This document shows, one piece after another, positions 1 to 64,000 of a DNA stretch of 64,000 bases (positions within the stretch are counted from its first letter, which is position 1; each line of letters starts with the position of its first letter). This DNA is from Clostridium sp. DSM 17811 (GTDB lineage: Bacteria; Bacillota; Clostridia; Clostridiales; Clostridiaceae). Under the pieces are notes generated by a model. The model did no database searches and was not told where the DNA came from. It saw nothing but the letters and a program-made list of their open reading frames with translations. Location of the stretch: contig NZ_JAHLDU010000001.1 in assembly GCF_018861905.1 (NCBI RefSeq), positions 248,001-312,000 on the forward strand, given 5' to 3'. The position numbers and the translations under genes were made by a program.

Positions 1-3000
1 CATAAGCTGCACTAAAAAACTCATTTTCGTCAGTATCTTTGATATAAACAAACATACCTGTATTGTCTTTTGTAACATCTTCCTTCCATCTATAAATCAT
101 AGTTTTATCACGCAAAGCATATCCTGCTCCACTATTAGAAATCATTAGTGAATAATTTCCATTTGAAATTAAATGTGTTTCCGGAGTTTCCGTTTTTGCT
201 GTAGTGTATTTTCTAACTATGATCTTTTGTTTTCCTACCGGAGTGCCTAATACCTTAAATTTACGTTCCCTATCATATACTACCCTCTTAGAAATCTTCT
301 CTTGTAGTAATAACTCTGTAGCTTTTACTTTTGGTAGTGCATGAAATCTTTTTTGTAGAATGTTATTTAATAATACATTATCTAAAGCCATCAAACTCAT
401 ACCTTCGTGATGAATCATAAAACACTTGATTATAGCCTTAGTATCATCTTTAGACATTCTGTTTTTAGTATAATCTACAGCCTCATAAAATCCGTAATTC
501 CCCTCAAGGCCTTCACGCGTAAGTCTTTTAAGATTATCGTAAGCTCCTCTAAAGTCAGTTTGGAGTGCCATGACAGTTGAATATGGTGAAATAACCAATT
601 CATTTTCAAGTCCTGACTTTAATCCTACTCCAGCTACTCCAAACGCTTTATATTGATAATTTAAATTTAAATCAAATTTATAAAATGCAGATTCAGATAT
701 ACCAAAAGGTACCCCTCTTTCACTACAATATTGCTTTTGTGCACCGATTACAGCATTATAAGTTTCATCAAGCATTGTGCCTGGATAATTTTTCATTATA
801 AGCAGTGGCATCATGTACTCAAACATTGTTCCGCTCCAGGAAACTAAACCCTTACTTTTTCCCATGTTAGTCATAGCTCTTCCAAGTTTAAACCAATGTT
901 TTTTAGGAACATCTCCTTTTGCAATAGCAACGAAGCTGGCTTGCCTTGACTCAGAAGCCAATAGATCATAATAACTCTTACCTAGATTATCATTCTCCAC
1001 ATCATATCCAATTCTAAATAGTTCCCTCTCCTCATCATATAACATCTTAAAATCAGTAGCTTCCGCCATAGAATTTAGTTTTTCTTTTAAGCCCTCTATC
1101 TTGCTAATAACAGCTTGAGTTTTCTCTTTTGTTTGTTGTAACAAATCTTTTAATTTTGATAACGATTTATCATTTTTCACTTTGTCACCTAACATATTTA
1201 ATATGTTTGTTGTTTTTTCTGGGATACTAATTATAGCTGCTCCCTCAAGCAAACACCTCATAGACTTAGTAAGTTCCAAATCGGATTCTTTGTCAAAGAC
1301 ATAATCACCCCAAGAAAATAGTTCACTTATTTCCTCTAAATACCCACCTACATCACTTTTTAGTTTTTTATTCCAATATGATTCCATGCAATATTCATTT
1401 TTTTCCATCTCTGCAATATTATTAGATAAATCCCTAAGCATAGTTTTCCAACAATTAAAATCTATTGTTTCACTCTCTATTCTATTTAATACGCCCTGAT
1501 ATAACGATTTAACTTTTGGGTATACCTCTGCTTCTTCAGAAGCAAGCCTCATAGTATCTTCCAATCCCTTAATTTGAGCATGGTTAAACAATGGAGCCTT
1601 CAAATATTCATCTAACGCCTGTGAAACTACCCAAAGGTACCCAACTAAATTACCACTATCAACAGTAGACACATATCTAGGAAAAAGTGGGGTCTTAGTT
1701 TTAGTATCATACCAATTATAAAAGTGGCCTTTGTACATATCCAATTCTTCCATCGACATCATAATTTTATCTATTCTGCTTGTTACATTATTAATTCCAA
1801 TATACCCTAAATCATATGCAACTAAATTTGAGGTTAATTCCATTCCCATATTGGTTGGCGAAGTTCTATGCGCCACTCCATTATGTGGATCTTCTTGGTA
1901 ATTATCTGGCCCAAGCCAATTGTTTTCATCATTTATAAAATCCTCAAAATAAGCCCAAGTTTTCCTGCTAAGTTTTCTTAAGTAATTCTTTTCTTCACTA
2001 GTAATTTCAAAAGATTCAAACTCCCTATCACGACTTATAACATAGGCAATTACGGGACTTAAAAACCAAATCACACAAGAAGGTATGCTAAGAAATCCAA
2101 CACTCATACTTGCATTAAATGATATAACTAGAATTAAAACTGAAATTGCACTACCAACCCACATATCTTCTATGAAATTTTTAAGTTTCTTACCAACTTT
2201 TACTTCAACATCCGCCGCTGACCGCCACTCTAATAAGTTTTTTTTACTTATTAGTACTCTGTATAGTGTTCTAATTATAGCATCCGTCATCATATATGCT
2301 TGATAAGGTATAAAACAAAAAATCAAAAATACCTGTTCGATAGCCATCTTACTATTTTCAATTTTGCCAGATAAACTTACCCCTAAAGCAGGAGAAACTA
2401 CAGCTTCGCTTACGTCAAAAAGTATAGGTGCTAAAATAGCTACGAAAGCTGCAATAACCCATTTATCCGTACTATCTGGCAATACTCCGCCTAAAGCAAG
2501 TATAAGCAAAATCGTAACGGAAGGTGCAATTAAACTTCTTCTTAAGTTATCGAATATCTTCCATTTAGATATTTTGTTTAATGGTGAAGACTTTTTAAGC
2601 CAACGTAATAATTGCCAATCCCCTCTAGTCCATCTGTGTAACCTCATAGCACTAGCGTTATAATAAGATGGGTATCCATCTATAAATTCCACATCAGTAA
2701 CTAATGCGGTCCTAACATATGAACCCTCAAGCAGGTCATGACTTAATACAGCATTTTCAGGTATTTCATCCTTTAACATATAGTTAAAGACATCTACATT
2801 GTAAATACCTTTACCAGTAAAAATGCCCTCCCCAAATAAATCTTGATATACATCAGAGACCGCGGTAGTATAAATATCTATACCTGTTTCACCAGAAAAA
2901 ATCTTTGAAAATATAGTTTTGTTTGCGCTAAGAATAGACACTCCTATTCTTGGTTGCATTAGACCATATCCTCTGATTACTCTCTTTTTATTATTGTCTA

Positions 3001-5005
3001 TAACAGCATTATTAAGTGGATGTGCCATAGCCCCTATTAGTTTTTTCGCAGAGTCCCTTGGAAGTTTTGTATCTGAATCTAAAGTAATAACATATTTAAC
3101 CATTCTGAGATCCTCTGCATTATTACTCATTACATTGTAACTAGTATTCTGCTTACCTCTTAAAAACTCATTAAACTCCATAAGTTTTCCACGTTTTCTC
3201 TCAAATCCTATCCACTTATTTTCTTTTTCATTATATTGCCTTAATCTATTTAAAAAGAAAAATATTTTTTTACCTGAGATACAATATTTTTTATTTAATT
3301 TCTCTATTTCTAAAAGTCCAACATCAACTATCTCTTTATCGGATACTTCATCTTTAGTATCACTATCCTTAAAGTCACCAAGAAGTGCAAAGAATAGATT
3401 GCTTTGCGAATTCGCTAAATAGTATATTTCTAAATCCTTTACTAATTCAATTACCCTAGAAGCATTATTTAATAAAGTAGGAATTACTACAACTGTACTA
3501 TATTTTTCTGGTATCCCCTCTTCGAAATCCATTTTAGGAATAAATGAGGTCGTACATAGAAGACTTATGCTCCAGTTTAAAATTGAGATTGTTATTTCAC
3601 TACATGGTACTAATATAACAATTACAGCTAGTATATATCTCCATAACTCTTTATCATTATCATTTAATAAGCTGCTTAAAATAATTAAACCCACTATTAA
3701 TAAAGTAACTATACCAATAGTACTTATATAAACATTATCTATATTTTTATTTTTGCAATTTATCAGTTTTTCCATACCAGTACTTTTATACTCTATTTTT
3801 TTCTTTAATTCATCTAGTCCATCATCTATTAGATAATAACCTACATGGTTTTTATAAGTATTATTTTCTGGCATTTCCGTATCATAACAACATTCAATTG
3901 CTTTTTTTGCTATATAAGATTCTGCAAGTTTTGTATGTTTAGATAATTTTTCTATTTCATGTCTATATTTATCCCTTGACTTAAAATCCATTTTTCTATA
4001 AATGTGTGCAGGGTCTTCTCTTAAAATAACCTCTACAGGACTTAACTTTTCGAAATATTTTTTCCAATTTAAACCTTCAATAACTCTTATACTGTTAATA
4101 GAGTTTGCCATAGAAATTTCAAAATTAGCCTCTATTTGATGTTCTAATGCTATGATTTTGTCCGAACTTGTGTCCTGCGCTCCAAGTCTTTCATCTATAA
4201 AATCATAAACCTCCTTAGAATCAATCCCATTGTCCCTTAACAATTTAAGTAATCTTTCCGTGAAGTGCAATGTAAATATATTTTTTTTACTATTTAAAAG
4301 CGATAACTCTATATTTATTTTATCTTCGTTAAAAGCATTAATTAACCTCTCTGCAACTAATTCTGCCTCTTTTTTATCTTCCTCTGCTTTAACAATTTTT
4401 TCAGTTATCTTACTAATATTTTGTATTAATGCTATTCGTAGCATTATAGGTATAGCCCAAAGTTCACCAGATGCCAGTATGGTATTCTTTTGATATGCGC
4501 GAATAAAGTCTTCAATTACATGTTCATCCATTCTACCATCAGTGTGAGATACTATTTCAATGGCAATATGATAAACCCTTGGGTATCCCTTAATAACGCC
4601 CTTGTATATTACCGGTAAATCTTTATAATATGTTTGTGGCATATTATATTTTATACTTTTGTATTCTTTTTCTATTAAATAAAGATTATCCAAAAGCCAT
4701 TCTGCAGCAGGTAACACCTCTTTTTTATTTTTACATTCTTTGTCTATTTTCTCGTATCCTTCTAAAATTTTTGCGTAGCTTCCATCTAAATTACTAATAA
4801 GCTTTTTTTTGCAATTAGTATTTTTTACATCAGAGTAATGACGTGCTATTTCGAAAGCATGTTTTTCCAAATCTTCTCTATTAACATTTATGGTTGGTAC
4901 ATCTTTCAATAAATTTTCTTCTTCATAATGATTTAAATTTTTTCTTACAACTATATAAACTAAAATACTTATTGCAACTATTGCCCCTAATATAACATAT
5001 GGCAT
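1..5005 (-). CDS. ndvB: Cyclic beta-1,2-glucan synthase (NdvB type, GT84), partial at 3' end
   Basis: Reading frame open from ATG at 5005 to the left edge: 1668 codons are visible and the C-terminus lies outside the window. Full-length relatives run to roughly 2800 residues. The start follows an AAAGGGGTG ribosome binding site. A membrane anchor occupies residues 1-20 and more membrane segments lie near 420-470, 820-870 and 890-990. The glycosyltransferase part shows TLDSDTKLPRD near residue 640, SHDLLEG near 753 and a QLLRW motif near 790, as in processive family-84 transferases. The following part has HRTSPTNMG near 1048 and HEGMSLMALD near 1535, typical of the glycoamylase-like middle domain. 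The phosphorylase-like GH94 part should lie beyond the edge. Known members make cyclic or linear beta-1,2-glucan from UDP-glucose at the membrane. The product here is inferred from family. It is transcribed alone. Confidence 0.9.
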   Translation of the reverse strand, partial: MPYVILGAIVAISILVYIVVRKNLNHYEEENLLKDVPTINVNREDLEKHAFEIARHYSDVKNTNCKKKLISNLDGSYAKILEGYEKIDKECKNKKEVLPAAEWLLDNLYLIEKEYKSIKYNMPQTYYKDLPVIYKGVIKGYPRVYHIAIEIVSHTDGRMDEHVIEDFIRAYQKNTILASGELWAIPIMLRIALIQNISKITEKIVKAEEDKKEAELVAERLINAFNEDKINIELSLLNSKKNIFTLHFTERLLKLLRDNGIDSKEVYDFIDERLGAQDTSSDKIIALEHQIEANFEISMANSINSIRVIEGLNWKKYFEKLSPVEVILREDPAHIYRKMDFKSRDKYRHEIEKLSKHTKLAESYIAKKAIECCYDTEMPENNTYKNHVGYYLIDDGLDELKKKIEYKSTGMEKLINCKNKNIDNVYISTIGIVTLLIVGLIILSSLLNDNDKELWRYILAVIVILVPCSEITISILNWSISLLCTTSFIPKMDFEEGIPEKYSTVVVIPTLLNNASRVIELVKDLEIYYLANSQSNLFFALLGDFKDSDTKDEVSDKEIVDVGLLEIEKLNKKYCISGKKIFFFLNRLRQYNEKENKWIGFERKRGKLMEFNEFLRGKQNTSYNVMSNNAEDLRMVKYVITLDSDTKLPRDSAKKLIGAMAHPLNNAVIDNNKKRVIRGYGLMQPRIGVSILSANKTIFSKIFSGETGIDIYTTAVSDVYQDLFGEGIFTGKGIYNVDVFNYMLKDEIPENAVLSHDLLEGSYVRTALVTDVEFIDGYPSYYNASAMRLHRWTRGDWQLLRWLKKSSPLNKISKWKIFDNLRRSLIAPSVTILLILALGGVLPDSTDKWVIAAFVAILAPILFDVSEAVVSPALGVSLSGKIENSKMAIEQVFLIFCFIPYQAYMMTDAIIRTLYRVLISKKNLLEWRSAADVEVKVGKKLKNFIEDMWVGSAISVLILVISFNASMSVGFLSIPSCVIWFLSPVIAYVISRDREFESFEITSEEKNYLRKLSRKTWAYFEDFINDENNWLGPDNYQEDPHNGVAHRTSPTNMGMELTSNLVAYDLGYIGINNVTSRIDKIMMSMEELDMYKGHFYNWYDTKTKTPLFPRYVSTVDSGNLVGYLWVVSQALDEYLKAPLFNHAQIKGLEDTMRLASEEAEVYPKVKSLYQGVLNRIESETIDFNCWKTMLRDLSNNIAEMEKNEYCMESYWNKKLKSDVGGYLEEISELFSWGDYVFDKESDLELTKSMRCLLEGAAIISIPEKTTNILNMLGDKVKNDKSLSKLKDLLQQTKEKTQAVISKIEGLKEKLNSMAEATDFKMLYDEERELFRIGYDVENDNLGKSYYDLLASESRQASFVAIAKGDVPKKHWFKLGRAMTNMGKSKGLVSWSGTMFEYMMPLLIMKNYPGTMLDETYNAVIGAQKQYCSERGVPFGISESAFYKFDLNLNYQYKAFGVAGVGLKSGLENELVISPYSTVMALQTDFRGAYDNLKRLTREGLEGNYGFYEAVDYTKNRMSKDDTKAIIKCFMIHHEGMSLMALDNVLLNNILQKRFHALPKVKATELLLQEKISKRVVYDRERKFKVLGTPVGKQKIIVRKYTTAKTETPETHLISNGNYSLMISNSGAGYALRDKTMIYRWKEDVTKDNTGMFVYIKDTDENEFFSAAY

Positions 5006-5110
5006 TATAAACACCCCTTTAATACTTTTTGTTAATAATCTTTGTAAAGTTTTAGAACTAGTTGAAATTATTATCTCCAACTAATTGTTCAATTATTAGT
5101 AAAAACAACA

Positions 5111-5143
5111 AAAAAACTCACAATTAAATATTGTGAGTTTTTT
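5111..5143 (-). terminator. Intrinsic terminator after the M18 aminopeptidase gene
   Basis: Hairpin with 13-bp arms (5111-5123 with 5131-5143), stem core ACTCACAA/TTGTGAGT and a 7-nt loop. A-rich DNA on both sides gives a U-tract in either direction. It lies just past the stop of the minus-strand gene at 5171. Confidence 0.8.
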
Positions 5144-5170
5144 ATATGGATGTTAATTAGCTAATTAATC

Positions 5171-6472
5171 TTAGATTTTATAAAATTCTTCAAAAGATCT
5201 TGTTACATAAAAATGATCTAATACCCCACCTAATTCTCTTATTGAATGCATAGCCAAAGTTGGACTTCCCATATCTACTGACCGTATATTTAAATGAGTT
5301 GAAGATATCGGCCCTATAGTTGAACCTCCCCTAGCATCAGAACGATTAACAAATTTTTGAATCGGAACGCCTGCCTTTTCGCAAATTAATTCATAAACTG
5401 CATCTGAGTTACTATCAGTTGTATAACTTTGACTGGCACTAATTTTTATAACTGGACCCTTATTAATATATGGTTTGTTTGTTGGGTCATTTTTTTCTGG
5501 ACTATTAGGATGAACAGCATGTGCATTATCTGCAGATATTATAAATGATTTAGATATAGCTCTAAAAAACTCTTCACGATTTTTATGGAGAGAAATTGTA
5601 ATACGTTCTAAAATATCAACCAACATATTTGAGTCAGCTCCCTGCTTTGTTGAACTTCCCACCTCTTCGTTATCAAAACAAACTATTACATTTGTCGCCT
5701 GGACAGACGAGTCCCTAGATATCGCACTTATCCCAGCATGTACCATCGCTAAATCATCCAACCTTGAGCTTGATATAAATTCATTATTAAGTCCGATAAT
5801 TGATCCCTTTTCGTACTCATAAAGGAATAAATCAAAATCTATAATTTGCTTAAGATCTACAGATAATTCTTTCGCAATGGCACTAATAAGATAATTGTTT
5901 TTTTCTAGATTTTCATTAACCATTGAAAGTAATGGCAATAGATCCTTTTGCTTATTTAGCTCAATACCAGTATTAATATTTCTATTCATATGAATAGCTA
6001 AATTAGGAATTATCATAATTGGTCTTTTAATATTTACTAACCTAGTTTCAGGATGCAAAATATCATCACTCTTTAATGTTACTCTACCAGCTATTGATAG
6101 TGGCCTATCCATCCATGTATTTAATATAGGACCACCATAAACTTCTGTATTTAATCTTACATACACATTATCTACTACCATTTCGGGGCTCGGTTTTATT
6201 CTAAAGCTTGGTGAATCTGTGTGTGCTCCAATAATTTTAAAGCCACTTTCCTCAATTTCTCCCTTTCCAACTACAAACGCAGTTAGTGCAGAATCATTTT
6301 TAGTCACAAAATATTTTCCACCTTTTTTAAGCTCCCATTTATCTTCTTCTTTAATTTCCACAAATCCGGCTTTGCTTAAATGCTCTTTAGCCTTTGATAC
6401 AGCATGATATGCTGTTGGACTATCATAAATATAATTAATAAGATTTTGGGCAAATTTTAATTCTTTAGACAT
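5171..6472 (-). CDS. apeB: M18 family aminopeptidase (aspartyl aminopeptidase type)
   Basis: Protein of 433 residues, the usual length for bacterial M18 zinc aminopeptidases, which remove N-terminal acidic or neutral residues from peptides in the cytoplasm. Metal-site motifs are visible in order: GAHTDSPSF, SSRLDDL, CFDNEEVGSS and SADNAHAVHPN, plus a C-terminal segment ending in the family-typical region around MHSIRELGG. The start ATG follows GGAGGAATATAT. It is a single-gene unit with a strong terminator downstream. The substrate is not shown by the sequence. It could be called aspartyl aminopeptidase or simply M18 peptidase. Confidence 0.92.
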   Translation of the reverse strand: MSKELKFAQNLINYIYDSPTAYHAVSKAKEHLSKAGFVEIKEEDKWELKKGGKYFVTKNDSALTAFVVGKGEIEESGFKIIGAHTDSPSFRIKPSPEMVVDNVYVRLNTEVYGGPILNTWMDRPLSIAGRVTLKSDDILHPETRLVNIKRPIMIIPNLAIHMNRNINTGIELNKQKDLLPLLSMVNENLEKNNYLISAIAKELSVDLKQIIDFDLFLYEYEKGSIIGLNNEFISSSRLDDLAMVHAGISAISRDSSVQATNVIVCFDNEEVGSSTKQGADSNMLVDILERITISLHKNREEFFRAISKSFIISADNAHAVHPNSPEKNDPTNKPYINKGPVIKISASQSYTTDSNSDAVYELICEKAGVPIQKFVNRSDARGGSTIGPISSTHLNIRSVDMGSPTLAMHSIRELGGVLDHFYVTRSFEEFYKI

Positions 6473-6645
6473 ATATATTCCTCCAATTAATGCTAAGACA
6501 TATAAGCACCTTGCTTATCTCTATTATTAGTATAACAAATTTCTTGCATAATATTTCTATAAAAGCTAAATAACTGCTATAATTGCTTGTAAGAATTATA
6601 TTTGAATTTTTTTTCAAATTATACAATATAACTAGAGGTGTAAAT

Positions 6646-7830
6646 ATGTTATCAAAATTTTTAATTTCAAAATTCGTAAAAAATTATCAAGATACTACTA
6701 ATAAAAAAGTAAGAGATGATTACGGTTACCTAGGTGGCTCAGTTGGAATTATACTAAATTTAGTACTTTTCACTACAAAATTAATTATAGGAATAATATC
6801 AAATAGTATAGCAATTACAGCAGATGCCTTTAATAATTTATCGGATGTCGCTTCATCAGTTATTACAATTCTAGGTTTTAAACTCGCTAGTAAACCAGCA
6901 GATAGAGAACATCCCTTTGGTCACGGAAGGCTCGAATATATTTCTGGCCTTATAGTGTCGTTTATAGTAATTCTAGTAGGTTTTGAATTTATTAAAACCT
7001 CTTTTGATAGAATAATTCATCCATCCAAAGTAATTTTTAATATTGTACCCTTTATATTAATATTAGCCTCAATAGGTTTTAAACTATGGATTAGTGGGTT
7101 TAATAAGATTATGGGCAAAGCTATAAACTCCTCAGCACTACAAGCCTCTTCAACTGATGCATTAAGCGATGTAGTAAGTTCAAGCTGCGTTGCAATATCA
7201 CTGTTTTTATCTATTTGGATTGATTTTTCAATAGATGGATACATAGGTATCCTGGTATCCCTTATTATAATATATGCCGGATATTCGCTTATAAAAAAGA
7301 CAATGAACCCGCTTCTTGGTGAATCTCCTGATATAGAACTAGTAAACGGTATTCGATCAAAATTACTATCCTTTGATCATATTACAGGTTGCCATGATTT
7401 AGTTATCCATAACTATGGTCCCGGCCGATGTATGGGATCTATTCATGCCGAAGTTCCTTGTGATATGTCTATAGTGAAAATCCACGAAATTATAGACGAA
7501 GCTGAAAAAGAAATTTCTGATGAATTTAGTCTATATTTAGTTATTCACATGGATCCTATAAATAAAACGGACAAGGAAGTTAACGCATCGCGATTAGAGC
7601 TTTTAAATATATTAAAATCCTTTTCTATAATAAAATCAATTCATGACTTTAGAATTGTAGGCGAAGGCGATCATAAAAATTTAATATTTGATGTCGTAAT
7701 TGATTTCGATCCTAAATTTTCAGAAAGTGATGAGCTTAAACTTCAAGATGATATTAATGTAGCTCTTAAAAAATCTTACCCTTATTATAATGCTGTTATG
7801 ACAATTGATAGAGATTATATAGGTGTATAA
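6646..7830 (+). CDS. Cation diffusion facilitator (CDF) metal exporter, probably Mn(II) type
   Basis: Membrane protein of 394 residues with six predicted membrane helices and a cytoplasmic tail. The start is ATG 6646, preceded by AGAGGTG; the frame is open further upstream to 6583 but has no ribosome site there. The transport-site helices read DAFNNLSD and STDALSD, so the four metal-binding positions are N-x3-D and D-x3-D. Zinc exporters such as CzcD have His at two of these positions; the manganese exporter MntE of streptococci is reported to have an Asn-Asp/Asp-Asp set. I therefore infer Mn(II) export, but only family membership is firm. The tail is longer than in FieF, with a second ferredoxin-like half after residue 300. 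It stands alone on the plus strand. Confidence 0.88.
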   Translation: MLSKFLISKFVKNYQDTTNKKVRDDYGYLGGSVGIILNLVLFTTKLIIGIISNSIAITADAFNNLSDVASSVITILGFKLASKPADREHPFGHGRLEYISGLIVSFIVILVGFEFIKTSFDRIIHPSKVIFNIVPFILILASIGFKLWISGFNKIMGKAINSSALQASSTDALSDVVSSSCVAISLFLSIWIDFSIDGYIGILVSLIIIYAGYSLIKKTMNPLLGESPDIELVNGIRSKLLSFDHITGCHDLVIHNYGPGRCMGSIHAEVPCDMSIVKIHEIIDEAEKEISDEFSLYLVIHMDPINKTDKEVNASRLELLNILKSFSIIKSIHDFRIVGEGDHKNLIFDVVIDFDPKFSESDELKLQDDINVALKKSYPYYNAVMTIDRDYIGV

Positions 7831-8065
7831 AATCAAAAGATATATTTTGCTACAAATGCATTTCACGTAATTTATACCTTTTTTGCGTTTTGAATTATTA
7901 TTCCTATACAGTTATGACAGATATATATAGCGAATCCTACACACTCTTATATTATATAATTATATTGCTTTTAATTTAAATTATGTTATATTCAGTACAT
8001 AACAAAGTATAATTTAACATCCATCTGTGTTTACCTAACAAATTAAAGGGAGGTTATTTTACAAA

Positions 8066-8341
8066 ATGCCTAATTTAAATAATGTTGACCCAATGGGATT
8101 AGTCCTATTTACTTTACCACTATTAATATTTGTACTATCTATAGCAATGCAATTTATATTTAAAAAAAGATTAGTTATTTTATTTACTACCTTTGTATGC
8201 TGTTTAGTTGCTACATTTACTATGTTTAATTCAAGTTTTTTAATTTACTGTTTTATATATACATTGATTTCATTACTTGGAACCCTTCTAGGAGATGTAA
8301 TTCTTAAAACCAAAAATAACTTTATTAGAAAAAGAAAATAA
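8066..8341 (+). CDS. Small membrane protein, DUF2651 (YbeF)-like
   Basis: Ninety-one residues with three hydrophobic segments (about 12-30, 35-52 and 56-75) and a basic tail ending FIRKRK. The ribosome site AAGGGAGGT lies 11 nt before the ATG, and a strong terminator follows, so this is a real short gene. The pattern of hydrophobic stretches and the VLSIAMQFIFKK segment recall the DUF2651/YbeF family of Bacillus, judged from memory only. The function is unknown. It is monocistronic and convergent with lysA. Confidence 0.7.
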   Translation: MPNLNNVDPMGLVLFTLPLLIFVLSIAMQFIFKKRLVILFTTFVCCLVATFTMFNSSFLIYCFIYTLISLLGTLLGDVILKTKNNFIRKRK

Positions 8342-8363
8342 ACTATAATATGCTGAAATACAA

Positions 8364-8400
8364 ATCAAAGGAACCCAAAATGGGTTCCTTTGATTTTTTC
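8364..8400 (+). terminator. Strong intrinsic terminator
   Basis: A 14-bp perfect stem (8364-8377 with 8381-8394), a 3-nt loop, then TTTTT. It ends the small membrane protein gene and borders repeat A1 directly. Confidence 0.92.
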
Positions 8401-8404
8401 ATAT

Positions 8405-8615
8405 TATTATCTTCTTTTGCGAATGTAGAATTCTCGTGAGCCTGACAGGACACATAACAATTAATAATTGTTATGTCCCCCAGAGAACTGCCCAGAGGTT
8501 CAGGCTAGCGAACCCACAGGACAACCAGGGTGAGCGGTAGAGAATTCTACATAAGCAAAAGATTAGAGTTTCTTAATGAAATTTCACGTTTCGAGCTCGT
8601 ATTGCAATGCATGCT
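8405..8615. repeat. Interspersed inverted repeat, family A, copy 1 (left arm shortened)
   Basis: Long imperfect inverted repeat with arms meeting at GTAGAATTCTC (about 8425) and GAGAATTCTAC (about 8540). The right arm runs on to about 8615; the left arm is cut short at the neighbouring terminator. The core holds GCCTGA (8440-8445) paired with TCAGGC (8500-8505), followed by TAGCGAACC, as in the other two copies. Between the two halves of this stem sits the 49-nt submodule at 8452-8500. No open reading frame is present. It lies between convergent genes (small membrane protein and lysA). Confidence 0.8.
8452..8500 (+). repeat. 49-nt submodule nested in repeat A1
   Basis: Contains the palindrome CATAACAATT-A-ATAATTGTTATG, then two spaced CCCAGAG units. 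A near-identical 49-nt block occurs at 28758-28806 inside repeat A2, but at a different place in the element, and it is absent from A3. Confidence 0.75.
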
Positions 8616-8639
8616 GGAGAATTTAGATACTTTTGTTAT

Positions 8640-9938
8640 CTATAAACATACTTCGTTACTAATCATTTCTTTGTATGTTTGTCTTTTGCATATTATTTTG
8701 TGATTACCTTCATTAACTAAAACTACTGGAGCCTTAGGTATTTTATTGTAATTACTACTCATTGAATAGCCATAAGCACCAGTTGATAATAAAGCCATAA
8801 GATCTCCACTATCCACCTTTGGTAGATTAACACCCTCAAGGAGTATATCCCCACTTTCGCAGCACTTACCTGCAATTGTAACTACCTCCATACATGGTCC
8901 ACTTATTTTATTTGCAAGCACACATTGATATTGTGCATTATACAAAGCTGGTCTTATATTATCAGTCATTCCACCATCTACTGCCACATACTTTCTAACG
9001 TCTGGAATATCCTTTATAGCACCTACAGTATATAGTGTTATCCCTGCATTAGCTACAATTGATCTACCAGGTTCTATAACAAGAATGGGCTGTTTTATTC
9101 CATATTCTTTGCAACAAACTTTAGTCTCCTCAAGTATAACTGAGCAAAATTCTTCTATTTCCTTAGGCTCATCACCCTCATCATAATAAACGCCAAATCC
9201 TCCACCTAAATCTAATTCTTCTATATCATAATTAAACTTATCTTTTATATGTTTAATTACAGTTGTCATTATATTTACTGCTTCTCTATAAGGTTCTACT
9301 TCGAAAATTTGAGACCCTATATGACAATGAAGTCCTGCTAGTTTTATACTAGGTAAACTTAAAGCAATCCTTATAACTTCTTCAAGCTCATTTTTTAATA
9401 TAGTAAATCCAAACTTTGAGTCAATCTGTCCAGTTTTTATGTAATCATGAGTATGGGCTTCTATACCAGGAGTTACTCTAAGAATAACCCGTTGAATAAT
9501 ACCTTTTTCCTTTGCATTTTCATTGATAATTTCCATTTCATGAAGATTATCTACCACAAAGGTTCCAACTCCAAGTTCTATTGCCATTTTAATTTCATCA
9601 ATTGTTTTATTATTACCATGAAAATATATGTTTTCTAGTGGAAATTTAGCCTTATAAGCAGTATATAATTCTCCTCCAGAAACTACATCTAAATATAAAC
9701 CTTCACCTTTTATAATTTCACACATTGCAATAGTTAAAAATGCTTTCCCTGCATAAGCTACCTTATTATGTTCGCTCTTAGCTTTAAAAGATTTATAGAA
9801 TCTTCTACAATTATCTCGTATAAGCTGTTCATCCATTATGTAAAGTGGAGTACCATACTCCTTTGCTAGTACCTGTGCACTTACACCTGCAATACTTAAC
9901 GTATTATTCTCATTTTTTACGTTGCCGAAAAATCTCAC
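8640..9938 (-). CDS. lysA: Diaminopimelate decarboxylase
   Basis: Catalyses the last step of lysine synthesis, meso-diaminopimelate to L-lysine, using pyridoxal phosphate. The protein has 432 residues, the usual length. Visible motifs: VAYAGKAF with the cofactor lysine near residue 65, HCHIGSQI, LGGGFGVYY, EPGRSIVANAG and the substrate-site CCESGD that completes the dimer active site. The start is GTG at 9938 behind GGAGGG; the nearby ATG runs straight into TGA, so GTG decides the frame. It lies 29 nt after lysC and shares its riboswitch-controlled transcript. Repeat A1 lies just past the stop. Confidence 0.96.
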   Translation of the reverse strand: MRFFGNVKNENNTLSIAGVSAQVLAKEYGTPLYIMDEQLIRDNCRRFYKSFKAKSEHNKVAYAGKAFLTIAMCEIIKGEGLYLDVVSGGELYTAYKAKFPLENIYFHGNNKTIDEIKMAIELGVGTFVVDNLHEMEIINENAKEKGIIQRVILRVTPGIEAHTHDYIKTGQIDSKFGFTILKNELEEVIRIALSLPSIKLAGLHCHIGSQIFEVEPYREAVNIMTTVIKHIKDKFNYDIEELDLGGGFGVYYDEGDEPKEIEEFCSVILEETKVCCKEYGIKQPILVIEPGRSIVANAGITLYTVGAIKDIPDVRKYVAVDGGMTDNIRPALYNAQYQCVLANKISGPCMEVVTIAGKCCESGDILLEGVNLPKVDSGDLMALLSTGAYGYSMSSNYNKIPKAPVVLVNEGNHKIICKRQTYKEMISNEVCL

Positions 9939-9967
9939 ATAAATCCCTCCTTATATCAATATATTAT

Positions 9968-11167
9968 TTATAGATTAAATTCCTTTGCAACAAGCTTTAT
10001 AGCCTTTAGTTTGTCACTAGTTTTAATTGCACAAGTAATTCTTATTTCTGATGTAGTAATCATTTTAATCTCGATATCATTTTCACTAAAAACCTTAAAC
10101 ATTCTAGCAGCTACTCCAGAGGTTGTCTTCATCCCCAGACCCACCATAGAAAATTTAGTTATATCCTCATCAACTATAACTTTATTATCAACTGTTAATT
10201 TTTCTATGATTTTCAAACTATCTTTTAAGCTTTCTTTAGGAATTGTGAACGACACACTCACCATTCCATCTACAGGTGATGATTGACTTATCATATCTAT
10301 ATTAACCCTTTTACTTCCTATAGCTTCAAATATCGTTGACAATATATTTACATCTTTAGGTATATTCTTAAGTGTTACTGCAACATCATCATCACTTGTC
10401 GCAATACCAGTTACTGGTTTACTTTCCATATTCACGTTTTTTACCTCCTTAATTACAGTTCCTTTAATATCACTATCACTTAATCCTACATATATAGGTA
10501 TACCATATTTTTGAGCAAGTTCGATTGATCTTGAATGCATTATCTGAGCCCCTAAACTTGCAAGTTCAAGCATCTCTTCATATTCTATTTCATCTAATTT
10601 TTTAGCCTCGCTATAAGCTCTAGGATCTACACTATATATACCGGAAACGTCTGTATATATTTCACATCTTCCATTAAGCTTTACTGCAAGCGCAACCGCG
10701 GTAGTATCAGAACCACCTCTACCAAGAGTGGTAATATCACCTTCTCCATTTATTCCTTGGAAGCCGGCAACTATTACAATTTTACCATCCTTTAAACTTT
10801 TTTTAATTTTGTTTCCATGTATATCCTCAATTAATGCCTTACCATATTGCCCACTAGTCTTAATTCCAATTTGGTATGCAGTGTAACTTATTGCATCATA
10901 TCCAAGACCCTTAATTGCCATAGCAAGTAATGCACTTGAAATTATTTCTCCCGTTGAGAGTAATGCATCTAATTCCCTTTTATCTGGCTCTTCTCCTATC
11001 CCTTTTGATAAGGATAATAAATCATCTGTAGTATCTCCCATAGCTGATACTACTATTACTAAATCCGTATCTTTATCTTTTCTTTTTATTATACTTTGTG
11101 CGATCTTTTTAATTTTTTCTGTAGTACCTACAGATGAACCCCCATACTTTTGGACAACTACTGACAT
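9968..11167 (-). CDS. lysC: Aspartate kinase, lysine-responsive
   Basis: Phosphorylates L-aspartate at the entry to the lysine/diaminopimelate, threonine and methionine pathway. The protein has 399 residues: an amino-acid kinase domain (1 to about 240) starting VVQKYGGSSVG, with GFQGINGEGDITTLGRGGSD and the TDVSGIYSVDPR segment, then two ACT domains (about 265-330 and 340-399). The ribosome site AGGGGTGA precedes ATG 11167. The lysine riboswitch in the leader shows control by lysine, so I name it lysC rather than dapG. It is co-transcribed with lysA. Confidence 0.95.
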   Translation of the reverse strand: MSVVVQKYGGSSVGTTEKIKKIAQSIIKRKDKDTDLVIVVSAMGDTTDDLLSLSKGIGEEPDKRELDALLSTGEIISSALLAMAIKGLGYDAISYTAYQIGIKTSGQYGKALIEDIHGNKIKKSLKDGKIVIVAGFQGINGEGDITTLGRGGSDTTAVALAVKLNGRCEIYTDVSGIYSVDPRAYSEAKKLDEIEYEEMLELASLGAQIMHSRSIELAQKYGIPIYVGLSDSDIKGTVIKEVKNVNMESKPVTGIATSDDDVAVTLKNIPKDVNILSTIFEAIGSKRVNIDMISQSSPVDGMVSVSFTIPKESLKDSLKIIEKLTVDNKVIVDEDITKFSMVGLGMKTTSGVAARMFKVFSENDIEIKMITTSEIRITCAIKTSDKLKAIKLVAKEFNL

Positions 11168-11264
11168 TATTAAATCACCCCTAATATAATTTACAACTTT
11201 TATGTATTCCTTAATCTGTCGCTAATATTTTATTTTTCTCTTTTGCACTATTAATACATGTCTC

Positions 11265-11304
11265 CAAAAAAAAATAATGCAGCAAAGGAACACCCTTGCT
11301 GCAT
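11265..11304 (-). terminator. Riboswitch-controlled terminator in the lysC leader
   Basis: Stem ATGCAGCAAGG with CCTTTGCTGCAT (11277-11304), then a run of nine U residues, between the lysine aptamer and the lysC start. This is the expression platform of a transcription-attenuation switch. Confidence 0.9.
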
Positions 11305-11334
11305 AAAATTTATATTTTTACACAAACTTCGTGT

Positions 11335-11504
11335 ACCTTGTAGCTCTCCACTAATAAATTAGTGACAACCCTACACATATTATGTGTAAAACCAGAAAAT
11401 AATTTTACCAAATATATTTTCTTCGGCCATAACTCCTTTTCTTATTCATCCTCGCTTGCATGCTCCAAATAAGTACTAATAGACACAGCACCTCTACCCT
11501 AGGT
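11335..11504 (-). promoter_or_regulatory. Lysine riboswitch (L box) upstream of lysC-lysA
   Basis: On the minus strand this leader carries the conserved lysine-aptamer blocks in order: GTAGAGGTGC, TTAGTACTTA, the GAGGATGAATAAGAAAAGG segment, ATGGCCGAAG, GGTTGTCACTAA and AGTGGAGAGCTAC. Its ends can pair (ACCTAGGGTAG with CTACAAGGT) as helix P1. A small TACAC/GTGTA hairpin and then a terminator follow before lysC. Lysine binding should favour termination of the lysC-lysA transcript. Confidence 0.95.
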
Positions 11505-11532
11505 AGTTTATTATTTAATTAGTCTTTAGTTT

Positions 11533-11563
11533 ATCATAGTATGTTTAGAAGTACAAGTGTCAA
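11533..11563 (-). promoter_or_regulatory. Probable sigma-A promoter for lysC-lysA
   Basis: TTGACA (11558-11563) and TATGAT (11533-11538) with 19-nt spacing, about 30 nt before the riboswitch. The long spacing lowers certainty; the -35 box is perfect. Confidence 0.6.
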
Positions 11564-11676
11564 TTATCTGAGTTTTTACTGAATTCTAAATTAACCTATA
11601 CTATTTGTATACACCATTTAAACTAAATAACATAACATATATATGACAATGTTATTTAAATTTAGGAGATGATAAA

Positions 11677-13518
11677 ATGTGCGGTATTGCAGGATGGATT
11701 AATTTGTACGCTAATATTGAAAAAGAAAATAGAATTCTTTTTAAAATGACCGATACATTGAAACAAAGAGGACCTGATGCCGGCGGTTTTCATTTTTCAA
11801 AGCATGCGCTTTTAGGTCATAGGCGCCTTGTGGTTGTTGACCCAGAAGGTGGATCACAACCTATGACGAGAAAAATAGGCAGTAATACCTATACTATCGT
11901 TTATAATGGTGAGCTATATAATACAGAAGATGTACGAAAAGTACTAAGAGATAATGGATTTAGTTTTACCTCATATTCTGATACTGAAGTGCTTCTAGTA
12001 GCCTTTATTTTCTGGGGAGCCGAATGTGTTAAACATATAAACGGCATTTATGCCTTCGGAGTTTGGAATGAAACACATCAAACATTATTTTTAGCAAGAG
12101 ACCCTCTAGGGGTTAAGCCACTATTTTATACACTCAAAGATAATTCATTAATTTTTGGTTCAGAGATAAAAACACTTTTAGCTCATCCATTGGTAGAACC
12201 GATTCTTGATAAACAAGGCCTTACTGAGCTATTTGGCTTTGGACCTGCAAGACCTCTCGGTAGTGGTATCTTTCAAAATATAAAAGAATTACCACCATCG
12301 CATAGCTTAATTTATAATAAGGAGGGTATTAAAACAAAAGAATATTGGAAGCTTACTGCTAAAACACATGATGAGAATTTATCTACAACTGCAGAGCACA
12401 TACGTTCATTGCTTGTAGATTCAATAGAAAGGCAACTAGTTGCTGATGTTCCAGTGTGCACATTTTTATCTGGCGGCCTTGACTCAAGTATAATTTCGGC
12501 AGTAGCCTCTACCTACTTCAAGAAAAATAATATGCCTAACTTGAACACCTATTCTATAGATTATGTTGATAATAGAAAGTTTTTTAAACCTACAGAATTT
12601 CAACCAAATACAGATGCAGACTGGATTTATAAAATGGTAGACTATATCGGCTCTGATCATCACGATATATTAATTGATACACCCGAGCTAACATCATATC
12701 TTAAAGAAGCTGTTATTGCTACAGACTTACCCGGCATGGCTGACGTAGACTCATCATTATATCTCTTTTGCAAAGAGGTAAGAAAAAATTCTACAGTTGC
12801 TCTTTCAGGTGAATGTGCTGATGAACTCTTTGGTGGTTATCCATGGTTTAGACGTGAAGAAGATATTAATGCAACTACATTCCCATGGTCAAAATTCGTA
12901 AGTGATAGAAAAAGCATACTCTCTCCTGATCTTCAGAGTCTTCCACTAGAAGAGTATGTTCAAGATAAATATGATGAAAGTTTAAGACAGGTTCCAGGTG
13001 TTCCTGGTGAAAGTCAAAGAGAGCATAGAATGAGAGAATTATTCTATTTAAATATAAAATGGTTCATGATAACCTTGCTTACAAGAAAAGATAGAATGAG
13101 TATGGCGAATGGCTTAGAGGTAAGAGTTCCTTTTGCAGACCAAAGACTTGTAGAATATGCCTATAATATTCCTATGGATATGAAATATTATAAAGGACGT
13201 GAAAAAGGAGTGCTACGCGAAGCTCTCACGGGCCTTCTTCCAGATGATGTACTTTGGAGGAAAAAGAGTCCTTATCCAAAAACTCATAATCCAGCTTATA
13301 CTATGGCAGTTCAAAAGCTTATGAATAATATACTAAAGGATAAATCATCACCAATACTACAACTAATAGACCAGAAGCATGTTCAAGAAATAGTTGATTC
13401 TGGTGGTAATGCCTATAAAAATCCTTGGTATGGTCAACTTATGACAGGGCCTCAGCTTATAGCATATTTAATTCAAGTAAATACTTGGCTTAAAGAGTAT
13501 AACGTTATACTAAAATAA
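11677..13518 (+). CDS. asnB: Asparagine synthase (glutamine-hydrolysing)
   Basis: Makes asparagine from aspartate, ATP and glutamine. The protein has 613 residues. The mature N-terminus begins with catalytic Cys2 (MCGIAGW), followed by the Ntn glutaminase domain to about residue 200 with QRGPDAGG and HRRLVVVD. The synthetase domain carries the PP-loop FLSGGLDSS near residue 263 and ALSGECADELFGGYPW near 380. The ribosome site GGAGATGA is 5 nt before the ATG. No T-box was seen in the leader. It is a single gene, convergent with the DUF3231-like gene, and repeat B1 fills the gap. Confidence 0.95.
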   Translation: MCGIAGWINLYANIEKENRILFKMTDTLKQRGPDAGGFHFSKHALLGHRRLVVVDPEGGSQPMTRKIGSNTYTIVYNGELYNTEDVRKVLRDNGFSFTSYSDTEVLLVAFIFWGAECVKHINGIYAFGVWNETHQTLFLARDPLGVKPLFYTLKDNSLIFGSEIKTLLAHPLVEPILDKQGLTELFGFGPARPLGSGIFQNIKELPPSHSLIYNKEGIKTKEYWKLTAKTHDENLSTTAEHIRSLLVDSIERQLVADVPVCTFLSGGLDSSIISAVASTYFKKNNMPNLNTYSIDYVDNRKFFKPTEFQPNTDADWIYKMVDYIGSDHHDILIDTPELTSYLKEAVIATDLPGMADVDSSLYLFCKEVRKNSTVALSGECADELFGGYPWFRREEDINATTFPWSKFVSDRKSILSPDLQSLPLEEYVQDKYDESLRQVPGVPGESQREHRMRELFYLNIKWFMITLLTRKDRMSMANGLEVRVPFADQRLVEYAYNIPMDMKYYKGREKGVLREALTGLLPDDVLWRKKSPYPKTHNPAYTMAVQKLMNNILKDKSSPILQLIDQKHVQEIVDSGGNAYKNPWYGQLMTGPQLIAYLIQVNTWLKEYNVILK

Positions 13519-13534
13519 AAATATTATTATACGC

Positions 13535-13726
13535 AAAAAAAGTATATGTTACGTATAATGCATTGAAACAAGCTTTAGAACTTCTTATTTTACTTCTAAT
13601 TAAGTTGCGTTAAGAAAAACATATGTTTGAGCGTTATAGCGAGTTTATGTTTTTTAGCAAATTAATTAGAAATAAAATTAGTAGTTCTTAGCGAGTTGAG
13701 TGCATTAATAGTAATATATACTTTTT
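13535..13726. repeat. Interspersed inverted repeat, family B, copy 1
   Basis: About 190 nt folding on itself: AAAAAGTATAT near 13538 pairs with ATATACTTTTT near 13720, and the arms continue inward through CTTCTAATTA (about 13593) and TAATTAGAAA (about 13663). The centre holds CATATGTTTGAGCG and TAGCGAGTTTATG. The same centre and arm words occur in reverse orientation at 35006-35243. It fills the gap between two convergent genes and could terminate both. Confidence 0.75.
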
Positions 13727-13732
13727 AAAATT

Positions 13733-14716
13733 TTATGTAACTGGCTCCCCGTAAATTGGGACTACTCTCGTCCAGCCTTTCATTTTTCCATACTTAAGAT
13801 ATTTGTCGTAATACGCGAGCTCGGCATCAAGTATATCAGTCCATAACTTACGCAAGGATTCGTTCCTAATAGTCTCAATTATTGCTCTAAGATGAGCATC
13901 CAATGCAGATAATTGCCAGCTTAAAATAATTCGATACATAAACTTATCCGTAATCATTTCTGGGTCTATTGGAGTCTCTACCGGTAGTGCCGATCTATTA
14001 GGCAACGGTATATTAAGCTTTAGTGCTAATTTTTCAAGCTTGTTGACCTGCTTGTTGTAAATATATACCCCATGTTGAAGTATCACTTTAAACTCAGTAT
14101 CATGAGCAAAACCCGAGAATATACCAATTATTTCAATTTGTTCATACCTCATAACAATATGATCCCAAATATGAAACGCTTCTGAAGTGGAAAGCTGTTC
14201 TTTTTCCTGAATAATAGCGGTTTTGTAAGTAGGATACGTCTCCTCCCAGCCTTTCAATTTACCAAACTTATAAAGGGTATCAAAATCCTGAAAGTGAATT
14301 TTTAGATCTTCTATAATAACACTTCTTAAATTGTCATTTGTACTGGTTGAACGAACCGCATGGCTAAGAGACATTAACTGTGCTACAAGGTCATGGTATA
14401 TCTTTTTATATATATAATCATCTGTTATGTCATTAATCCGAGTTGCAAATTTGACGTCTACCGGAGGTCTATTTGGCATAATGATACGGAATTTTTCACC
14501 TAATTTTTCTAAATTATTTATTTGATTTTCAAAATTTTTCTGAAATCCACCTAGGATTACTTCCCAATCTACGTCATGAACAAAATTCTTAAATAATTGA
14601 ACTGTTTGAGTGCTGACATATCTTGCTCTTAAAAGACTATATATATTAAATGCCTCCTGGATATCTACAACATCTTCTCTCTTATGAACTTTCTTAATTA
14701 ACGAAATTATATCCAA
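13733..14716 (-). CDS. Tandem-repeat helical protein, DUF3231-like
   Basis: About 327 residues built from two related halves (roughly 1-165 and 166-327). Each half has long helices, an LEKL...P.NR segment (LEKLGEKFRIIMPNR; LEKLALKLNIPLPNR) and an ending like YKFGKLKGW or LKYGKMKGW followed by a proline-tyrosine pair. This resembles the CotF/ferritin-like four-helix proteins annotated as DUF3231 in spore formers, from memory. Start choice: GTG at 14725 lies inside the AGGGGTGAAGG ribosome site, so TTG 14716, 6 nt downstream of it, is more likely. It follows the CheB-CheR gene by about 80 nt and may be co-transcribed. The role is unknown; a link to sporulation or stress is only inferred from family. 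Confidence 0.6.
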   Translation of the reverse strand: MDIISLIKKVHKREDVVDIQEAFNIYSLLRARYVSTQTVQLFKNFVHDVDWEVILGGFQKNFENQINNLEKLGEKFRIIMPNRPPVDVKFATRINDITDDYIYKKIYHDLVAQLMSLSHAVRSTSTNDNLRSVIIEDLKIHFQDFDTLYKFGKLKGWEETYPTYKTAIIQEKEQLSTSEAFHIWDHIVMRYEQIEIIGIFSGFAHDTEFKVILQHGVYIYNKQVNKLEKLALKLNIPLPNRSALPVETPIDPEMITDKFMYRIILSWQLSALDAHLRAIIETIRNESLRKLWTDILDAELAYYDKYLKYGKMKGWTRVVPIYGEPVT

Positions 14717-14802
14717 TACCTTCACCCCTCAGTTTTAAATATTGTTATTACTATGTGTAAAATAACTTATATATATACCTCGAGGGATGAAATTTTTATA
14801 AC

Positions 14803-17517
14803 TTACTGCTCCTGATCAATAGACGCAGCAACTTCTCTATGACATCGTTCTTCTTGATCCATCAGCCTATTATTTGCAATTAACAGCTCGCCATCTTGAT
14901 CCTCAATACGCTTTTGCAAAGCCAATTTCGATTTACTGAGCTCCGTCTCTATCGTTTTTAATTTAGTGATATTTACAAAAGTGATTACTACACCATCACT
15001 TTTACCATTCAACGTGCGATAAGGCAGGATGGACGCATTAAACCAACTACCATCGCGAGACAATATCTGTTTTTCAACTGAAATCAGCGTGCTTTGCACC
15101 TGCCTAACATCCTCTGTTAGTTCCGTATAAATAAGATCTGACACGATGTCAGTAACTGGCCTTCCTACGTCGCTGGGTATAAGCCTTGAGACTACAGTCA
15201 TTTGATTGGTAAAGCGTTTAACAAGCAACTCATTATCCAAAAATAAGGTGGCAATCTTAGTGCTATCCATTAGATTTTTCATATCATTTGTGACAAGTGA
15301 CAGGCCGTCTAACTTATCCTGTAGTTCAAAATTGATTGTCTTCAGCTCTTCATTTGAGGACTGTACTTCTTCCTTGGTTGTGGTAAGTTCCTCGTTCGTC
15401 GACTGAAGTTCTTCATTGCATGACTGCAGTTCCTCATTACTTGATTTAAATTCTTCTTTAGATATCTGCATTTCTGCATTGGTAGCTTGCCACATTTGTC
15501 GAGCTTGTAGTAGTTCTAGCTCTAGTTCCCCATCCCGCTTATTACTGATAGGCTTTTGTCCTGTTGCGCTTATTTTTTCGCATACAGTAGGAGTTACTAC
15601 GTCGGTAAAAACAATCATTACCATTCCTCGCAGCGTCTCTGGCTCTTTAAGCGGATTTACTGTGATATCTACCCTCAGCTCTCCACCTTCATTTAGCACA
15701 ACAGCATTCTTGGACGTAATCACTTCTTTTCCACGAACAGCCTTGTAAAAAGCATCATTCAGTTTATAGTTTAACCCTTCACGGGCCATGACAAAAATAT
15801 TCCAATTAACCTTACCGGCAGCAGGTTCCAGGTACTTACCCGTTCGCCCAGTAATGTAGAGGATATCACCTTTACCATTAACAAGCACTGCAGCTGGTGA
15901 ATAATATTGCAAAACCAGTTTATCAGCTAGCGACTGCATATTTTGAACCTCTTCCGACGGCTGGTTCGCTTCTGGTTGATACGGTGCAAAGGAGTTAGGA
16001 AATTCTATAGGCTCCTTCTGAATTAAAGGCCTAAGCCTCTGATAAATTCGCGATTTGAGATCAAGTGGTTTAAAAAGATCAGTAAAGTTCCCTACTGACT
16101 CCGCACTTCCTAAAAATAAAAATCCACCACTATTAAGACTGTAATGAAAAAGAGGAATTAACTTTTTCTGAATTTCTGGTGTCAAGTAGATAAGTAAGTT
16201 CCTGCAAATCATTATATCAACCTTTGTAAATGGAGGATCCTTAATCATGTTTTGCTGAGCAAATATGACCATATCCCGAATTTCCTTAATAACCTGATAG
16301 CCATGGTCCACCTTGCTAAAATACTTACTTAGGCGTTCGCTCGACATATCTTTTGTGATATTTGCAAAGAAAACCCCTTCCCGTGCTTTATCAATAGCTT
16401 TGGAGTCTAGATCAGTAGCAAAAATCTGAATAGAAAAGTCTTTGAAAGGCTTTAATTTGTTTATCACCTCTTTGAAGACAATTGCTAAAGAGTAAGCCTC
16501 TTCGCCGGTAGAACAGCCAGAGATCCAAACTCGAACCGTATCAGTTGGTGACCTCTGCGCTAAGAGTGCCGGTATAACTTTGTCTTTTAGCAATTCCCAC
16601 TCCACATGTTCACGAAAGAAATTGGTAACCCCAATTAAGAATTCTTTAAATAGCACTTCCAATTCTTGAGGATTCTTCTTTAAAAAGCTCACATATGTAG
16701 CTATATCATCAAATTGGTGAATACCCATGCATCGTTCAATCCTACGTTGTATAGTGTTTCTTTTATACGAAGAAAAATCATGCCCTGTGTGTGATCGTAA
16801 CATAGCTATAATACTGTCGAAGTAACCATTTAGTTTTTCTGTCTGGTCCTGACCTTCCATAACCATATTTGTCTTGTGTTCTATATAAGAAATAATCTTT
16901 GAAGGCATTGTCTCTACAGTCGATATACCATCTGCTAAACCTACTTGGGCTGCACTACGAGGCATATCATCAAATTTAGCAGAAGACGGTTCCTGGATAA
17001 ATACGCCTCCGCCCTTTTCCTTAATCTCTCTAATTCCTACTGTACCGTCACTACCCATACCTGATAGTATAACACCAATACTCCTCTCCCGCTTATCATT
17101 CGCAAGAGAGCAAAAAAAGAAATCTATAGGCAGATGCAGAGCGTGAGACTGCCTATAATCAGAAATATGTATCACGTTATGTTTAATAGTCATATCCTTA
17201 TTTGGTGGAATTATGTAGACTTTGTCCGGCTCCACAAATACGTTTTCATAGGCCTGTACCACTTCCATACTTGTTTCACCCTGAAGTAACTCCACCAAAA
17301 TATCCTTACTATCATTCTCCATGTGCTGAACTATAACATAAGCCAAGCCGCTATTTTCAGGCACATTAAGAAGAAAATCTGACAGAGCCTCCAATCCCCC
17401 TGCGGAGGCACCTATGCCAACAATTGAAAAGTCTGTTTTTGATGTATCTATTTTAATAGCATCACTACCATAATTTTTAGTCCCTACTTTTGCGTAAGTG
17501 TTCTCATTTTCTTTCAT
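14803..17517 (-). CDS. CheB-CheR-PAS fusion protein
   Basis: A 904-residue cytoplasmic signalling fusion. Residues 30-215 form a CheB methylesterase domain with the triad visible as Ser38 (GASAGG), His65 (VQHM) and Asp157 (GMGSDGT), and no receiver domain. Residues about 225-490 form a CheR methyltransferase with SAM motif SGCSTGEEAYSLAI and a MICRNLLIYL segment. A PAS-like region (about 535-640), a long coiled coil with repeated SSNEELQ/STNEELT units (about 660-735) and a second PAS domain (about 745-865) follow. Known fusions of this kind are sensors of unclear output that often sit beside histidine kinases, as here. Start ATG follows GGAGGGC. No chemoreceptor or cheA lies nearby, so a role in flagellar taxis is not supported. 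Confidence 0.92.
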   Translation of the reverse strand: MKENENTYAKVGTKNYGSDAIKIDTSKTDFSIVGIGASAGGLEALSDFLLNVPENSGLAYVIVQHMENDSKDILVELLQGETSMEVVQAYENVFVEPDKVYIIPPNKDMTIKHNVIHISDYRQSHALHLPIDFFFCSLANDKRERSIGVILSGMGSDGTVGIREIKEKGGGVFIQEPSSAKFDDMPRSAAQVGLADGISTVETMPSKIISYIEHKTNMVMEGQDQTEKLNGYFDSIIAMLRSHTGHDFSSYKRNTIQRRIERCMGIHQFDDIATYVSFLKKNPQELEVLFKEFLIGVTNFFREHVEWELLKDKVIPALLAQRSPTDTVRVWISGCSTGEEAYSLAIVFKEVINKLKPFKDFSIQIFATDLDSKAIDKAREGVFFANITKDMSSERLSKYFSKVDHGYQVIKEIRDMVIFAQQNMIKDPPFTKVDIMICRNLLIYLTPEIQKKLIPLFHYSLNSGGFLFLGSAESVGNFTDLFKPLDLKSRIYQRLRPLIQKEPIEFPNSFAPYQPEANQPSEEVQNMQSLADKLVLQYYSPAAVLVNGKGDILYITGRTGKYLEPAAGKVNWNIFVMAREGLNYKLNDAFYKAVRGKEVITSKNAVVLNEGGELRVDITVNPLKEPETLRGMVMIVFTDVVTPTVCEKISATGQKPISNKRDGELELELLQARQMWQATNAEMQISKEEFKSSNEELQSCNEELQSTNEELTTTKEEVQSSNEELKTINFELQDKLDGLSLVTNDMKNLMDSTKIATLFLDNELLVKRFTNQMTVVSRLIPSDVGRPVTDIVSDLIYTELTEDVRQVQSTLISVEKQILSRDGSWFNASILPYRTLNGKSDGVVITFVNITKLKTIETELSKSKLALQKRIEDQDGELLIANNRLMDQEERCHREVAASIDQEQ

Positions 17518-17655
17518 ACTAGCCCTCCATTAACAGATTTATGTACATATTATTATATCTTATTATAACAAATTGTTTGTAACCAAAGTATAATAGTCTT
17601 TAAACTTCTATATTTTTTAAAATAATCTGTTTTGATGACATATACACAATTCTGT

Positions 17656-19101
17656 CTAATTTAAAGAGTAAATATCGGAAAACTCAATATGTATCTTCTC
17701 AATTCGTTCTTGTGATTGAGTTTCAAACACTCCACATATATCATTTTCTTTAGTAAGTTCTGTTACTGGAAGTACAATGATAAACTCTGTCCCCCTGCCA
17801 TATTCACTAAGTACTGAAATTGTGCCACCATGTAACTCGACAAGTGATTTTACTATGGAAAGCCCTATACCACTGCCTTCCTGTCTTCTTGTAATTGACC
17901 TATCTACCTGTCTAAATCGATCAAAAATAATATTTAACTTATCCTTTGGAATACCTATGCCTGTATCTTTTACGGATATTATAATGTTTTCTCCTTTATC
18001 GTACATATTTACCATCATACTTCCACCTGCTCTTGTAAACTTTATTGAATTGGAAAGTAGATTTAGTATCACTCTTTCAATCTTTTCTGGATCAAAGGAC
18101 ATTATACACTCCTCTATATCAGTATCAAAAATTAATTTTATGGACTTAGTTTTGATATATTCGGCCACTGACATAGTAACGCTCTCAATAACATTTACAA
18201 TATTGCAGTTCTGTAAATTAAGATCAAGAAAACCTGCATCAAGTTTTGTAATATCAATCATATTATTTACAAGTCTTAATTGTCTGAAACAATTCTGCTT
18301 CATTATACCGCTATACTTTTGAAATTTCCTTTCTTTATCATTGAGTTCACCATTCATTGTATATGTATCCAAAAGCTGCAAGGTACATAAAATTATATTT
18401 AGTGGCGTTCTCAGTTCATGGGAAAGATTACTGAAAAACTCCGTCATTAAATTTTCGGATAAAATTTTTTCATCTAATAATTTCTTATTTGTTATATTCA
18501 CAAGAGATAAGACTACCCCCTTAATTAAATTCTCACATGTACAGTATGGTGCGCACTTCAGTAAATACCAGCTTCCATTTTTACTTTGAATTTCCTTCTC
18601 ATATAACATATGACTACTTAATACTTCAATTGCACCTATATTTAAATCATCATTGATGAGATTATTTGATATATCCTGCATTGGACGCCCAATATCTTGC
18701 ACCTTAAGATTTATCTCTTTAGTAATGCTAGGCGTAAACTTTCTTATACAAAGTTTTTCATCAAGAAAAATAGTTCCAATATCTGTACTATTTAAATAGT
18801 TTGTCACATCACTATATAGATCGGACAATTCTTGATTTTTATGTTGATACTGGGTATTGATTTTTAGTAATTCATCATTTACTGCTTTAAATTCTTCGTT
18901 TGCACTCAGTAGTTCTTCATTATAAACAAGATGTTCCTCATTTGATGATTGAAGGCATTCTTTAGTATGCTGCAATTCATTTTCAAGTCTCATGATTTTT
19001 TCATTTAATTTTTTTTCCAAATCATATTTGTTTATATCTTCATATTTATCTACATTGTGATCCATACAATCTAGACTTATACTTGGCATTATATTTTTCA
19101 T
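17656..19101 (-). CDS. PAS-domain orphan histidine kinase with CheB/R-type coiled-coil
   Basis: About 481 residues, no membrane segment. Residues about 25-95 form a coiled coil with SSNEEHLVYNEELLSANEEF, clearly related to the SSNEELQ coil of the neighbouring CheB-CheR fusion. A PAS domain follows (about 95-205), then HisKA with the phospho-acceptor in FFSNLSHELRTPLN near residue 227, and a HATPase domain with N box LNLLSNSIKFT, DTGIGIP and GSGIGLSIVKSL. No receiver domain or response-regulator gene is adjacent, so it is an orphan kinase. Such kinases in clostridia can feed Spo0A, but that is inference. Start: ATG 19101 has GGAGGTG six nt before it; the upstream GTG at 19110 is part of that site. 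It lies 138 nt upstream of the CheB-CheR gene on the same strand. Confidence 0.9.
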   Translation of the reverse strand: MKNIMPSISLDCMDHNVDKYEDINKYDLEKKLNEKIMRLENELQHTKECLQSSNEEHLVYNEELLSANEEFKAVNDELLKINTQYQHKNQELSDLYSDVTNYLNSTDIGTIFLDEKLCIRKFTPSITKEINLKVQDIGRPMQDISNNLINDDLNIGAIEVLSSHMLYEKEIQSKNGSWYLLKCAPYCTCENLIKGVVLSLVNITNKKLLDEKILSENLMTEFFSNLSHELRTPLNIILCTLQLLDTYTMNGELNDKERKFQKYSGIMKQNCFRQLRLVNNMIDITKLDAGFLDLNLQNCNIVNVIESVTMSVAEYIKTKSIKLIFDTDIEECIMSFDPEKIERVILNLLSNSIKFTRAGGSMMVNMYDKGENIIISVKDTGIGIPKDKLNIIFDRFRQVDRSITRRQEGSGIGLSIVKSLVELHGGTISVLSEYGRGTEFIIVLPVTELTKENDICGVFETQSQERIEKIHIEFSDIYSLN

Positions 19102-19218
19102 GATGCGCACCTCCTTTTTTTATTATTTAAATGATGATTTTAATCATATTATTAATCATAACATAAGTCTATTTATTCTTTAATATATATATTTCTACAA
19201 ATATACATAACTTCCTTT

Positions 19219-19245
19219 AATTATAGTGCTTTTACCACTATAATT
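19219..19245. terminator. Hairpin without clear U-tract
   Basis: A 10-bp perfect stem AATTATAGTG/CACTATAATT (19219-19228 with 19236-19245) between the end of the bgl operon and the kinase gene. It may end the bgl transcript, or be an RNA or protein site. The missing U run weakens the terminator reading. Confidence 0.4.
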
Positions 19246-19356
19246 CATTCGCAACTTTCGTCAAACTCTGCGTATATAAAGCCAGGATATATAACTTTTT
19301 TAAATTTAAAAAGCCACGTCGAAATTAATTTCAACATGACCTTCAATGCATAAATC

Positions 19357-20790
<1,434 letters not shown>

Positions 20791-20845
20791 CTATTATTTG
20801 TTATTTTTTACTTACTCATTTTGTATATTTCAAATTATTTTTTAA

Positions 20846-22687
<1,842 letters not shown>

Positions 22688-22723
22688 TTAATTCACCCCT
22701 TAATTTAATTTTTCTAAAATTTA

Positions 22724-22855
22724 TAAAAAAAAGACCTAAACTGTAAACTAAACATTCCAAGTAATTATCATGCCTTTTGATTTCTAAAAGCTAATAATAT
22801 TAAATGGATTATTTAGTAAACATTTTAGGTCTTGCCTGAATCTCAGTCACAATCC
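22724..22855 (-). promoter_or_regulatory. RAT antiterminator overlapping a terminator, before bglF
   Basis: Minus-strand RNA at 22855-22827 (GGATTGTGACTGAGATTCAG then GCAAGACCT) matches the RAT target of LicT/BglG antiterminators. Its 3' end GACCTAAA overlaps the left arm of a terminator (22817-22832 with 22732-22747), which is followed by eight U residues. Binding of LicT to RAT would stop the terminator forming and allow bglF-bglA transcription. Confidence 0.9.
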
Positions 22856-22885
22856 TCATTTATTTACTTTATTTATATTGATATT

Positions 22886-23728
22886 TTATTTAATTACATC
22901 TCGATTGACAACTCTTTGAATATGAATAGTAAGATATGTCATTTCTTCTTTTGACAATATTAAGTTATAAGCTTTTTTTAAATGAGTCTTTATTTTATTT
23001 ACACATTTATACGCATCGTCATACTTTTCTATTACAATTTCATATAAATATTCATCATCACCTTTAGATGTAGTTTCATTCATCATTCGTTGAGCAAAAA
23101 ACTTTAAATGAGTTACTAATCTATGGTAGCTTAATGACTCTTCATCAAAATCCATTTTAAAGTTATATCTAATTATATTAAGTATTTCCTGAATAACCTT
23201 TGTCATAGCTACAACCTTCGGCATATCCTGATTTAGTTCTGCATTCACAATATGAAGAGCGATCGAGGCTGCCTCATCCTCTAGTAATGTTATCTCAAAG
23301 TTTTCTTTTATAATATTAAGTGCAATAAGTCCAATTTCGTATTCTTGTTTATAAAATCTTTTTATCTCCCAAAGCATAGGATTTTTTATGTTTAACCCTT
23401 GTTTGTTCCTAGTAATTGCAAAGCTAATATGATCTGTTAATGTTAAATATATATTTTCATTTAGTTTTTTCCCTAAGATTTCTTCTGCATATTTTATTAT
23501 TTCTTCTGAAATTTCCACATACTTTGCAGGAATTTCACTAATGAGATTTTTTAATCTTTCAGATACCTCTTTATTCTCTAGTGTAAATACCCTCTCAATT
23601 CTATCCTCTTCAAGTTCATCTCCAGCTCTTTTTTTAAAAGCTAGTCCTAGACCCATAACAACTATTTCCCTATTATCATTATTCATTACAGTAACTGCAT
23701 TATTATTCAATACTTTTTTTATTTTCAT
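22886..23728 (-). CDS. licT: LicT/BglG family transcription antiterminator
   Basis: About 280 residues: an N-terminal CAT RNA-binding domain (MKIKKVLNNNAV, about 1-56), then two PTS regulation domains, PRD1 (about 65-170) and PRD2 (about 175-280), each with conserved histidines (for example LTDHISFAI and LTIHIQRV). It binds RAT hairpins in mRNA to prevent termination, controlled by phosphorylation from HPr and EII. Start ATG 23728 has AAAGTGGTG six nt before it; an in-frame GTG at 23740 falls inside that site. It is the first gene of the operon. One RAT site precedes it and one follows, so it controls itself and the sugar genes. Confidence 0.94.
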   Translation of the reverse strand: MKIKKVLNNNAVTVMNNDNREIVVMGLGLAFKKRAGDELEEDRIERVFTLENKEVSERLKNLISEIPAKYVEISEEIIKYAEEILGKKLNENIYLTLTDHISFAITRNKQGLNIKNPMLWEIKRFYKQEYEIGLIALNIIKENFEITLLEDEAASIALHIVNAELNQDMPKVVAMTKVIQEILNIIRYNFKMDFDEESLSYHRLVTHLKFFAQRMMNETTSKGDDEYLYEIVIEKYDDAYKCVNKIKTHLKKAYNLILSKEEMTYLTIHIQRVVNRDVIK

Positions 23729-23789
23729 TATTAACACCACTTTATATAATTATATTTAATTGTTTTTTAGCATTACAATTTTAAAAATA

Positions 23790-23880
23790 AAAAACCCAAA
23801 TTAAAATAAAACACTTATAGACTCTCTATACGTATGTTTCACATTAACCTAGGTCTTGCCTGAATTATCAGTCACAATCC
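23790..23880 (-). promoter_or_regulatory. RAT antiterminator and terminator in the licT leader
   Basis: The minus-strand block 23880-23851 (GGATTGTGACTGATAATTCA then GGCAAGACCT) is a second RAT. Its 3' part continues as AGACCTAGGTTAA, which can pair with TTAATTTGGGTTT at about 23790-23803 ahead of a U-rich tail. This gives autoregulation of licT by antitermination. Confidence 0.85.
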
Positions 23881-23908
23881 TGTTAGACATTATTTAGTTT
23901 ATAAACTT

Positions 23909-23937
23909 ATATTATCACTTAATGTAAAGGTTGTCAA
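23909..23937 (-). promoter_or_regulatory. Sigma-A promoter of the bgl operon
   Basis: TTGACA (23932-23937) and TAATAT (23909-23914) with 17-nt spacing, placed about 30 nt before the first RAT. Good position and near-consensus boxes. Confidence 0.75.
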
Positions 23938-23944
23938 CATAAAA

Positions 23945-23975
23945 ATACACCGTAGAATTTTTCTCTACAGTGTAT
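23945..23975 (-). terminator. Intrinsic terminator of the marR-ABC operon
   Basis: Stem ATACACCGTAGA with TCTACAGTGTAT (23945-23956, 23964-23975; one mismatch), followed on the minus strand by a short U-rich stretch. It sits 7 nt past the stop of the second ABC gene. Confidence 0.85.
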
Positions 23976-23981
23976 TCTTGT

Positions 23982-25985
23982 TTACATTACTTCATTATCT
24001 AAGTTTGCACCAGCAAACTGACTATTATAAAGATCTGCATAGAATCCATTTTTAGCTAGAAGCTCATTATGGTTACCCATCTCAATGATACTTCCTTTAT
24101 CCATAACTAAAATTAACTCTGCATCTTTAATTGTAGAAAGTCTATGTGCAATTACAAAACTTGTTCTATTTTGCATAAGTTCTGTCATAGCCCTTTGTAT
24201 ATAAACTTCTGTTCTTGAGTCGACACTACTTGTAGCCTCATCCAATATCATAATAGTTGGATTAGCAAGTATTGCGCGAGCTATAGTAAGAAGCTGTTTT
24301 TGACCTTGTGATATATTAGAAGCTTCTTCATTTAGTATTGTATTATACCCTTCAGGAAGAGTCTTAATAAAGTGATGTGCATGAGCAGCTCTTGCTGCCT
24401 GCATAGCTTCTTCATCTGTTGCTCCCTCTCTACCATAAGCAATGTTCTCCATTATAGTCCCATTAAATAACCAAGTATCCTGAAGTACCATACCGAACAT
24501 ACTACGTAACTCTCCACGTTTTATATCTCTTATGTCAACTCCATCAATCGAAATTTTACCAGCATCTATCTCATAGAACCTCATAAGCAAGTTAACAAGT
24601 GTAGTTTTACCAGCCCCGGTTGGTCCAACAATTGCAATTGTGTGGCCCCTCTTTACATCAATATTCATATCTTTAATAAGTGATTCTTCTTTTTTGTAAC
24701 TAAAATCAACATGCTCAAACTTAACTTCGCCTTTGGGAAACTCAATTACCTTAGAATCCGCAGTTTCTTCAATCTCTTCAACTTCATCTAGTAATTCAAA
24801 AATACGTTCAGCAGATGCTACTGTTGATTGAATAATATTAGCTATATTTGCAGTTTGAACTATTGGTTGAGTAAATTGATTAGAATATTGAATAAAGGCT
24901 TGAATATTACCTATTGTGATTTTTCCTTGTGTTGCTAGATATCCACCAACAACGCAAACTACTACATAACCTATATTACTAACAAATCTCATCATAGGCA
25001 TTATTATCCCAGAAATAAACTGAGCTTTCCACCCTGCATTGTATAACCTATCATTAATATTTCTAAACTCTTGTACTGAGTCTTTCTCATGTCCAAAAGA
25101 TTTAACAATTTTATGACCAGTATACATTTCTTCAACATGACCATTAAGTTCTCCAATTTCCTTTTGTTGCGACGCAAAATATTTTTGTGATCGTTTTGCT
25201 ACAAAAGCTGTCACAACAATATATAATGGTAATGTTAAAATTACAACTAAAGTCATAAGTGGACTTATTGTAAGCATCATAACTACAATACCAATTATTG
25301 TAACAATCGACGTAATAAGCTGAGTAAGACTCTGTTGAAGCGTTGTTGATATATTATCAACATCGTTTGTTACACGACTTAATATCTCACCATGAGTTTT
25401 TGAATCAAAGAATTTAAGTGGTAATCTTGAAAGTTTATCTTCAACTTCCTTACGTAAATTGTATACAGTTTTCTGTGCAACTTCAGCCATTATATATTGT
25501 TGAAGAAATCCAAAAATCGTACTTATTACATATAATCCAAGTAATAAAAGAATAATGTTTCGTATATAAGTGAAATCTATCATTCCACCATTTATATCCA
25601 TTATTTTAGATACTCCAGCCTTAATTTTATCAAGACCATCAATTACCTTAGGACTGTTTGCGGCCCCTGGATTAGCTTTTATTACAGCTGCTATTTTATC
25701 TTGCTGAGCATGCAACTGAAGCAATCCATATTTATTCATCATACCTTCAACTAATCTAGTTATAGCTTTTCCTGAAATCTTGGGTCCTACTATTGTAAAA
25801 ACGGTACTGAAGATTGCAAATATAAAAACTAAGATAAAATTGGTTCTTTGAGGTTTTAAGTAACTTAAAAGCCTTTTTAATGTACCTTTGAAGTCTTTGG
25901 CTTTTACTTTAGGACCTGCAAAAGATCCCATTGGTCCACCACCCATACCTCCACTTGGTTTATTGTTCTTATTTTTTTCACTCAT
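23982..25985 (-). CDS. ABC exporter half-transporter with canonical ATPase site
   Basis: A 667-residue fused membrane and ATPase protein: a Gly/Pro-rich N-tail (1-25), six membrane helices (about 50-370, with an unusually long loop between the first two), then the nucleotide-binding domain with Walker A GPTGAGKTT, signature NISQGQKQ and Walker B MILDEATSSVD, which keeps the catalytic Glu. Its start overlaps the stop of the upstream ABC gene by 4 nt (ATGA). The pair fits the heterodimeric multidrug exporter type (BmrCD/EfrCD-like): this is the subunit with the intact hydrolysis residue. Substrate unknown. The MarR gene heads the operon. Confidence 0.92.
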   Translation of the reverse strand: MSEKNKNNKPSGGMGGGPMGSFAGPKVKAKDFKGTLKRLLSYLKPQRTNFILVFIFAIFSTVFTIVGPKISGKAITRLVEGMMNKYGLLQLHAQQDKIAAVIKANPGAANSPKVIDGLDKIKAGVSKIMDINGGMIDFTYIRNIILLLLGLYVISTIFGFLQQYIMAEVAQKTVYNLRKEVEDKLSRLPLKFFDSKTHGEILSRVTNDVDNISTTLQQSLTQLITSIVTIIGIVVMMLTISPLMTLVVILTLPLYIVVTAFVAKRSQKYFASQQKEIGELNGHVEEMYTGHKIVKSFGHEKDSVQEFRNINDRLYNAGWKAQFISGIIMPMMRFVSNIGYVVVCVVGGYLATQGKITIGNIQAFIQYSNQFTQPIVQTANIANIIQSTVASAERIFELLDEVEEIEETADSKVIEFPKGEVKFEHVDFSYKKEESLIKDMNIDVKRGHTIAIVGPTGAGKTTLVNLLMRFYEIDAGKISIDGVDIRDIKRGELRSMFGMVLQDTWLFNGTIMENIAYGREGATDEEAMQAARAAHAHHFIKTLPEGYNTILNEEASNISQGQKQLLTIARAILANPTIMILDEATSSVDSRTEVYIQRAMTELMQNRTSFVIAHRLSTIKDAELILVMDKGSIIEMGNHNELLAKNGFYADLYNSQFAGANLDNEVM

Positions 25986-27772
25986 GATAATTCCTCCTCT
26001 GAAAGCTGTGAAGATACAATTTCATGATATATCTTACAACTGGTTAAAAGTTCCTTGTGAGTTCCTATGCCTGCAATTAAGCCGTCATCTATTACTATAA
26101 TCCTATCTGCATCCATAACCGTTGCAACCCTTTGTGCAATAATTATTACAGTAGATTTTGATGTTTCTTTTTTAAGTGCTGCTCGCAGTTTTGCATCAGT
26201 TTTAAAATCAAGTGCTGAAAAACTATCATCAAATATATATATTTCAGGTTGTCTAACTAAGGCACGCGCTATAGATAGACGTTGTTTTTGTCCACCAGAA
26301 ACATTTGTACCGCCCTGGGCAATAGGATGATCATACCCTTCTTTCATTCCATTGATAAAGTCAGTAGCTTGTGCTACTGTAGCTGCATGCTTAATTTGCT
26401 CAATAGTAGCATTATCTTTACCATATTTAATATTCTCTGCAATAGTTCCAGAAAAGAGAACAGTATTTTGAGGAACAAACCCTATTTTAGATCTTAGGCT
26501 TTCCTGACTCATTTCGCGAACATCTACCCCATCAACTAATATTGCACCACTAGTAACATCATAAAAACGTGGTATTAAGTTTATAAGAGTTGACTTACCA
26601 GAACCAGTACCACCAATAATAGCGGTTGTTTCACCTGGTCTTGCACTAAATGTTATATTACTAATGGCTGGTTGATCTGCACCAGGGTAACTAAATGTTA
26701 CATCCTTAAAATCAACATATCCACTTTTTTTATCCGCTAATTTAGTATTCTTTGGATCAATTATTTCTGGCTCCATATCTAATACTTCATTAATTCTTAT
26801 TGCAGAGGCTTGTGCCCTTGGTATCATTATAAATACCATAGCAAGCATTAAGAATCCGAATAAAATTTGCATTCCATATTGTATAAATGCTATTAATGAA
26901 CCAACCTCCATGCCTCCAGTATCTATTCTTTTAGCACCAAACCAAATAATAGCAACTGTTGTAACATTCATGATAAACATCATTATTGGCAATAAAAAAG
27001 CCATGATCTTATTTACCTTTACAGCATTATTCATAAGATCAGTGTTAGCATCATCAAATCTAGCCTTTTCAGTCCTTATACGATTGAATGCACGCACAAC
27101 CCTAATACCAGTAAGTGATTCACGTAATACAAGATTTAATTTATCTATTTTAACTTGCATTAATTTAAATAACGGCATAGCGAATTTAAGAGTTATTCCA
27201 ATAATAATTCCAAGAAGCGGAATTACAACTGCAAAAATCCAAGTTAAAGTTGCATCTTCTCTTAAAGCCATAACAATACCACCTATTGCAGTTAAAGGTG
27301 CAAAAAGCATGATTGAAAAAATCATTACGGTTGCTGTTTGAACCTGAGTAACATCATTCGTAGTCCTTGTTATAAGTGTTGCAGTACCAACCTTATCAAA
27401 CTCATGTAGCGAAAATCCTTCGACTTTAGCAAATAATTTATTACGAACAATTCTACCAAGTCCAACAGAAGTTTTAGACGATAGGAATGCAGCTATAATT
27501 GAACATATAACACCACCTGCTGAAATTATCAGCATAATAGCACCTATTCTCATAATATATTCTATCCCTTTATAAGCTCCACTATATCCTAGGAATGAAA
27601 TATTTTGAACTACATTTTTCTGAACTATACCTTTATCTATTATATCTGCCATTAATGTTGGCAAATAAAGATTCGCAAGTACCTGAATAAAAATTAATAT
27701 AACTATTGCAATTATGTGTATTGTGTATTGTTTAAGAAATCTAAATAATTTAATCAAAAGTGTCATCTCCAT
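25982..27772 (-). CDS. ABC exporter half-transporter with degenerate ATPase site
   Basis: A 596-residue half-transporter with six membrane helices (to about 320) and an ATPase domain: Walker A GGTGSGKST, signature NVSGGQKQR, Walker B IYIFDDSFSALD. The residue after the Walker B Asp is Asp, not Glu, as in BmrC-type partners whose own site is catalytically weak. It pairs with the overlapping downstream gene. Start is uncertain: ATG 27772 has no ribosome site, while TTG 27757 lies 9 nt after GGAG and would give MIKLFRFLKQYT, the usual N-terminus. It lies 14 nt after marR. Confidence 0.92.
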   Translation of the reverse strand: MEMTLLIKLFRFLKQYTIHIIAIVILIFIQVLANLYLPTLMADIIDKGIVQKNVVQNISFLGYSGAYKGIEYIMRIGAIMLIISAGGVICSIIAAFLSSKTSVGLGRIVRNKLFAKVEGFSLHEFDKVGTATLITRTTNDVTQVQTATVMIFSIMLFAPLTAIGGIVMALREDATLTWIFAVVIPLLGIIIGITLKFAMPLFKLMQVKIDKLNLVLRESLTGIRVVRAFNRIRTEKARFDDANTDLMNNAVKVNKIMAFLLPIMMFIMNVTTVAIIWFGAKRIDTGGMEVGSLIAFIQYGMQILFGFLMLAMVFIMIPRAQASAIRINEVLDMEPEIIDPKNTKLADKKSGYVDFKDVTFSYPGADQPAISNITFSARPGETTAIIGGTGSGKSTLINLIPRFYDVTSGAILVDGVDVREMSQESLRSKIGFVPQNTVLFSGTIAENIKYGKDNATIEQIKHAATVAQATDFINGMKEGYDHPIAQGGTNVSGGQKQRLSIARALVRQPEIYIFDDSFSALDFKTDAKLRAALKKETSKSTVIIIAQRVATVMDADRIIVIDDGLIAGIGTHKELLTSCKIYHEIVSSQLSEEELS

Positions 27773-27786
27773 TCATTGTTATTGTT

Positions 27787-28227
27787 TTATTTTTCTTGGT
27801 CTTTTAAAAGTTTTTTTAGTACGTCTAAGCCCTCAAATATTTTATGAATCTCCTGTGCATCTCCTTTACTCATTACGTCTGCAATATTTTTTTCAAACTG
27901 TTTATGGAAAGTTTTATGCATGTCTTCAAAATTTGGCGCTATACTTACATAAACTACTCTCTTGTCCTTCTCACTTCTTTCACGTACTACCATTTTCTGC
28001 TTCTCAAGCCTGTCTATAATTCCAGATACTGTACTATTTGATAGACAAAGATCATTGCTAAGTTCAGTTATCTTCATCTTCTTTTTTTTACTTAAAAGTC
28101 CTAAAACCATACCTTGAGGTGCAGACATGCCTGTATCACATAATACTTTAGTCATACTATGTTTAAATAACTGCATAACCTCTTGAAAAAGCCTCGCAAC
28201 TTCTATACTTTCATTAAATATTTCCAC
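27787..28227 (-). CDS. MarR family transcriptional regulator
   Basis: A 146-residue winged-helix repressor. The recognition region reads ITELSNDLCLSNSTVSGIID, followed by a wing with the MVVRERSEKDKRVVYVSI segment; helices at both ends form the dimer interface. GTG start at 28227 behind AAGGTGGTG. It heads a three-gene operon with the ABC exporter pair, an arrangement usual for drug-responsive autoregulated pumps. The DNA between its promoter and start holds TTCG/CGAA words that may form its operator. Confidence 0.92.
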   Translation of the reverse strand: MEIFNESIEVARLFQEVMQLFKHSMTKVLCDTGMSAPQGMVLGLLSKKKKMKITELSNDLCLSNSTVSGIIDRLEKQKMVVRERSEKDKRVVYVSIAPNFEDMHKTFHKQFEKNIADVMSKGDAQEIHKIFEGLDVLKKLLKDQEK

Positions 28228-28295
28228 TTAATCACCACCTTGAATATATTTCGAATACAAATGTTTCGTGTACGTATATTTAGCTTACGAAGTAT

Positions 28296-28324
28296 ATTAT
28301 AATCCCATAAATATCTCATGTCAA
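28296..28324 (-). promoter_or_regulatory. Consensus sigma-A promoter of the marR-ABC operon
   Basis: TTGACA (28319-28324) and TATAAT (28296-28301) with exactly 17 nt between: a perfect match to consensus. A promoter this strong suggests tight repression. Downstream, TTCGT near 28290 and ACGAA near 28266, plus TTCGAA near 28250, are possible MarR sites. Confidence 0.88.
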
Positions 28325-28521
28325 TACATTTTAAAAAAATAAATGGACACACGCTAACGTCTGCCCATCAAACGGTTTACAGCTATATACTGTAAACATT
28401 TCCAAACATTTCATCGAGATTTTTTAATCATAAATAACTATTTTAAGCTTTCCTTTTAATCCTCTAAAACTATATTATGTAATAATTTCTAATTATGTTC
28501 GACGTTATTAATACACTTAAC

Positions 28522-28569
28522 AAAAAAAGATAATACCTTGGGGGTAAGCCCTTAGTATTATCTTTTTTT
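28522..28569. terminator. Bidirectional terminator hairpin
   Basis: A-tract plus GATAATAC pairs with GTATTATC plus T-tract (15-bp arms), with an inner GGG/CCC hairpin. It lies past truA and repeat A2 on the minus strand and upstream of the marR promoter, so it shields that promoter from read-through. The stretch 28325-28521 between it and the promoter shows no gene or clear signal. Confidence 0.85.
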
Positions 28570-28626
28570 ACTTATAGTTATATCAGTGTAACACTCATAT
28601 CTTAATAAGCATAGTAATCCCACCGG

Positions 28627-28881
28627 AGTGACTTGCAATAAGAAACGACAAAACTATTAAATTTCATTTAGAAATTCTTCTTTTGAGAATATAAAATTCT
28701 CGTAAGCCTGACAGGAAGTCAGGCTAGCGAACCTGAGCCAGGAGGTTGAATGTGAGTACATAACAATTGATAATTGTTATGCGCCCCAGAGAACTACCCA
28801 GAGGTTGAGAATTTTATATAATCAAAAGATTAGAATTTGTTAATTGAATTTCTAGTTTTTAGTTCTTATGCAATTCACACA
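28627..28881. repeat. Interspersed inverted repeat, family A, copy 2
   Basis: About 255 nt. The left arm begins GTGACTTGCAATA and the right arm ends TGCAATTCAC; the arms meet at AAAATTCTC (about 28693) and GAGAATTTT (about 28807). The core hairpin is GCCTGAC-AGGAA-GTCAGGC (28706-28724), then TAGCGAACCTGA. The 49-nt submodule occupies 28758-28806, after the core hairpin rather than inside it. It lies immediately past the truA stop. Confidence 0.85.
28758..28806 (+). repeat. 49-nt submodule nested in repeat A2
   Basis: Same length and order as the block at 8452-8500: palindrome CATAACAATT-G-ATAATTGTTATG, then two CCCAGAG units and GGTT. It takes the place of a short GATA stretch present in copy A3. 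Confidence 0.75.
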
Positions 28882-28903
28882 GGTGATTTCTTGCTTTGTT
28901 ATC

Positions 28904-29644
28904 TTAGTATTCAACGCCTCTTAAAGCTAATCCTTTAGATTTAGCCATTGGTATATATGCCGATGCTTCTGTATCAATTAATAAATTTTCAATATCAATT
29001 GGTTTTATATTCCCTTTACCTACTTCTAGAAGACTACCCACAATAATTCTTACCATATTCCAGAGGAATTCATCAGCATTAATTTCTATCTCAATAATAC
29101 CTTCTTCTAATTCTATTATATTAATATAATTAATAGTTCTTATAGTAGACTTAATATTTATAGGTACTGTGGCTAAATACTGAAAGTCATGAGTACCAAC
29201 TAAATATTCTGCTGTATTTTTCATTTCTTCTAAATTAAGTAGCATCTCGGAGTTATAAACATATTTTCTATTAAACACGTTTCTTAATTCACTATTACTT
29301 ATTTTATACACATAAGTAATTGATTTTATATTATATCCTGAATTAAATTTTTCACTTGCACACTCCATAGACTTCACTGCTATATCATCTGGTAAATCTC
29401 CATTAAGATAATCCATAATAGCTTCTATACTTAAATCACAGTCGGTATGAAAATTTGCCACATAGTTCTCGGCATGCACACCTATATCTGTTCTTTCGCA
29501 ACCTGTAACTTCTATAGGTTCCCCTACCATTTTAGATAAAGCACTTTCAATTTTACCTTCAACCGTTAAATCATTATCTGGTTGTTTCTGCCATCCCTTA
29601 TATCTACTTCCATCAAATTCTAATATCATTTTTAAATTTCTCAT
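28904..29644 (-). CDS. truA: tRNA pseudouridine synthase A
   Basis: Converts uridines 38-40 of the tRNA anticodon stem-loop to pseudouridine. About 246 residues. Family signatures: LEFDGSRYKGWQKQP near the N-terminus, the catalytic Asp in GCERTDIGVHA near residue 50, and the ITYVYKI and FLWNMVRIIVG segments. Start: ATG 29644 follows AAAGGTGG; an in-frame GTG at 29656 is inside that ribosome site. The gene stands alone, with family A repeats on both sides. Confidence 0.94.
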   Translation of the reverse strand: MRNLKMILEFDGSRYKGWQKQPDNDLTVEGKIESALSKMVGEPIEVTGCERTDIGVHAENYVANFHTDCDLSIEAIMDYLNGDLPDDIAVKSMECASEKFNSGYNIKSITYVYKISNSELRNVFNRKYVYNSEMLLNLEEMKNTAEYLVGTHDFQYLATVPINIKSTIRTINYINIIELEEGIIEIEINADEFLWNMVRIIVGSLLEVGKGNIKPIDIENLLIDTEASAYIPMAKSKGLALRGVEY

Positions 29645-29768
29645 ATATATATCCACCTTTACCTTATTTCTTAACCAACTCTCCTATTTTAAGTTGTTTT
29701 ACTTTTCCTCTGCACGTTCAAGTATAAATTACTTTCTTTATGAACATATTAAGCGCAAATTTCTACGA

Positions 29769-29976
29769 AGTGACTTGCAATACGAAACAACGAAACTATT
29801 GAAATTCGACTTAGACATTCTTGATTTATAAATGTAAAATTCTCGTAAGCCTGCCAGGAAGGCAGGCTAGCGAACCTGAGGCAGGACGCCGAATGTGAGT
29901 GATAGAGAATTTTCCATGAGTAAATCATTAGAATTTCTTAGTCAAATTTCCAGTTTAAAGTTCGTTTGCAAGTCAC
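29769..29976. repeat. Interspersed inverted repeat, family A, copy 3 (simplest form)
   Basis: About 208 nt with full arms: GTGACTTGCAATACGAA at the left and TTCGTTTGCAAGTCAC at the right end. Core hairpin GCCTGCC-AGGAA-GGCAGGC (29849-29867), then TAGCGAACCTGAGGCAGG. Compared with copy 2, one stem pair has changed from A-T to C-G on both sides. No 49-nt submodule is present. It lies upstream of truA and past the end of the VWA gene. Confidence 0.85.
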
Positions 29977-30002
29977 ATAGAAAAAATTCAGGGTTTATCA
30001 TG

Positions 30003-31367
30003 CTAATGTATTGGCTCTTGACTTTGCATAGAAAACCCATCAACCATTATATCTAATCTTTCCTGCATATCCTCTATTATCTCTACAGGCTTTAGTTTTT
30101 TTATTATTCCAAAAGGTTCCTTTAATGATAGTTTATCACCACGTCCCGATATAACCCACAATGTTTTGTAACCCTTTGGTAATACATCCAGTTTTTCTTC
30201 ACCTTTTCCATCTGTAAAATATATTAGTATATTAGTATCTGTACCATTTACATATTTAAACACAGGTGTAAATTTCGTACCACCACGACTAGTACATCGC
30301 TCTCTTATGCTATTAATAGATTTAACCTTATATACCTGCCTTATTTGCGTATCACATTCAATCAGAGTTATTTCATGTTTATAAGTTTTCACTATATTAA
30401 ACACTTCCTTTATTGCTCCCTTAAACTCCTCATCGCTTATACTACCGCTTACATCTATAGCCAAGGTAATTCTAGCAGTATGCCCCCTAAGTTCTCCTCT
30501 TAGATCCAATCTATTAGGTTGACGCCTACTTCTTCTTGCAACAGTCTTTTTTTTATCACTTTCCAATGTCCCCATAATCTTTTTCAAATACAAATTCCAA
30601 GGAATTTCACCTTTTTCGTTTTTTAGCCCCTTCAAAATACCCTCTAAATAAAGAGGTACTTTGCCTTTTTCTGAAAGCATGGCATATTTCTGCGTAAAAT
30701 TTTCAAGAGTTTCCTCGTCTACTTCTATAGATTCTTCCCATAAATCATGAGTTTTTCTAGCATCATATTCTTTTTCTATATGCTTATCCTTAGAGTCATC
30801 CACTTGACTTTCATCATCTTCCTCTAAAAGATCCAAAGCTTTCTGAATCTCCTTTGCATAATATTCCATACCCATATATTGTTGAAGATTTAATCTATAT
30901 TTTGAATTTATACTGTCTATCGTTATAGAAAATGGTGGAAGATAGTTTAAATATTGATTAACTACTATATCCATTGCCATATTAATAGCCAAGGTGCTGT
31001 ATTTTGTTTTAAGGCCTCTTGCACGTTTTAAATGAAATGATAATATGTGATAAATCTCATGTTTTATAGCGCTCTTCATCTGCTCTGCTGTGAGGTTTAA
31101 GAAAATATATGGATTAAAGTAAATAACATACCTAGATAATTTAAAATTCACAGCTGTTGGAGAACTTATATCATATTTTATCTCTCTAGACATTTGAAGC
31201 AAAAAATAGCCATAAAAATTGTCCTTATCCTCTATTAACATAAAATTAACCATTGTAACGAGTTTCAAGAAGTCATTTGTAAAATTGCTTGGCATATCCC
31301 TTATGCTTTTCACATTAGAAATTTCATCATAAAGCTCACTTTTAAGGATTTCAAATTTTTTTCCCAT
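30003..31367 (-). CDS. VWA-like protein with HExxH metallopeptidase motif (DUF2201 type)
   Basis: A 454-residue protein, no signal peptide. The N-terminal half has AIKHEIYHILSFHL (HExxH zinc motif near residue 100), as in the putative metallopeptidase part of DUF2201 proteins. An acidic linker (about 190-235) follows. The C-terminal half is a VWA-like fold with the metal-site start LAIDVSGSIS (near 300), TRGGTKF-type Thr region (SRGGTKFTPVF) and YFTDGKGE. Ribosome site AGGTGA. The gene lies 8 nt after the MoxR-type ATPase, the usual AAA plus VWA pairing. Peptidase activity is not established for this family. Confidence 0.85.
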   Translation of the reverse strand: MGKKFEILKSELYDEISNVKSIRDMPSNFTNDFLKLVTMVNFMLIEDKDNFYGYFLLQMSREIKYDISSPTAVNFKLSRYVIYFNPYIFLNLTAEQMKSAIKHEIYHILSFHLKRARGLKTKYSTLAINMAMDIVVNQYLNYLPPFSITIDSINSKYRLNLQQYMGMEYYAKEIQKALDLLEEDDESQVDDSKDKHIEKEYDARKTHDLWEESIEVDEETLENFTQKYAMLSEKGKVPLYLEGILKGLKNEKGEIPWNLYLKKIMGTLESDKKKTVARRSRRQPNRLDLRGELRGHTARITLAIDVSGSISDEEFKGAIKEVFNIVKTYKHEITLIECDTQIRQVYKVKSINSIRERCTSRGGTKFTPVFKYVNGTDTNILIYFTDGKGEEKLDVLPKGYKTLWVISGRGDKLSLKEPFGIIKKLKPVEIIEDMQERLDIMVDGFSMQSQEPIH

Positions 31368-31375
31368 AATTTCAC

Positions 31376-32494
31376 CTAGCCTTTTATTTGATTATAGGCC
31401 TTAAAATACATTTCAACGAAGGCTTCATTTTCCAAACACAGCTTATAAACATTATTACTGCTTTCTTTAATATCCTGCATAATTCCTACCCCTAAATCCA
31501 CAGGATAAATGCCCAATAATTCTATAAACCGCCTTATATCGCTGTCTAGAATCACTTTATTATCCAATGTATATATAATATTTTTTGATGTTAAATATAA
31601 TCTAGTGTGGGTTTCATTTTCCACCTTAGTTATTATTTCTTGTGATAATACCTCACCTGCAAACACATCATCAAAAGAAATTAATGGCTCATTATCTTCC
31701 TGTGTAAATGACATAAACTCATTCGCTATTCTATTACCTAAATTTCCTTTTATTATATTAAGAAATATTCTTTTAGGAATAGTATCTTTATTTTCCTTAT
31801 ATATTTTATAAACTTTAGAAACCCGCTCATAACTTCTTGGGGTCGCTCTTATTTGCTCATCCTTTTGATTATTTAGTAAATATTCAGGAAATGTAGCTAT
31901 GAATTCTACAACCTTTTGCTCTAAGTTATTTTCTATAGCCCATGAAATCCAAGCTTTTGAGTCACATTCCATATGTAATAAAACAAATCTATTTTCTTGC
32001 GCGGCATCCATATCAACTACTTGATAATCAAAATCTTCACCATACTTGCTAGAAGGGTTCATTGCTGCTAATATTTTTACTTTTTTATCTAGTTTATATC
32101 CATTTATCTCTCTATTTAATATTAGGTTCATAAGTTCCTGCTGCACTGTGTGTTCACAACGATTTATCTCGTCAATAAATAAAAACACTTCTTTGCCTTC
32201 ATTTACTAATTTATCTATTTCTTGCAGTTTTGTATGAACTGCATAAACAGTATTTTTTGATTGAACCTCCTTGCCACTTATATCCTTAAAACTATAATCC
32301 TCAACTGTTGGAAGGCCGCCTATCTCTCCTTCTTTTAATAGGTTACCATCTATAATAACCAAGCTCCACCCTTTATTTTTTGAAAGTGTTTTCGCGAGTG
32401 CAGTTTTTCCAATACCACTCTCTCCTACAATTAAAGGCACTTCATTCGTTTCTATAACAAGTTCTACACTTAACATAGTATCTTTTAAATTCAT
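31376..32494 (-). CDS. MoxR-type AAA+ ATPase
   Basis: A 372-residue ATPase: Walker A VGESGIGKTALAK near residue 25, Walker B VFLFIDEINRCE near 105, sensor-1 region KILAAMNPSSKYGEDF, and an arginine-rich sensor-2 area near RATPRSYERV. Members of this family act as chaperones or remodelers for VWA partner proteins. It lies between the repeat protein (14 nt upstream) and the VWA/HExxH gene (8 nt downstream), so the three probably act together. Target unknown. Confidence 0.9.
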   Translation of the reverse strand: MNLKDTMLSVELVIETNEVPLIVGESGIGKTALAKTLSKNKGWSLVIIDGNLLKEGEIGGLPTVEDYSFKDISGKEVQSKNTVYAVHTKLQEIDKLVNEGKEVFLFIDEINRCEHTVQQELMNLILNREINGYKLDKKVKILAAMNPSSKYGEDFDYQVVDMDAAQENRFVLLHMECDSKAWISWAIENNLEQKVVEFIATFPEYLLNNQKDEQIRATPRSYERVSKVYKIYKENKDTIPKRIFLNIIKGNLGNRIANEFMSFTQEDNEPLISFDDVFAGEVLSQEIITKVENETHTRLYLTSKNIIYTLDNKVILDSDIRRFIELLGIYPVDLGVGIMQDIKESSNNVYKLCLENEAFVEMYFKAYNQIKG

Positions 32495-32508
32495 TAGTTC
32501 ATCCCTTC

Positions 32509-33312
32509 TTACATCATATTCAGTTTTTCATCAACTGCTATTTTTTTGCATGTTTTACTACCATATTTATAAATAAAGACTATTTTATCCATAGATATGT
32601 TGCCATATCTCTCATTTATACTATCACAATTTATGAAATCTCTCACATATTTGTCTGATACAGTTTCTTTAGATAACACCTCTTTAAAAGCCATCTCTAC
32701 ACTATCCCTTGAGAGATCATTAATAATATATTTCATTACAAATGCGTTGCTTTTTAAAAACAATATCTTTTTATTATCATCTATATTTTCAATAAACCTT
32801 ATAGCTGATTCATTTTCGCGTATTGCCAATATCTCAGCACTTAATGTTGCATTTTTTATATACCTTAAAGCAACATAATTTATTCTTATAGCAAAAAATT
32901 GTATTTCTTCACTTGGGTTTTCTATATATTTTATAGAATCATAATCTTTTTCTATAGCCATTTTTTGAAGTTTTTCACTTGGATTTTCAGCGTATTTTAT
33001 TGCATATCCCTTTTGCTTCATACCTATTATTATCAATTCTTCTGAAGGATTTTCAATAAATTCTAGAGCATTCCATAGCTTTGACACAACATGTTTTTTC
33101 ATATTATATGTTGGTTTCTTTATAAACTCAATCACCCGTGGATTGTTTTGTATTGCTAAATATTCCATTTCACTTGTAGGATTTTTTATATAGCGTATCA
33201 TTATACCATCTTTTTTTATCGCCATAAGTTTCATCTCATCACTGGGATTTTCAATATTTTTTATAACAATTGGGTTAATCTTTATCATCTCAAGAACTTT
33301 GTCTTCTCTCAT
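32509..33312 (-). CDS. 22-residue repeat protein (DUF4116-like), partner of MoxR/VWA pair
   Basis: A 267-residue protein made mostly of eight consecutive 22-residue units (residues about 20-195) with the pattern I-x-N-P-S-x-E-x4-A-I-x6-I-x-Y. Units three, seven and eight are more diverged. Such helical repeats resemble the DUF4116-like repeats of phage and bacterial proteins and suggest a binding scaffold. A non-repeat C-terminal part (about 196-267) ends in basic and hydrophobic residues. Ribosome site AAAGAGGTG. It is the first gene of the operon. It could serve as substrate adaptor for the ATPase; that is inference. Confidence 0.75.
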   Translation of the reverse strand: MREDKVLEMIKINPIVIKNIENPSDEMKLMAIKKDGIMIRYIKNPTSEMEYLAIQNNPRVIEFIKKPTYNMKKHVVSKLWNALEFIENPSEELIIIGMKQKGYAIKYAENPSEKLQKMAIEKDYDSIKYIENPSEEIQFFAIRINYVALRYIKNATLSAEILAIRENESAIRFIENIDDNKKILFLKSNAFVMKYIINDLSRDSVEMAFKEVLSKETVSDKYVRDFINCDSINERYGNISMDKIVFIYKYGSKTCKKIAVDEKLNMM

Positions 33313-33421
33313 ATTACTGCACCTCTTTGCAAGACATTGTGCACTTACTGCTTTTTCAAAATGTCTTATTACTTTATATTAATTATAACATAAAAAAATT
33401 AAATTATAATTTAAGAGACAC

Positions 33422-33448
33422 TAAAAAAAGAGATATTTCTATCTCTTT
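33422..33448 (-). terminator. Terminator of the 6S RNA transcript
   Basis: Stem AAAGAGATA/TATCTCTTT (33427-33435 with 33440-33448), loop of 4, followed on the minus strand by seven U residues. Confidence 0.88.
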
Positions 33449-33458
33449 ATAAATTAAT

Positions 33459-33678
33459 CAAAATTTTAAAATCATTAATCCAAAATACCGTTGCCCCAAT
33501 TTTTACACCTATCTTTATGATAGGTGGGTGTCCTCAGAGATGTATAACAGTCCTTGCCAATTAAAAATTGGTCTTATAAGCCAAATGCACATCTAGATCT
33601 CGAACTCCCGTATAAATATTGTAGGTTGAAAATAAGAGCTTGACGAATACCCCAGAAATCTAATTTTTAAAATATTTG
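33459..33678 (-). ncRNA. ssrS: 6S RNA
   Basis: About 220 nt on the minus strand with no reading frame. The ends pair (CAAATATTTTAAAA at 33665-33678 with TTTTAAAATTTTG at 33459-33471). The 5' part reads ATTTCTGGGGTATTCGTCAA, like the start of 6S RNAs. The 3' part reads GAGGACACCCACCT followed by a small hairpin CACCTATC/GATAGGTG (33506-33526), placed as in known 6S RNAs. The middle forms a long rod capped by CCAATT/AATTGG. 6S RNA mimics an open promoter and binds sigma-A RNA polymerase. It has its own promoter and terminator. Call made by eye, not by a covariance model. Confidence 0.82.
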
Positions 33679-33706
33679 AATACGTTTAATTTGTTTTGTT
33701 AATTTT

Positions 33707-33734
33707 ATTATATCAGAATTAAATTAAAATTCAA
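33707..33734 (-). promoter_or_regulatory. Promoter of the 6S RNA gene
   Basis: TTGAAT (33729-33734) and TATAAT (33707-33712), 16 nt apart, with an extended -10 (TGATATAAT). It predicts a start near 33700, about 20 nt before the closing stem, so the 5' end may be processed. Confidence 0.75.
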
Positions 33735-33885
33735 TAGTATTTTATGATTTTTTAAAAATAATTTTACTTGGTAAAATACTCCTCATCAATCGCGCTTTCT
33801 AATTTTATATCACAATAATAATTATAATTTCTACATAAATACAAATTATAAATATGGAGATACTACTACTAAAGAAGGTGTTATT

Positions 33886-34590
33886 ATGAATGAAGGTCTA
33901 ATGGTTCTTGTAAGAGGAGTCATCGGCTTTTTTACGTTATTGATATTTACTCGTGTTCTCGGAAAACAACAAGTTAGTCAGCTAACTTTTTTTGATTATG
34001 TAGTTGGTATAACTATAGGTTCCACAGCTTCTACTTTAACTACAGATTTAACTAGTAGAGCTTGGCCTCACTGGGTAGGCTTAATTACCTGGACTGTCTT
34101 ATGCCTTATCCTTCAATTGATAACCATCAAATCAAAGACTGCCGAAAAATTTTTAGATGGGGAGCCTTCCATTATTATAACAAATGGAAAAATACTAGAG
34201 GAGTCAATGAAAAAATACCGTTATACCATAGGTGACCTTCTAGCACAGTTAAGAGATAAAGGTATTTTTGACGTAAACGATGTTGCTTATGCAGTACTCG
34301 AGAAAGATGGTCAATTATCAATTTTAAAAAAGACTGAAAGTGATCCAGTTACACCAAAAGATTTAAATATTAAAACTTCTGCTGCTTGTATTGATTATGA
34401 AGTCATACATGACGGCAGCATTGTACAAAACAACTTAATAATTATTAATAGGAATGAAAGATGGTTAATGAACAAACTAAAAAAACAAAATATTACTGAT
34501 GTCTCTGAAGTATTTTTAGCTATATATAATCAAACAAGTGGTTTACATGTAGATCTTTATAACGATCATATAAAGCAGACAAAAAAATAA
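33886..34590 (+). CDS. DUF421 (YetF-type) membrane protein
   Basis: A 234-residue protein with three N-terminal membrane helices (about 5-25, 40-60 and 65-85), then a soluble part with the family hallmarks GEPSIIITNGKILEE and LLAQLRDKGIFD. DUF421 proteins are common in spore formers; some associate with germination or spore membranes (YetF, SpoVA-linked 2Duf type), but the function here is unknown. Ribosome site GAAGGTG. The next gene, DUF4363, follows after 23 nt, a recurring pair. Confidence 0.88.
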   Translation: MNEGLMVLVRGVIGFFTLLIFTRVLGKQQVSQLTFFDYVVGITIGSTASTLTTDLTSRAWPHWVGLITWTVLCLILQLITIKSKTAEKFLDGEPSIIITNGKILEESMKKYRYTIGDLLAQLRDKGIFDVNDVAYAVLEKDGQLSILKKTESDPVTPKDLNIKTSAACIDYEVIHDGSIVQNNLIIINRNERWLMNKLKKQNITDVSEVFLAIYNQTSGLHVDLYNDHIKQTKK

Positions 34591-34613
34591 AATATAAAGG
34601 AGTAACTTAAACT

Positions 34614-34979
34614 ATGAAAAAATTTATAACTTACTTTATACCTATAGTTACTTTAACAGTTTTTGTATTAATTATGCTTGGGGGTAACTATTTAAAAAAG
34701 CCTCAGAATCCTTCAGAAGATGTAATCACTTTTGTAAATCTATCCATAAAACATGCAGAAGTTGAAAATTGGAGTAAACTTGAACAAGATATCGCTAGTA
34801 TTGATATTGCATGGAAAAAAGTTATTCCCCGCATACAATTTAGTGTTGAAAGAGATGAAATGTATAATATAAGTTTAAACCTTGCTAGTCTCCGTGGATC
34901 TATAGCTAGTAAAGATAAAGCTAGTACATTAATTGAATTAAATGAAATGGTTGAAAACTGGGATGAACTTACAAAATAA
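34614..34979 (+). CDS. DUF4363 family protein
   Basis: A 121-residue protein with one N-terminal membrane anchor (about 5-25), then helices with paired tryptophans (ENWSKLEQDI, IDIAWKKVIPRIQF, NWDELTK), as in DUF4363, a short membrane-anchored family found after DUF421 in clostridia. Ribosome site AAGGAG. It is co-transcribed with the DUF421 gene. Function unknown. Repeat B2 follows. Confidence 0.8.
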   Translation: MKKFITYFIPIVTLTVFVLIMLGGNYLKKPQNPSEDVITFVNLSIKHAEVENWSKLEQDIASIDIAWKKVIPRIQFSVERDEMYNISLNLASLRGSIASKDKASTLIELNEMVENWDELTK

Positions 34980-35005
34980 TATGTACCCTCGAATTATAGA
35001 TTATC

Positions 35006-35243
35006 AACTTTTCTTAGAGGATATAGCAACAAAAGGATATATCGCTATAACTGCTTTCGCTTCGCTAAGAAATTCTAATATTTAATTTATTTACAGATGC
35101 TAAAAAATACAAACTCGCTATCGCTCAAACATGTATTTTTTTAAACGCATCTTCAAATAAATTAAATAAAGAATTTCTAAAGCTTGTTCAAACGCATTTT
35201 ACGTGATATATCCTTTTGTTAACATTCTCTAAGAAAAAAAGTT
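35006..35243. repeat. Interspersed inverted repeat, family B, copy 2
   Basis: About 238 nt. Outer arms AACTTTTCTTAGAG (35006) and CTCTAAGAAAAAAAGTT (ends 35243), each with AAAAGGATATATC/GATATATCCTTTT. Inner arms contain GCTAAGAAATTCTAAT and, on the other side, AATTAAATAAAGAATTTC. Read on the minus strand, the centre has ACATGTTTGAGCGATAGCGA, matching copy B1 on the plus strand. It lies between convergent genes and overlaps the helD stop codon. Confidence 0.78.
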
Positions 35244-37431
35244 AAAAGTTTTTCTTAATCACTTGAAGTTCATGTAATGCTCTAGTTGCCATCACATACC
35301 TAAGTTTATCTTCTTGTTTATATTCACTTAAGGTATTATCTACTTTATGCTCACTGACATCTTTAGGCTCATCTAAGACCATAATTACTGCATCAAACTC
35401 GAGTCCTTTAGCAAAATATGATGGTAACACTACAATTCCGCTATGATATATGTCATTTTCCTTATCTATAATTTTAACATTTGTATTTTCATTAATCAGC
35501 CCAAATATATCTTCTGATTCTTTTATATCTTTACATATAATCGCAATATTTTCGTAAGTTTTATTTTTAAAATCATCAATTTTATCTAGTACAAATTTTT
35601 TAAATTCATCTCTGTTTGAAATTAATATTTCTCTTACGGGTTCACCACTTCTTACTATTGGAACAATGGGATCAGCCTCTAAATATTTATTAGCATACTC
35701 CATAATTTCTTTTGTAGATCTATAACTAGTATTTAATCTAAACTCCTGAACATTACAATTGGGAAGTATATTTTTCATATCATGCATAGGTAATTCTCCA
35801 TCAAATGGTATTAACCTTTGGTTGCTATCTCCAACTATAGTTAAAGAACTACACCCTGTTAATTCCTTTATGACTAAAAACTGAAGTTCATTATAATCCT
35901 GCGCTTCATCTATTACTACATGTTTTATTTGCTCAGATACTTTTGTTCCTTCAAGCTTAATCTTGAAATATAAGATACCACCTAAATCATTTTCAGTTAA
36001 TCTTTTATTTCCATTAATATTGTTATATAACTCAACACAGTTTCCATTATTGAGCCAAGTAAGGCTTCTTTTTAGCAAAAGTACTTCTTTTATGACTGCT
36101 CTAATATTAAGTCTTCTATTAAAATCTAAATCATTTATTTTTAAATCCTTTTCCTGCGCAGACAAAGCAAAAACAGTCTTTTCATATTCCTTTTGTATTT
36201 CTCTAACTTTTTTATCCCTAGCATCACTAATTTTAGAATAAATAATCCTTCTAATTTTCTTACTTCGCCTAAATAAAGGCATAGTTTTATAATCATTGTG
36301 GAACATTTCTTTAATATCTTCTTTAGATACTATTAATTCATCCATAAAAATTAAATCTTCCATCTTAAAATATTCATTATCCAATTTTTCTACAGCTCTA
36401 TCAATAAAATTCTTATAATCTATAGAATTTTTATATGTTATGTCCTTTGCAAATTCCTTTTCTCCACTAAGTACTTTTTCCATGTATTCCTTTAGACTCA
36501 TTACTTCTTTAAGTTCTAAGATATCAAAAGCAAAGTCTCTAAATGTTGTTTGCTTAACCCCTGATTCACCAAGGCTTGGTAAGACTGTTGATATATACTC
36601 TATAAATACATTATTAGGCCCTAATATTAAAACCTTATCTTCAAGTATTTTCCTATAATTATAAAGTAAATATGCAACTCTATGAAGTGCTATAGTTGTT
36701 TTTCCACTACCAGCAACACCATCAACTACAATAGTTTTCGTTCTTGGTTGTCTTATTAAATCATCCTGTTCCTTTTGTATTGTCATTATTATATCTTTGA
36801 GCTTTTCACCCGCATTCCCACTAAGCACCATTTGTAGTATTTCATCCTTTATATCTAGTGCTGAGTCAAACATTCCTTTAAGCTTTTCTTTCTTTATTAT
36901 ATATTGCCTTTTAGCTAAAATATTAACTGCTATCTTTTCTTTTGGTGCGTCATAAAATGCCGCTCCTAGAGACCCAGTGTAAAATAGAGATGCAACAGGA
37001 GCCCTCCAATCTACTACTAAAGGTTCATAAGTATTGTCTGGCGTAACCCCAAATCTTCCTACATACATTTCATTTATACCATAATCTTCTTCAGAAAAAT
37101 CTATTCTTCCAAAATAAGGAGAGCTTTTAAGTGCCGTTAACTCCTTAAGTCTTCTATCAATAGTTTTAAACGCTTCTTCTTTCACATATATCTCATGATC
37201 AAAATACTCTATTACCATATCTTCATCATCTCTATAGTCTTCAATTACTTTTTTCCTATATTCTAAAATATATTTTGTGATTTCCTTCCTCTTCTCAATA
37301 TATTTCAAAATTTCTTCACTAATAATATCAACAACAGACTTTAATTTATCTTCTTCTATATTGAACTCTAACTGCTTCTTTAATTCGACTTCCACCGAAC
37401 CAGTCTCTATATCATATTCATTATTATTCAA
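35242..37431 (-). CDS. helD: HelD, RNA polymerase-recycling UvrD-like ATPase
   Basis: About 729 residues, the size of HelD of Firmicutes, which removes stalled RNA polymerase from DNA and nucleic acids. An N-terminal coiled-coil arm (about 10-100) enters the polymerase secondary channel in known structures. Helicase motifs: VDGVAGSGKTTIALHR (Walker A, near 240), VVIDEAQDYNELQ (near 500), TIVGDSNQRLIPF and FRLNTSYRS, and C-terminal YFAKGLEFDAVI and RYVMATRALHEL. Start: TTG 37431 lies 5 nt after GAGGTGG; the GTG at 37440 is inside that site. Single gene, convergent with DUF4363. Confidence 0.9.
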   Translation of the reverse strand: MNNNEYDIETGSVEVELKKQLEFNIEEDKLKSVVDIISEEILKYIEKRKEITKYILEYRKKVIEDYRDDEDMVIEYFDHEIYVKEEAFKTIDRRLKELTALKSSPYFGRIDFSEEDYGINEMYVGRFGVTPDNTYEPLVVDWRAPVASLFYTGSLGAAFYDAPKEKIAVNILAKRQYIIKKEKLKGMFDSALDIKDEILQMVLSGNAGEKLKDIIMTIQKEQDDLIRQPRTKTIVVDGVAGSGKTTIALHRVAYLLYNYRKILEDKVLILGPNNVFIEYISTVLPSLGESGVKQTTFRDFAFDILELKEVMSLKEYMEKVLSGEKEFAKDITYKNSIDYKNFIDRAVEKLDNEYFKMEDLIFMDELIVSKEDIKEMFHNDYKTMPLFRRSKKIRRIIYSKISDARDKKVREIQKEYEKTVFALSAQEKDLKINDLDFNRRLNIRAVIKEVLLLKRSLTWLNNGNCVELYNNINGNKRLTENDLGGILYFKIKLEGTKVSEQIKHVVIDEAQDYNELQFLVIKELTGCSSLTIVGDSNQRLIPFDGELPMHDMKNILPNCNVQEFRLNTSYRSTKEIMEYANKYLEADPIVPIVRSGEPVREILISNRDEFKKFVLDKIDDFKNKTYENIAIICKDIKESEDIFGLINENTNVKIIDKENDIYHSGIVVLPSYFAKGLEFDAVIMVLDEPKDVSEHKVDNTLSEYKQEDKLRYVMATRALHELQVIKKNF

Positions 37432-37494
37432 AACTACCACCTCATTTGCTTGTTATTTTTTATCTACTTAACTCTAAAATAAATATACATATAT

Positions 37495-38583
37495 CTAAGA
37501 AATTTCATTCCATCCAATGATATCTGAAATTCCAAGACCCGGGGAATCGTTAATAGTTATAGTATTACCTTCTACAGCTGCACCACCAACTATTGCACAC
37601 TTATCAAAGTACAACATAGTGTCCAAATCCGCTTTAACCAAGTTAGACTTTGATGCTGCAAAACTAGCTGCCGCCGTTATGCCTATCCTATTTTCTAACA
37701 TACATCCCATCATGCATCTTATACCCATATTTTCTGCCATATTATATATCTTTATTGCATTATTAATGCCTCCACATTTCATAAGTTTTATACTTATTAG
37801 ATCTGCTGCTCTTTTTTCAATTATCTTAAAGGCATCTGATGGTCCAAAAACTGCTTCGTCTGCAAGAATCTTTGTAGAAACATTGTCTGTAACATATTTT
37901 AGTCCATCTATATCCCAGGCATTAACCGGTTGCTCAACAAACTCAATATCAAGCCCCATATCTTCAAATTTTCTAATTATACTTACAGCTTCCTTAGGTC
38001 TCCAGCCTTGGTTAGCATCTACCCTTATCTTTATCCCACGCCTTACCGCTTTTCTTACTGATTTAACTTTCTCTATATCAAAATCCACATGGTTCCCAAC
38101 TTTAACCTTTAAACAAGTATAACCATCCATTACAGCTTTTAAAGATTTCCCTACCATTTGCTCTACTGTATCATTTACTATAGTAAGATCTGTAGTTAAC
38201 GAAGTCTTATATCCGCCCAAAAATTTGTAAAGTGGTATTCCATATTTCTTGCAAAGCAAATCATATATAGCTATATCAATAGCGGCCTTCGCGCTATTAT
38301 TACCGTGAATAGAATTATGAAGTACCTTCATAATTTCTTCAATATTTTCAATATCTAAGCCTATAATTTCAGGTTTAATATAATTTATAGCTCCAATTAT
38401 TGAATTATCTGTTTCTCCAGTTATAAACGGTGTTGGTGCGGCGCTACCATAACCTATTTCCCCAGTATCAGTAATCATTTTTATAACTATCTCATCGGAA
38501 AATGTAAGTATTCTCTTGCCTACTTTATATCCGTGTTTCAGCGGAGTACTAATTCTACCCATCTTAATATCTTGTATTTTCAT
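37495..38583 (-). CDS. ykfB: Dipeptide epimerase (L-Ala-D/L-Glu epimerase type)
   Basis: A 362-residue enolase-superfamily enzyme of the muconate-lactonizing group. Barrel motifs: LKVKVG with catalytic Lys near residue 163, metal ligands in IRVDANQGW, FVEQP and ILADEAVFG, and the second catalytic Lys in SIKLMKCGGI. Members epimerise L-Ala-D-Glu from murein peptides to L-Ala-L-Glu, though some prefer other dipeptides. The PepV dipeptidase and the peptide transporter nearby on the same strand fit use of recovered wall peptides or other peptides. Ribosome site GAGGGAT. Confidence 0.88.
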   Translation of the reverse strand: MKIQDIKMGRISTPLKHGYKVGKRILTFSDEIVIKMITDTGEIGYGSAAPTPFITGETDNSIIGAINYIKPEIIGLDIENIEEIMKVLHNSIHGNNSAKAAIDIAIYDLLCKKYGIPLYKFLGGYKTSLTTDLTIVNDTVEQMVGKSLKAVMDGYTCLKVKVGNHVDFDIEKVKSVRKAVRRGIKIRVDANQGWRPKEAVSIIRKFEDMGLDIEFVEQPVNAWDIDGLKYVTDNVSTKILADEAVFGPSDAFKIIEKRAADLISIKLMKCGGINNAIKIYNMAENMGIRCMMGCMLENRIGITAAASFAASKSNLVKADLDTMLYFDKCAIVGGAAVEGNTITINDSPGLGISDIIGWNEIS

Positions 38584-38768
38584 AATTATCCCTCGCTAAA
38601 AATCTATATTTTTTATAGTTTTTATATTGTTTAACTTATTTATACAATGTTATAAAAATTATTTATAGTATAATATTCTATTATACCTCTATGTACAGTT
38701 TAATTCTATGGCTTTATATAAATTCACAATTAATTTGTTTTATAAAATTCAACCTTATAAGAATACTA

Positions 38769-38803
38769 AAACCTATATCTTATTTTATAAGACATAGGTT
38801 TAA
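38769..38803. terminator. Hairpin after pepV
   Basis: AAACCTATATCTTAT pairs with ATAAGACATAGGTTT (one mismatch), followed on the minus strand by a short U run. It probably ends the pepV transcript. Confidence 0.6.
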
Positions 38804-38854
38804 AGGTTATTTATTATTTACTAAGATATATATCTTGTGAAATAATGTATATAT

Positions 38855-40246
38855 TTATTTTGCGAGTTCATACAATGCATGGGCATATATTTTAGCATTT
38901 TTAATTAAATTATCTATTGTAATATATTCATTTTGTTTATGAATAGTATCTGGTTCTCCTGGAAACATTGGTCCAAAAGCTACAATATTAGGCATTTCTT
39001 TAGCATAAGTGCCTCCACCTATAGATACCAATGTGGCTTCTTTTCCCGTTTGCTCAGTATAAACTTTTTGGAGTGTTTTTATAATTGGACTATCTGGTGG
39101 AAAATATAATGGCTCTTGGTGTACAAATTTCTCCACTCTTAATCCAGTTCCTTTTATTTTTTCATTAAATGGAGTCATCATATCCTCCAATTTGTTTGTT
39201 ACAGGATACCTTAAATTCAATGTTACCGTAGCAGAATTCTTATCCATATTTATAACTCCAACATTAAATGATAACTTTCCTGAAATCTTATCCTCAAGGC
39301 AAACACCAAAAGATTCACCATGCGTCTCCGTCCCTATATTTTCATTTAAAAATTTTACTAATTCTGATGCATCATTTGAGTCAAGATTTATGGTTCCTAG
39401 AAATTGTAATAATTGCATTATTGCATTTTTACCAAACTCTGGTGTACTTCCATGAGCTGCTTCACCTATAGATTTAATTATTATAAGATTTGTGTTAACC
39501 ACTGCTGATAATTTATAATCAGTATCTTTTATAAAAGTCCTTAATAATTTAACTATAACATTAGCATTAGTAGAAATAATTCCTGCTTCACAATAATCAG
39601 GTACCATATTAGAAACTTGACCACCTTTGATATATTTTATAACGTTTTCACCTTTATTTATGTTATTAAAATCTTTTACAATATCAAAAATAGTTATACC
39701 CTTTTCTCCATTAATTATTGGATAATCCGCATCTGGTGTAAAACCAGCAACTGGTGGTTTTTCTTTTTCTAAGTAATGGTCAAGTTCCTTGCTTCCTGTT
39801 TCTTCATTAGTACCAAATAAAACTCTAATTCTCTTAGATACAGGTAATTTTGCATCTTTTATTGCTTTTAACCCAAATAGCGTTGCCATTATTGGTCCTT
39901 TATCATCCGTAGTTCCACGTCCATACATTTTTCCATCATGAATTTCTGCGCCATAAGGTGGGTAAATCCATCCATCACCTTCAGGAACTATATCTAAATG
40001 CCCCAGTGCCAAAACATAATCATCACCGGTGCCATATTCTGCATACCCTACATAACCATCTACATTGACCGTATGAAGTCCTAATCTCTTTGCAATGCCT
40101 AACGCACACTCTAATGATTTAGCTACACCCTCACCAAATGGCATCCCAGGTTTAGGTTCACTTTCTACACTTTTAATTTTTATAATTTCTTGTGTTGATT
40201 TAATAATGTCCTCTTTCATGCCATCAATTAATTTATTTAATTCCAT
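38855..40246 (-). CDS. pepV: Dipeptidase PepV
   Basis: A 463-residue M20-type zinc dipeptidase. Metal ligands lie in ALGHLDIVPEGDGW (His near residue 87), GRGTTDDKGP (Asp near 119) and FGTNEETGSKE (Glu near 153), with the last His in a PDTIHKQNEY segment. An inserted lid domain (about 185-380) contains the HGSTPEFG substrate-site segment. It cleaves a range of dipeptides in the cytoplasm. Ribosome site AGAGGGGA. It lies downstream of the OPT transporter on the same strand but is separated from it by two terminators. Confidence 0.94.
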   Translation of the reverse strand: MELNKLIDGMKEDIIKSTQEIIKIKSVESEPKPGMPFGEGVAKSLECALGIAKRLGLHTVNVDGYVGYAEYGTGDDYVLALGHLDIVPEGDGWIYPPYGAEIHDGKMYGRGTTDDKGPIMATLFGLKAIKDAKLPVSKRIRVLFGTNEETGSKELDHYLEKEKPPVAGFTPDADYPIINGEKGITIFDIVKDFNNINKGENVIKYIKGGQVSNMVPDYCEAGIISTNANVIVKLLRTFIKDTDYKLSAVVNTNLIIIKSIGEAAHGSTPEFGKNAIMQLLQFLGTINLDSNDASELVKFLNENIGTETHGESFGVCLEDKISGKLSFNVGVINMDKNSATVTLNLRYPVTNKLEDMMTPFNEKIKGTGLRVEKFVHQEPLYFPPDSPIIKTLQKVYTEQTGKEATLVSIGGGTYAKEMPNIVAFGPMFPGEPDTIHKQNEYITIDNLIKNAKIYAHALYELAK

Positions 40247-40318
40247 ATTCTTTCCCCTCTCTTAATAATCTATTAAGTAGATTATTTTTGTTTTTATTAT
40301 TAAACATAAATGTCTCCT

Positions 40319-40351
40319 AAAAAACAGTTAAGAGCCATAACGGCTCTTAAC
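40319..40351 (-). terminator. Intrinsic terminator upstream of pepV
   Basis: Perfect 10-bp stem GTTAAGAGCC/GGCTCTTAAC (40327-40336 with 40342-40351), 5-nt loop, then TGTTTTTTA on the minus strand. Confidence 0.88.
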
Positions 40352-40508
40352 TTATATTTTATATTTATTATTTAATCTATTATTTATTCCGTAGTTAAAT
40401 TATAACATTAAATAGTTTTCATGTCTATTTTTGTAGCATACACGTCTCTTCTTCTACCTTAAACTTTCTAAGCTGTCTTTTTCAACCATGTCCTAGATTA
40501 CTAATATC

Positions 40509-40542
40509 AAAAGATGGCAACTACAATGCAGTGCCATCTTTT
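40509..40542. terminator. Intrinsic terminator after the OPT operon
   Basis: Perfect 11-bp stem AAAAGATGGCA/TGCCATCTTTT (40509-40519 with 40532-40542). It sits 46 nt past the stop of the PqqD-like gene. The rest of 40247-40588 shows only AT-rich spacer. Confidence 0.8.
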
Positions 40543-40588
40543 GTATTAAATCATCTCCTGGGTCACTGCAACAACTTCTAAAATGTCG

Positions 40589-40939
40589 TTAAACATTTGT
40601 TTTTTCTATATAGTGACAATTAACATCGATATGGTTTAAGAACAACAATAATCTTTCATAAAGTGGGTGAGCTTTATCTCCATACTTTAATTCTAGATTT
40701 TCTCCAATATCTTTTACAGTTTTCTTACCATCTATTTGTAAAAACACACAACTTCCATATTCATCTAAAGAAGTTTTTTTATACTCTGGAATCCTGAAAT
40801 TAAGTTTTCTAAAGAACTTTTGGACTTTATGATCTTGTTTTTCAAGTATAGTCACAATATTTTCTTTATTTATTTCATACTCTAAATCATCAAAAATTTT
40901 AAATATTATATTTAAAACATCTTCATTATTTTTCAGCAT
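40589..40939 (-). CDS. Small PqqD-like domain protein linked to OPT transporter
   Basis: A 116-residue protein. Residues about 40-116 show the PqqD pattern: IPEYKKTSLDEYGSCVFLQI, DGKKTVKDIGENL and YERLLLFLNHI. PqqD-type domains bind leader peptides for RiPP enzymes; stand-alone copies beside OPT transporters occur in clostridia but their role is unknown. Its start overlaps the transporter's 3' end by 14 nt in another frame, a sign of translational coupling. No radical-SAM or other RiPP enzyme gene is present in the window. Confidence 0.75.
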   Translation of the reverse strand: MLKNNEDVLNIIFKIFDDLEYEINKENIVTILEKQDHKVQKFFRKLNFRIPEYKKTSLDEYGSCVFLQIDGKKTVKDIGENLELKYGDKAHPLYERLLLFLNHIDVNCHYIEKTNV

Positions 40940-42848
40940 TACTTACCTTACTTTTCATTATAGGTATTATAGTAGCAATTACTAGAACTGCTAATATTAC
41001 AAATGCCATTCCATTAGAAGCCGCAAATCCACTTGGTCCATTTCCTTTTATAACTTTCAATACTTGAAGTATTATACCTATAAGTCCAATTATTGAACCA
41101 CCCGCAACAAGACCAGACGATAATCCTATACCATTTTCAATTTTAACTTCTTTTTCTTCTTTAGATTTAGAAGTTTTCTCTATAAATAAACGAACTAACG
41201 CGCCTACTAATATTATAGAATTTGTAGCTATCGGTAAGTAGAATCCTATAGCAATTGTCATTACAGGAAGCTTTAATATATATAAAACAATTCCCATAAC
41301 AATACCAGCAATTACCATAACCCAAGGTAATTTACCTGACATTATACCAGCAGTTAACGTTGCCATTAAGTTAGCTTGAGGTAATGCAAACGAAACGTTA
41401 TCTCCAGTCATTGCAAGTTTACTCGAAAGTAATAATATAGTACCAATAACTACTACAACACCTACTATACCAGCTATAGCATAATATTTTTGCATTTCAT
41501 TTTTGTCGCCACCTACTATGTAAGTAACTTTTTGTGATTGGCAATAACCAGCTGCTACAGATATAACAGTAACTATAAATGTACCAAATAAAAGTAGTGA
41601 TTTGTTGTTTGCAGGATTTTTCCATCCCATTACAACAAATAATAATGTTACAACAACTATAGAAGCTATAGTCATTCCAGATACAGGAAGATTTGAAGTT
41701 CCTATAGTACCTGTTAAACGACCAGAAACTATAGCAAATAGTAATGATAAGAATAATGATAAAATAGAAGCAGTTATCGCCATTAATATATTACCACCAG
41801 ATATCATGAATCCTCCTATAAAAGCTATCACTATACCACTAATTAATATAATGTTTCCAGCAGATGAACTACCAGCACCCTTTGAAGTCTTAGCATTCAT
41901 AGTCTCCTTTATGGAAGATATTATGGTAGGTATAAGCTTTATAGCACCTATAAATCCACCAGAAAGCATCATACCAGCACCGATATATTTCACATAACTA
42001 CCTGCTATATCTTTAACTTGCATAGCATTTATAGCAACGCTAGGATCATTCCATACAGTTGCTCCATCTCTTCCAAGATTAATGAAATATCCTATTAAAG
42101 GCATAATACCGAAATTAGATAATATAGAACCAGCAAACATAGTTAAAGAAACATCTATGCCGACTATAAATCCTATACCTAATAATAGAGGATTAACTTC
42201 GACTTCAAATTTCCACTTGTAGAAAGATTCATTTACATAACTTATAACGTTGTTAGCTACATTTAAAAAAGAACTAGTTACAACAGTTATAATACCTCCT
42301 ATTCCAAAGCCTATTCCCATGTACTTCATGGTTTCGCCAGTTCCTTCTGAAGCAACAAGTGTTTCAGATATAGCCATTGATTCAGGGTACATTAATTTAC
42401 CGTGTTCTTCAACCATTAAGTAATTGTGAACAAGAGAAGCTATCCCTATACCGAATAGAACTCCGCCCACACCAACAACCAAACCTTCGAGGAAAGTAAC
42501 TTTAGAACCTATTAAAAGAATTGCAGGTAAAACAAATATTATACCACTAGCAACAGATTCTCCACCACTTGACATGCCTTGTAATAAATTTTTCCCAAGT
42601 ATACCCTTTTGCTTAGCAAATAAAGCTATAAATGCTGAACCTATTATAGATCCGGGTATACCAGCCGCAACTGTAAGCCCTGATTTCATACCTGAATAGG
42701 CAGTTGATGCCGCGAACAAAGCAGCTAAAAAAATACCAATTATTAATACGACAACGTTTCCACCAGATTTAGAACCAGTTGAAACGTATGGAACATAATC
42801 TTTACCAGATACGCCACCGTATGCACCCTTTGACAATTTATTATTCAT
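40926..42848 (-). CDS. OPT family oligopeptide transporter
   Basis: A 640-residue membrane protein with about 14-16 predicted helices. N-terminal signature AYGGVSGKDYVPYV, then the first-helix segment with AYSGMKSGLTVAAGIPGSI, both typical of bacterial OPT transporters, which take up peptides with protons. Ribosome site AAAGGAGGT before ATG 42848. The PqqD-like gene overlaps its end. Immediately upstream lies a 149-nt remnant of a second OPT gene. Confidence 0.93.
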   Translation of the reverse strand: MNNKLSKGAYGGVSGKDYVPYVSTGSKSGGNVVVLIIGIFLAALFAASTAYSGMKSGLTVAAGIPGSIIGSAFIALFAKQKGILGKNLLQGMSSGGESVASGIIFVLPAILLIGSKVTFLEGLVVGVGGVLFGIGIASLVHNYLMVEEHGKLMYPESMAISETLVASEGTGETMKYMGIGFGIGGIITVVTSSFLNVANNVISYVNESFYKWKFEVEVNPLLLGIGFIVGIDVSLTMFAGSILSNFGIMPLIGYFINLGRDGATVWNDPSVAINAMQVKDIAGSYVKYIGAGMMLSGGFIGAIKLIPTIISSIKETMNAKTSKGAGSSSAGNIILISGIVIAFIGGFMISGGNILMAITASILSLFLSLLFAIVSGRLTGTIGTSNLPVSGMTIASIVVVTLLFVVMGWKNPANNKSLLLFGTFIVTVISVAAGYCQSQKVTYIVGGDKNEMQKYYAIAGIVGVVVVIGTILLLSSKLAMTGDNVSFALPQANLMATLTAGIMSGKLPWVMVIAGIVMGIVLYILKLPVMTIAIGFYLPIATNSIILVGALVRLFIEKTSKSKEEKEVKIENGIGLSSGLVAGGSIIGLIGIILQVLKVIKGNGPSGFAASNGMAFVILAVLVIATIIPIMKSKVSNAEK

Positions 42849-42868
42849 AAGATGTACCTCCTTTATAT

Positions 42869-43017
42869 TTATTGACCATAATCATAACCTAATTTACCTA
42901 GTATTATTGATATTGCTATTATTTTTGGAATTGCTTGACTAGCTGGTACAAATGTCAAATAATCTTCACCTTTGATTCCACCATACGCTATATGAGAAAC
43001 TTTTTAGATTTCTCCAT
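42869..43017 (-). pseudogene. Truncated, frameshifted remnant of an OPT transporter gene
   Basis: It keeps a good ribosome site (AAGGGGGA) and ATG at 43017 encoding MEKSKK. After a shift of frame the sequence reads SHIAYGGIKGEDYLTFVPAS then QAIPKIIAISIILG, which matches the N-terminus of OPT transporters (compare AYGGVSGKDYVPYV in the intact neighbour). Then comes KLGYDYGQ and a stop at 42869. The length, 149 nt, is not a multiple of three. Nearly all of the gene is missing. It lies 20 nt upstream of the intact OPT gene, so the old leader may now serve the intact gene. Confidence 0.8.
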
Positions 43018-43437
43018 AATATTCCCCCTTATAATTAATAAATTCAATTAACAATTTATAATACCATATGTTATAAAAATGTCTAAATATAAAACTAGTT
43101 GTTTTTTACGAAATTTCCATATTATCTTTGTTTATTACTCAAATATCTACACAATACTTCATTTATCACGATTTAATACCGTTGTTGCATAGTCAATTCA
43201 CTACTATATTATGACTTTTGAAAGTACAATTATATTCTCATTCGTTTTTATGATTTTTGTCATGTATATATATTCTTTCCTAATTCTCATAAAAATACTA
43301 ATAGTTTTTTTCCAGATATACCATAAGTTTATTTTAACCTTACAGTGGCTTTTACAAGGGGAATTTCATATAAAATTACCATTTAACACCAGTTAAATCA
43401 TAGTATAAATCGATCAGTACTGAATTTTCAAAAAATT
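43018..43437. other. 420-nt AT-rich spacer with no clear gene
   Basis: Between the OPT remnant and lepB. No frame with a ribosome site, no RNA fold and no repeat was recognised. The part next to the remnant should hold the OPT promoter; no strong box pair could be fixed. Confidence 0.5.
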
Positions 43438-43480
43438 AAAATAGCGGATATGTAAACTTGCATTTACACTCCGCTATTTT
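43438..43480 (-). terminator. Terminator of the signal peptidase gene
   Basis: Stem AAAATAGCGGA/TCCGCTATTTT (43438-43448 with 43470-43480), with a further GTAAA/TTTAC pairing inside and a U-rich tail on the minus strand. It starts 2 nt past the stop. Confidence 0.88.
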
Positions 43481-43481
43481 A

Positions 43482-43997
43482 TTATTTTAATTTTCCAAAT
43501 TTGCTAAAAGGACTAATTCTAATTCTTGCCTTACCCATTATATCTTTCCCAGGTATATAAGGTTTATCCCAGTACCTTGCATCTAAAGAATTAATTCTAT
43601 TGTCTCCCATAAAGAAATAACTATCTGCCGGCACTTTATATTTACCTGTTTTACCACCTGGATATTTAACATAACTTTGATCTATTTTTTTATTATTTAT
43701 GTACACAGATCCATCTTCTTTAACTTCCACCAAATCATTTGGCAATCCAATAAGTCTCTTTATTAGATCTTCGCCTAGTTCATAGGAGTGAAATACTACT
43801 ATATCTCCAAGTTTAAGATTATTTCGGTTATGAACTCTTGTTACTAAAATCTTATCATTTAGATTTATTGTTGGCAGCATTGAACCAGTCGGAACAGTTA
43901 CATTAAAGAAAATGACCTTATTTATAATAAACGCTATTATAACTGCTGCTAATATCGGTAATATCCAATCTTGAAATATCTTTTTTGCTAAATTCAT
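43482..43997 (-). CDS. lepB: Signal peptidase I
   Basis: A 171-residue membrane-anchored serine protease that removes signal peptides from exported proteins. One N-terminal membrane helix (about 8-30), catalytic Ser in TGSMLPTI near residue 38, catalytic Lys in LIKRLIGLPND near 80 and the C-terminal box FFMGDNRINSLDARYW. This is the short Gram-positive (SipS-like) form. Ribosome site GAGAGGGGA. Single gene with its own terminator. Confidence 0.95.
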   Translation of the reverse strand: MNLAKKIFQDWILPILAAVIIAFIINKVIFFNVTVPTGSMLPTINLNDKILVTRVHNRNNLKLGDIVVFHSYELGEDLIKRLIGLPNDLVEVKEDGSVYINNKKIDQSYVKYPGGKTGKYKVPADSYFFMGDNRINSLDARYWDKPYIPGKDIMGKARIRISPFSKFGKLK

Positions 43998-44134
43998 TTT
44001 TATCCCCTCTCAAATATTATACATTAATATTTTATCACAATATATATATATAGTCTCTATTAAAAGTTTATTATATGTTAACATTTGATAAACTTTGAAT
44101 GATTTAATTTAGGAATATGTACAAATGAAATTGC

Positions 44135-44172
44135 AAAAGCTCCTAACATTTTAACATGTCAGGAGCTTTTTT
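44135..44172. terminator. Terminator after the alanine/glycine symporter gene
   Basis: Stem AAAAGCTCCT/AGGAGCTTTT with an extra ACAT/ATGT pairing in the loop; U-tract in both directions, longer on the plus strand. Confidence 0.8.
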
Positions 44173-44190
44173 CATAAATATAAAATTTAA

Positions 44191-45600
44191 TTACATCTGA
44201 ATATTTTTCACTTCTTCATTAATAACTTTTCCATTTTCATCAATTATCTTTATTTGATCATTGTCTATTCCATCAAGATTATCATTCCATAGATATTTCT
44301 TAGTTTCACTAACAATTACAGGACTTAGTAATATTAAAGCTATTAAATTTGGAATAGCCATTAACCCGTTAAACAAATCTGCTAGATCCCAAACTAGATT
44401 AAGCGAGAACACTGAGCCAACAAAAACAAATATAACCCAAAATATCTTATAAGGAACAATTGCTTTTTTACCAAATAAGTATTCAATTGCTTTTTCCCCA
44501 TAATATGACCAACCTAGTATAGTTGAAAATACAAACGTAAGAAGTCCTACAGTTAAAATTATAGGTCCTATAACTGGTATTGCACCGAATGCTCCTTTAG
44601 TAAGTGCAGCACCCTTTAACCCCTCCTGCCACAAGCCTGAATTTACAATAACTAAACCTGTCATTGCACATACAACAACGGTGTCCCAAAAGGTCCCTGT
44701 GCAAGAAACAAGAGCTTGTTTGACTGGATTTCTTGTTTTTGCTGCAGCTGCAACAATTGGTGCGCTACCAAGACCTGACTCATTTGAAAAAAGCCCCCTT
44801 GAAACACCATATCTCATTGCCATCATAATTCCTGCTCCGGCAAATCCACCAACTGCAGCCTGAGGTGAAAATGCATCCTTAAATATCAATACTATTGTAC
44901 TCCCAATTGTTTTATACCCTATTATTAAAATTATAATGCATCCAAGCACATAAAATATAGCCATGAATGGAACTAGAATGTCACAAACCTTAGCTATTTT
45001 CTTTATTCCACCTAATATAACAATTGCTACTAATATAGCTATTACAAGTCCAGTAATCCAAGTTGGAATTTTAAATGTTTCATATACCATTGATGATACC
45101 GAGTTTGCTTGTACCATACACCCAATACCAAAAGCTGCAACACTTGTAAATAATGCAAATAATATTCCAGCCCATTTCTGTCCGAGCCCATGTTCTAGAA
45201 CATACATTGGTCCACCTGCCATGGTACCATCCTTAGTTTTAACACGATATTTAACAGATAGTAAGGATTCAGAATATTTTGTAGCTATTCCAAAAACGCC
45301 TGTTAGCCAACACCAAAGAACTGCTCCTGGTCCTCCAAGACCAACTGCTGTAGCAACACCAACTATGTTTCCAGTTCCAATAGTCGCCGCAAGCGCTGTT
45401 GTTAACGCACTAAATTGACTTACATCACCATCACCAAAATCATCTTTTGTTACTGAAATTTTTATGGCCTTGAATATATATTTTTGAATAAATCTTAACC
45501 TAAAAGTTAAAAATAAATGCGTTCCAAATAATAAAGCGATAAGTGGTATGCCCCATACCCATCCATCAATTTGAGATATTAGTTTTGCAAATGACTCCAT
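44191..45600 (-). CDS. Alanine/glycine:cation symporter (AGCS family)
   Basis: A 469-residue transporter with about 11 membrane helices, of the AlsT/AgcS/DagA family, which import alanine or glycine with Na+ or H+. Family motifs: ALAATIGTGNIVGVATA (near 70), GGPMYVLEHGLG and GVSRGLFSNESGLGSAP (near 275). The soluble tail after about 435 is charged. Ribosome site GGGGGA before ATG. It is a single gene. The transported amino acid cannot be told from sequence. Confidence 0.93.
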   Translation of the reverse strand: MESFAKLISQIDGWVWGIPLIALLFGTHLFLTFRLRFIQKYIFKAIKISVTKDDFGDGDVSQFSALTTALAATIGTGNIVGVATAVGLGGPGAVLWCWLTGVFGIATKYSESLLSVKYRVKTKDGTMAGGPMYVLEHGLGQKWAGILFALFTSVAAFGIGCMVQANSVSSMVYETFKIPTWITGLVIAILVAIVILGGIKKIAKVCDILVPFMAIFYVLGCIIILIIGYKTIGSTIVLIFKDAFSPQAAVGGFAGAGIMMAMRYGVSRGLFSNESGLGSAPIVAAAAKTRNPVKQALVSCTGTFWDTVVVCAMTGLVIVNSGLWQEGLKGAALTKGAFGAIPVIGPIILTVGLLTFVFSTILGWSYYGEKAIEYLFGKKAIVPYKIFWVIFVFVGSVFSLNLVWDLADLFNGLMAIPNLIALILLSPVIVSETKKYLWNDNLDGIDNDQIKIIDENGKVINEEVKNIQM

Positions 45601-45737
45601 ATATATTCCCCCTTTTTACTATTTCATAATTATATGTCATTTGTAAATTTTTATCAATTATAATTTTTTTCACAATTGACGTTAATAATGCACCGTCATT
45701 CATTTCCTCTTATTTGCTATCTTTTTTACAACATCAT

Positions 45738-45773
45738 AAAAAAGCCACCAGACGTTATGCCTAGGAGCTTTTT
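45738..45773 (-). terminator. Probable terminator after the glycosyltransferase-like gene
   Basis: AAAAAGC...GCTTTTT stem with imperfect inner GG/CC pairing, about 40 nt past the stop at 45815. Confidence 0.6.
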
Positions 45774-45814
45774 AAGTTTTATAATTTTATATATATAAGT
45801 TTATCCACACATTA

Positions 45815-47062
45815 TCATACACTTTTTGCAAAGTGGCCCATAATCTTCGCCCAAATACATTGTGTTTCAAGAAATTCACCGTAATGTTTTTCTACATTTT
45901 TATTATATTTTTCAAGTTCTACCAAAATGTTCATAAATTCAGGTTTTCCAAAATATTCACAAATTTTAGGCAACGTAACTTTCAATTCCTCTCTCATTTC
46001 TTTAATTTTTTCCTCATAACGGTCTGGATGTGTTATATATAGCAATAATGGTTTATAACGAATCCACCCTATACACGCATTGTAAAACCTTGTAGTAACC
46101 TTCTCATTATCAGCCCTAATAAACTTAAGTCTTATTGGAAGAACACCCTCTAAAAGACTATTATATGTAGAAAATCCATCATGAAATGTGTAACATGGCA
46201 CGCGTAGAACTTTTCTATCACTTAGACATGTAGCTAAGAAAGTATCTTCTCCTCTAGCTCCGGGTGGATTGTAAAAGGGGAAAACGCGCTTAGGATTTGT
46301 AAGATTAATGCATAAATTCGCCCCTGATATAAATTTAGAATGATTTTCTTCCACAACCTCTACAGCATCATGGCTAGTAAGTATACTTGTATCGGCATAA
46401 GTTATTCCTCCATTTTTCATAACTGCTTTTAAACTATCCCACTTAACAATATCGTTACTTATCGCCTCGATAAATGATCTGAAATCTCCTTCAGTCATAA
46501 TATCATTAAACTCCATATACGGTATAGGAGATATATACCCGCAGTGATGTCCGTGGGTAATGTCAGCATTCTTAATATTTTTAAGATGCTCTGACAAAAT
46601 AAATTGCCCTCCCCAAATTGCAGTATCACGTGTATTAGTTACTGCCATTGGGTACTCATCATCATCTAGAAACACTAAATAATCCATATTCTTTTTTATT
46701 GCATTATATAGCACAGCATTACGTTTAGCTGCATACCCCCTACCAAATATCTTTTTAGTTTCTTCAAGGGTAAGAACATTCTCCCTAATTAAATAGTCAA
46801 TTTCTTCTTGTGTTGATACACTTCCAATAAAAGTGCTACTATCAATTTTCTTAACTAAATCAGGATGTATGTTTGTGTAATCAGTTACTTTAGTTTTATT
46901 ATAATGAAGATCATATGCCACAAAAACATTTAAACTTATCCTTTCGTTTTCCACCAAACCAGATTCTTCCCAATTGCTTATGTTAGTTCTAAGTACCTTC
47001 TGGAAGCTTTTTCTTCCAGTTGCAAAACCTATTCCAACTTTAATTTCATTAATCTTTTGCAC
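45815..47062 (-). CDS. Glycosyltransferase-like protein of unknown function
   Basis: A 415-residue soluble protein, no membrane segment. It starts NEIKVGIGFATGR, has AAKRNAVLYNAIKKN then YLVFLDDDEYP near residue 130 (a DxD-type nucleotide-sugar site preceded by a conserved basic strand-helix, as in GT-A enzymes), and ARGEDTFLATCL then CYTFHDGF near 275-300, which may hold the acceptor-side acidic and His residues. This order fits a family-2-like GT-A fold, but I do not recognise the exact family. GTG start at 47062 behind AAAGGGAG. It stands alone with no polysaccharide genes around it. Sugar and acceptor unknown. Confidence 0.65.
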   Translation of the reverse strand: MQKINEIKVGIGFATGRKSFQKVLRTNISNWEESGLVENERISLNVFVAYDLHYNKTKVTDYTNIHPDLVKKIDSSTFIGSVSTQEEIDYLIRENVLTLEETKKIFGRGYAAKRNAVLYNAIKKNMDYLVFLDDDEYPMAVTNTRDTAIWGGQFILSEHLKNIKNADITHGHHCGYISPIPYMEFNDIMTEGDFRSFIEAISNDIVKWDSLKAVMKNGGITYADTSILTSHDAVEVVEENHSKFISGANLCINLTNPKRVFPFYNPPGARGEDTFLATCLSDRKVLRVPCYTFHDGFSTYNSLLEGVLPIRLKFIRADNEKVTTRFYNACIGWIRYKPLLLYITHPDRYEEKIKEMREELKVTLPKICEYFGKPEFMNILVELEKYNKNVEKHYGEFLETQCIWAKIMGHFAKSV

Positions 47063-47296
47063 TTAATCGCTCCCTTTCTATGTAAAATACGAATATTCAT
47101 ACTATTATATTATACCATAATTAATACATATAATATTTATTATGGTTTATTGATAAAGCATTTCTTCTAGGACATGTTTTATATATAACTACTCTTAAAT
47201 TAAAAAATTCCCCCAAACTCTCGTCTGCGGGAACATAAAAGACACTTCAATTTTGCTTAAAATCTTTAACATGCCACTTGCCACGTGGGTGACACC

Positions 47297-48682
47297 TTAT
47301 TTTTTTTCTATCCTTGCAACGTTTTCTATGTGCGCCGTCTGAGGGAACATATCTACGGGCTGGATCTCTTTAGTAATATATCCAAGTTCATTCAAAATTC
47401 CTAAATCACGAGCTAATGTACCTGGATCACAAGAAACATAAACTATAGTTTTAGGGCCCATATCACTTATGGCTTCTAGTAGAGTTTTATCACAACCCTT
47501 TCTTGGTGGATCAACTACAACTACATCAGCAATTACTCCATCATTTATAAGTTTTGGAATAATTACCTCTGCTTCTCCTACTAAAAATTCTGTATTTCCT
47601 ACATTGTTTACTTTAGCATTTATTTTAGCATTTTCAATAGCCTGTGGTACTATTTCAACACCATAAACTTTTTTAGCCTTCTGAGATAGAAACAATGAGA
47701 TAGTGCCTGTACCACAATAAGCATCCAGCACAACTTCTCCACCGCTTAAATTTGCATACTCTAGAACCTTATCGTAGAGTACCTCTGTTTGAACTGAATT
47801 AACTTGAAAAAATGATAGTGGAGAAACTTCAAATTTAAATTCTCCTATGTAATCAGTTATTGTATCTTTTCCCCATAACGTAACACAAGTTTCTCCCAGT
47901 ATTACATTAGTTTTTTCACTATTAATATTTTGTATTACACTCACAATACCCTTGATCTTTTTAGTAATTATCGCTATAAATTCTTCTTTATAAGGAAGGC
48001 TTTTACCATTTGTAATTAGCACAACCATAACCTGTCCTGTTTTAGATCCTTTTCTAATCATAACGTGACGTAAAATTCCCTGATGATTTTCCTCGTTATA
48101 ACATTGTATATTAAACTCTTTTATCCACTTTCTTGTAAGTTTTACTACAATATCTGCTACGCTGTCTTGAATATAGCAGTTTTCCATATTAATTATGTCG
48201 TGACTTCTTGCCGCATAAAACCCAATTTTCACTTCCCCATTTTTATTGCTTGCGGGTAATTGAACCTTATTTCTATAATTATATGGAGACTCCATCCCGA
48301 GTGTTGGATGCACAATTACTTTCTCTAATTTCCCTATTCTATTTATAACTTGATTTACTCTATTGGTTTTAAAATCTAATTGGGATGCGTAATCTATATG
48401 CTGCAAGTTGCACCCTCCACAGCTTTTATATATGTCACATACTGGTTCTATTCTGCTTATCGATTTCTCAATTATCTCGAGCAACTTTCCAAAGCCAAAA
48501 TTTTTAGATATCTTAACAATTTTTATTAACACCTTTTCTCCTACTATTGCACCCGCAACGAAAACGGTAAATCCATCAATCTTACCTACACCTTCACCCT
48601 CATACCCCATATTATCTATAGTTATTATATAATCTTCATTTTTTTTAACAGGAATAACATAATTCTCAAGTTTTCTTTTCAT
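47297..48682 (-). CDS. rlmD: RNA (uracil-C5)-methyltransferase, RlmD/TrmA family
   Basis: A 461-residue methyltransferase. An N-terminal TRAM domain (about 15-75, [17 protein letters not shown]) is followed by an iron-sulfur motif [14 protein letters not shown] (Cys near 83, 89, 92 and a later Cys), the SAM motif [15 protein letters not shown] near 315, DPPRKGCDK near 390 and the catalytic Cys in [12 protein letters not shown] near 410. Firmicutes have paralogues acting on 23S rRNA U747, U1939 or tRNA U54, so the exact target is uncertain. Ribosome site GGAGGA. Single gene. Confidence 0.9.
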
Positions 48683-48726
48683 AAATTCTCCTCCAACCTT
48701 CTATCTACTGCTATTTTTCCCATGCT

Positions 48727-48758
48727 AAAGGCATCTAGATTTTTTTCTAGATGCCTTT
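48727..48758. terminator. Bidirectional terminator before the rlmD-like gene
   Basis: Perfect 13-bp stem AAAGGCATCTAGA/TCTAGATGCCTTT, 6-nt T loop. It sits about 50 nt past the stop of the DUF1540 gene. Confidence 0.85.
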
Positions 48759-48806
48759 ATAACAAATGCAAAGAAAAAATGCTTATTCCACAATCTTAAA
48801 TTTTTC

Positions 48807-49166
48807 TTATTCTTTAAACGTCTGACATTCTGTTTTTTCACTACTTAAAGCATCTCTACCATTTACCATAATATTATGAGCAACACATTCTTCATCCCTA
48901 TTATGCACACAGTTTATAACTTCACATTCAATTTTGGGACTCATTTCTATTTTGTCATTATTAAATGCTTGTTTAATTTCTCCAATAACATTCATATTAA
49001 GTACATTATTAAATGAATTCTTTAGTCCCTTTTCAGCAAATGTTTCACACTGTGTCTCCTCTTTGCTATGAACATTTGACCCTAAAATATTAATAGTACT
49101 AGCTGAGCATATCCCCGACATATTATTAACACAATTTGTGGCAGTACAACTTAGAGTCCCTCTCAT
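48807..49166 (-). CDS. Two-domain DUF1540 cysteine-rich protein
   Basis: A 119-residue protein with two copies of the DUF1540 unit (about 1-45 and 78-119). Each has four cysteines in the same pattern: CTATNCVNNMSGICSA...CETF and CEVINCVHNRDEECVA...CQTF. The spacing suggests metal binding. A polar linker joins them. GGAGGGG ribosome site. DUF1540 proteins are frequent in spore formers; the function is unknown. It is a single gene with a terminator. Confidence 0.88.
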   Translation of the reverse strand: MRGTLSCTATNCVNNMSGICSASTINILGSNVHSKEETQCETFAEKGLKNSFNNVLNMNVIGEIKQAFNNDKIEMSPKIECEVINCVHNRDEECVAHNIMVNGRDALSSEKTECQTFKE

Positions 49167-49243
49167 ATCTACCCCTCCAACTATTTAATTTTACTATTAT
49201 ATTTAATTATAATTCCTTGCTTTACTTTTTATTATACTACAGA

Positions 49244-49271
49244 TAAAAAAAAAGCACCATATAGGTGCTTT
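49244..49271 (-). terminator. Second terminator downstream of pyk
   Basis: Stem AAAGCACC/GGTGCTTT (49251-49258 with 49264-49271) followed on the minus strand by eight U residues. It backs up the hairpin at 49379. Confidence 0.85.
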
Positions 49272-49378
49272 AAAAGAAATCAGTTGCCATGTTGTTTGCT
49301 TGTACTTATAATTGTAACCAAGTTTTTTTTATTTATACATAATTACTTAAAATATTTTATATTCTTATAAATAAGAAA

Positions 49379-49406
49379 AAGGATTGCCAATTATATGACA
49401 ATCCTT
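49379..49406 (-). terminator. First terminator downstream of pyk
   Basis: Stem AAGGATTG/CAATCCTT (49379-49386 with 49399-49406), then UUUUUCUU on the minus strand, 10 nt past the pyk stop. Confidence 0.85.
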
Positions 49407-49415
49407 AATATTTTT

Positions 49416-51176
49416 TTAGTTCTTTACATTAGCCCTACCACTATACACAAGGCCTCTAGCTGCATCCATTGTTATAAAAGAACCAGCTTTAATAATATCA
49501 ACTGCTCCTTTTGCATTGTATATTATTGGAACTGCTTTTGCAGTACCCTCAACAACAACATCTGATCTTGTTGCATCTTCTTCAACAATAATTCCTGAAA
49601 CTCTATCTAATAAATCAGTATATTCTTTAGTTAATGCTTTTACTACTAAAATATCACCATCACGCATAGTTTCATTTGCCTCTTTTGCATTTTGTGCAAA
49701 GCAAGCTGTACCACAAGCTGATGCGCTTATATTTCCTTTACCTTGAAGTAATATATCACCAACAATATGAACCTTCATCATGTTTGTACTACCTACAAAA
49801 TTGGCAGGAATTCCAGCAGCAATAACTACTAAATCTCCCTTTTGTACATACCCTGCTTTTAATGCAATAGCTACAGAATTATCTATAAGTTTATCTGTAG
49901 ATTCTATTTTATCAGCACATACTGAAACAACGCCCCAATTTAATGCTAAACTTCTAGCTACTACTTCATAAGGAGTAACTGCAATAACTGAACATTCTGG
50001 TCTATAAGCTGAAACTTTTCTTGCTGTAGTACCACTTTGAGTTGCAGTAATAATAGCTGAAGCGTTTAATTCCATAGCTGTAGTACAAGTAGCTAAACTA
50101 ATAGCATTTGGTACATTAGGAATATGAACTGCTCCCTTATTCTTTAAATTCTCTTTGTAGTTAAGAGCATTTTCAGCAGTTTGTGCTATTTTAGCCATTA
50201 TAGTAGCTGCTTCAACTGGGTATTTACCATTAGCAGTTTCACCACTTAACATTATAGCATCTGTACCATCAAATATTGCATTTGCAACATCTGAAGACTC
50301 TGCTCTAGTTGGTCTTGGGTTTCTGATCATAGAATCTAACATTTGAGTAGCTGTTATAACTGCTTTACCAGCAGCATTACATTTAGCTATCATCATTTTT
50401 TGAACTATTGGAACTTCCTCTGTTGGAATTTCAACTCCTAAATCTCCTCTGGCAACCATGACAGCATCAGATAACTTAATAATATCATCAATGTTATCAA
50501 CACCTTCTTGATTCTCAACCTTAGAAATTATTTGTACTTTTTCTCCACCATTTTCATTAAGAACACGTCTTATATGAAGTACATCTGATGCTTTTCTTAC
50601 AAATGATGCTGCAATAAAATCAACACCTATTTCGCATCCAAATTTCAAATCATCAATATCTCTTGCTGTAAGTGCAGGAAGATTTATTGCAACTCCAGGA
50701 ACATTAACGCCTTTATGATTTCCTACCATACCAGTATTTGCAACTACGCAATGTACTTTTTTACCTTCAACGCTTTCTACTGTGAGTCCTACTAAACCAT
50801 CATCTATTAATATAGTATCGCCAGCAACAACATCTTTATATAATTCTTCATAAGTTACAGAGCATATAGTTTCATCTCCAATAACTTCTTCACCACAAAC
50901 AACAGTAAATTTAGATCCTTCTTGTAATTCAACTTTACCAGCTGAAAAATTTCCTGTTCTTATTTCTGGTCCTTTAGTATCAAGTATTATAGCAATATGT
51001 CTATTCATTTCTGCTCTAACTAGTTTTACTTTATCAATTCTTTCTTTATGTTCTTGATGATCACCATGTGAAAAATTATGTCTTGAAGCATCCATTCCTG
51101 CATTTATTAAAGCTTTTATAGTTTCCATACTTCCACTAGCTGGTCCTACTGTACAAATCATTTTAGTTTTTTTCAT
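49416..51176 (-). CDS. pyk: Pyruvate kinase with extra C-terminal domain
   Basis: Converts phosphoenolpyruvate and ADP to pyruvate and ATP, the last step of glycolysis. The protein has 586 residues: barrel and B domain (KMICTVGPAS, ILDTKGPEIRTG), the catalytic segment with VMVARGDLGVEIP and ATQMLDSM, the C domain to about 475, and an additional PEP-utilising-enzyme-like domain (about 480-586), as in Bacillus and clostridial enzymes. GAGGAGA ribosome site. It follows pfkA by 71 nt on the same strand, the usual pfkA-pyk pair. Confidence 0.97.
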   Translation of the reverse strand: MKKTKMICTVGPASGSMETIKALINAGMDASRHNFSHGDHQEHKERIDKVKLVRAEMNRHIAIILDTKGPEIRTGNFSAGKVELQEGSKFTVVCGEEVIGDETICSVTYEELYKDVVAGDTILIDDGLVGLTVESVEGKKVHCVVANTGMVGNHKGVNVPGVAINLPALTARDIDDLKFGCEIGVDFIAASFVRKASDVLHIRRVLNENGGEKVQIISKVENQEGVDNIDDIIKLSDAVMVARGDLGVEIPTEEVPIVQKMMIAKCNAAGKAVITATQMLDSMIRNPRPTRAESSDVANAIFDGTDAIMLSGETANGKYPVEAATIMAKIAQTAENALNYKENLKNKGAVHIPNVPNAISLATCTTAMELNASAIITATQSGTTARKVSAYRPECSVIAVTPYEVVARSLALNWGVVSVCADKIESTDKLIDNSVAIALKAGYVQKGDLVVIAAGIPANFVGSTNMMKVHIVGDILLQGKGNISASACGTACFAQNAKEANETMRDGDILVVKALTKEYTDLLDRVSGIIVEEDATRSDVVVEGTAKAVPIIYNAKGAVDIIKAGSFITMDAARGLVYSGRANVKN

Positions 51177-51247
51177 TAATTATTCTCCTCTTATTGTATA
51201 TTATTTTATATTTAGCTTTTATATATAAGCTTTCTTATTAAATCCCT

Positions 51248-52207
51248 TTAGTAAGAAAGAATTTTAGATATTTCATAAAGTTCTTCATTAAATTTTCTTG
51301 GTATTTCTAGTGCTTCATTGATGTCTTCATCAACTATTTTGCCATTTTTCATACCAATAACTCTTCCTGATCTGCCTTCTATAAGTACTTTTACAGCAGC
51401 TACGCCCATTTTAGATGCAAGCATTCTATCAAATGCACTTGGACTTCCACCTCTTTGAATATGACCGAGTATTGTAGCTCTTGATTCAATTCCGGTTATT
51501 TCTTCAACCTGCTTTGCAAGTTCATTGGCACCGCCCACACCTTCAGCGAGGATTATTAGATTGTGCATTTTGCCTCTTAGTTTACCTTCAAATATAGTTT
51601 TGCACAAAGAATCTATTTCATACCCTTTTTCAGGTATAATTACTTCTTCAGCTCCTCCGCCAATACCAGCATATAAAGCTATATCTCCACAGTTTCTTCC
51701 CATTACTTCAACTACGCTAATTCTCTCATGAGAACTTGAAGTATCTCTTATTTTATTTATAGCATCAAGCACTGTATTTAGTGCTGTATCAAACCCTATC
51801 GAATATTCACTATATGGAAGGTCATTATCTATAGTTCCTGGTATACCTACAGTTGCAATACCAAGGTCTGATAAAAGTTGTGCTCCTGCAAAGGAACCAT
51901 CCCCACCAATTACTACTAGTCCATCAATACCAAATACTCTTAGTACATTAACTGCCTTTTTTCTTCCAGCCTCAGTTTTAAATTCTTCACAGCGTGCAGT
52001 TCTAAGAATAGTTCCACCTCTATGAATTATATCTGAAACCGAATGTCTATCCATATCAAATATTTCACCATTTATAAGTCCACTATACCCTCTTTGTACA
52101 CCCATAACTCTTATCCCTTTGAATATAGCCATCCTAACTACTGCTCTAATGGCTGCGTTCATTCCTGGTGCGTCGCCTCCACTTGTTAATACCGCTATTG
52201 TTTTCAT
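51248..52207 (-). CDS. pfkA: 6-phosphofructokinase (ATP)
   Basis: Phosphorylates fructose-6-phosphate, the committed step of glycolysis. The protein has 319 residues, the standard bacterial length. Motifs: [15 protein letters not shown] at the N-terminus, [12 protein letters not shown] near 100, the catalytic [22 protein letters not shown] near 125, and [15 protein letters not shown] near 160. AAGGAGGA ribosome site. It heads the pfkA-pyk pair; the leader contains a decayed tandem duplication of the ribosome-site region. Confidence 0.97.
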
Positions 52208-52213
52208 AACTAT

Positions 52214-52302
52214 TCCTCCTTATAACTCTCTATAGAATAAACAATTATTAATTTTTTCCCCTTTATAATTCTTTGAGGTATAAAACAATTATTAATTGTT
52301 TT
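52214..52302 (-). repeat. Degenerate tandem duplication in the pfkA leader
   Basis: Minus-strand blocks 52302-52257 and 52255-52214 align: both read AATTAATAATTGTTT, then a variable stretch, then GA.TTATAA(A/G)GG.G. The downstream copy provides the pfkA ribosome site AAGGAGG; the upstream copy ends AAAGGGG but no start codon follows. The stretch 52303-52548 beyond it shows no supported gene. Confidence 0.6.
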
Positions 52303-52548
52303 CCATTTCTGTACCATCGGGATAAATCTGCCCCACCGTGGTCATAATATGTCCATGTTACCAACAAAAATATAACTATTATTAAAAAATACCCTTTATA
52401 CTCTAATATTATACAAAATTCTCGAAACATTCAACGGTTTATAGAAATAAATATTTATTTTTTAATAAACGACCTATTACTAGTGTAATGTAATCCTTTT
52501 AATGGTTATATTTAAGCTAAATATATATATATTACCATTTATCAAGAT

Positions 52549-52575
52549 AATATTGTTATTAAAGATAACAATATT
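52549..52575. terminator. Hairpin after dnaE
   Basis: AATATTGTTATT pairs with GATAACAATATT (12-bp arms, 3-nt loop) about 40 nt past the dnaE stop. The tail is only mildly U-rich, so the terminator reading is moderate. Confidence 0.55.
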
Positions 52576-52613
52576 ACCTTTAATAACTACCCCTATAATT
52601 ATACAAAAATATT

Positions 52614-55600
52614 TTATTGTATTTTTATATTATCTTGGCCAAACATTTTTCTTAAAATTTCCATAACATCAATTTCTTCACTGAGCCATAAAGCTTTATC
52701 CACAGCATACATTTTTCTCGGCTCTTTTGTACACAGATATATAGGAGTACTTCCCCTATAAATAGCTAAGTTTTGCTTTATTTTCTTTAATGCATCTTTC
52801 ATCATAACATCATTTTGGACTAAGATATAAATTTTTTCGCTGTTAATTTTCACAAGTGGCTTAATATCTTCGCATAATATCTTTGGTTGTTCCTCTTCGC
52901 GAATACTAACTCTGCCTTTAATTATTACTATTTCATCTTCTTCAACAAGTGACTTATATTTTTCAAATGTCTTTGGAAAAACTATTACTTCAACACTAGC
53001 ATATAAATCCTCTAAATTAATAAATGCCATCATATCATTATTTTTAGTAACTTTTTTACTAACCGATGATATTATACCACCAATTATAACTTTATCACCA
53101 TCTTGAAGTTTAAAACTTTCACTAAGCATTTCATTATCTTCTTCAAGACTCTCATCTACCACAATATCAGATATTCTAGTATTGGTCTGTATATTAAGGG
53201 TTTCTTCGTATTCATCTAGCGGATGACCGGATAAATATATTCCAGTCATTTCCTTTTCCATAGCTAAAATATGTTTCTTTTTAAATTCTTTGATATTAGG
53301 ATACTCTATTTCAAAATTATTATAATCATTATCAAAATCTAAAAATAGATTTATTTGTCCTGAAATATTTCTCTTTCTATCATTATTCACTCCGTCTAAT
53401 ACCTTCTCGTAAACTGCTAGCAGTTGTGATCTATGAACTTTAAAATCATCAAATGCTCCTGCCTTAATAAGACTTTCTACTGCTCGTTTACTTACACAAG
53501 ATGTGTCTATTTTATTGCAAAAATCCATAAAGCCTGAAAACTCGCCTTTCTCTTCTCGATTATGTACAATGCTCTCTATTACATTTACCCCTACATTTTT
53601 AAGTGCTGACAGGCCAAATCTTATAGTATCACCTTTTACAGTAAACTCAGCAAAACTTTCATTTATACTAGGAGGCAACACCCCTATATCAATTTGAACT
53701 GCATACCTAGTATAAAAGGCTATTTTCTCAGCATTTCCTTTTACACTATTGAGCATTGCAGCTATAAATTCTGTAGGATAATAACACATTAAATATGCAG
53801 TCTCATAACCTACAACAGCATACGCCGCAGCATGTGATTTATTAAATGCATAAGATGCAAAATCCATCATTTGATCAAATATCTTATTTGCTGCCACCTC
53901 AGTTATGCCATTTCGAAGACAACCCTGTACTTCAATATTTCCAACCTCATCCACTATTCCATGGATAAAGTTATAACGTTCTTCTTCCATAACCTTGTGC
54001 TTTTTTTTAGACATAGCACGACGAACAAGATCCGACCTTCCCATTGAGTACCCAGCAAGTTTTCTAACTATTTCCATAACCTGCTCTTGATATACCATTA
54101 CCCCATAAGTAACGCCAAGGATTTCCTCAAGCTGTGGAGTAACATATTCCACCTTATCCATACTATTTTTATTTCTTATATAACGTGGAATTTCAGCCAT
54201 TGGGCCCGGTCTGTATAAACTTATACCAGCAATAATATCCTCCAAATTGTCAGGTTTTAGTTCCTTCATAAAGCTAGTCATTCCTGCAGACTCCAGCTGG
54301 AATATACCTACGGTTTTTCCTTCTCCAATCATTTTATAAACCTTATGGTCTCCAATATCCAAATCATCTATATCTATAGATACATTTCTGTTTTGTTTTA
54401 CAAAATCTACACAATCCCTCATAACTGTAAGTGTACGAAGTCCAAGGAAATCCATCTTCAAAAGACCAAGTTCCTCAAGGGTCCCCATAGGGAATTGTGT
54501 TACTATCATTTCATCGTTTTTCTGAAGAGGCACATAGTTTACTAATGGCTGTGACGCAATAACTACTCCCGCCGCATGGGTAGAACTATGTCTTGGAAGC
54601 CCCTCGAGTGCCTTTGCAATATTTATAAGTGCTTCAACACGCGAATCATCTTTATATAAGGAATTAAGTTCTGCATTCATTTCCAGAGCCTTATTTATAG
54701 TTATATTAAGCACAGATGGTATCATCTTAGCGATTCTATCCACCTCTGCATACGAATAATTCATAGCACGTCCAACGTCTCTTATACAAGCTCTAGGAGC
54801 CATTGTTCCAAATGTTATAATTTGTGATACATTAGTAGATCCATACTTTTCAACAACATAATCAATTACGTCTTGACGCCTTTCATAACAAAAATCTGAA
54901 TCTATATCTGGCATAGATACTCTTTCTGGATTTAAGAAACGCTCAAAAATAAGACTATACTTAATAGGATCAATCTTCGTTATATCTAAAGTATAAGCAA
55001 CTATTGAACCTGCTGCTGATCCACGCCCAGGGCCTGTTGGAATACCATGATCTACTGCAAACTTAATAAAATCCCATACTATAAGGAAATAATCTACATA
55101 TCCCATTTGTTTTATTATATTAAGCTCATATTCAAGTCTATCCACATACATCTTAGCAATTGGACTCGCTTTAGCTATTTCATTTATGTATTCTATAGAG
55201 AAACCATTGGTAATTACATCACTAAATACCTCATACCTAGGTGCCAACCCCTCGTAACAGTGTTCTCTTAGAAATTCATAAGGATCTACCCCGCCAGGCA
55301 GTGGAAACCTTGGAAGTTTCGATACATGAAATTCATAATCAAAATTGCACATCTCTGCTATTTTGACTGTATTACTAAGCGCCTCTGGAACATAGGCAAA
55401 AGTCTTTTGCATCTCTTCTGGGGACTTTAAATAAAACTGATCTGATGGATACCTCATTCTATTTTCATCATCAACAGTTTTTGCTGTCTGAATACATAAA
55501 AGAATATCATGAGCTTTTGAATCCTCCTGCATTATGTAATGAGTATCATTTGTACAAATTAGTGGAATCCCCGTATCCTTAGATAATTTTACTAAAAGTT

Positions 55601-56195
55601 CGTTAACTTTAAACTGGTCTTGCATACCATGATATTGTAGCTCCAAATAATAGCCATCCTTGAATATATCTCTATATTTCAATGCTATTTCTTTTGCTTT
55701 TTCGTAATTGCCTCGTAGAAGAAGGCTTTGAACCTCTCCACCAAGACAAGCACTACTAGCAATTATTCCTTCACTGTACTTTGATAGGAATTCATAATCA
55801 ACCCTTGGTTTATAATAAAAACCTTTAATGGACGCTGCCGACACTATGTGCATCAAATTTTGATAACCCTTAGCATTCTTAACTAAAAGTATTAAGTGGT
55901 GGGTAGCATTGTCTCTATCAGTTTCCTTTATATTCATAGATTTAGCAGCTACATATATTTCACAACCAATAATAGGTTTAATTCCCTGTTCTTTCGCTTG
56001 TTTATAAAATTCCACACATCCATACATTACTCCATGATCTGTTATAGCAATACTTTTCATGCCTAGCTCTTTGGTCTTAGCTATAAGTTCTTTAATTTTT
56101 CCGGAACCATCAAGAAGGCTATACTCTGTATGCACATGGAGATGTACAAAATCCCCTAAATCATCCCGCTTTTTTATCTTTAGTTTCTCCGTCAT
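52614..56195 (-). CDS. dnaE: DNA polymerase III alpha subunit
   Basis: A replicative polymerase of 1193 residues. It has an N-terminal PHP domain (FVHLHVHTEYSLLDGSG, about 12-220, with ITDHGVMYG), the C-family palm with RGSAAGS and the catalytic PDIDSDF near 435, the GVMVYQEQVMEI segment, a helix-hairpin-helix region near 840, and a C-terminal OB fold (about 1010-1100). It is the DnaE, not PolC, type because no exonuclease insert is present. Start: ATG 56195 follows GAGAGGAAGTG; an upstream in-frame TTG at 56213 precedes that site. It is 21 nt from ytoI. Confidence 0.96.
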   Translation of the reverse strand: MTEKLKIKKRDDLGDFVHLHVHTEYSLLDGSGKIKELIAKTKELGMKSIAITDHGVMYGCVEFYKQAKEQGIKPIIGCEIYVAAKSMNIKETDRDNATHHLILLVKNAKGYQNLMHIVSAASIKGFYYKPRVDYEFLSKYSEGIIASSACLGGEVQSLLLRGNYEKAKEIALKYRDIFKDGYYLELQYHGMQDQFKVNELLVKLSKDTGIPLICTNDTHYIMQEDSKAHDILLCIQTAKTVDDENRMRYPSDQFYLKSPEEMQKTFAYVPEALSNTVKIAEMCNFDYEFHVSKLPRFPLPGGVDPYEFLREHCYEGLAPRYEVFSDVITNGFSIEYINEIAKASPIAKMYVDRLEYELNIIKQMGYVDYFLIVWDFIKFAVDHGIPTGPGRGSAAGSIVAYTLDITKIDPIKYSLIFERFLNPERVSMPDIDSDFCYERRQDVIDYVVEKYGSTNVSQIITFGTMAPRACIRDVGRAMNYSYAEVDRIAKMIPSVLNITINKALEMNAELNSLYKDDSRVEALINIAKALEGLPRHSSTHAAGVVIASQPLVNYVPLQKNDEMIVTQFPMGTLEELGLLKMDFLGLRTLTVMRDCVDFVKQNRNVSIDIDDLDIGDHKVYKMIGEGKTVGIFQLESAGMTSFMKELKPDNLEDIIAGISLYRPGPMAEIPRYIRNKNSMDKVEYVTPQLEEILGVTYGVMVYQEQVMEIVRKLAGYSMGRSDLVRRAMSKKKHKVMEEERYNFIHGIVDEVGNIEVQGCLRNGITEVAANKIFDQMMDFASYAFNKSHAAAYAVVGYETAYLMCYYPTEFIAAMLNSVKGNAEKIAFYTRYAVQIDIGVLPPSINESFAEFTVKGDTIRFGLSALKNVGVNVIESIVHNREEKGEFSGFMDFCNKIDTSCVSKRAVESLIKAGAFDDFKVHRSQLLAVYEKVLDGVNNDRKRNISGQINLFLDFDNDYNNFEIEYPNIKEFKKKHILAMEKEMTGIYLSGHPLDEYEETLNIQTNTRISDIVVDESLEEDNEMLSESFKLQDGDKVIIGGIISSVSKKVTKNNDMMAFINLEDLYASVEVIVFPKTFEKYKSLVEEDEIVIIKGRVSIREEEQPKILCEDIKPLVKINSEKIYILVQNDVMMKDALKKIKQNLAIYRGSTPIYLCTKEPRKMYAVDKALWLSEEIDVMEILRKMFGQDNIKIQ

Positions 56196-56234
56196 TTTTT
56201 CACTTCCTCTCAAACCATAATTTAATTATATATA

Positions 56235-57539
56235 TTATTTACCAAATATTTTTGCAGAAATCATAGACTTTGCAATAGGCTCATTATTCTTATTGTACAT
56301 ATTTATTTCTACCTTAGAAAAACTCCTACCTTTATCAACAATTTTTGCATATATATCTATATCACTACCCATTTGCACAGGTTTCATAAAGTATGACATA
56401 ATACTATCCACTGAGATATTAATGTTATTATTCTGCCTTAATGACATTATCCCCATAGTTGATAGGAGCATATTTAGTGAACTCCAAGAGGCCGTTCCAA
56501 AAGGATCTAACATCTGAGGAATAATTTGGCCATTAAAATGTAAGCTATTATCATCGTGCACACATGTAAAATTCATTAAAATAAGGTCTTCTAAAGTTTC
56601 AGCTACTTGTGGTTGCCTTAGTGCAAACTCCATTGCTTTTATAACATGTTCTATAGTTAAAACCCCTACAAGCTTCTTCTTATCAACTACAGGACAAATT
56701 TTAATTCCATCCCAACCCATAATATGAGCAGCATAAGCTATAGTTGTTTTAGGTGTTACACATACAGGATTCTTATTCATAATTTTATTAATTAGTTCGT
56801 CATCATCATTACATCCTTGTAAATCTCTTAATGTAACTATCCCAATAATTTTCATATTCTCATCGAGTACTGGGTATCTCTCATGATTAGTTTCTAGCAT
56901 TAGTTGCCTCCAGGTAGCCACAGTGTCGGTACCCATGAGACAAGTAGTATTGGTATCCATAACATCTTCAACTAAAATAATTTCCTTTTTAATCATAGTT
57001 TCATAAAGCGCCTTGTTTATCATACTAGCTACTGTAAAGCTATCATAAGTTGAGGATAATACAGGAATTCCTTTTTCATCCGCAAGTCTCTTTACCTTTT
57101 CACTACAATCAAACCCTCCAGTAATCAATACTGCAGCCTCATTTTCAAGGGCAAGCAGTTGTGCTTCTTCCCTATTTCCAACAATAAGGAGGTATCCTGG
57201 CTTTAGATATCTAATTATTGATTCAACAGCCATTGCTCCTATAATAAATTTATTTAAACTTTTATTTATGCCTTCTTTGCCACCCAAAATAGTAGCATCA
57301 AGAATTCTTATAACTTCAGCATAAGTAAGACTATCAATGTTTTTTTTATATACCTTCTCAACTCTTACCGTTCCCACCCTAGGAACGGTATTAACAATAC
57401 CCATATTTTCTGCTTCTTTTATCGCTCTATAAGACGTACCATCACTAATGCCCAGTTCAGAACTGATACCTCTTACAGATATCTTAGTTCCAATTTGCAG
57501 GGCAAGAATATGATTGACTATCTCCTCATGTTTTGACAT
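56235..57539 (-). CDS. ytoI: DRTGG/CBS-domain regulator with hotdog domain (YtoI type)
   Basis: A 434-residue protein with an N-terminal helix-turn-helix (GTKISVRGISSELGISDGTS, about 15-65), a DRTGG domain (about 70-185), a CBS pair (about 190-310, with IIGIVTLRDLQG and LVGVLTIEHVIKAM) and a C-terminal thioesterase-like hotdog domain (about 315-434). CBS pairs usually bind adenine nucleotides, so it is probably a nucleotide-sensing transcription regulator. The target is unknown. GGAGAG ribosome site. It lies between whiA (7 nt) and dnaE in a tight same-strand run. Confidence 0.88.
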   Translation of the reverse strand: MSKHEEIVNHILALQIGTKISVRGISSELGISDGTSYRAIKEAENMGIVNTVPRVGTVRVEKVYKKNIDSLTYAEVIRILDATILGGKEGINKSLNKFIIGAMAVESIIRYLKPGYLLIVGNREEAQLLALENEAAVLITGGFDCSEKVKRLADEKGIPVLSSTYDSFTVASMINKALYETMIKKEIILVEDVMDTNTTCLMGTDTVATWRQLMLETNHERYPVLDENMKIIGIVTLRDLQGCNDDDELINKIMNKNPVCVTPKTTIAYAAHIMGWDGIKICPVVDKKKLVGVLTIEHVIKAMEFALRQPQVAETLEDLILMNFTCVHDDNSLHFNGQIIPQMLDPFGTASWSSLNMLLSTMGIMSLRQNNNINISVDSIMSYFMKPVQMGSDIDIYAKIVDKGRSFSKVEINMYNKNNEPIAKSMISAKIFGK

Positions 57540-57546
57540 TCTCTCC

Positions 57547-58497
57547 TTACCTTCCTTCTTTCCTTAATTCTTCAGCAATTTTTTCTATTCTTCTTAATCT
57601 ATGGTTAATACCAGATTTCCCTACTGGTGGTTCAAGTATTGCTCCAAGTTCTTTTAAAGATTCGTCAGGATACTCAAGCCTTAGCTCAGCGATCTCTCTC
57701 AAATTCTTAGGTAATCTCTTAAGCCCTATTTCTTTTTGTATTAATTTTATACTTTCTACTTGTCTTACTGATGCATTTACTGTTTTACTAAGGTTAGCCG
57801 TTTCACAGTTCACAAGTCTATTTACATTATTCCTCATTTCTTTCATTATTCTTACATTTTCTAAGAATAGTAATGAATTATGTGCTCCAATTATGTTAAG
57901 AAGATCAACAATTTGTTCACCCTCTTTAATATAAATAACAAAACTGCTTTTTCTTTGTATTATTTTTGAAAATAATCCATAGCTATTAATAAGTGTGCTT
58001 AATTCCTGTGCATAATCACTATCATGAGTCACAAACTCTACATGATAATTTTTTTCAGGGTTGCTAATACTTCCACCACCTAAAAAGGCCCCTCTTATAT
58101 ATTTACGTTTGCATTCCTCAGCATCAATTAACCTGCTTGGTATAGTATAATCTATTGAAAAAAAGTTTTCATCCTCAAGGACTGCCACTTGCTTTAATAA
58201 GTCTTTAACACCCATTTCTTCCGTAATTATAACAACATATACATTTTTTTTCTTTAGGGAGTTACTTCTCTTAACTAATAATCTAGCGTGAATACCAAAA
58301 TGTTCCTTTAATAATTTAAAAATAAGTCTTGCTATCGCAGGATTTTCAGTTGTTATTTGAAAATTTATTTGTTTGTTTGATCCAAGTCCAATAGTTCCAC
58401 TAACCTTCATTATAGCCGCCATTTCAGCCATGGCCTCTTTCTTACTCATATCTGTAAATCTACAAATTTCATTTTTAACCTTAGACGAAAATGACAT
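57547..58497 (-). CDS. whiA: DNA-binding protein WhiA
   Basis: A 316-residue protein: an N-terminal LAGLIDADG-homing-endonuclease-like domain without nuclease residues (FLGGGSISNPEKNYHVEF near 130) and a C-terminal helix-turn-helix (about 225-310, LPKNLREIAELRLEYPDESL then GAILEPPVGKSGINHRLRR). It affects cell division and chromosome segregation in Bacillus and sporulation in Streptomyces. AAGGAG ribosome site. The rapZ-yvcK-whiA order is the standard one. Confidence 0.96.
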   Translation of the reverse strand: MSFSSKVKNEICRFTDMSKKEAMAEMAAIMKVSGTIGLGSNKQINFQITTENPAIARLIFKLLKEHFGIHARLLVKRSNSLKKKNVYVVIITEEMGVKDLLKQVAVLEDENFFSIDYTIPSRLIDAEECKRKYIRGAFLGGGSISNPEKNYHVEFVTHDSDYAQELSTLINSYGLFSKIIQRKSSFVIYIKEGEQIVDLLNIIGAHNSLLFLENVRIMKEMRNNVNRLVNCETANLSKTVNASVRQVESIKLIQKEIGLKRLPKNLREIAELRLEYPDESLKELGAILEPPVGKSGINHRLRRIEKIAEELRKEGR

Positions 58498-58554
58498 TAT
58501 TCTACTCCTTACTGCGTTTATTTTCTAAAGGAACATAAAATTAAATAATTTTTA

Positions 58555-59880
58555 CTATTTATTTTCCTTAAGCCTTTGTGATAAATAAAAGTACTCAACT
58601 ATTTTCTTTTTATCGTTAAATAACTTCTTCTCCATAATTGTTTCTACTAAAATGGTTGCAAGCTTGTCTGTATCATGTCTTATATGACCTTTTCCTATTT
58701 TAACAAAATCACTCCTAATCACTCCTACACCAAGCTTTTTAATTTCCTCTTCATTTACAATAACCATATTAGAATTATCATTATGATATCTTAGTTCTAG
58801 TTCACTACTTATTTTCCCTGTATTTACTAAAACGTAATCAACAACTTTGCCTTTAGCATGCCGATTTATAGCCTTTATATGATCATCAACAGTATAATTA
58901 TCGCTCTCACCTGGTTGGGTCATTATATTTGACACATAAATCCTTATTGCCTTTGTCTTATACAATGCATTTCTTATTTCCTTTACTAATAGATTAGGAA
59001 TAATACTAGTATAAAGGCTTCCAGGTCCTAAGATTACTGCATCTGCTTCATTTATAGCAACCAAAGCTTCCTTAAGTGCCTTAGCATCTTTAGGTTCTAT
59101 AAAAACTTCATCAATAGGACTCTTATTTTCTATTACGCCTCTAGGAATATTTGATTCTCCATCAATTATATTTCCATTTTTAAGCTTTGCCTTTAATATC
59201 ATATTATCTAAAGTAACGGGGATAACACTACCTGTTACAGCTAGTACCGAACTCATTTTCTGTACAGCCTCTTCAAAATTATTTGAAATCCCATCCATCG
59301 CCGCTAAAAATAAATTACCAAAACTTTGATCCTTTAGTCTTCCATCTTTAAATCTATACTGTAATAATTCGTCCATTAGCGGCTCCGTATCTGCTAACGC
59401 CAAAATGCAATTTCTAATATCTCCAGGAGGAAGGATGCCTAAATCTTCTCTTAAAATACCTGACCCCCCACCATCATCTGCTACTGTAACTATCGCTGTT
59501 ATATTATTAGTATATTTTTTAAGCCCTCTAAGCATTGTAGATAAACCAGTGCCTCCACCAATTACTACAATCTTAGGTCCCTTTATAAGTACTCTCTTTT
59601 CATATATTAAATCTTCCAATTTTCTAGAACTTATAGCTACATCAATACTACCTGTATTAACTAATATAATAAAAAATTTTATAATTTGTATTATAGCAAC
59701 ATATATTATCAAAGCTCCAAGCACTATAATCAGCGCTGATAAAACTATCTTTGGCAGAGAGTGATATTCTTTATTTATTAGTTCGAAAATTCCAAATACT
59801 AAAATAGAAGCACCTACAATACCTAGAAGAATCCACCTTTTTATATTAATTCCAGGCTTCAGCAAATTCCTTAGCATCAT
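58555..59880 (-). CDS. yvcK: Gluconeogenesis/cell-wall factor YvcK with membrane N-terminus
   Basis: A 441-residue protein. The C-terminal CofD-like domain (about 100-420) shows [28 protein letters not shown] and [15 protein letters not shown]; it binds UDP-N-acetylglucosamine in known members and links carbon status to wall synthesis. Residues 1-75 carry two membrane helices absent from the roughly 317-residue Bacillus protein, a form common in clostridia. Its ATG overlaps the rapZ stop by 4 nt (ATGA), so translation is coupled. Confidence 0.95.
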
Positions 59881-60761
59881 AGCTTACCATCACCTCTATT
59901 TACATCTTCATTTATGTCCCTGTGATCTATATTAACATCATATCCATTACGCCCAAGTATTTCATAAATTCTATTTGCTATAGCAACTGACCTATGTCTT
60001 CCCCCTGTACATCCTATAGAAACTATAAGTTGTCTTTTTCCTTCTTTTTTATAATTTGGGATAAGAAACTGTAGCATATCTTGAAGTTTTTCTATAAATA
60101 CCTTAGTCCCTTCAAATTCTAATACATAATCACGAACCGGTTGATCATTACCTGAATACTTCTTAAGCTCTGGAATATAAAAAGGATTCGGCAAAAATCT
60201 CACATCAAATACCAAATCCGAATCCACAGGTATTCCATATTTAAATCCAAACGAAAGCACAGTTATAACAAGCTTAGTTTCTATCTGACCTTCCTCACCA
60301 TAGATATTATTTATTTCTTCTGTAAGTTCTCTTGCAGAAAGCTTAGATGTATTAATTATATGGTCAGCACGCTCACGTACCTCCCTAAGTTTGCGTCTTT
60401 CAGTTTCAATTCCATTTACAACTCTTCCCTCTGGCGCTAGGGGATGTTTCCGCCTTGACTCTTTATATCTTTTAATAAGCACTTTATCTGAGGCCTCTAG
60501 AAATAATATTTCGTACTCATACCCTTCATCTTTTAGGTATGTTAAACTTTCAAATAAATCATCAAAAAACTTTCCACCACGAATATCTATAACTAAAGCA
60601 ATTCTGTCAATATTGCCATTAGATTTATAACATGCCTCAGCAAATTTGGGAATTAAAACAGGTGGCAAATTATCCACACAAAAAAAACCTAAATCCTCAA
60701 GGTTTCGTACCGTTTGTGTTTTTCCAGCTCCCGATAACCCCGTCAATATAACAAATCTCAT
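59877..60761 (-). CDS. rapZ: RNase adapter protein RapZ
   Basis: A 294-residue P-loop protein. Walker [12 protein letters not shown] at residue 8, [11 protein letters not shown] near 27, RRKHPLAP near 105, and the C-terminal [15 protein letters not shown] segment that senses or binds small molecules and RNA in E. coli. In enterics it controls glmS mRNA; in Firmicutes (YvcJ) the role is less clear. Start: ATG 60761 follows AGAGGGGG. It heads the coupled rapZ-yvcK pair. Confidence 0.95.
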
Positions 60762-60942
60762 CAAAAAAAACCCCCTCTACAAAAATCAAGAATTTCTATT
60801 ATACTAAATATTAAAATATTACTACTAATATTTTAATATTATCAATTATTCACTTTAAATGTTTGTCTACTTAGTTGTACTAATACAGTTTCATTTTTAA
60901 TTATAACACAAATAATCATAATTATAGATATGTAAGTATAAA

Positions 60943-60976
60943 AAAACGCACAAAGATTTATCCTATTGTGCGTTTT
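60943..60976 (-). terminator. Terminator of murB
   Basis: Perfect 11-bp stem AAAACGCACAA/TTGTGCGTTTT, 12-nt loop, with an extended U run on the minus strand. Confidence 0.88.
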
Positions 60977-61045
60977 AAAATTCAATTTATTTTATAATTT
61001 TTTTTAAATATTAAACTCACTTTTTTACCTATAAGATAAAATAAT

Positions 61046-62011
61046 TTAGTAAGAAGATGACCCAGCTTCGCAGGGAGATGTTCCCTCAAAAGATTCTTTG
61101 TCCTCTCCCCAAATCTTTACCTCGGTATCAAGCTTTATACCAAATTTTTTTTGCACTTCATCCTGTACAAGCTTGATTAAATCTAAAATATCTGTCGCAC
61201 TTGCACTCTTTTTATTGATAATAAAACCAGAATGTTTAACAGATACCTCTGCATCACCAACATGAGTTCCTTTCAAATTTGAATCTTGTATAAGTACACT
61301 TGCATAATGACCTTCAGGTCTTTTAAAAGTACTACCTGCCGATGCATATTCCAAAGGTTGTTTATCACTTCTTTTTTTTGCAAGGTCATCCATTCTAGCT
61401 TTTATAACTTCCTTGTCACCAGGCTGTAATTTAAGAGTAACGCTTATAACTGCATATCCATATTTAAGAACAGCACTACTTCTGTAAGATAGCTCCATAA
61501 CGTCTTTGTCTATTGTTAATAATTCTCCATTCTGGTCTATTGCGAGTAGACTATCTAGAACCATAGACATTTCGCCGTTATATGCTCCTGCATTCATAGC
61601 TGCTGCCCCACCAATGCTACCCGGAATTCCGTTAGCAAACTCAATACCTTTAAGCCCTTTATCTAATGCCGCCATTGTAACATCATATAAACTAGCTCCA
61701 CTTTGTGCGGTTACTTTATTTCCTTCAACCTCAATTTTATTAAGATTACACAGTTTTATAACAACACCGCGAATCCCACCATCTTTAACTAGTAAATTAG
61801 AACCATTTCCTATTAAATAATATTTAACTTTATATTTTTTACAAATTTTTATTAAAGCTTGAACTTCTAAAACATCACTTGGTGTTACTAAAATATCAGC
61901 TGGTCCACCCACTCTAAAAGAAGTATGGTTTTCCATTGGTTCGTCTACCTTTATATTAGAATTTTCTGTTACTTTATTTATTTGTTTAAATAATTCCGCA
62001 TATAATTTCAT
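61046..62011 (-). CDS. murB: UDP-N-acetylenolpyruvoylglucosamine reductase
   Basis: An FAD enzyme that makes UDP-N-acetylmuramate for peptidoglycan. The protein has 321 residues, type II (Gram-positive) length. FAD-site motifs: FRVGGPADILV near 33, LIGNGSNLLVKDGG near 65 and GIPGSIGGAAAMNAGAY near 130; the catalytic Ser lies in ASAGSTFKRPEGHYAS near 225 and a late Glu in LDTEVKIWGE. A Ser-rich tail ends the protein. AAGGAG ribosome site. It follows uvrC by 154 nt with a palindrome between. Confidence 0.96.
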   Translation of the reverse strand: MKLYAELFKQINKVTENSNIKVDEPMENHTSFRVGGPADILVTPSDVLEVQALIKICKKYKVKYYLIGNGSNLLVKDGGIRGVVIKLCNLNKIEVEGNKVTAQSGASLYDVTMAALDKGLKGIEFANGIPGSIGGAAAMNAGAYNGEMSMVLDSLLAIDQNGELLTIDKDVMELSYRSSAVLKYGYAVISVTLKLQPGDKEVIKARMDDLAKKRSDKQPLEYASAGSTFKRPEGHYASVLIQDSNLKGTHVGDAEVSVKHSGFIINKKSASATDILDLIKLVQDEVQKKFGIKLDTEVKIWGEDKESFEGTSPCEAGSSSY

Positions 62012-62046
62012 ATCCTACTCCTTGAAAATATTAATATATTTATATA

Positions 62047-62084
62047 CTTGCATAACATAAATAATATTATTTATGTTATGCAAG
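62047..62084. repeat. Perfect 38-nt palindrome between uvrC and murB
   Basis: CTTGCATAACATAAATAAT and its exact reverse complement meet with no spacer. On the minus strand it has no U-tract after it. It could be an operator, a cruciform site or an RNA hairpin in the uvrC-murB junction. Confidence 0.8.
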
Positions 62085-62165
62085 ATATAGTTCTTTTAGT
62101 TTACCCTTTTTACTACAATATTTCAACAGTTTAAATTTATCATAATATAAATATTCCTAATAAGG

Positions 62166-64000
62166 TTATTTATTATTTTTAAAATATGATATAACGCACT
62201 CTGCGGACTTGCTATCCATAGATGGGGTATCCATTAGTTCTTTTGCACCAGCACCTTTTATATTATCTATACTACCAAACTTTTTTAATAACTCTCTTCT
62301 TCTTTTTTCGCCTATATTGGGTATGTTATCCAATATAGAATATAATGTTCTTTTATCCCTAAGTGTTCTGTGATAAGTAATTGCAAATCTATGGACCTCA
62401 TCTTGTATTCTAGTAATCAAATGCATACTTTGGGAATTACTCTTCATAAATAGCTCTATATTATTATATATTAAACCTCTAGTTTTGTGCCTATCATCCT
62501 TAACCATTCCGCATACCGGTATATCAATATTAAGATTATTTAAAACCTCAAGGGCCACATTAACCTGCCCTTTCCCACCATCCATAAGAATTAAATCCGG
62601 GAACACACAAAACTTTCCCTTACTAAGTTCTAAATTTCTCTCTTTTATTCTCTCCACTTCATCCAGGCCACGACGAAACCTCCGTTCTAAGATTTCCCGC
62701 ATACTATCATAATCATTAGCTCCTATTACTGACTTTATCTTAAACCTTCTATAATCACTGTTTTTAGGCTTTCCACCTTCAAAAACCACCATACTTCCTA
62801 CAGAATCTACCCCCATTATATTTGAGATATCATATGATTCAATCCTATCAGGTATTTCATCAAGTTTTAATAATTCTGTAATTTCTTGCATTGCTATTTT
62901 ATGAATTTCCTTATCTTGCATATCCTTTAATTTAAAATTTTCAAGAGTTATCTTTGCATTATTTGCAACCATCTCTAAAGTTTTTTTCTTTTCTCCCTTT
63001 TGAGGAATCTTAATAGTTACCTTCGAATCTTTTTTAGCGCTAAGCCATTGTTCTAAGATTTCAACCTCACTTATAAAAGGTACATATATTGTTTTAGGGA
63101 TAAATGCTGTCCCGCCATAAAACCTCTTTATAAATTCTTCTATAAGTTCATTTTCTACATTTTCTGCTTCATCATTTAAAATAAAGTGTTCTCTACCTAC
63201 TATCTTACCATCACGAAGAAAAAACACCTGAATACAAACATCTTTTTCATCAACATACACATTAATGAAATCTTCATTCTCACAATTTCCTATTATAATC
63301 TTTTGTTTCTCATTTATTTTTTCTATAGCCATAATCTTATCCCGAAGCATTGCTGCTTTTTCAAATTCCAAAACTTCCGATGCACTTTCCATTTTGTTTC
63401 TTAAATCTTCCTTTATACTTTTATCTTTTCCCGTAAGTAGATCCAAAGCACCTTTTATAATTTTCCCATAATCTTCTTTACTAATATACCCTGTACATGG
63501 GGCTTTACATAATCCTATATGATAGTTTAAACATGGTCTATCATATAGGACACCTTCTTTAATATTTCTTCTGCATGTTCTAAGCGGAAATATCTGTTTG
63601 ATAAGTTCAATGGTACTATATACAGCTGCAGAATCTGTGTATGGTCCAAAATATCTCCCTCCATCATTTGCAATATTTCTAGTTACAAATACCCTCGGGA
63701 ACTCCTCATTAATAGTTATCTTTATAAATGGATAATGCTTATCATCTTTAAGCAAAATATTATATCTTGGGCTATATTTCTTAATAAGATTGCACTCAAG
63801 TATCAATGCCTCCATCTCTGAATCAGTTACTATATATTCAAATTCAGCTATATTTTTCACCATAGCCATAACTTTTACAGAATGATTTTTTGATGATTTA
63901 AAATACTGTCTTACCCTATTTTTTAATATTTTAGCCTTTCCAACATATATTATTTCACCAAGATTATTTTTCATAAGATATACTCCTGGTGCATCTGGAA
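62166..64000 (-). CDS. uvrC: Excinuclease ABC subunit C, partial at 5' end
   Basis: The second nuclease subunit of nucleotide excision repair. The first residues lie beyond the right edge; the visible frame begins PDAPGVYLMKNN and runs 611 residues, so only a few residues are missing. Domains: GIY-YIG nuclease (GVYLM...EIIYVGKA), a cysteine cluster (CRRNIKEGVLYDRPCLNY...CKAPC), a UVR UvrB-binding motif (about 205-240), the RNase-H-like nuclease (SYDISNIMGVDSVGSM near 390; FPDLILMDGGKGQ near 470) and tandem helix-hairpin-helices (NIPNIGEKRRRELL, about 560-605). Confidence 0.96.
   Translation of the reverse strand, partial: PDAPGVYLMKNNLGEIIYVGKAKILKNRVRQYFKSSKNHSVKVMAMVKNIAEFEYIVTDSEMEALILECNLIKKYSPRYNILLKDDKHYPFIKITINEEFPRVFVTRNIANDGGRYFGPYTDSAAVYSTIELIKQIFPLRTCRRNIKEGVLYDRPCLNYHIGLCKAPCTGYISKEDYGKIIKGALDLLTGKDKSIKEDLRNKMESASEVLEFEKAAMLRDKIMAIEKINEKQKIIIGNCENEDFINVYVDEKDVCIQVFFLRDGKIVGREHFILNDEAENVENELIEEFIKRFYGGTAFIPKTIYVPFISEVEILEQWLSAKKDSKVTIKIPQKGEKKKTLEMVANNAKITLENFKLKDMQDKEIHKIAMQEITELLKLDEIPDRIESYDISNIMGVDSVGSMVVFEGGKPKNSDYRRFKIKSVIGANDYDSMREILERRFRRGLDEVERIKERNLELSKGKFCVFPDLILMDGGKGQVNVALEVLNNLNIDIPVCGMVKDDRHKTRGLIYNNIELFMKSNSQSMHLITRIQDEVHRFAITYHRTLRDKRTLYSILDNIPNIGEKRRRELLKKFGSIDNIKGAGAKELMDTPSMDSKSAECVISYFKNNK

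What the first reader, a model, noticed from the sequence alone, without database searches (positions are those of the whole stretch)
28627..29976. Family A: interspersed inverted repeats with a covarying core hairpin, flanking truA
Two copies (28627-28881, 29769-29976) and a third at 8405-8615 share long imperfect inverted arms and a core GTAAGCCTG...TAGCGAACCTGA. The core stem is GCCTGAC/GTCAGGC in copy 2 and GCCTGCC/GGCAGGC in copy 3: a paired change that keeps the helix. That suggests selection for RNA or single-strand structure, not just shared descent. No transposase or reading frame lies inside, so it looks like a non-autonomous mobile repeat or a structured RNA family that I cannot name.
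Basis: seen in the sequence. Interest (0 to 1): 0.7.

Follow-up and report, generated by a model that had tools for sequence, protein, structure and literature searches.

The report
Palindromic RNA repeats at gene ends
A cold-loving Clostridium carries some thirty copies of a DNA palindrome, each with a small folded RNA-like core, sitting almost always just after a gene's stop codon on the opposite strand; it belongs to an RNA family already catalogued but of unproven function.

Summary
The three window copies are real, and the model scores 31 distinct places in the host genome. Matches occur in all 17 genomes of the host's genus searched, and RF01731 in 35 of 391 Clostridia sampled. Covariation is strong: 26 of 42 pairs change on both sides, against at most 8 when partners are slid.

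New here. (1) The core favours one strand: 41 G-U against 3 A-C mismatches in the two GGA-loop hairpins, but 31 against 33 in the long arms. So the core behaves like an RNA of the plus strand, the arms like DNA. (2) The element's 3' end faces the stop codon of an opposite-strand gene in 66 of 71 gene families, at a nearly fixed distance. (3) Copies are old and inherited in place (lysA: element or relic in 13 of 13 genomes).

CsrA binding, proposed in print, fits the loops. Host co-occurrence with CsrA (30 of 35 against 95 of 356) disappears once flagellar genes are controlled for. No target duplication was found; no transposase was sought. Expression and function remain untested.

The parts
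28607..28896 (+). Copy 1 of the element; right end about 7 nt from the truA stop codon (28904-28906, minus strand); carries a nested module
28705..28725 (+). Copy 1, hairpin 1 (stem AGCCTGAC/GTCAGGCT, loop AGGAA)
28727..28757 (+). Copy 1, hairpin 2 with tandem G.A steps and AGGA loop
   Evidence: comparison
28759..28804 (+). Nested palindromic module (CATAAC...AGAGG) after hairpin 2
29751..29996 (+). Copy 2 of the element, complete, without nested module; right end about 6 nt from the stop codon of the DUF2201 (VWA-like) gene (30003-30005, minus strand)
   Evidence: (RF01731, 51.1 bits at 29799-29952)
29848..29868 (+). Copy 2, hairpin 1 (AGCCTGCC/GGCAGGCT, loop AGGAA)
29870..29900 (+). Copy 2, hairpin 2 (loop AGGAC) with two tandem G.A steps
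8412..8632 (+). Copy 3 of the element; outer left arm missing; right end about 7 nt from the lysA stop codon (8640-8642, minus strand)
8451..8498 (+). Nested palindromic module inside the loop of hairpin 1 of copy 3
28904..29656 (-). truA-like gene (PseudoU_synth_1) whose stop faces copy 1
30003..31367 (-). DUF2201 VWA-like gene whose stop faces copy 2
8640..9938 (-). lysA-like decarboxylase gene whose stop faces copy 3

Best explanation
This is the cold-adapted Clostridium branch of the RF01731 (TwoAYGGAY) family: a dispersed palindrome of about 250 nt with matching ends. SHOWN: long inverted arms enclose a core of two hairpins with GGA loops; the core is constrained on one strand (+) and the arms on neither; the + strand runs toward the stop codon of a convergent gene and its palindrome usually ends within a few to about 15 nt of it; copies are inherited in place across the genus. 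INFERRED: the palindrome originally spread as a non-autonomous DNA element (MITE-like), its arms kept matched by DNA processes or selection; the core is transcribed from the + strand and its two GGA-loop hairpins bind a dimeric GGA-binding protein of the CsrA type, so that each copy is a small decoy or regulatory RNA lying convergent to its neighbour gene. Approximate odds: family identity 0.95; core is a + strand RNA 0.75; MITE-like origin 0.65; CsrA binding 0.4.
For: RF01731 match above cut-off. Covariation on 48 copies from other genomes. Strand test: core G-U 41, A-C 3; arms 31 and 33 (104 cores). Invariant unpaired features on the + strand: the first tandem G.A step in 102-103 of 104 cores. 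GGA loops and the second G.A step are kept or lost together: both loops GGA in 86 of the 89 cores with the step, loop 2 GGA in none of the 15 without it. In distant Clostridia GGA loops stand on wholly different stems. Matching ends and dispersal beside 71 gene families. Position: 131 of 141 copies and 66 of 71 gene families face an opposite-strand stop codon, core-to-stop quartiles 55, 61 and 65 nt, versus 163, 304 and 491 nt on the other side. lysA: element or relic in 13 of 13 genomes. Own genome encodes CsrA. A CsrA role for the family is proposed in PMC4333381 (passages seen).
Against: The CsrA co-occurrence (30 of 35 against 95 of 356) vanishes among flagellated genomes (29 of 34 against 94 of 113, p = 0.50). 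Five element-bearing genomes have no CsrA match above the cut-off; a permissive search gave only weak partial matches (best E 0.037) in 4 and nothing in 1; two of the five are at least 95% complete. A subfamily, 15 of 104 cores, has lost GGA in loop 2 and 7 of these also in loop 1, yet persists. No conserved promoter: left and right arms vary alike (54 and 61 one-sided changes) and 33 of 104 copies carry G in the -10-like box. No target-site duplication. 25 of the 41 core G-U cells lie in one column; without it the ratio is 16 to 3. Copies are related by descent, so cells are not independent. G.T wobble can also be tolerated in single-stranded DNA.
Confidence: 0.5

Rival explanations
1. It is purely a DNA element (MITE-like or hairpin-targeted), and the core hairpins are the single-stranded DNA structure recognised by its mobilising enzyme; there is no RNA function.
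For: Inverted ends, no ORF, dispersal; arms strand-symmetric; a nested module sits only at two hinge positions in the 29 distinct cases that the script matched, as if hairpin tips were insertion targets; a family member in another family of the order (L121) is flanked by two exact 30-nt copies of a terminator-like hairpin.
Against: The core has GGA loops, tandem G.A steps and a G-U bias on one strand only, and GGA loops occur on unrelated stems across families. By my reasoning from gene orientation, untested, the + strand is not the one exposed on the lagging-strand template. No target duplication in the genus; no transposase identified, none searched for.
Confidence: 0.25
2. It works in the transcript of the adjacent gene: a 3' UTR hairpin (the reverse complement) that ends or stabilises the mRNA, which would explain the stop-codon anchoring.
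For: A gene's stop faces the element's right end, mostly within a few nt, in 66 of 71 gene families; the reverse strand folds as well (z -10.5); relics keep the gene-proximal end at lysA, truA and the DUF2201 gene; bcr repeats in Bacillus cereus are often in UTRs (PMC3446304, passages seen).
Against: Wobble and unpaired conservation point to the other strand. At truA an ordinary terminator lies beyond the element in copy 1, and elements are missing or decayed at orthologous genes, so they are dispensable there.
Confidence: 0.2
3. The arms' paired changes are a mutational by-product (quasi-palindrome template switching or gene conversion between copies), not selection.
For: In the flanks printed, ends keep complementarity in a locus-specific way (by eye), and mismatches are strand-neutral, 31 G-U and 33 A-C.
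Against: Does not explain the strand-biased core, the invariant G.A steps or the loop conservation.
Confidence: 0.4

Closest known systems
TwoAYGGAY RNA motif, Rfam RF01731
   Same: Passes the covariance model in 6 of 20 copies tested; two GGA-loop hairpins, tandem G.A stem, outer stem
   Different: In this genus loops are AGGAN pentaloops rather than AYGGAY hexaloops; full palindromic arms with matching ends; 9-40 model matches per genome, re-hits included; stop-codon anchoring; nested modules and tandem left halves
CsrB/RsmY-type CsrA-sequestering RNAs
   Same: Paired hairpins with GGA in the loop; proposed for this family in PMC4333381
   Different: Many dispersed palindromic copies, no promoter found, binding untested, co-occurrence not specific once motility is controlled
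bcr1-type MITE-like repeats of Bacillus cereus (PMC3446304, passages seen)
   Same: Interspersed intergenic repeats, some with conserved RNA structure, some transcribed within UTRs
   Different: No sequence relation tested here; whether bcr repeats keep a fixed orientation and distance to stop codons was not examined
QMITE1/QMITE2 MITEs of Coxiella burnetii (PMC5896051, passages seen)
   Same: About 50 copies, conserved between strains, some at gene 3' ends, three small RNAs derive from them
   Different: Sequence relation not tested; CsrA does not occur in that text

Membership tests
RF01731 TwoAYGGAY | Covariance-model score at or above the curated cut-off of 43 bits | tested here: met
   Copy 2 51.1 bits; 70.2 and 68.1 bits for two own-genome copies; 6 of 20 full-length copies pass; the other 14 did not appear at E up to 0.1
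RF01731 TwoAYGGAY | Two terminal loops AYGGAY | tested here: inconclusive
   Both loops hold GGA in 86 of 104 cores but as AGGAN pentaloops; hexaloops occur in other Clostridia
RF01731 TwoAYGGAY | Tandem G.A pairs in one stem (stated in PMC4333381) | tested here: met
   103 and 102 of 104 for the first step; 87 and 89 of the 89 copies that keep the second; 15 lack the second
CsrA-sequestering RNA | GGA in paired hairpin loops | tested here: met
   86 of 104 cores in both loops;
CsrA-sequestering RNA | Host encodes CsrA | tested here: met
   Own genome yes; 30 of 35 element-bearing Clostridia; no match above cut-off in the other 5
CsrA-sequestering RNA | Distribution tied to CsrA itself, not to motility | tested here: not met
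   Among FlhA-bearing genomes 29 of 34 against 94 of 113, p = 0.50
CsrA-sequestering RNA | Transcribed and bound by CsrA | not testable with these tools
   No RNA or binding data here
MITE | Terminal inverted repeats, no ORF | tested here: met
   (window copies)
MITE | Target-site duplication | tested here: not met
   81 copies: direct flank matches no longer than in shuffled pairs; one 30-nt repeat in a single copy, L019
MITE | Autonomous element with the same ends | not tested
   No dedicated search was made
MITE | Occupied and empty sites in relatives | tested here: inconclusive
   truA: no element visible in 3 of 12 genomes, relics in 3, flanks too diverged for exact junctions; no clean empty site where both flanks matched in close species
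REP/BIME | 20-40 bp palindromes (size as given in the abstract start of PMC3733652 in a search listing) | tested here: not met
   The unit is about 250 nt

The most novel reading that the evidence does not exclude
A transposon-like palindrome has turned a regulatory RNA into its cargo: dozens of copies, each parked antisense at the end of a gene, broadcast pairs of CsrA-type binding hairpins, so that the flagellar and metabolic regulator of these Clostridia is buffered by a genome-wide, mobile-element-borne sponge whose output is coupled to convergent transcription of the anchored genes.
Probability: 0.15. Interest if true: 0.85.

Novelty: new variant of a known kind. Interest (0 to 1): 0.58.

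Why it matters
An orphan Rfam family turns out, in one genus, to be a high-copy palindromic repeat with an almost fixed orientation and distance to stop codons, and with strand-specific constraint in its core only. That makes the old CsrA suggestion directly testable, gives a strand to look for in RNA-seq, and offers a case where DNA-level and RNA-level palindrome evolution can be separated within one element. The control for motility also warns that simple co-occurrence with CsrA is not evidence.

Tried and rejected
Promoter in the left arm (TTTAGA-N17-TATAAA): rejected, because the -10-like A is G in 33 of 104 copies and the two arms vary alike. Target-site duplication in the genus: none beyond control in 81 copies. 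Recent movement: none seen among G000, G001 and G004 where both flanks could be matched; several comparisons failed for want of a flank. CsrA link by co-occurrence: strong at first, not separable from flagella. Integron-like attC site: considered because each copy follows a stop codon; set aside because lysA keeps its copy in 13 of 13 genomes; no integrase search was made. Whole-window Rfam scan at gathering threshold missed the family; the permissive scan found it. Paper searches for the repeat in C. estertheticum, MITE plus CsrA (its one paper, Rfam 12.0, does not link the two in the passages seen) and CsrA plus repeat elements gave no prior description in what I saw. A stem-loop survey (PMC2267715, passages) lists other Clostridium families, not compared by sequence. 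The hairpin picker is crude: 40 of 69 picked hairpins hold GGA, and many of the rest are arm pieces.

Rows dropped: A4 used 48 of the 69 matches (left out: 12 with inserts, 1 cut off, 1 reverse re-hit, 4 low-scoring or diverged, 3 from other genera); orthologous copies remain, so its rows are not independent. One search kept 106 of 143 distinct cores by length and a core motif, then 104 after leaving out two from other genera. One search used 64 of 69 and 77 of 89 matches (duplicates and re-hits left out; the second copy in L010 and the copy in L137 left out by oversight); at least 5 of its 141 copies are the same copy seen in two collections, so the gene-family counts are the safer ones. The CsrA and RF01731 lists and the FlhA list were copied by hand (one FlhA hit below the cut-off left out). 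In one search at most 7 candidates per genome were scored, so its copy numbers are lower bounds; the own genome scored 0 there although one search finds 2.

Full report
What is there. The three copies are real. Each is an imperfect palindrome. From complete copies the ends read about AAGTATGAAATTTCTCC...GGAGAAATTTCATACTT, with much variation, so the window copies span about 28607-28896, 29751-29996 and 8412-8632 (left arm mostly lost). Fold energies are 7-9 standard deviations below shuffles, as any palindrome would give. Copy 1 carries an extra 46-nt module after hairpin 2, and copy 3 a 48-nt one in the loop of hairpin 1. No ORF of 60 aa or more lies inside.

What it is called. The default Rfam scan of the window missed it. 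The permissive scan finds RF01731, TwoAYGGAY, at 29799-29952, 51.1 bits against a cut-off of 43. Two own-genome copies score 70.2 and 68.1, and 6 of 20 full-length copies given to Rfam pass. The motif came from a 2010 screen, whose table lists it as probably RNA and not cis-regulatory (PMC2864571, passages seen); Rfam now types it Cis-reg. A 2014 paper proposed from motif matches that it is a CsrA-binding small RNA of Clostridia (PMC4333381, passages seen). I found no paper describing it as a repeat (searches; listings, and passages).

Where it occurs. The own genome has 45 BLAST matches, fragments and re-hits included, and 31 distinct places scored by the model (my count). A covariance model built from 20 own copies finds it in 23 of 60 genomes, the host included: all 17 of the host's genus, with 9-40 matches each (re-hits of the palindrome included), and 6 others, of which one (G020) has 21 matches. 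A pattern scan of named genomes found 58 stretches: 42 in C. frigoris, bowmanii, lacusfryxellense, tagluense, algoriphilum and strains CF012 and CS001, 15 in MAGs, 1 in C. sp. KNHs214. In a class-wide draw RF01731 is in 35 of 391 genomes and 23 of 223 genera, with copy numbers capped at 7 by the search.

Is the structure selected? On 48 copies from other genomes, 97.4% of cells form a pair, 26 of 42 pairs change on both sides (151 cells), and the covariation score is 0.255. Sliding the partners by 1-3 columns gives 4-8 such pairs, 9-19 cells and scores of 0.025-0.050. At one orthologous place, behind lysA, the stem reads GCCTGAC, GCTTGCC, GCCTGCC and ATGCCGCC in different species, each with its matching partner. 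In 104 distinct cores the two core hairpins show 41 G-U but 3 A-C mismatches, while the arms show 31 and 33. G-U on the plus strand would read as A-C on the other, so the core is constrained on the plus strand and the arms on neither. One column supplies 25 of the 41; without it the ratio is 16 to 3. The invariant tandem G.A steps and the pair that is T-A in 49 and C-G in 40 cores tell the same story. The second G.A step and the GGA loops go together: of 89 cores with the step 86 have GGA in both loops; of 15 without it none has GGA in loop 2, and 7 lack it in loop 1 too. In more distant Clostridia GGA loops stand on unrelated stems, with exceptions (ACGAT loops in 4 picked hairpins).

Where it sits. 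In 131 of 141 copies, and in 66 of 71 gene families, the neighbour on the right is on the minus strand, so its stop codon faces the element's right end. The core-to-stop distance has quartiles of 55, 61 and 65 nt, which leaves from almost nothing to about 15 nt between palindrome and stop (6-7 nt in the window copies). On the other side, distances to a facing stop have quartiles of 163, 304 and 491 nt. Between co-directional genes the element is antisense 57 times and sense 6 times (31 against 4 gene families). A separate count of right ends gave 121 of 137 with a facing stop nearby. In the window, copies 1, 2 and 3 face truA, a DUF2201 gene and lysA (Pfam hits). Outside the genus the rule is looser: a minus-strand right neighbour in 23 of 35 loci, at wider distances.

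How old. Behind lysA 9 of 13 genus genomes keep a core (one cut by a contig end) and 4 keep only arms or relics. Behind truA, of 12 genomes 5 have a good copy, 1 a decayed one, 3 relics, and 3 no visible copy, two of these with an ordinary terminator behind the gene (by eye). Among three close species (95-97% identity for TruA and LysA) copies are shared or leave relics wherever both flanks could be matched, and none was cleanly empty. So present copies are inherited in place, and movement is ancient or rare. In near-complete genomes they crowd one zone: 15 of 16 in 3.82-4.45 Mb of G004, 13 of 17 in 4.22-4.95 Mb of G006, 13 of 19 in 4.40-5.11 Mb of G001, but only 5 of 10 in 3.24-3.58 Mb of G015 (hand count, re-hits left out).

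Does it bind CsrA? For: loop form, pairing of sites, the printed proposal, and CsrA in the host. RF01731-bearing genomes have CsrA in 30 of 35 cases against 95 of 356 others (Fisher 7e-12). I then tested flagella as a confounder: FlhA is in 34 of 35 against 113 of 356, and within FlhA-bearing genomes the CsrA difference is 29 of 34 against 94 of 113, p = 0.50. The five CsrA-negative genomes gave nothing above cut-off on a permissive search, only weak partial matches (best E 0.037) in four; three are 80-88% complete, two are 95 and 98%. So co-occurrence neither proves nor excludes CsrA. The remark that the loops match the published CsrA binding consensus is from memory.

Mechanism I commit to. 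A formerly mobile palindrome whose core is a plus-strand RNA with paired protein-binding hairpins. Shown: structure, strand, place, inheritance. Inferred: mobility by DNA ends, transcription, the protein. Weak points: no duplication, no transposase known (not searched), no conserved promoter, a persisting subfamily without GGA in loop 2, and a placement for which I have no demonstrated cause. Targeting of gene ends, or loss of all other placements, would both give it.

Odd architecture. Several loci carry one to four extra left halves directly upstream of a full copy, each ending in or near the loop of hairpin 1; linkers differ between loci. The nested module sits at one of two hinge positions in all 29 distinct cases that the script matched (three filed there as 'other' follow CAGGA, and one follows GTGTGAACG). 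A family member in another family of the order, L121, lies between two exact 30-nt copies of a terminator-like hairpin.

Noticed in passing
L005 900-1765; L060 653-1197; L077 404-916; L090; L091; L074; L043; L055: Tandem left halves of the element directly upstream of a full copy, each ending at or near the loop of hairpin 1, with linkers that differ between loci. No explanation.
   Followed up: partly
window 8451-8498 and 28759-28804; 29 distinct cases in loci: A second palindromic module, found at only two hinge positions of the element: the loop of hairpin 1, or after hairpin 2.
   Followed up: partly
L121 around 1390 and 1705; L120 likewise but diverged: Element flanked on both sides by the same terminator-like hairpin, an exact 30-nt direct repeat in L121.
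   Followed up: no
L014, L016, L017, L019, L020, L021, L023, L026 (own genome): Subfamily that lacks the second tandem G.A step together with the GGA of loop 2 (15 of 104 cores over all genomes) but still occupies gene ends.
   Followed up: partly
G001, G004, G006 chromosomes: Copies crowd one zone of about 0.7 Mb of the chromosome; cause unknown.
   Followed up: no
391 Clostridia genomes: RF01731 is almost confined to genomes with FlhA: 34 of 35 element-bearing genomes against 113 of 356 others.
   Followed up: partly
window 11333-11504 (-) and 33473-33661 (-): Lysine riboswitch and 6S RNA, both above their Rfam cut-offs.
   Followed up: no
relatives of the host: Three TruA-like matches in 12 of the 13 host-genus genomes searched, the host included; two in the other.
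   Followed up: no
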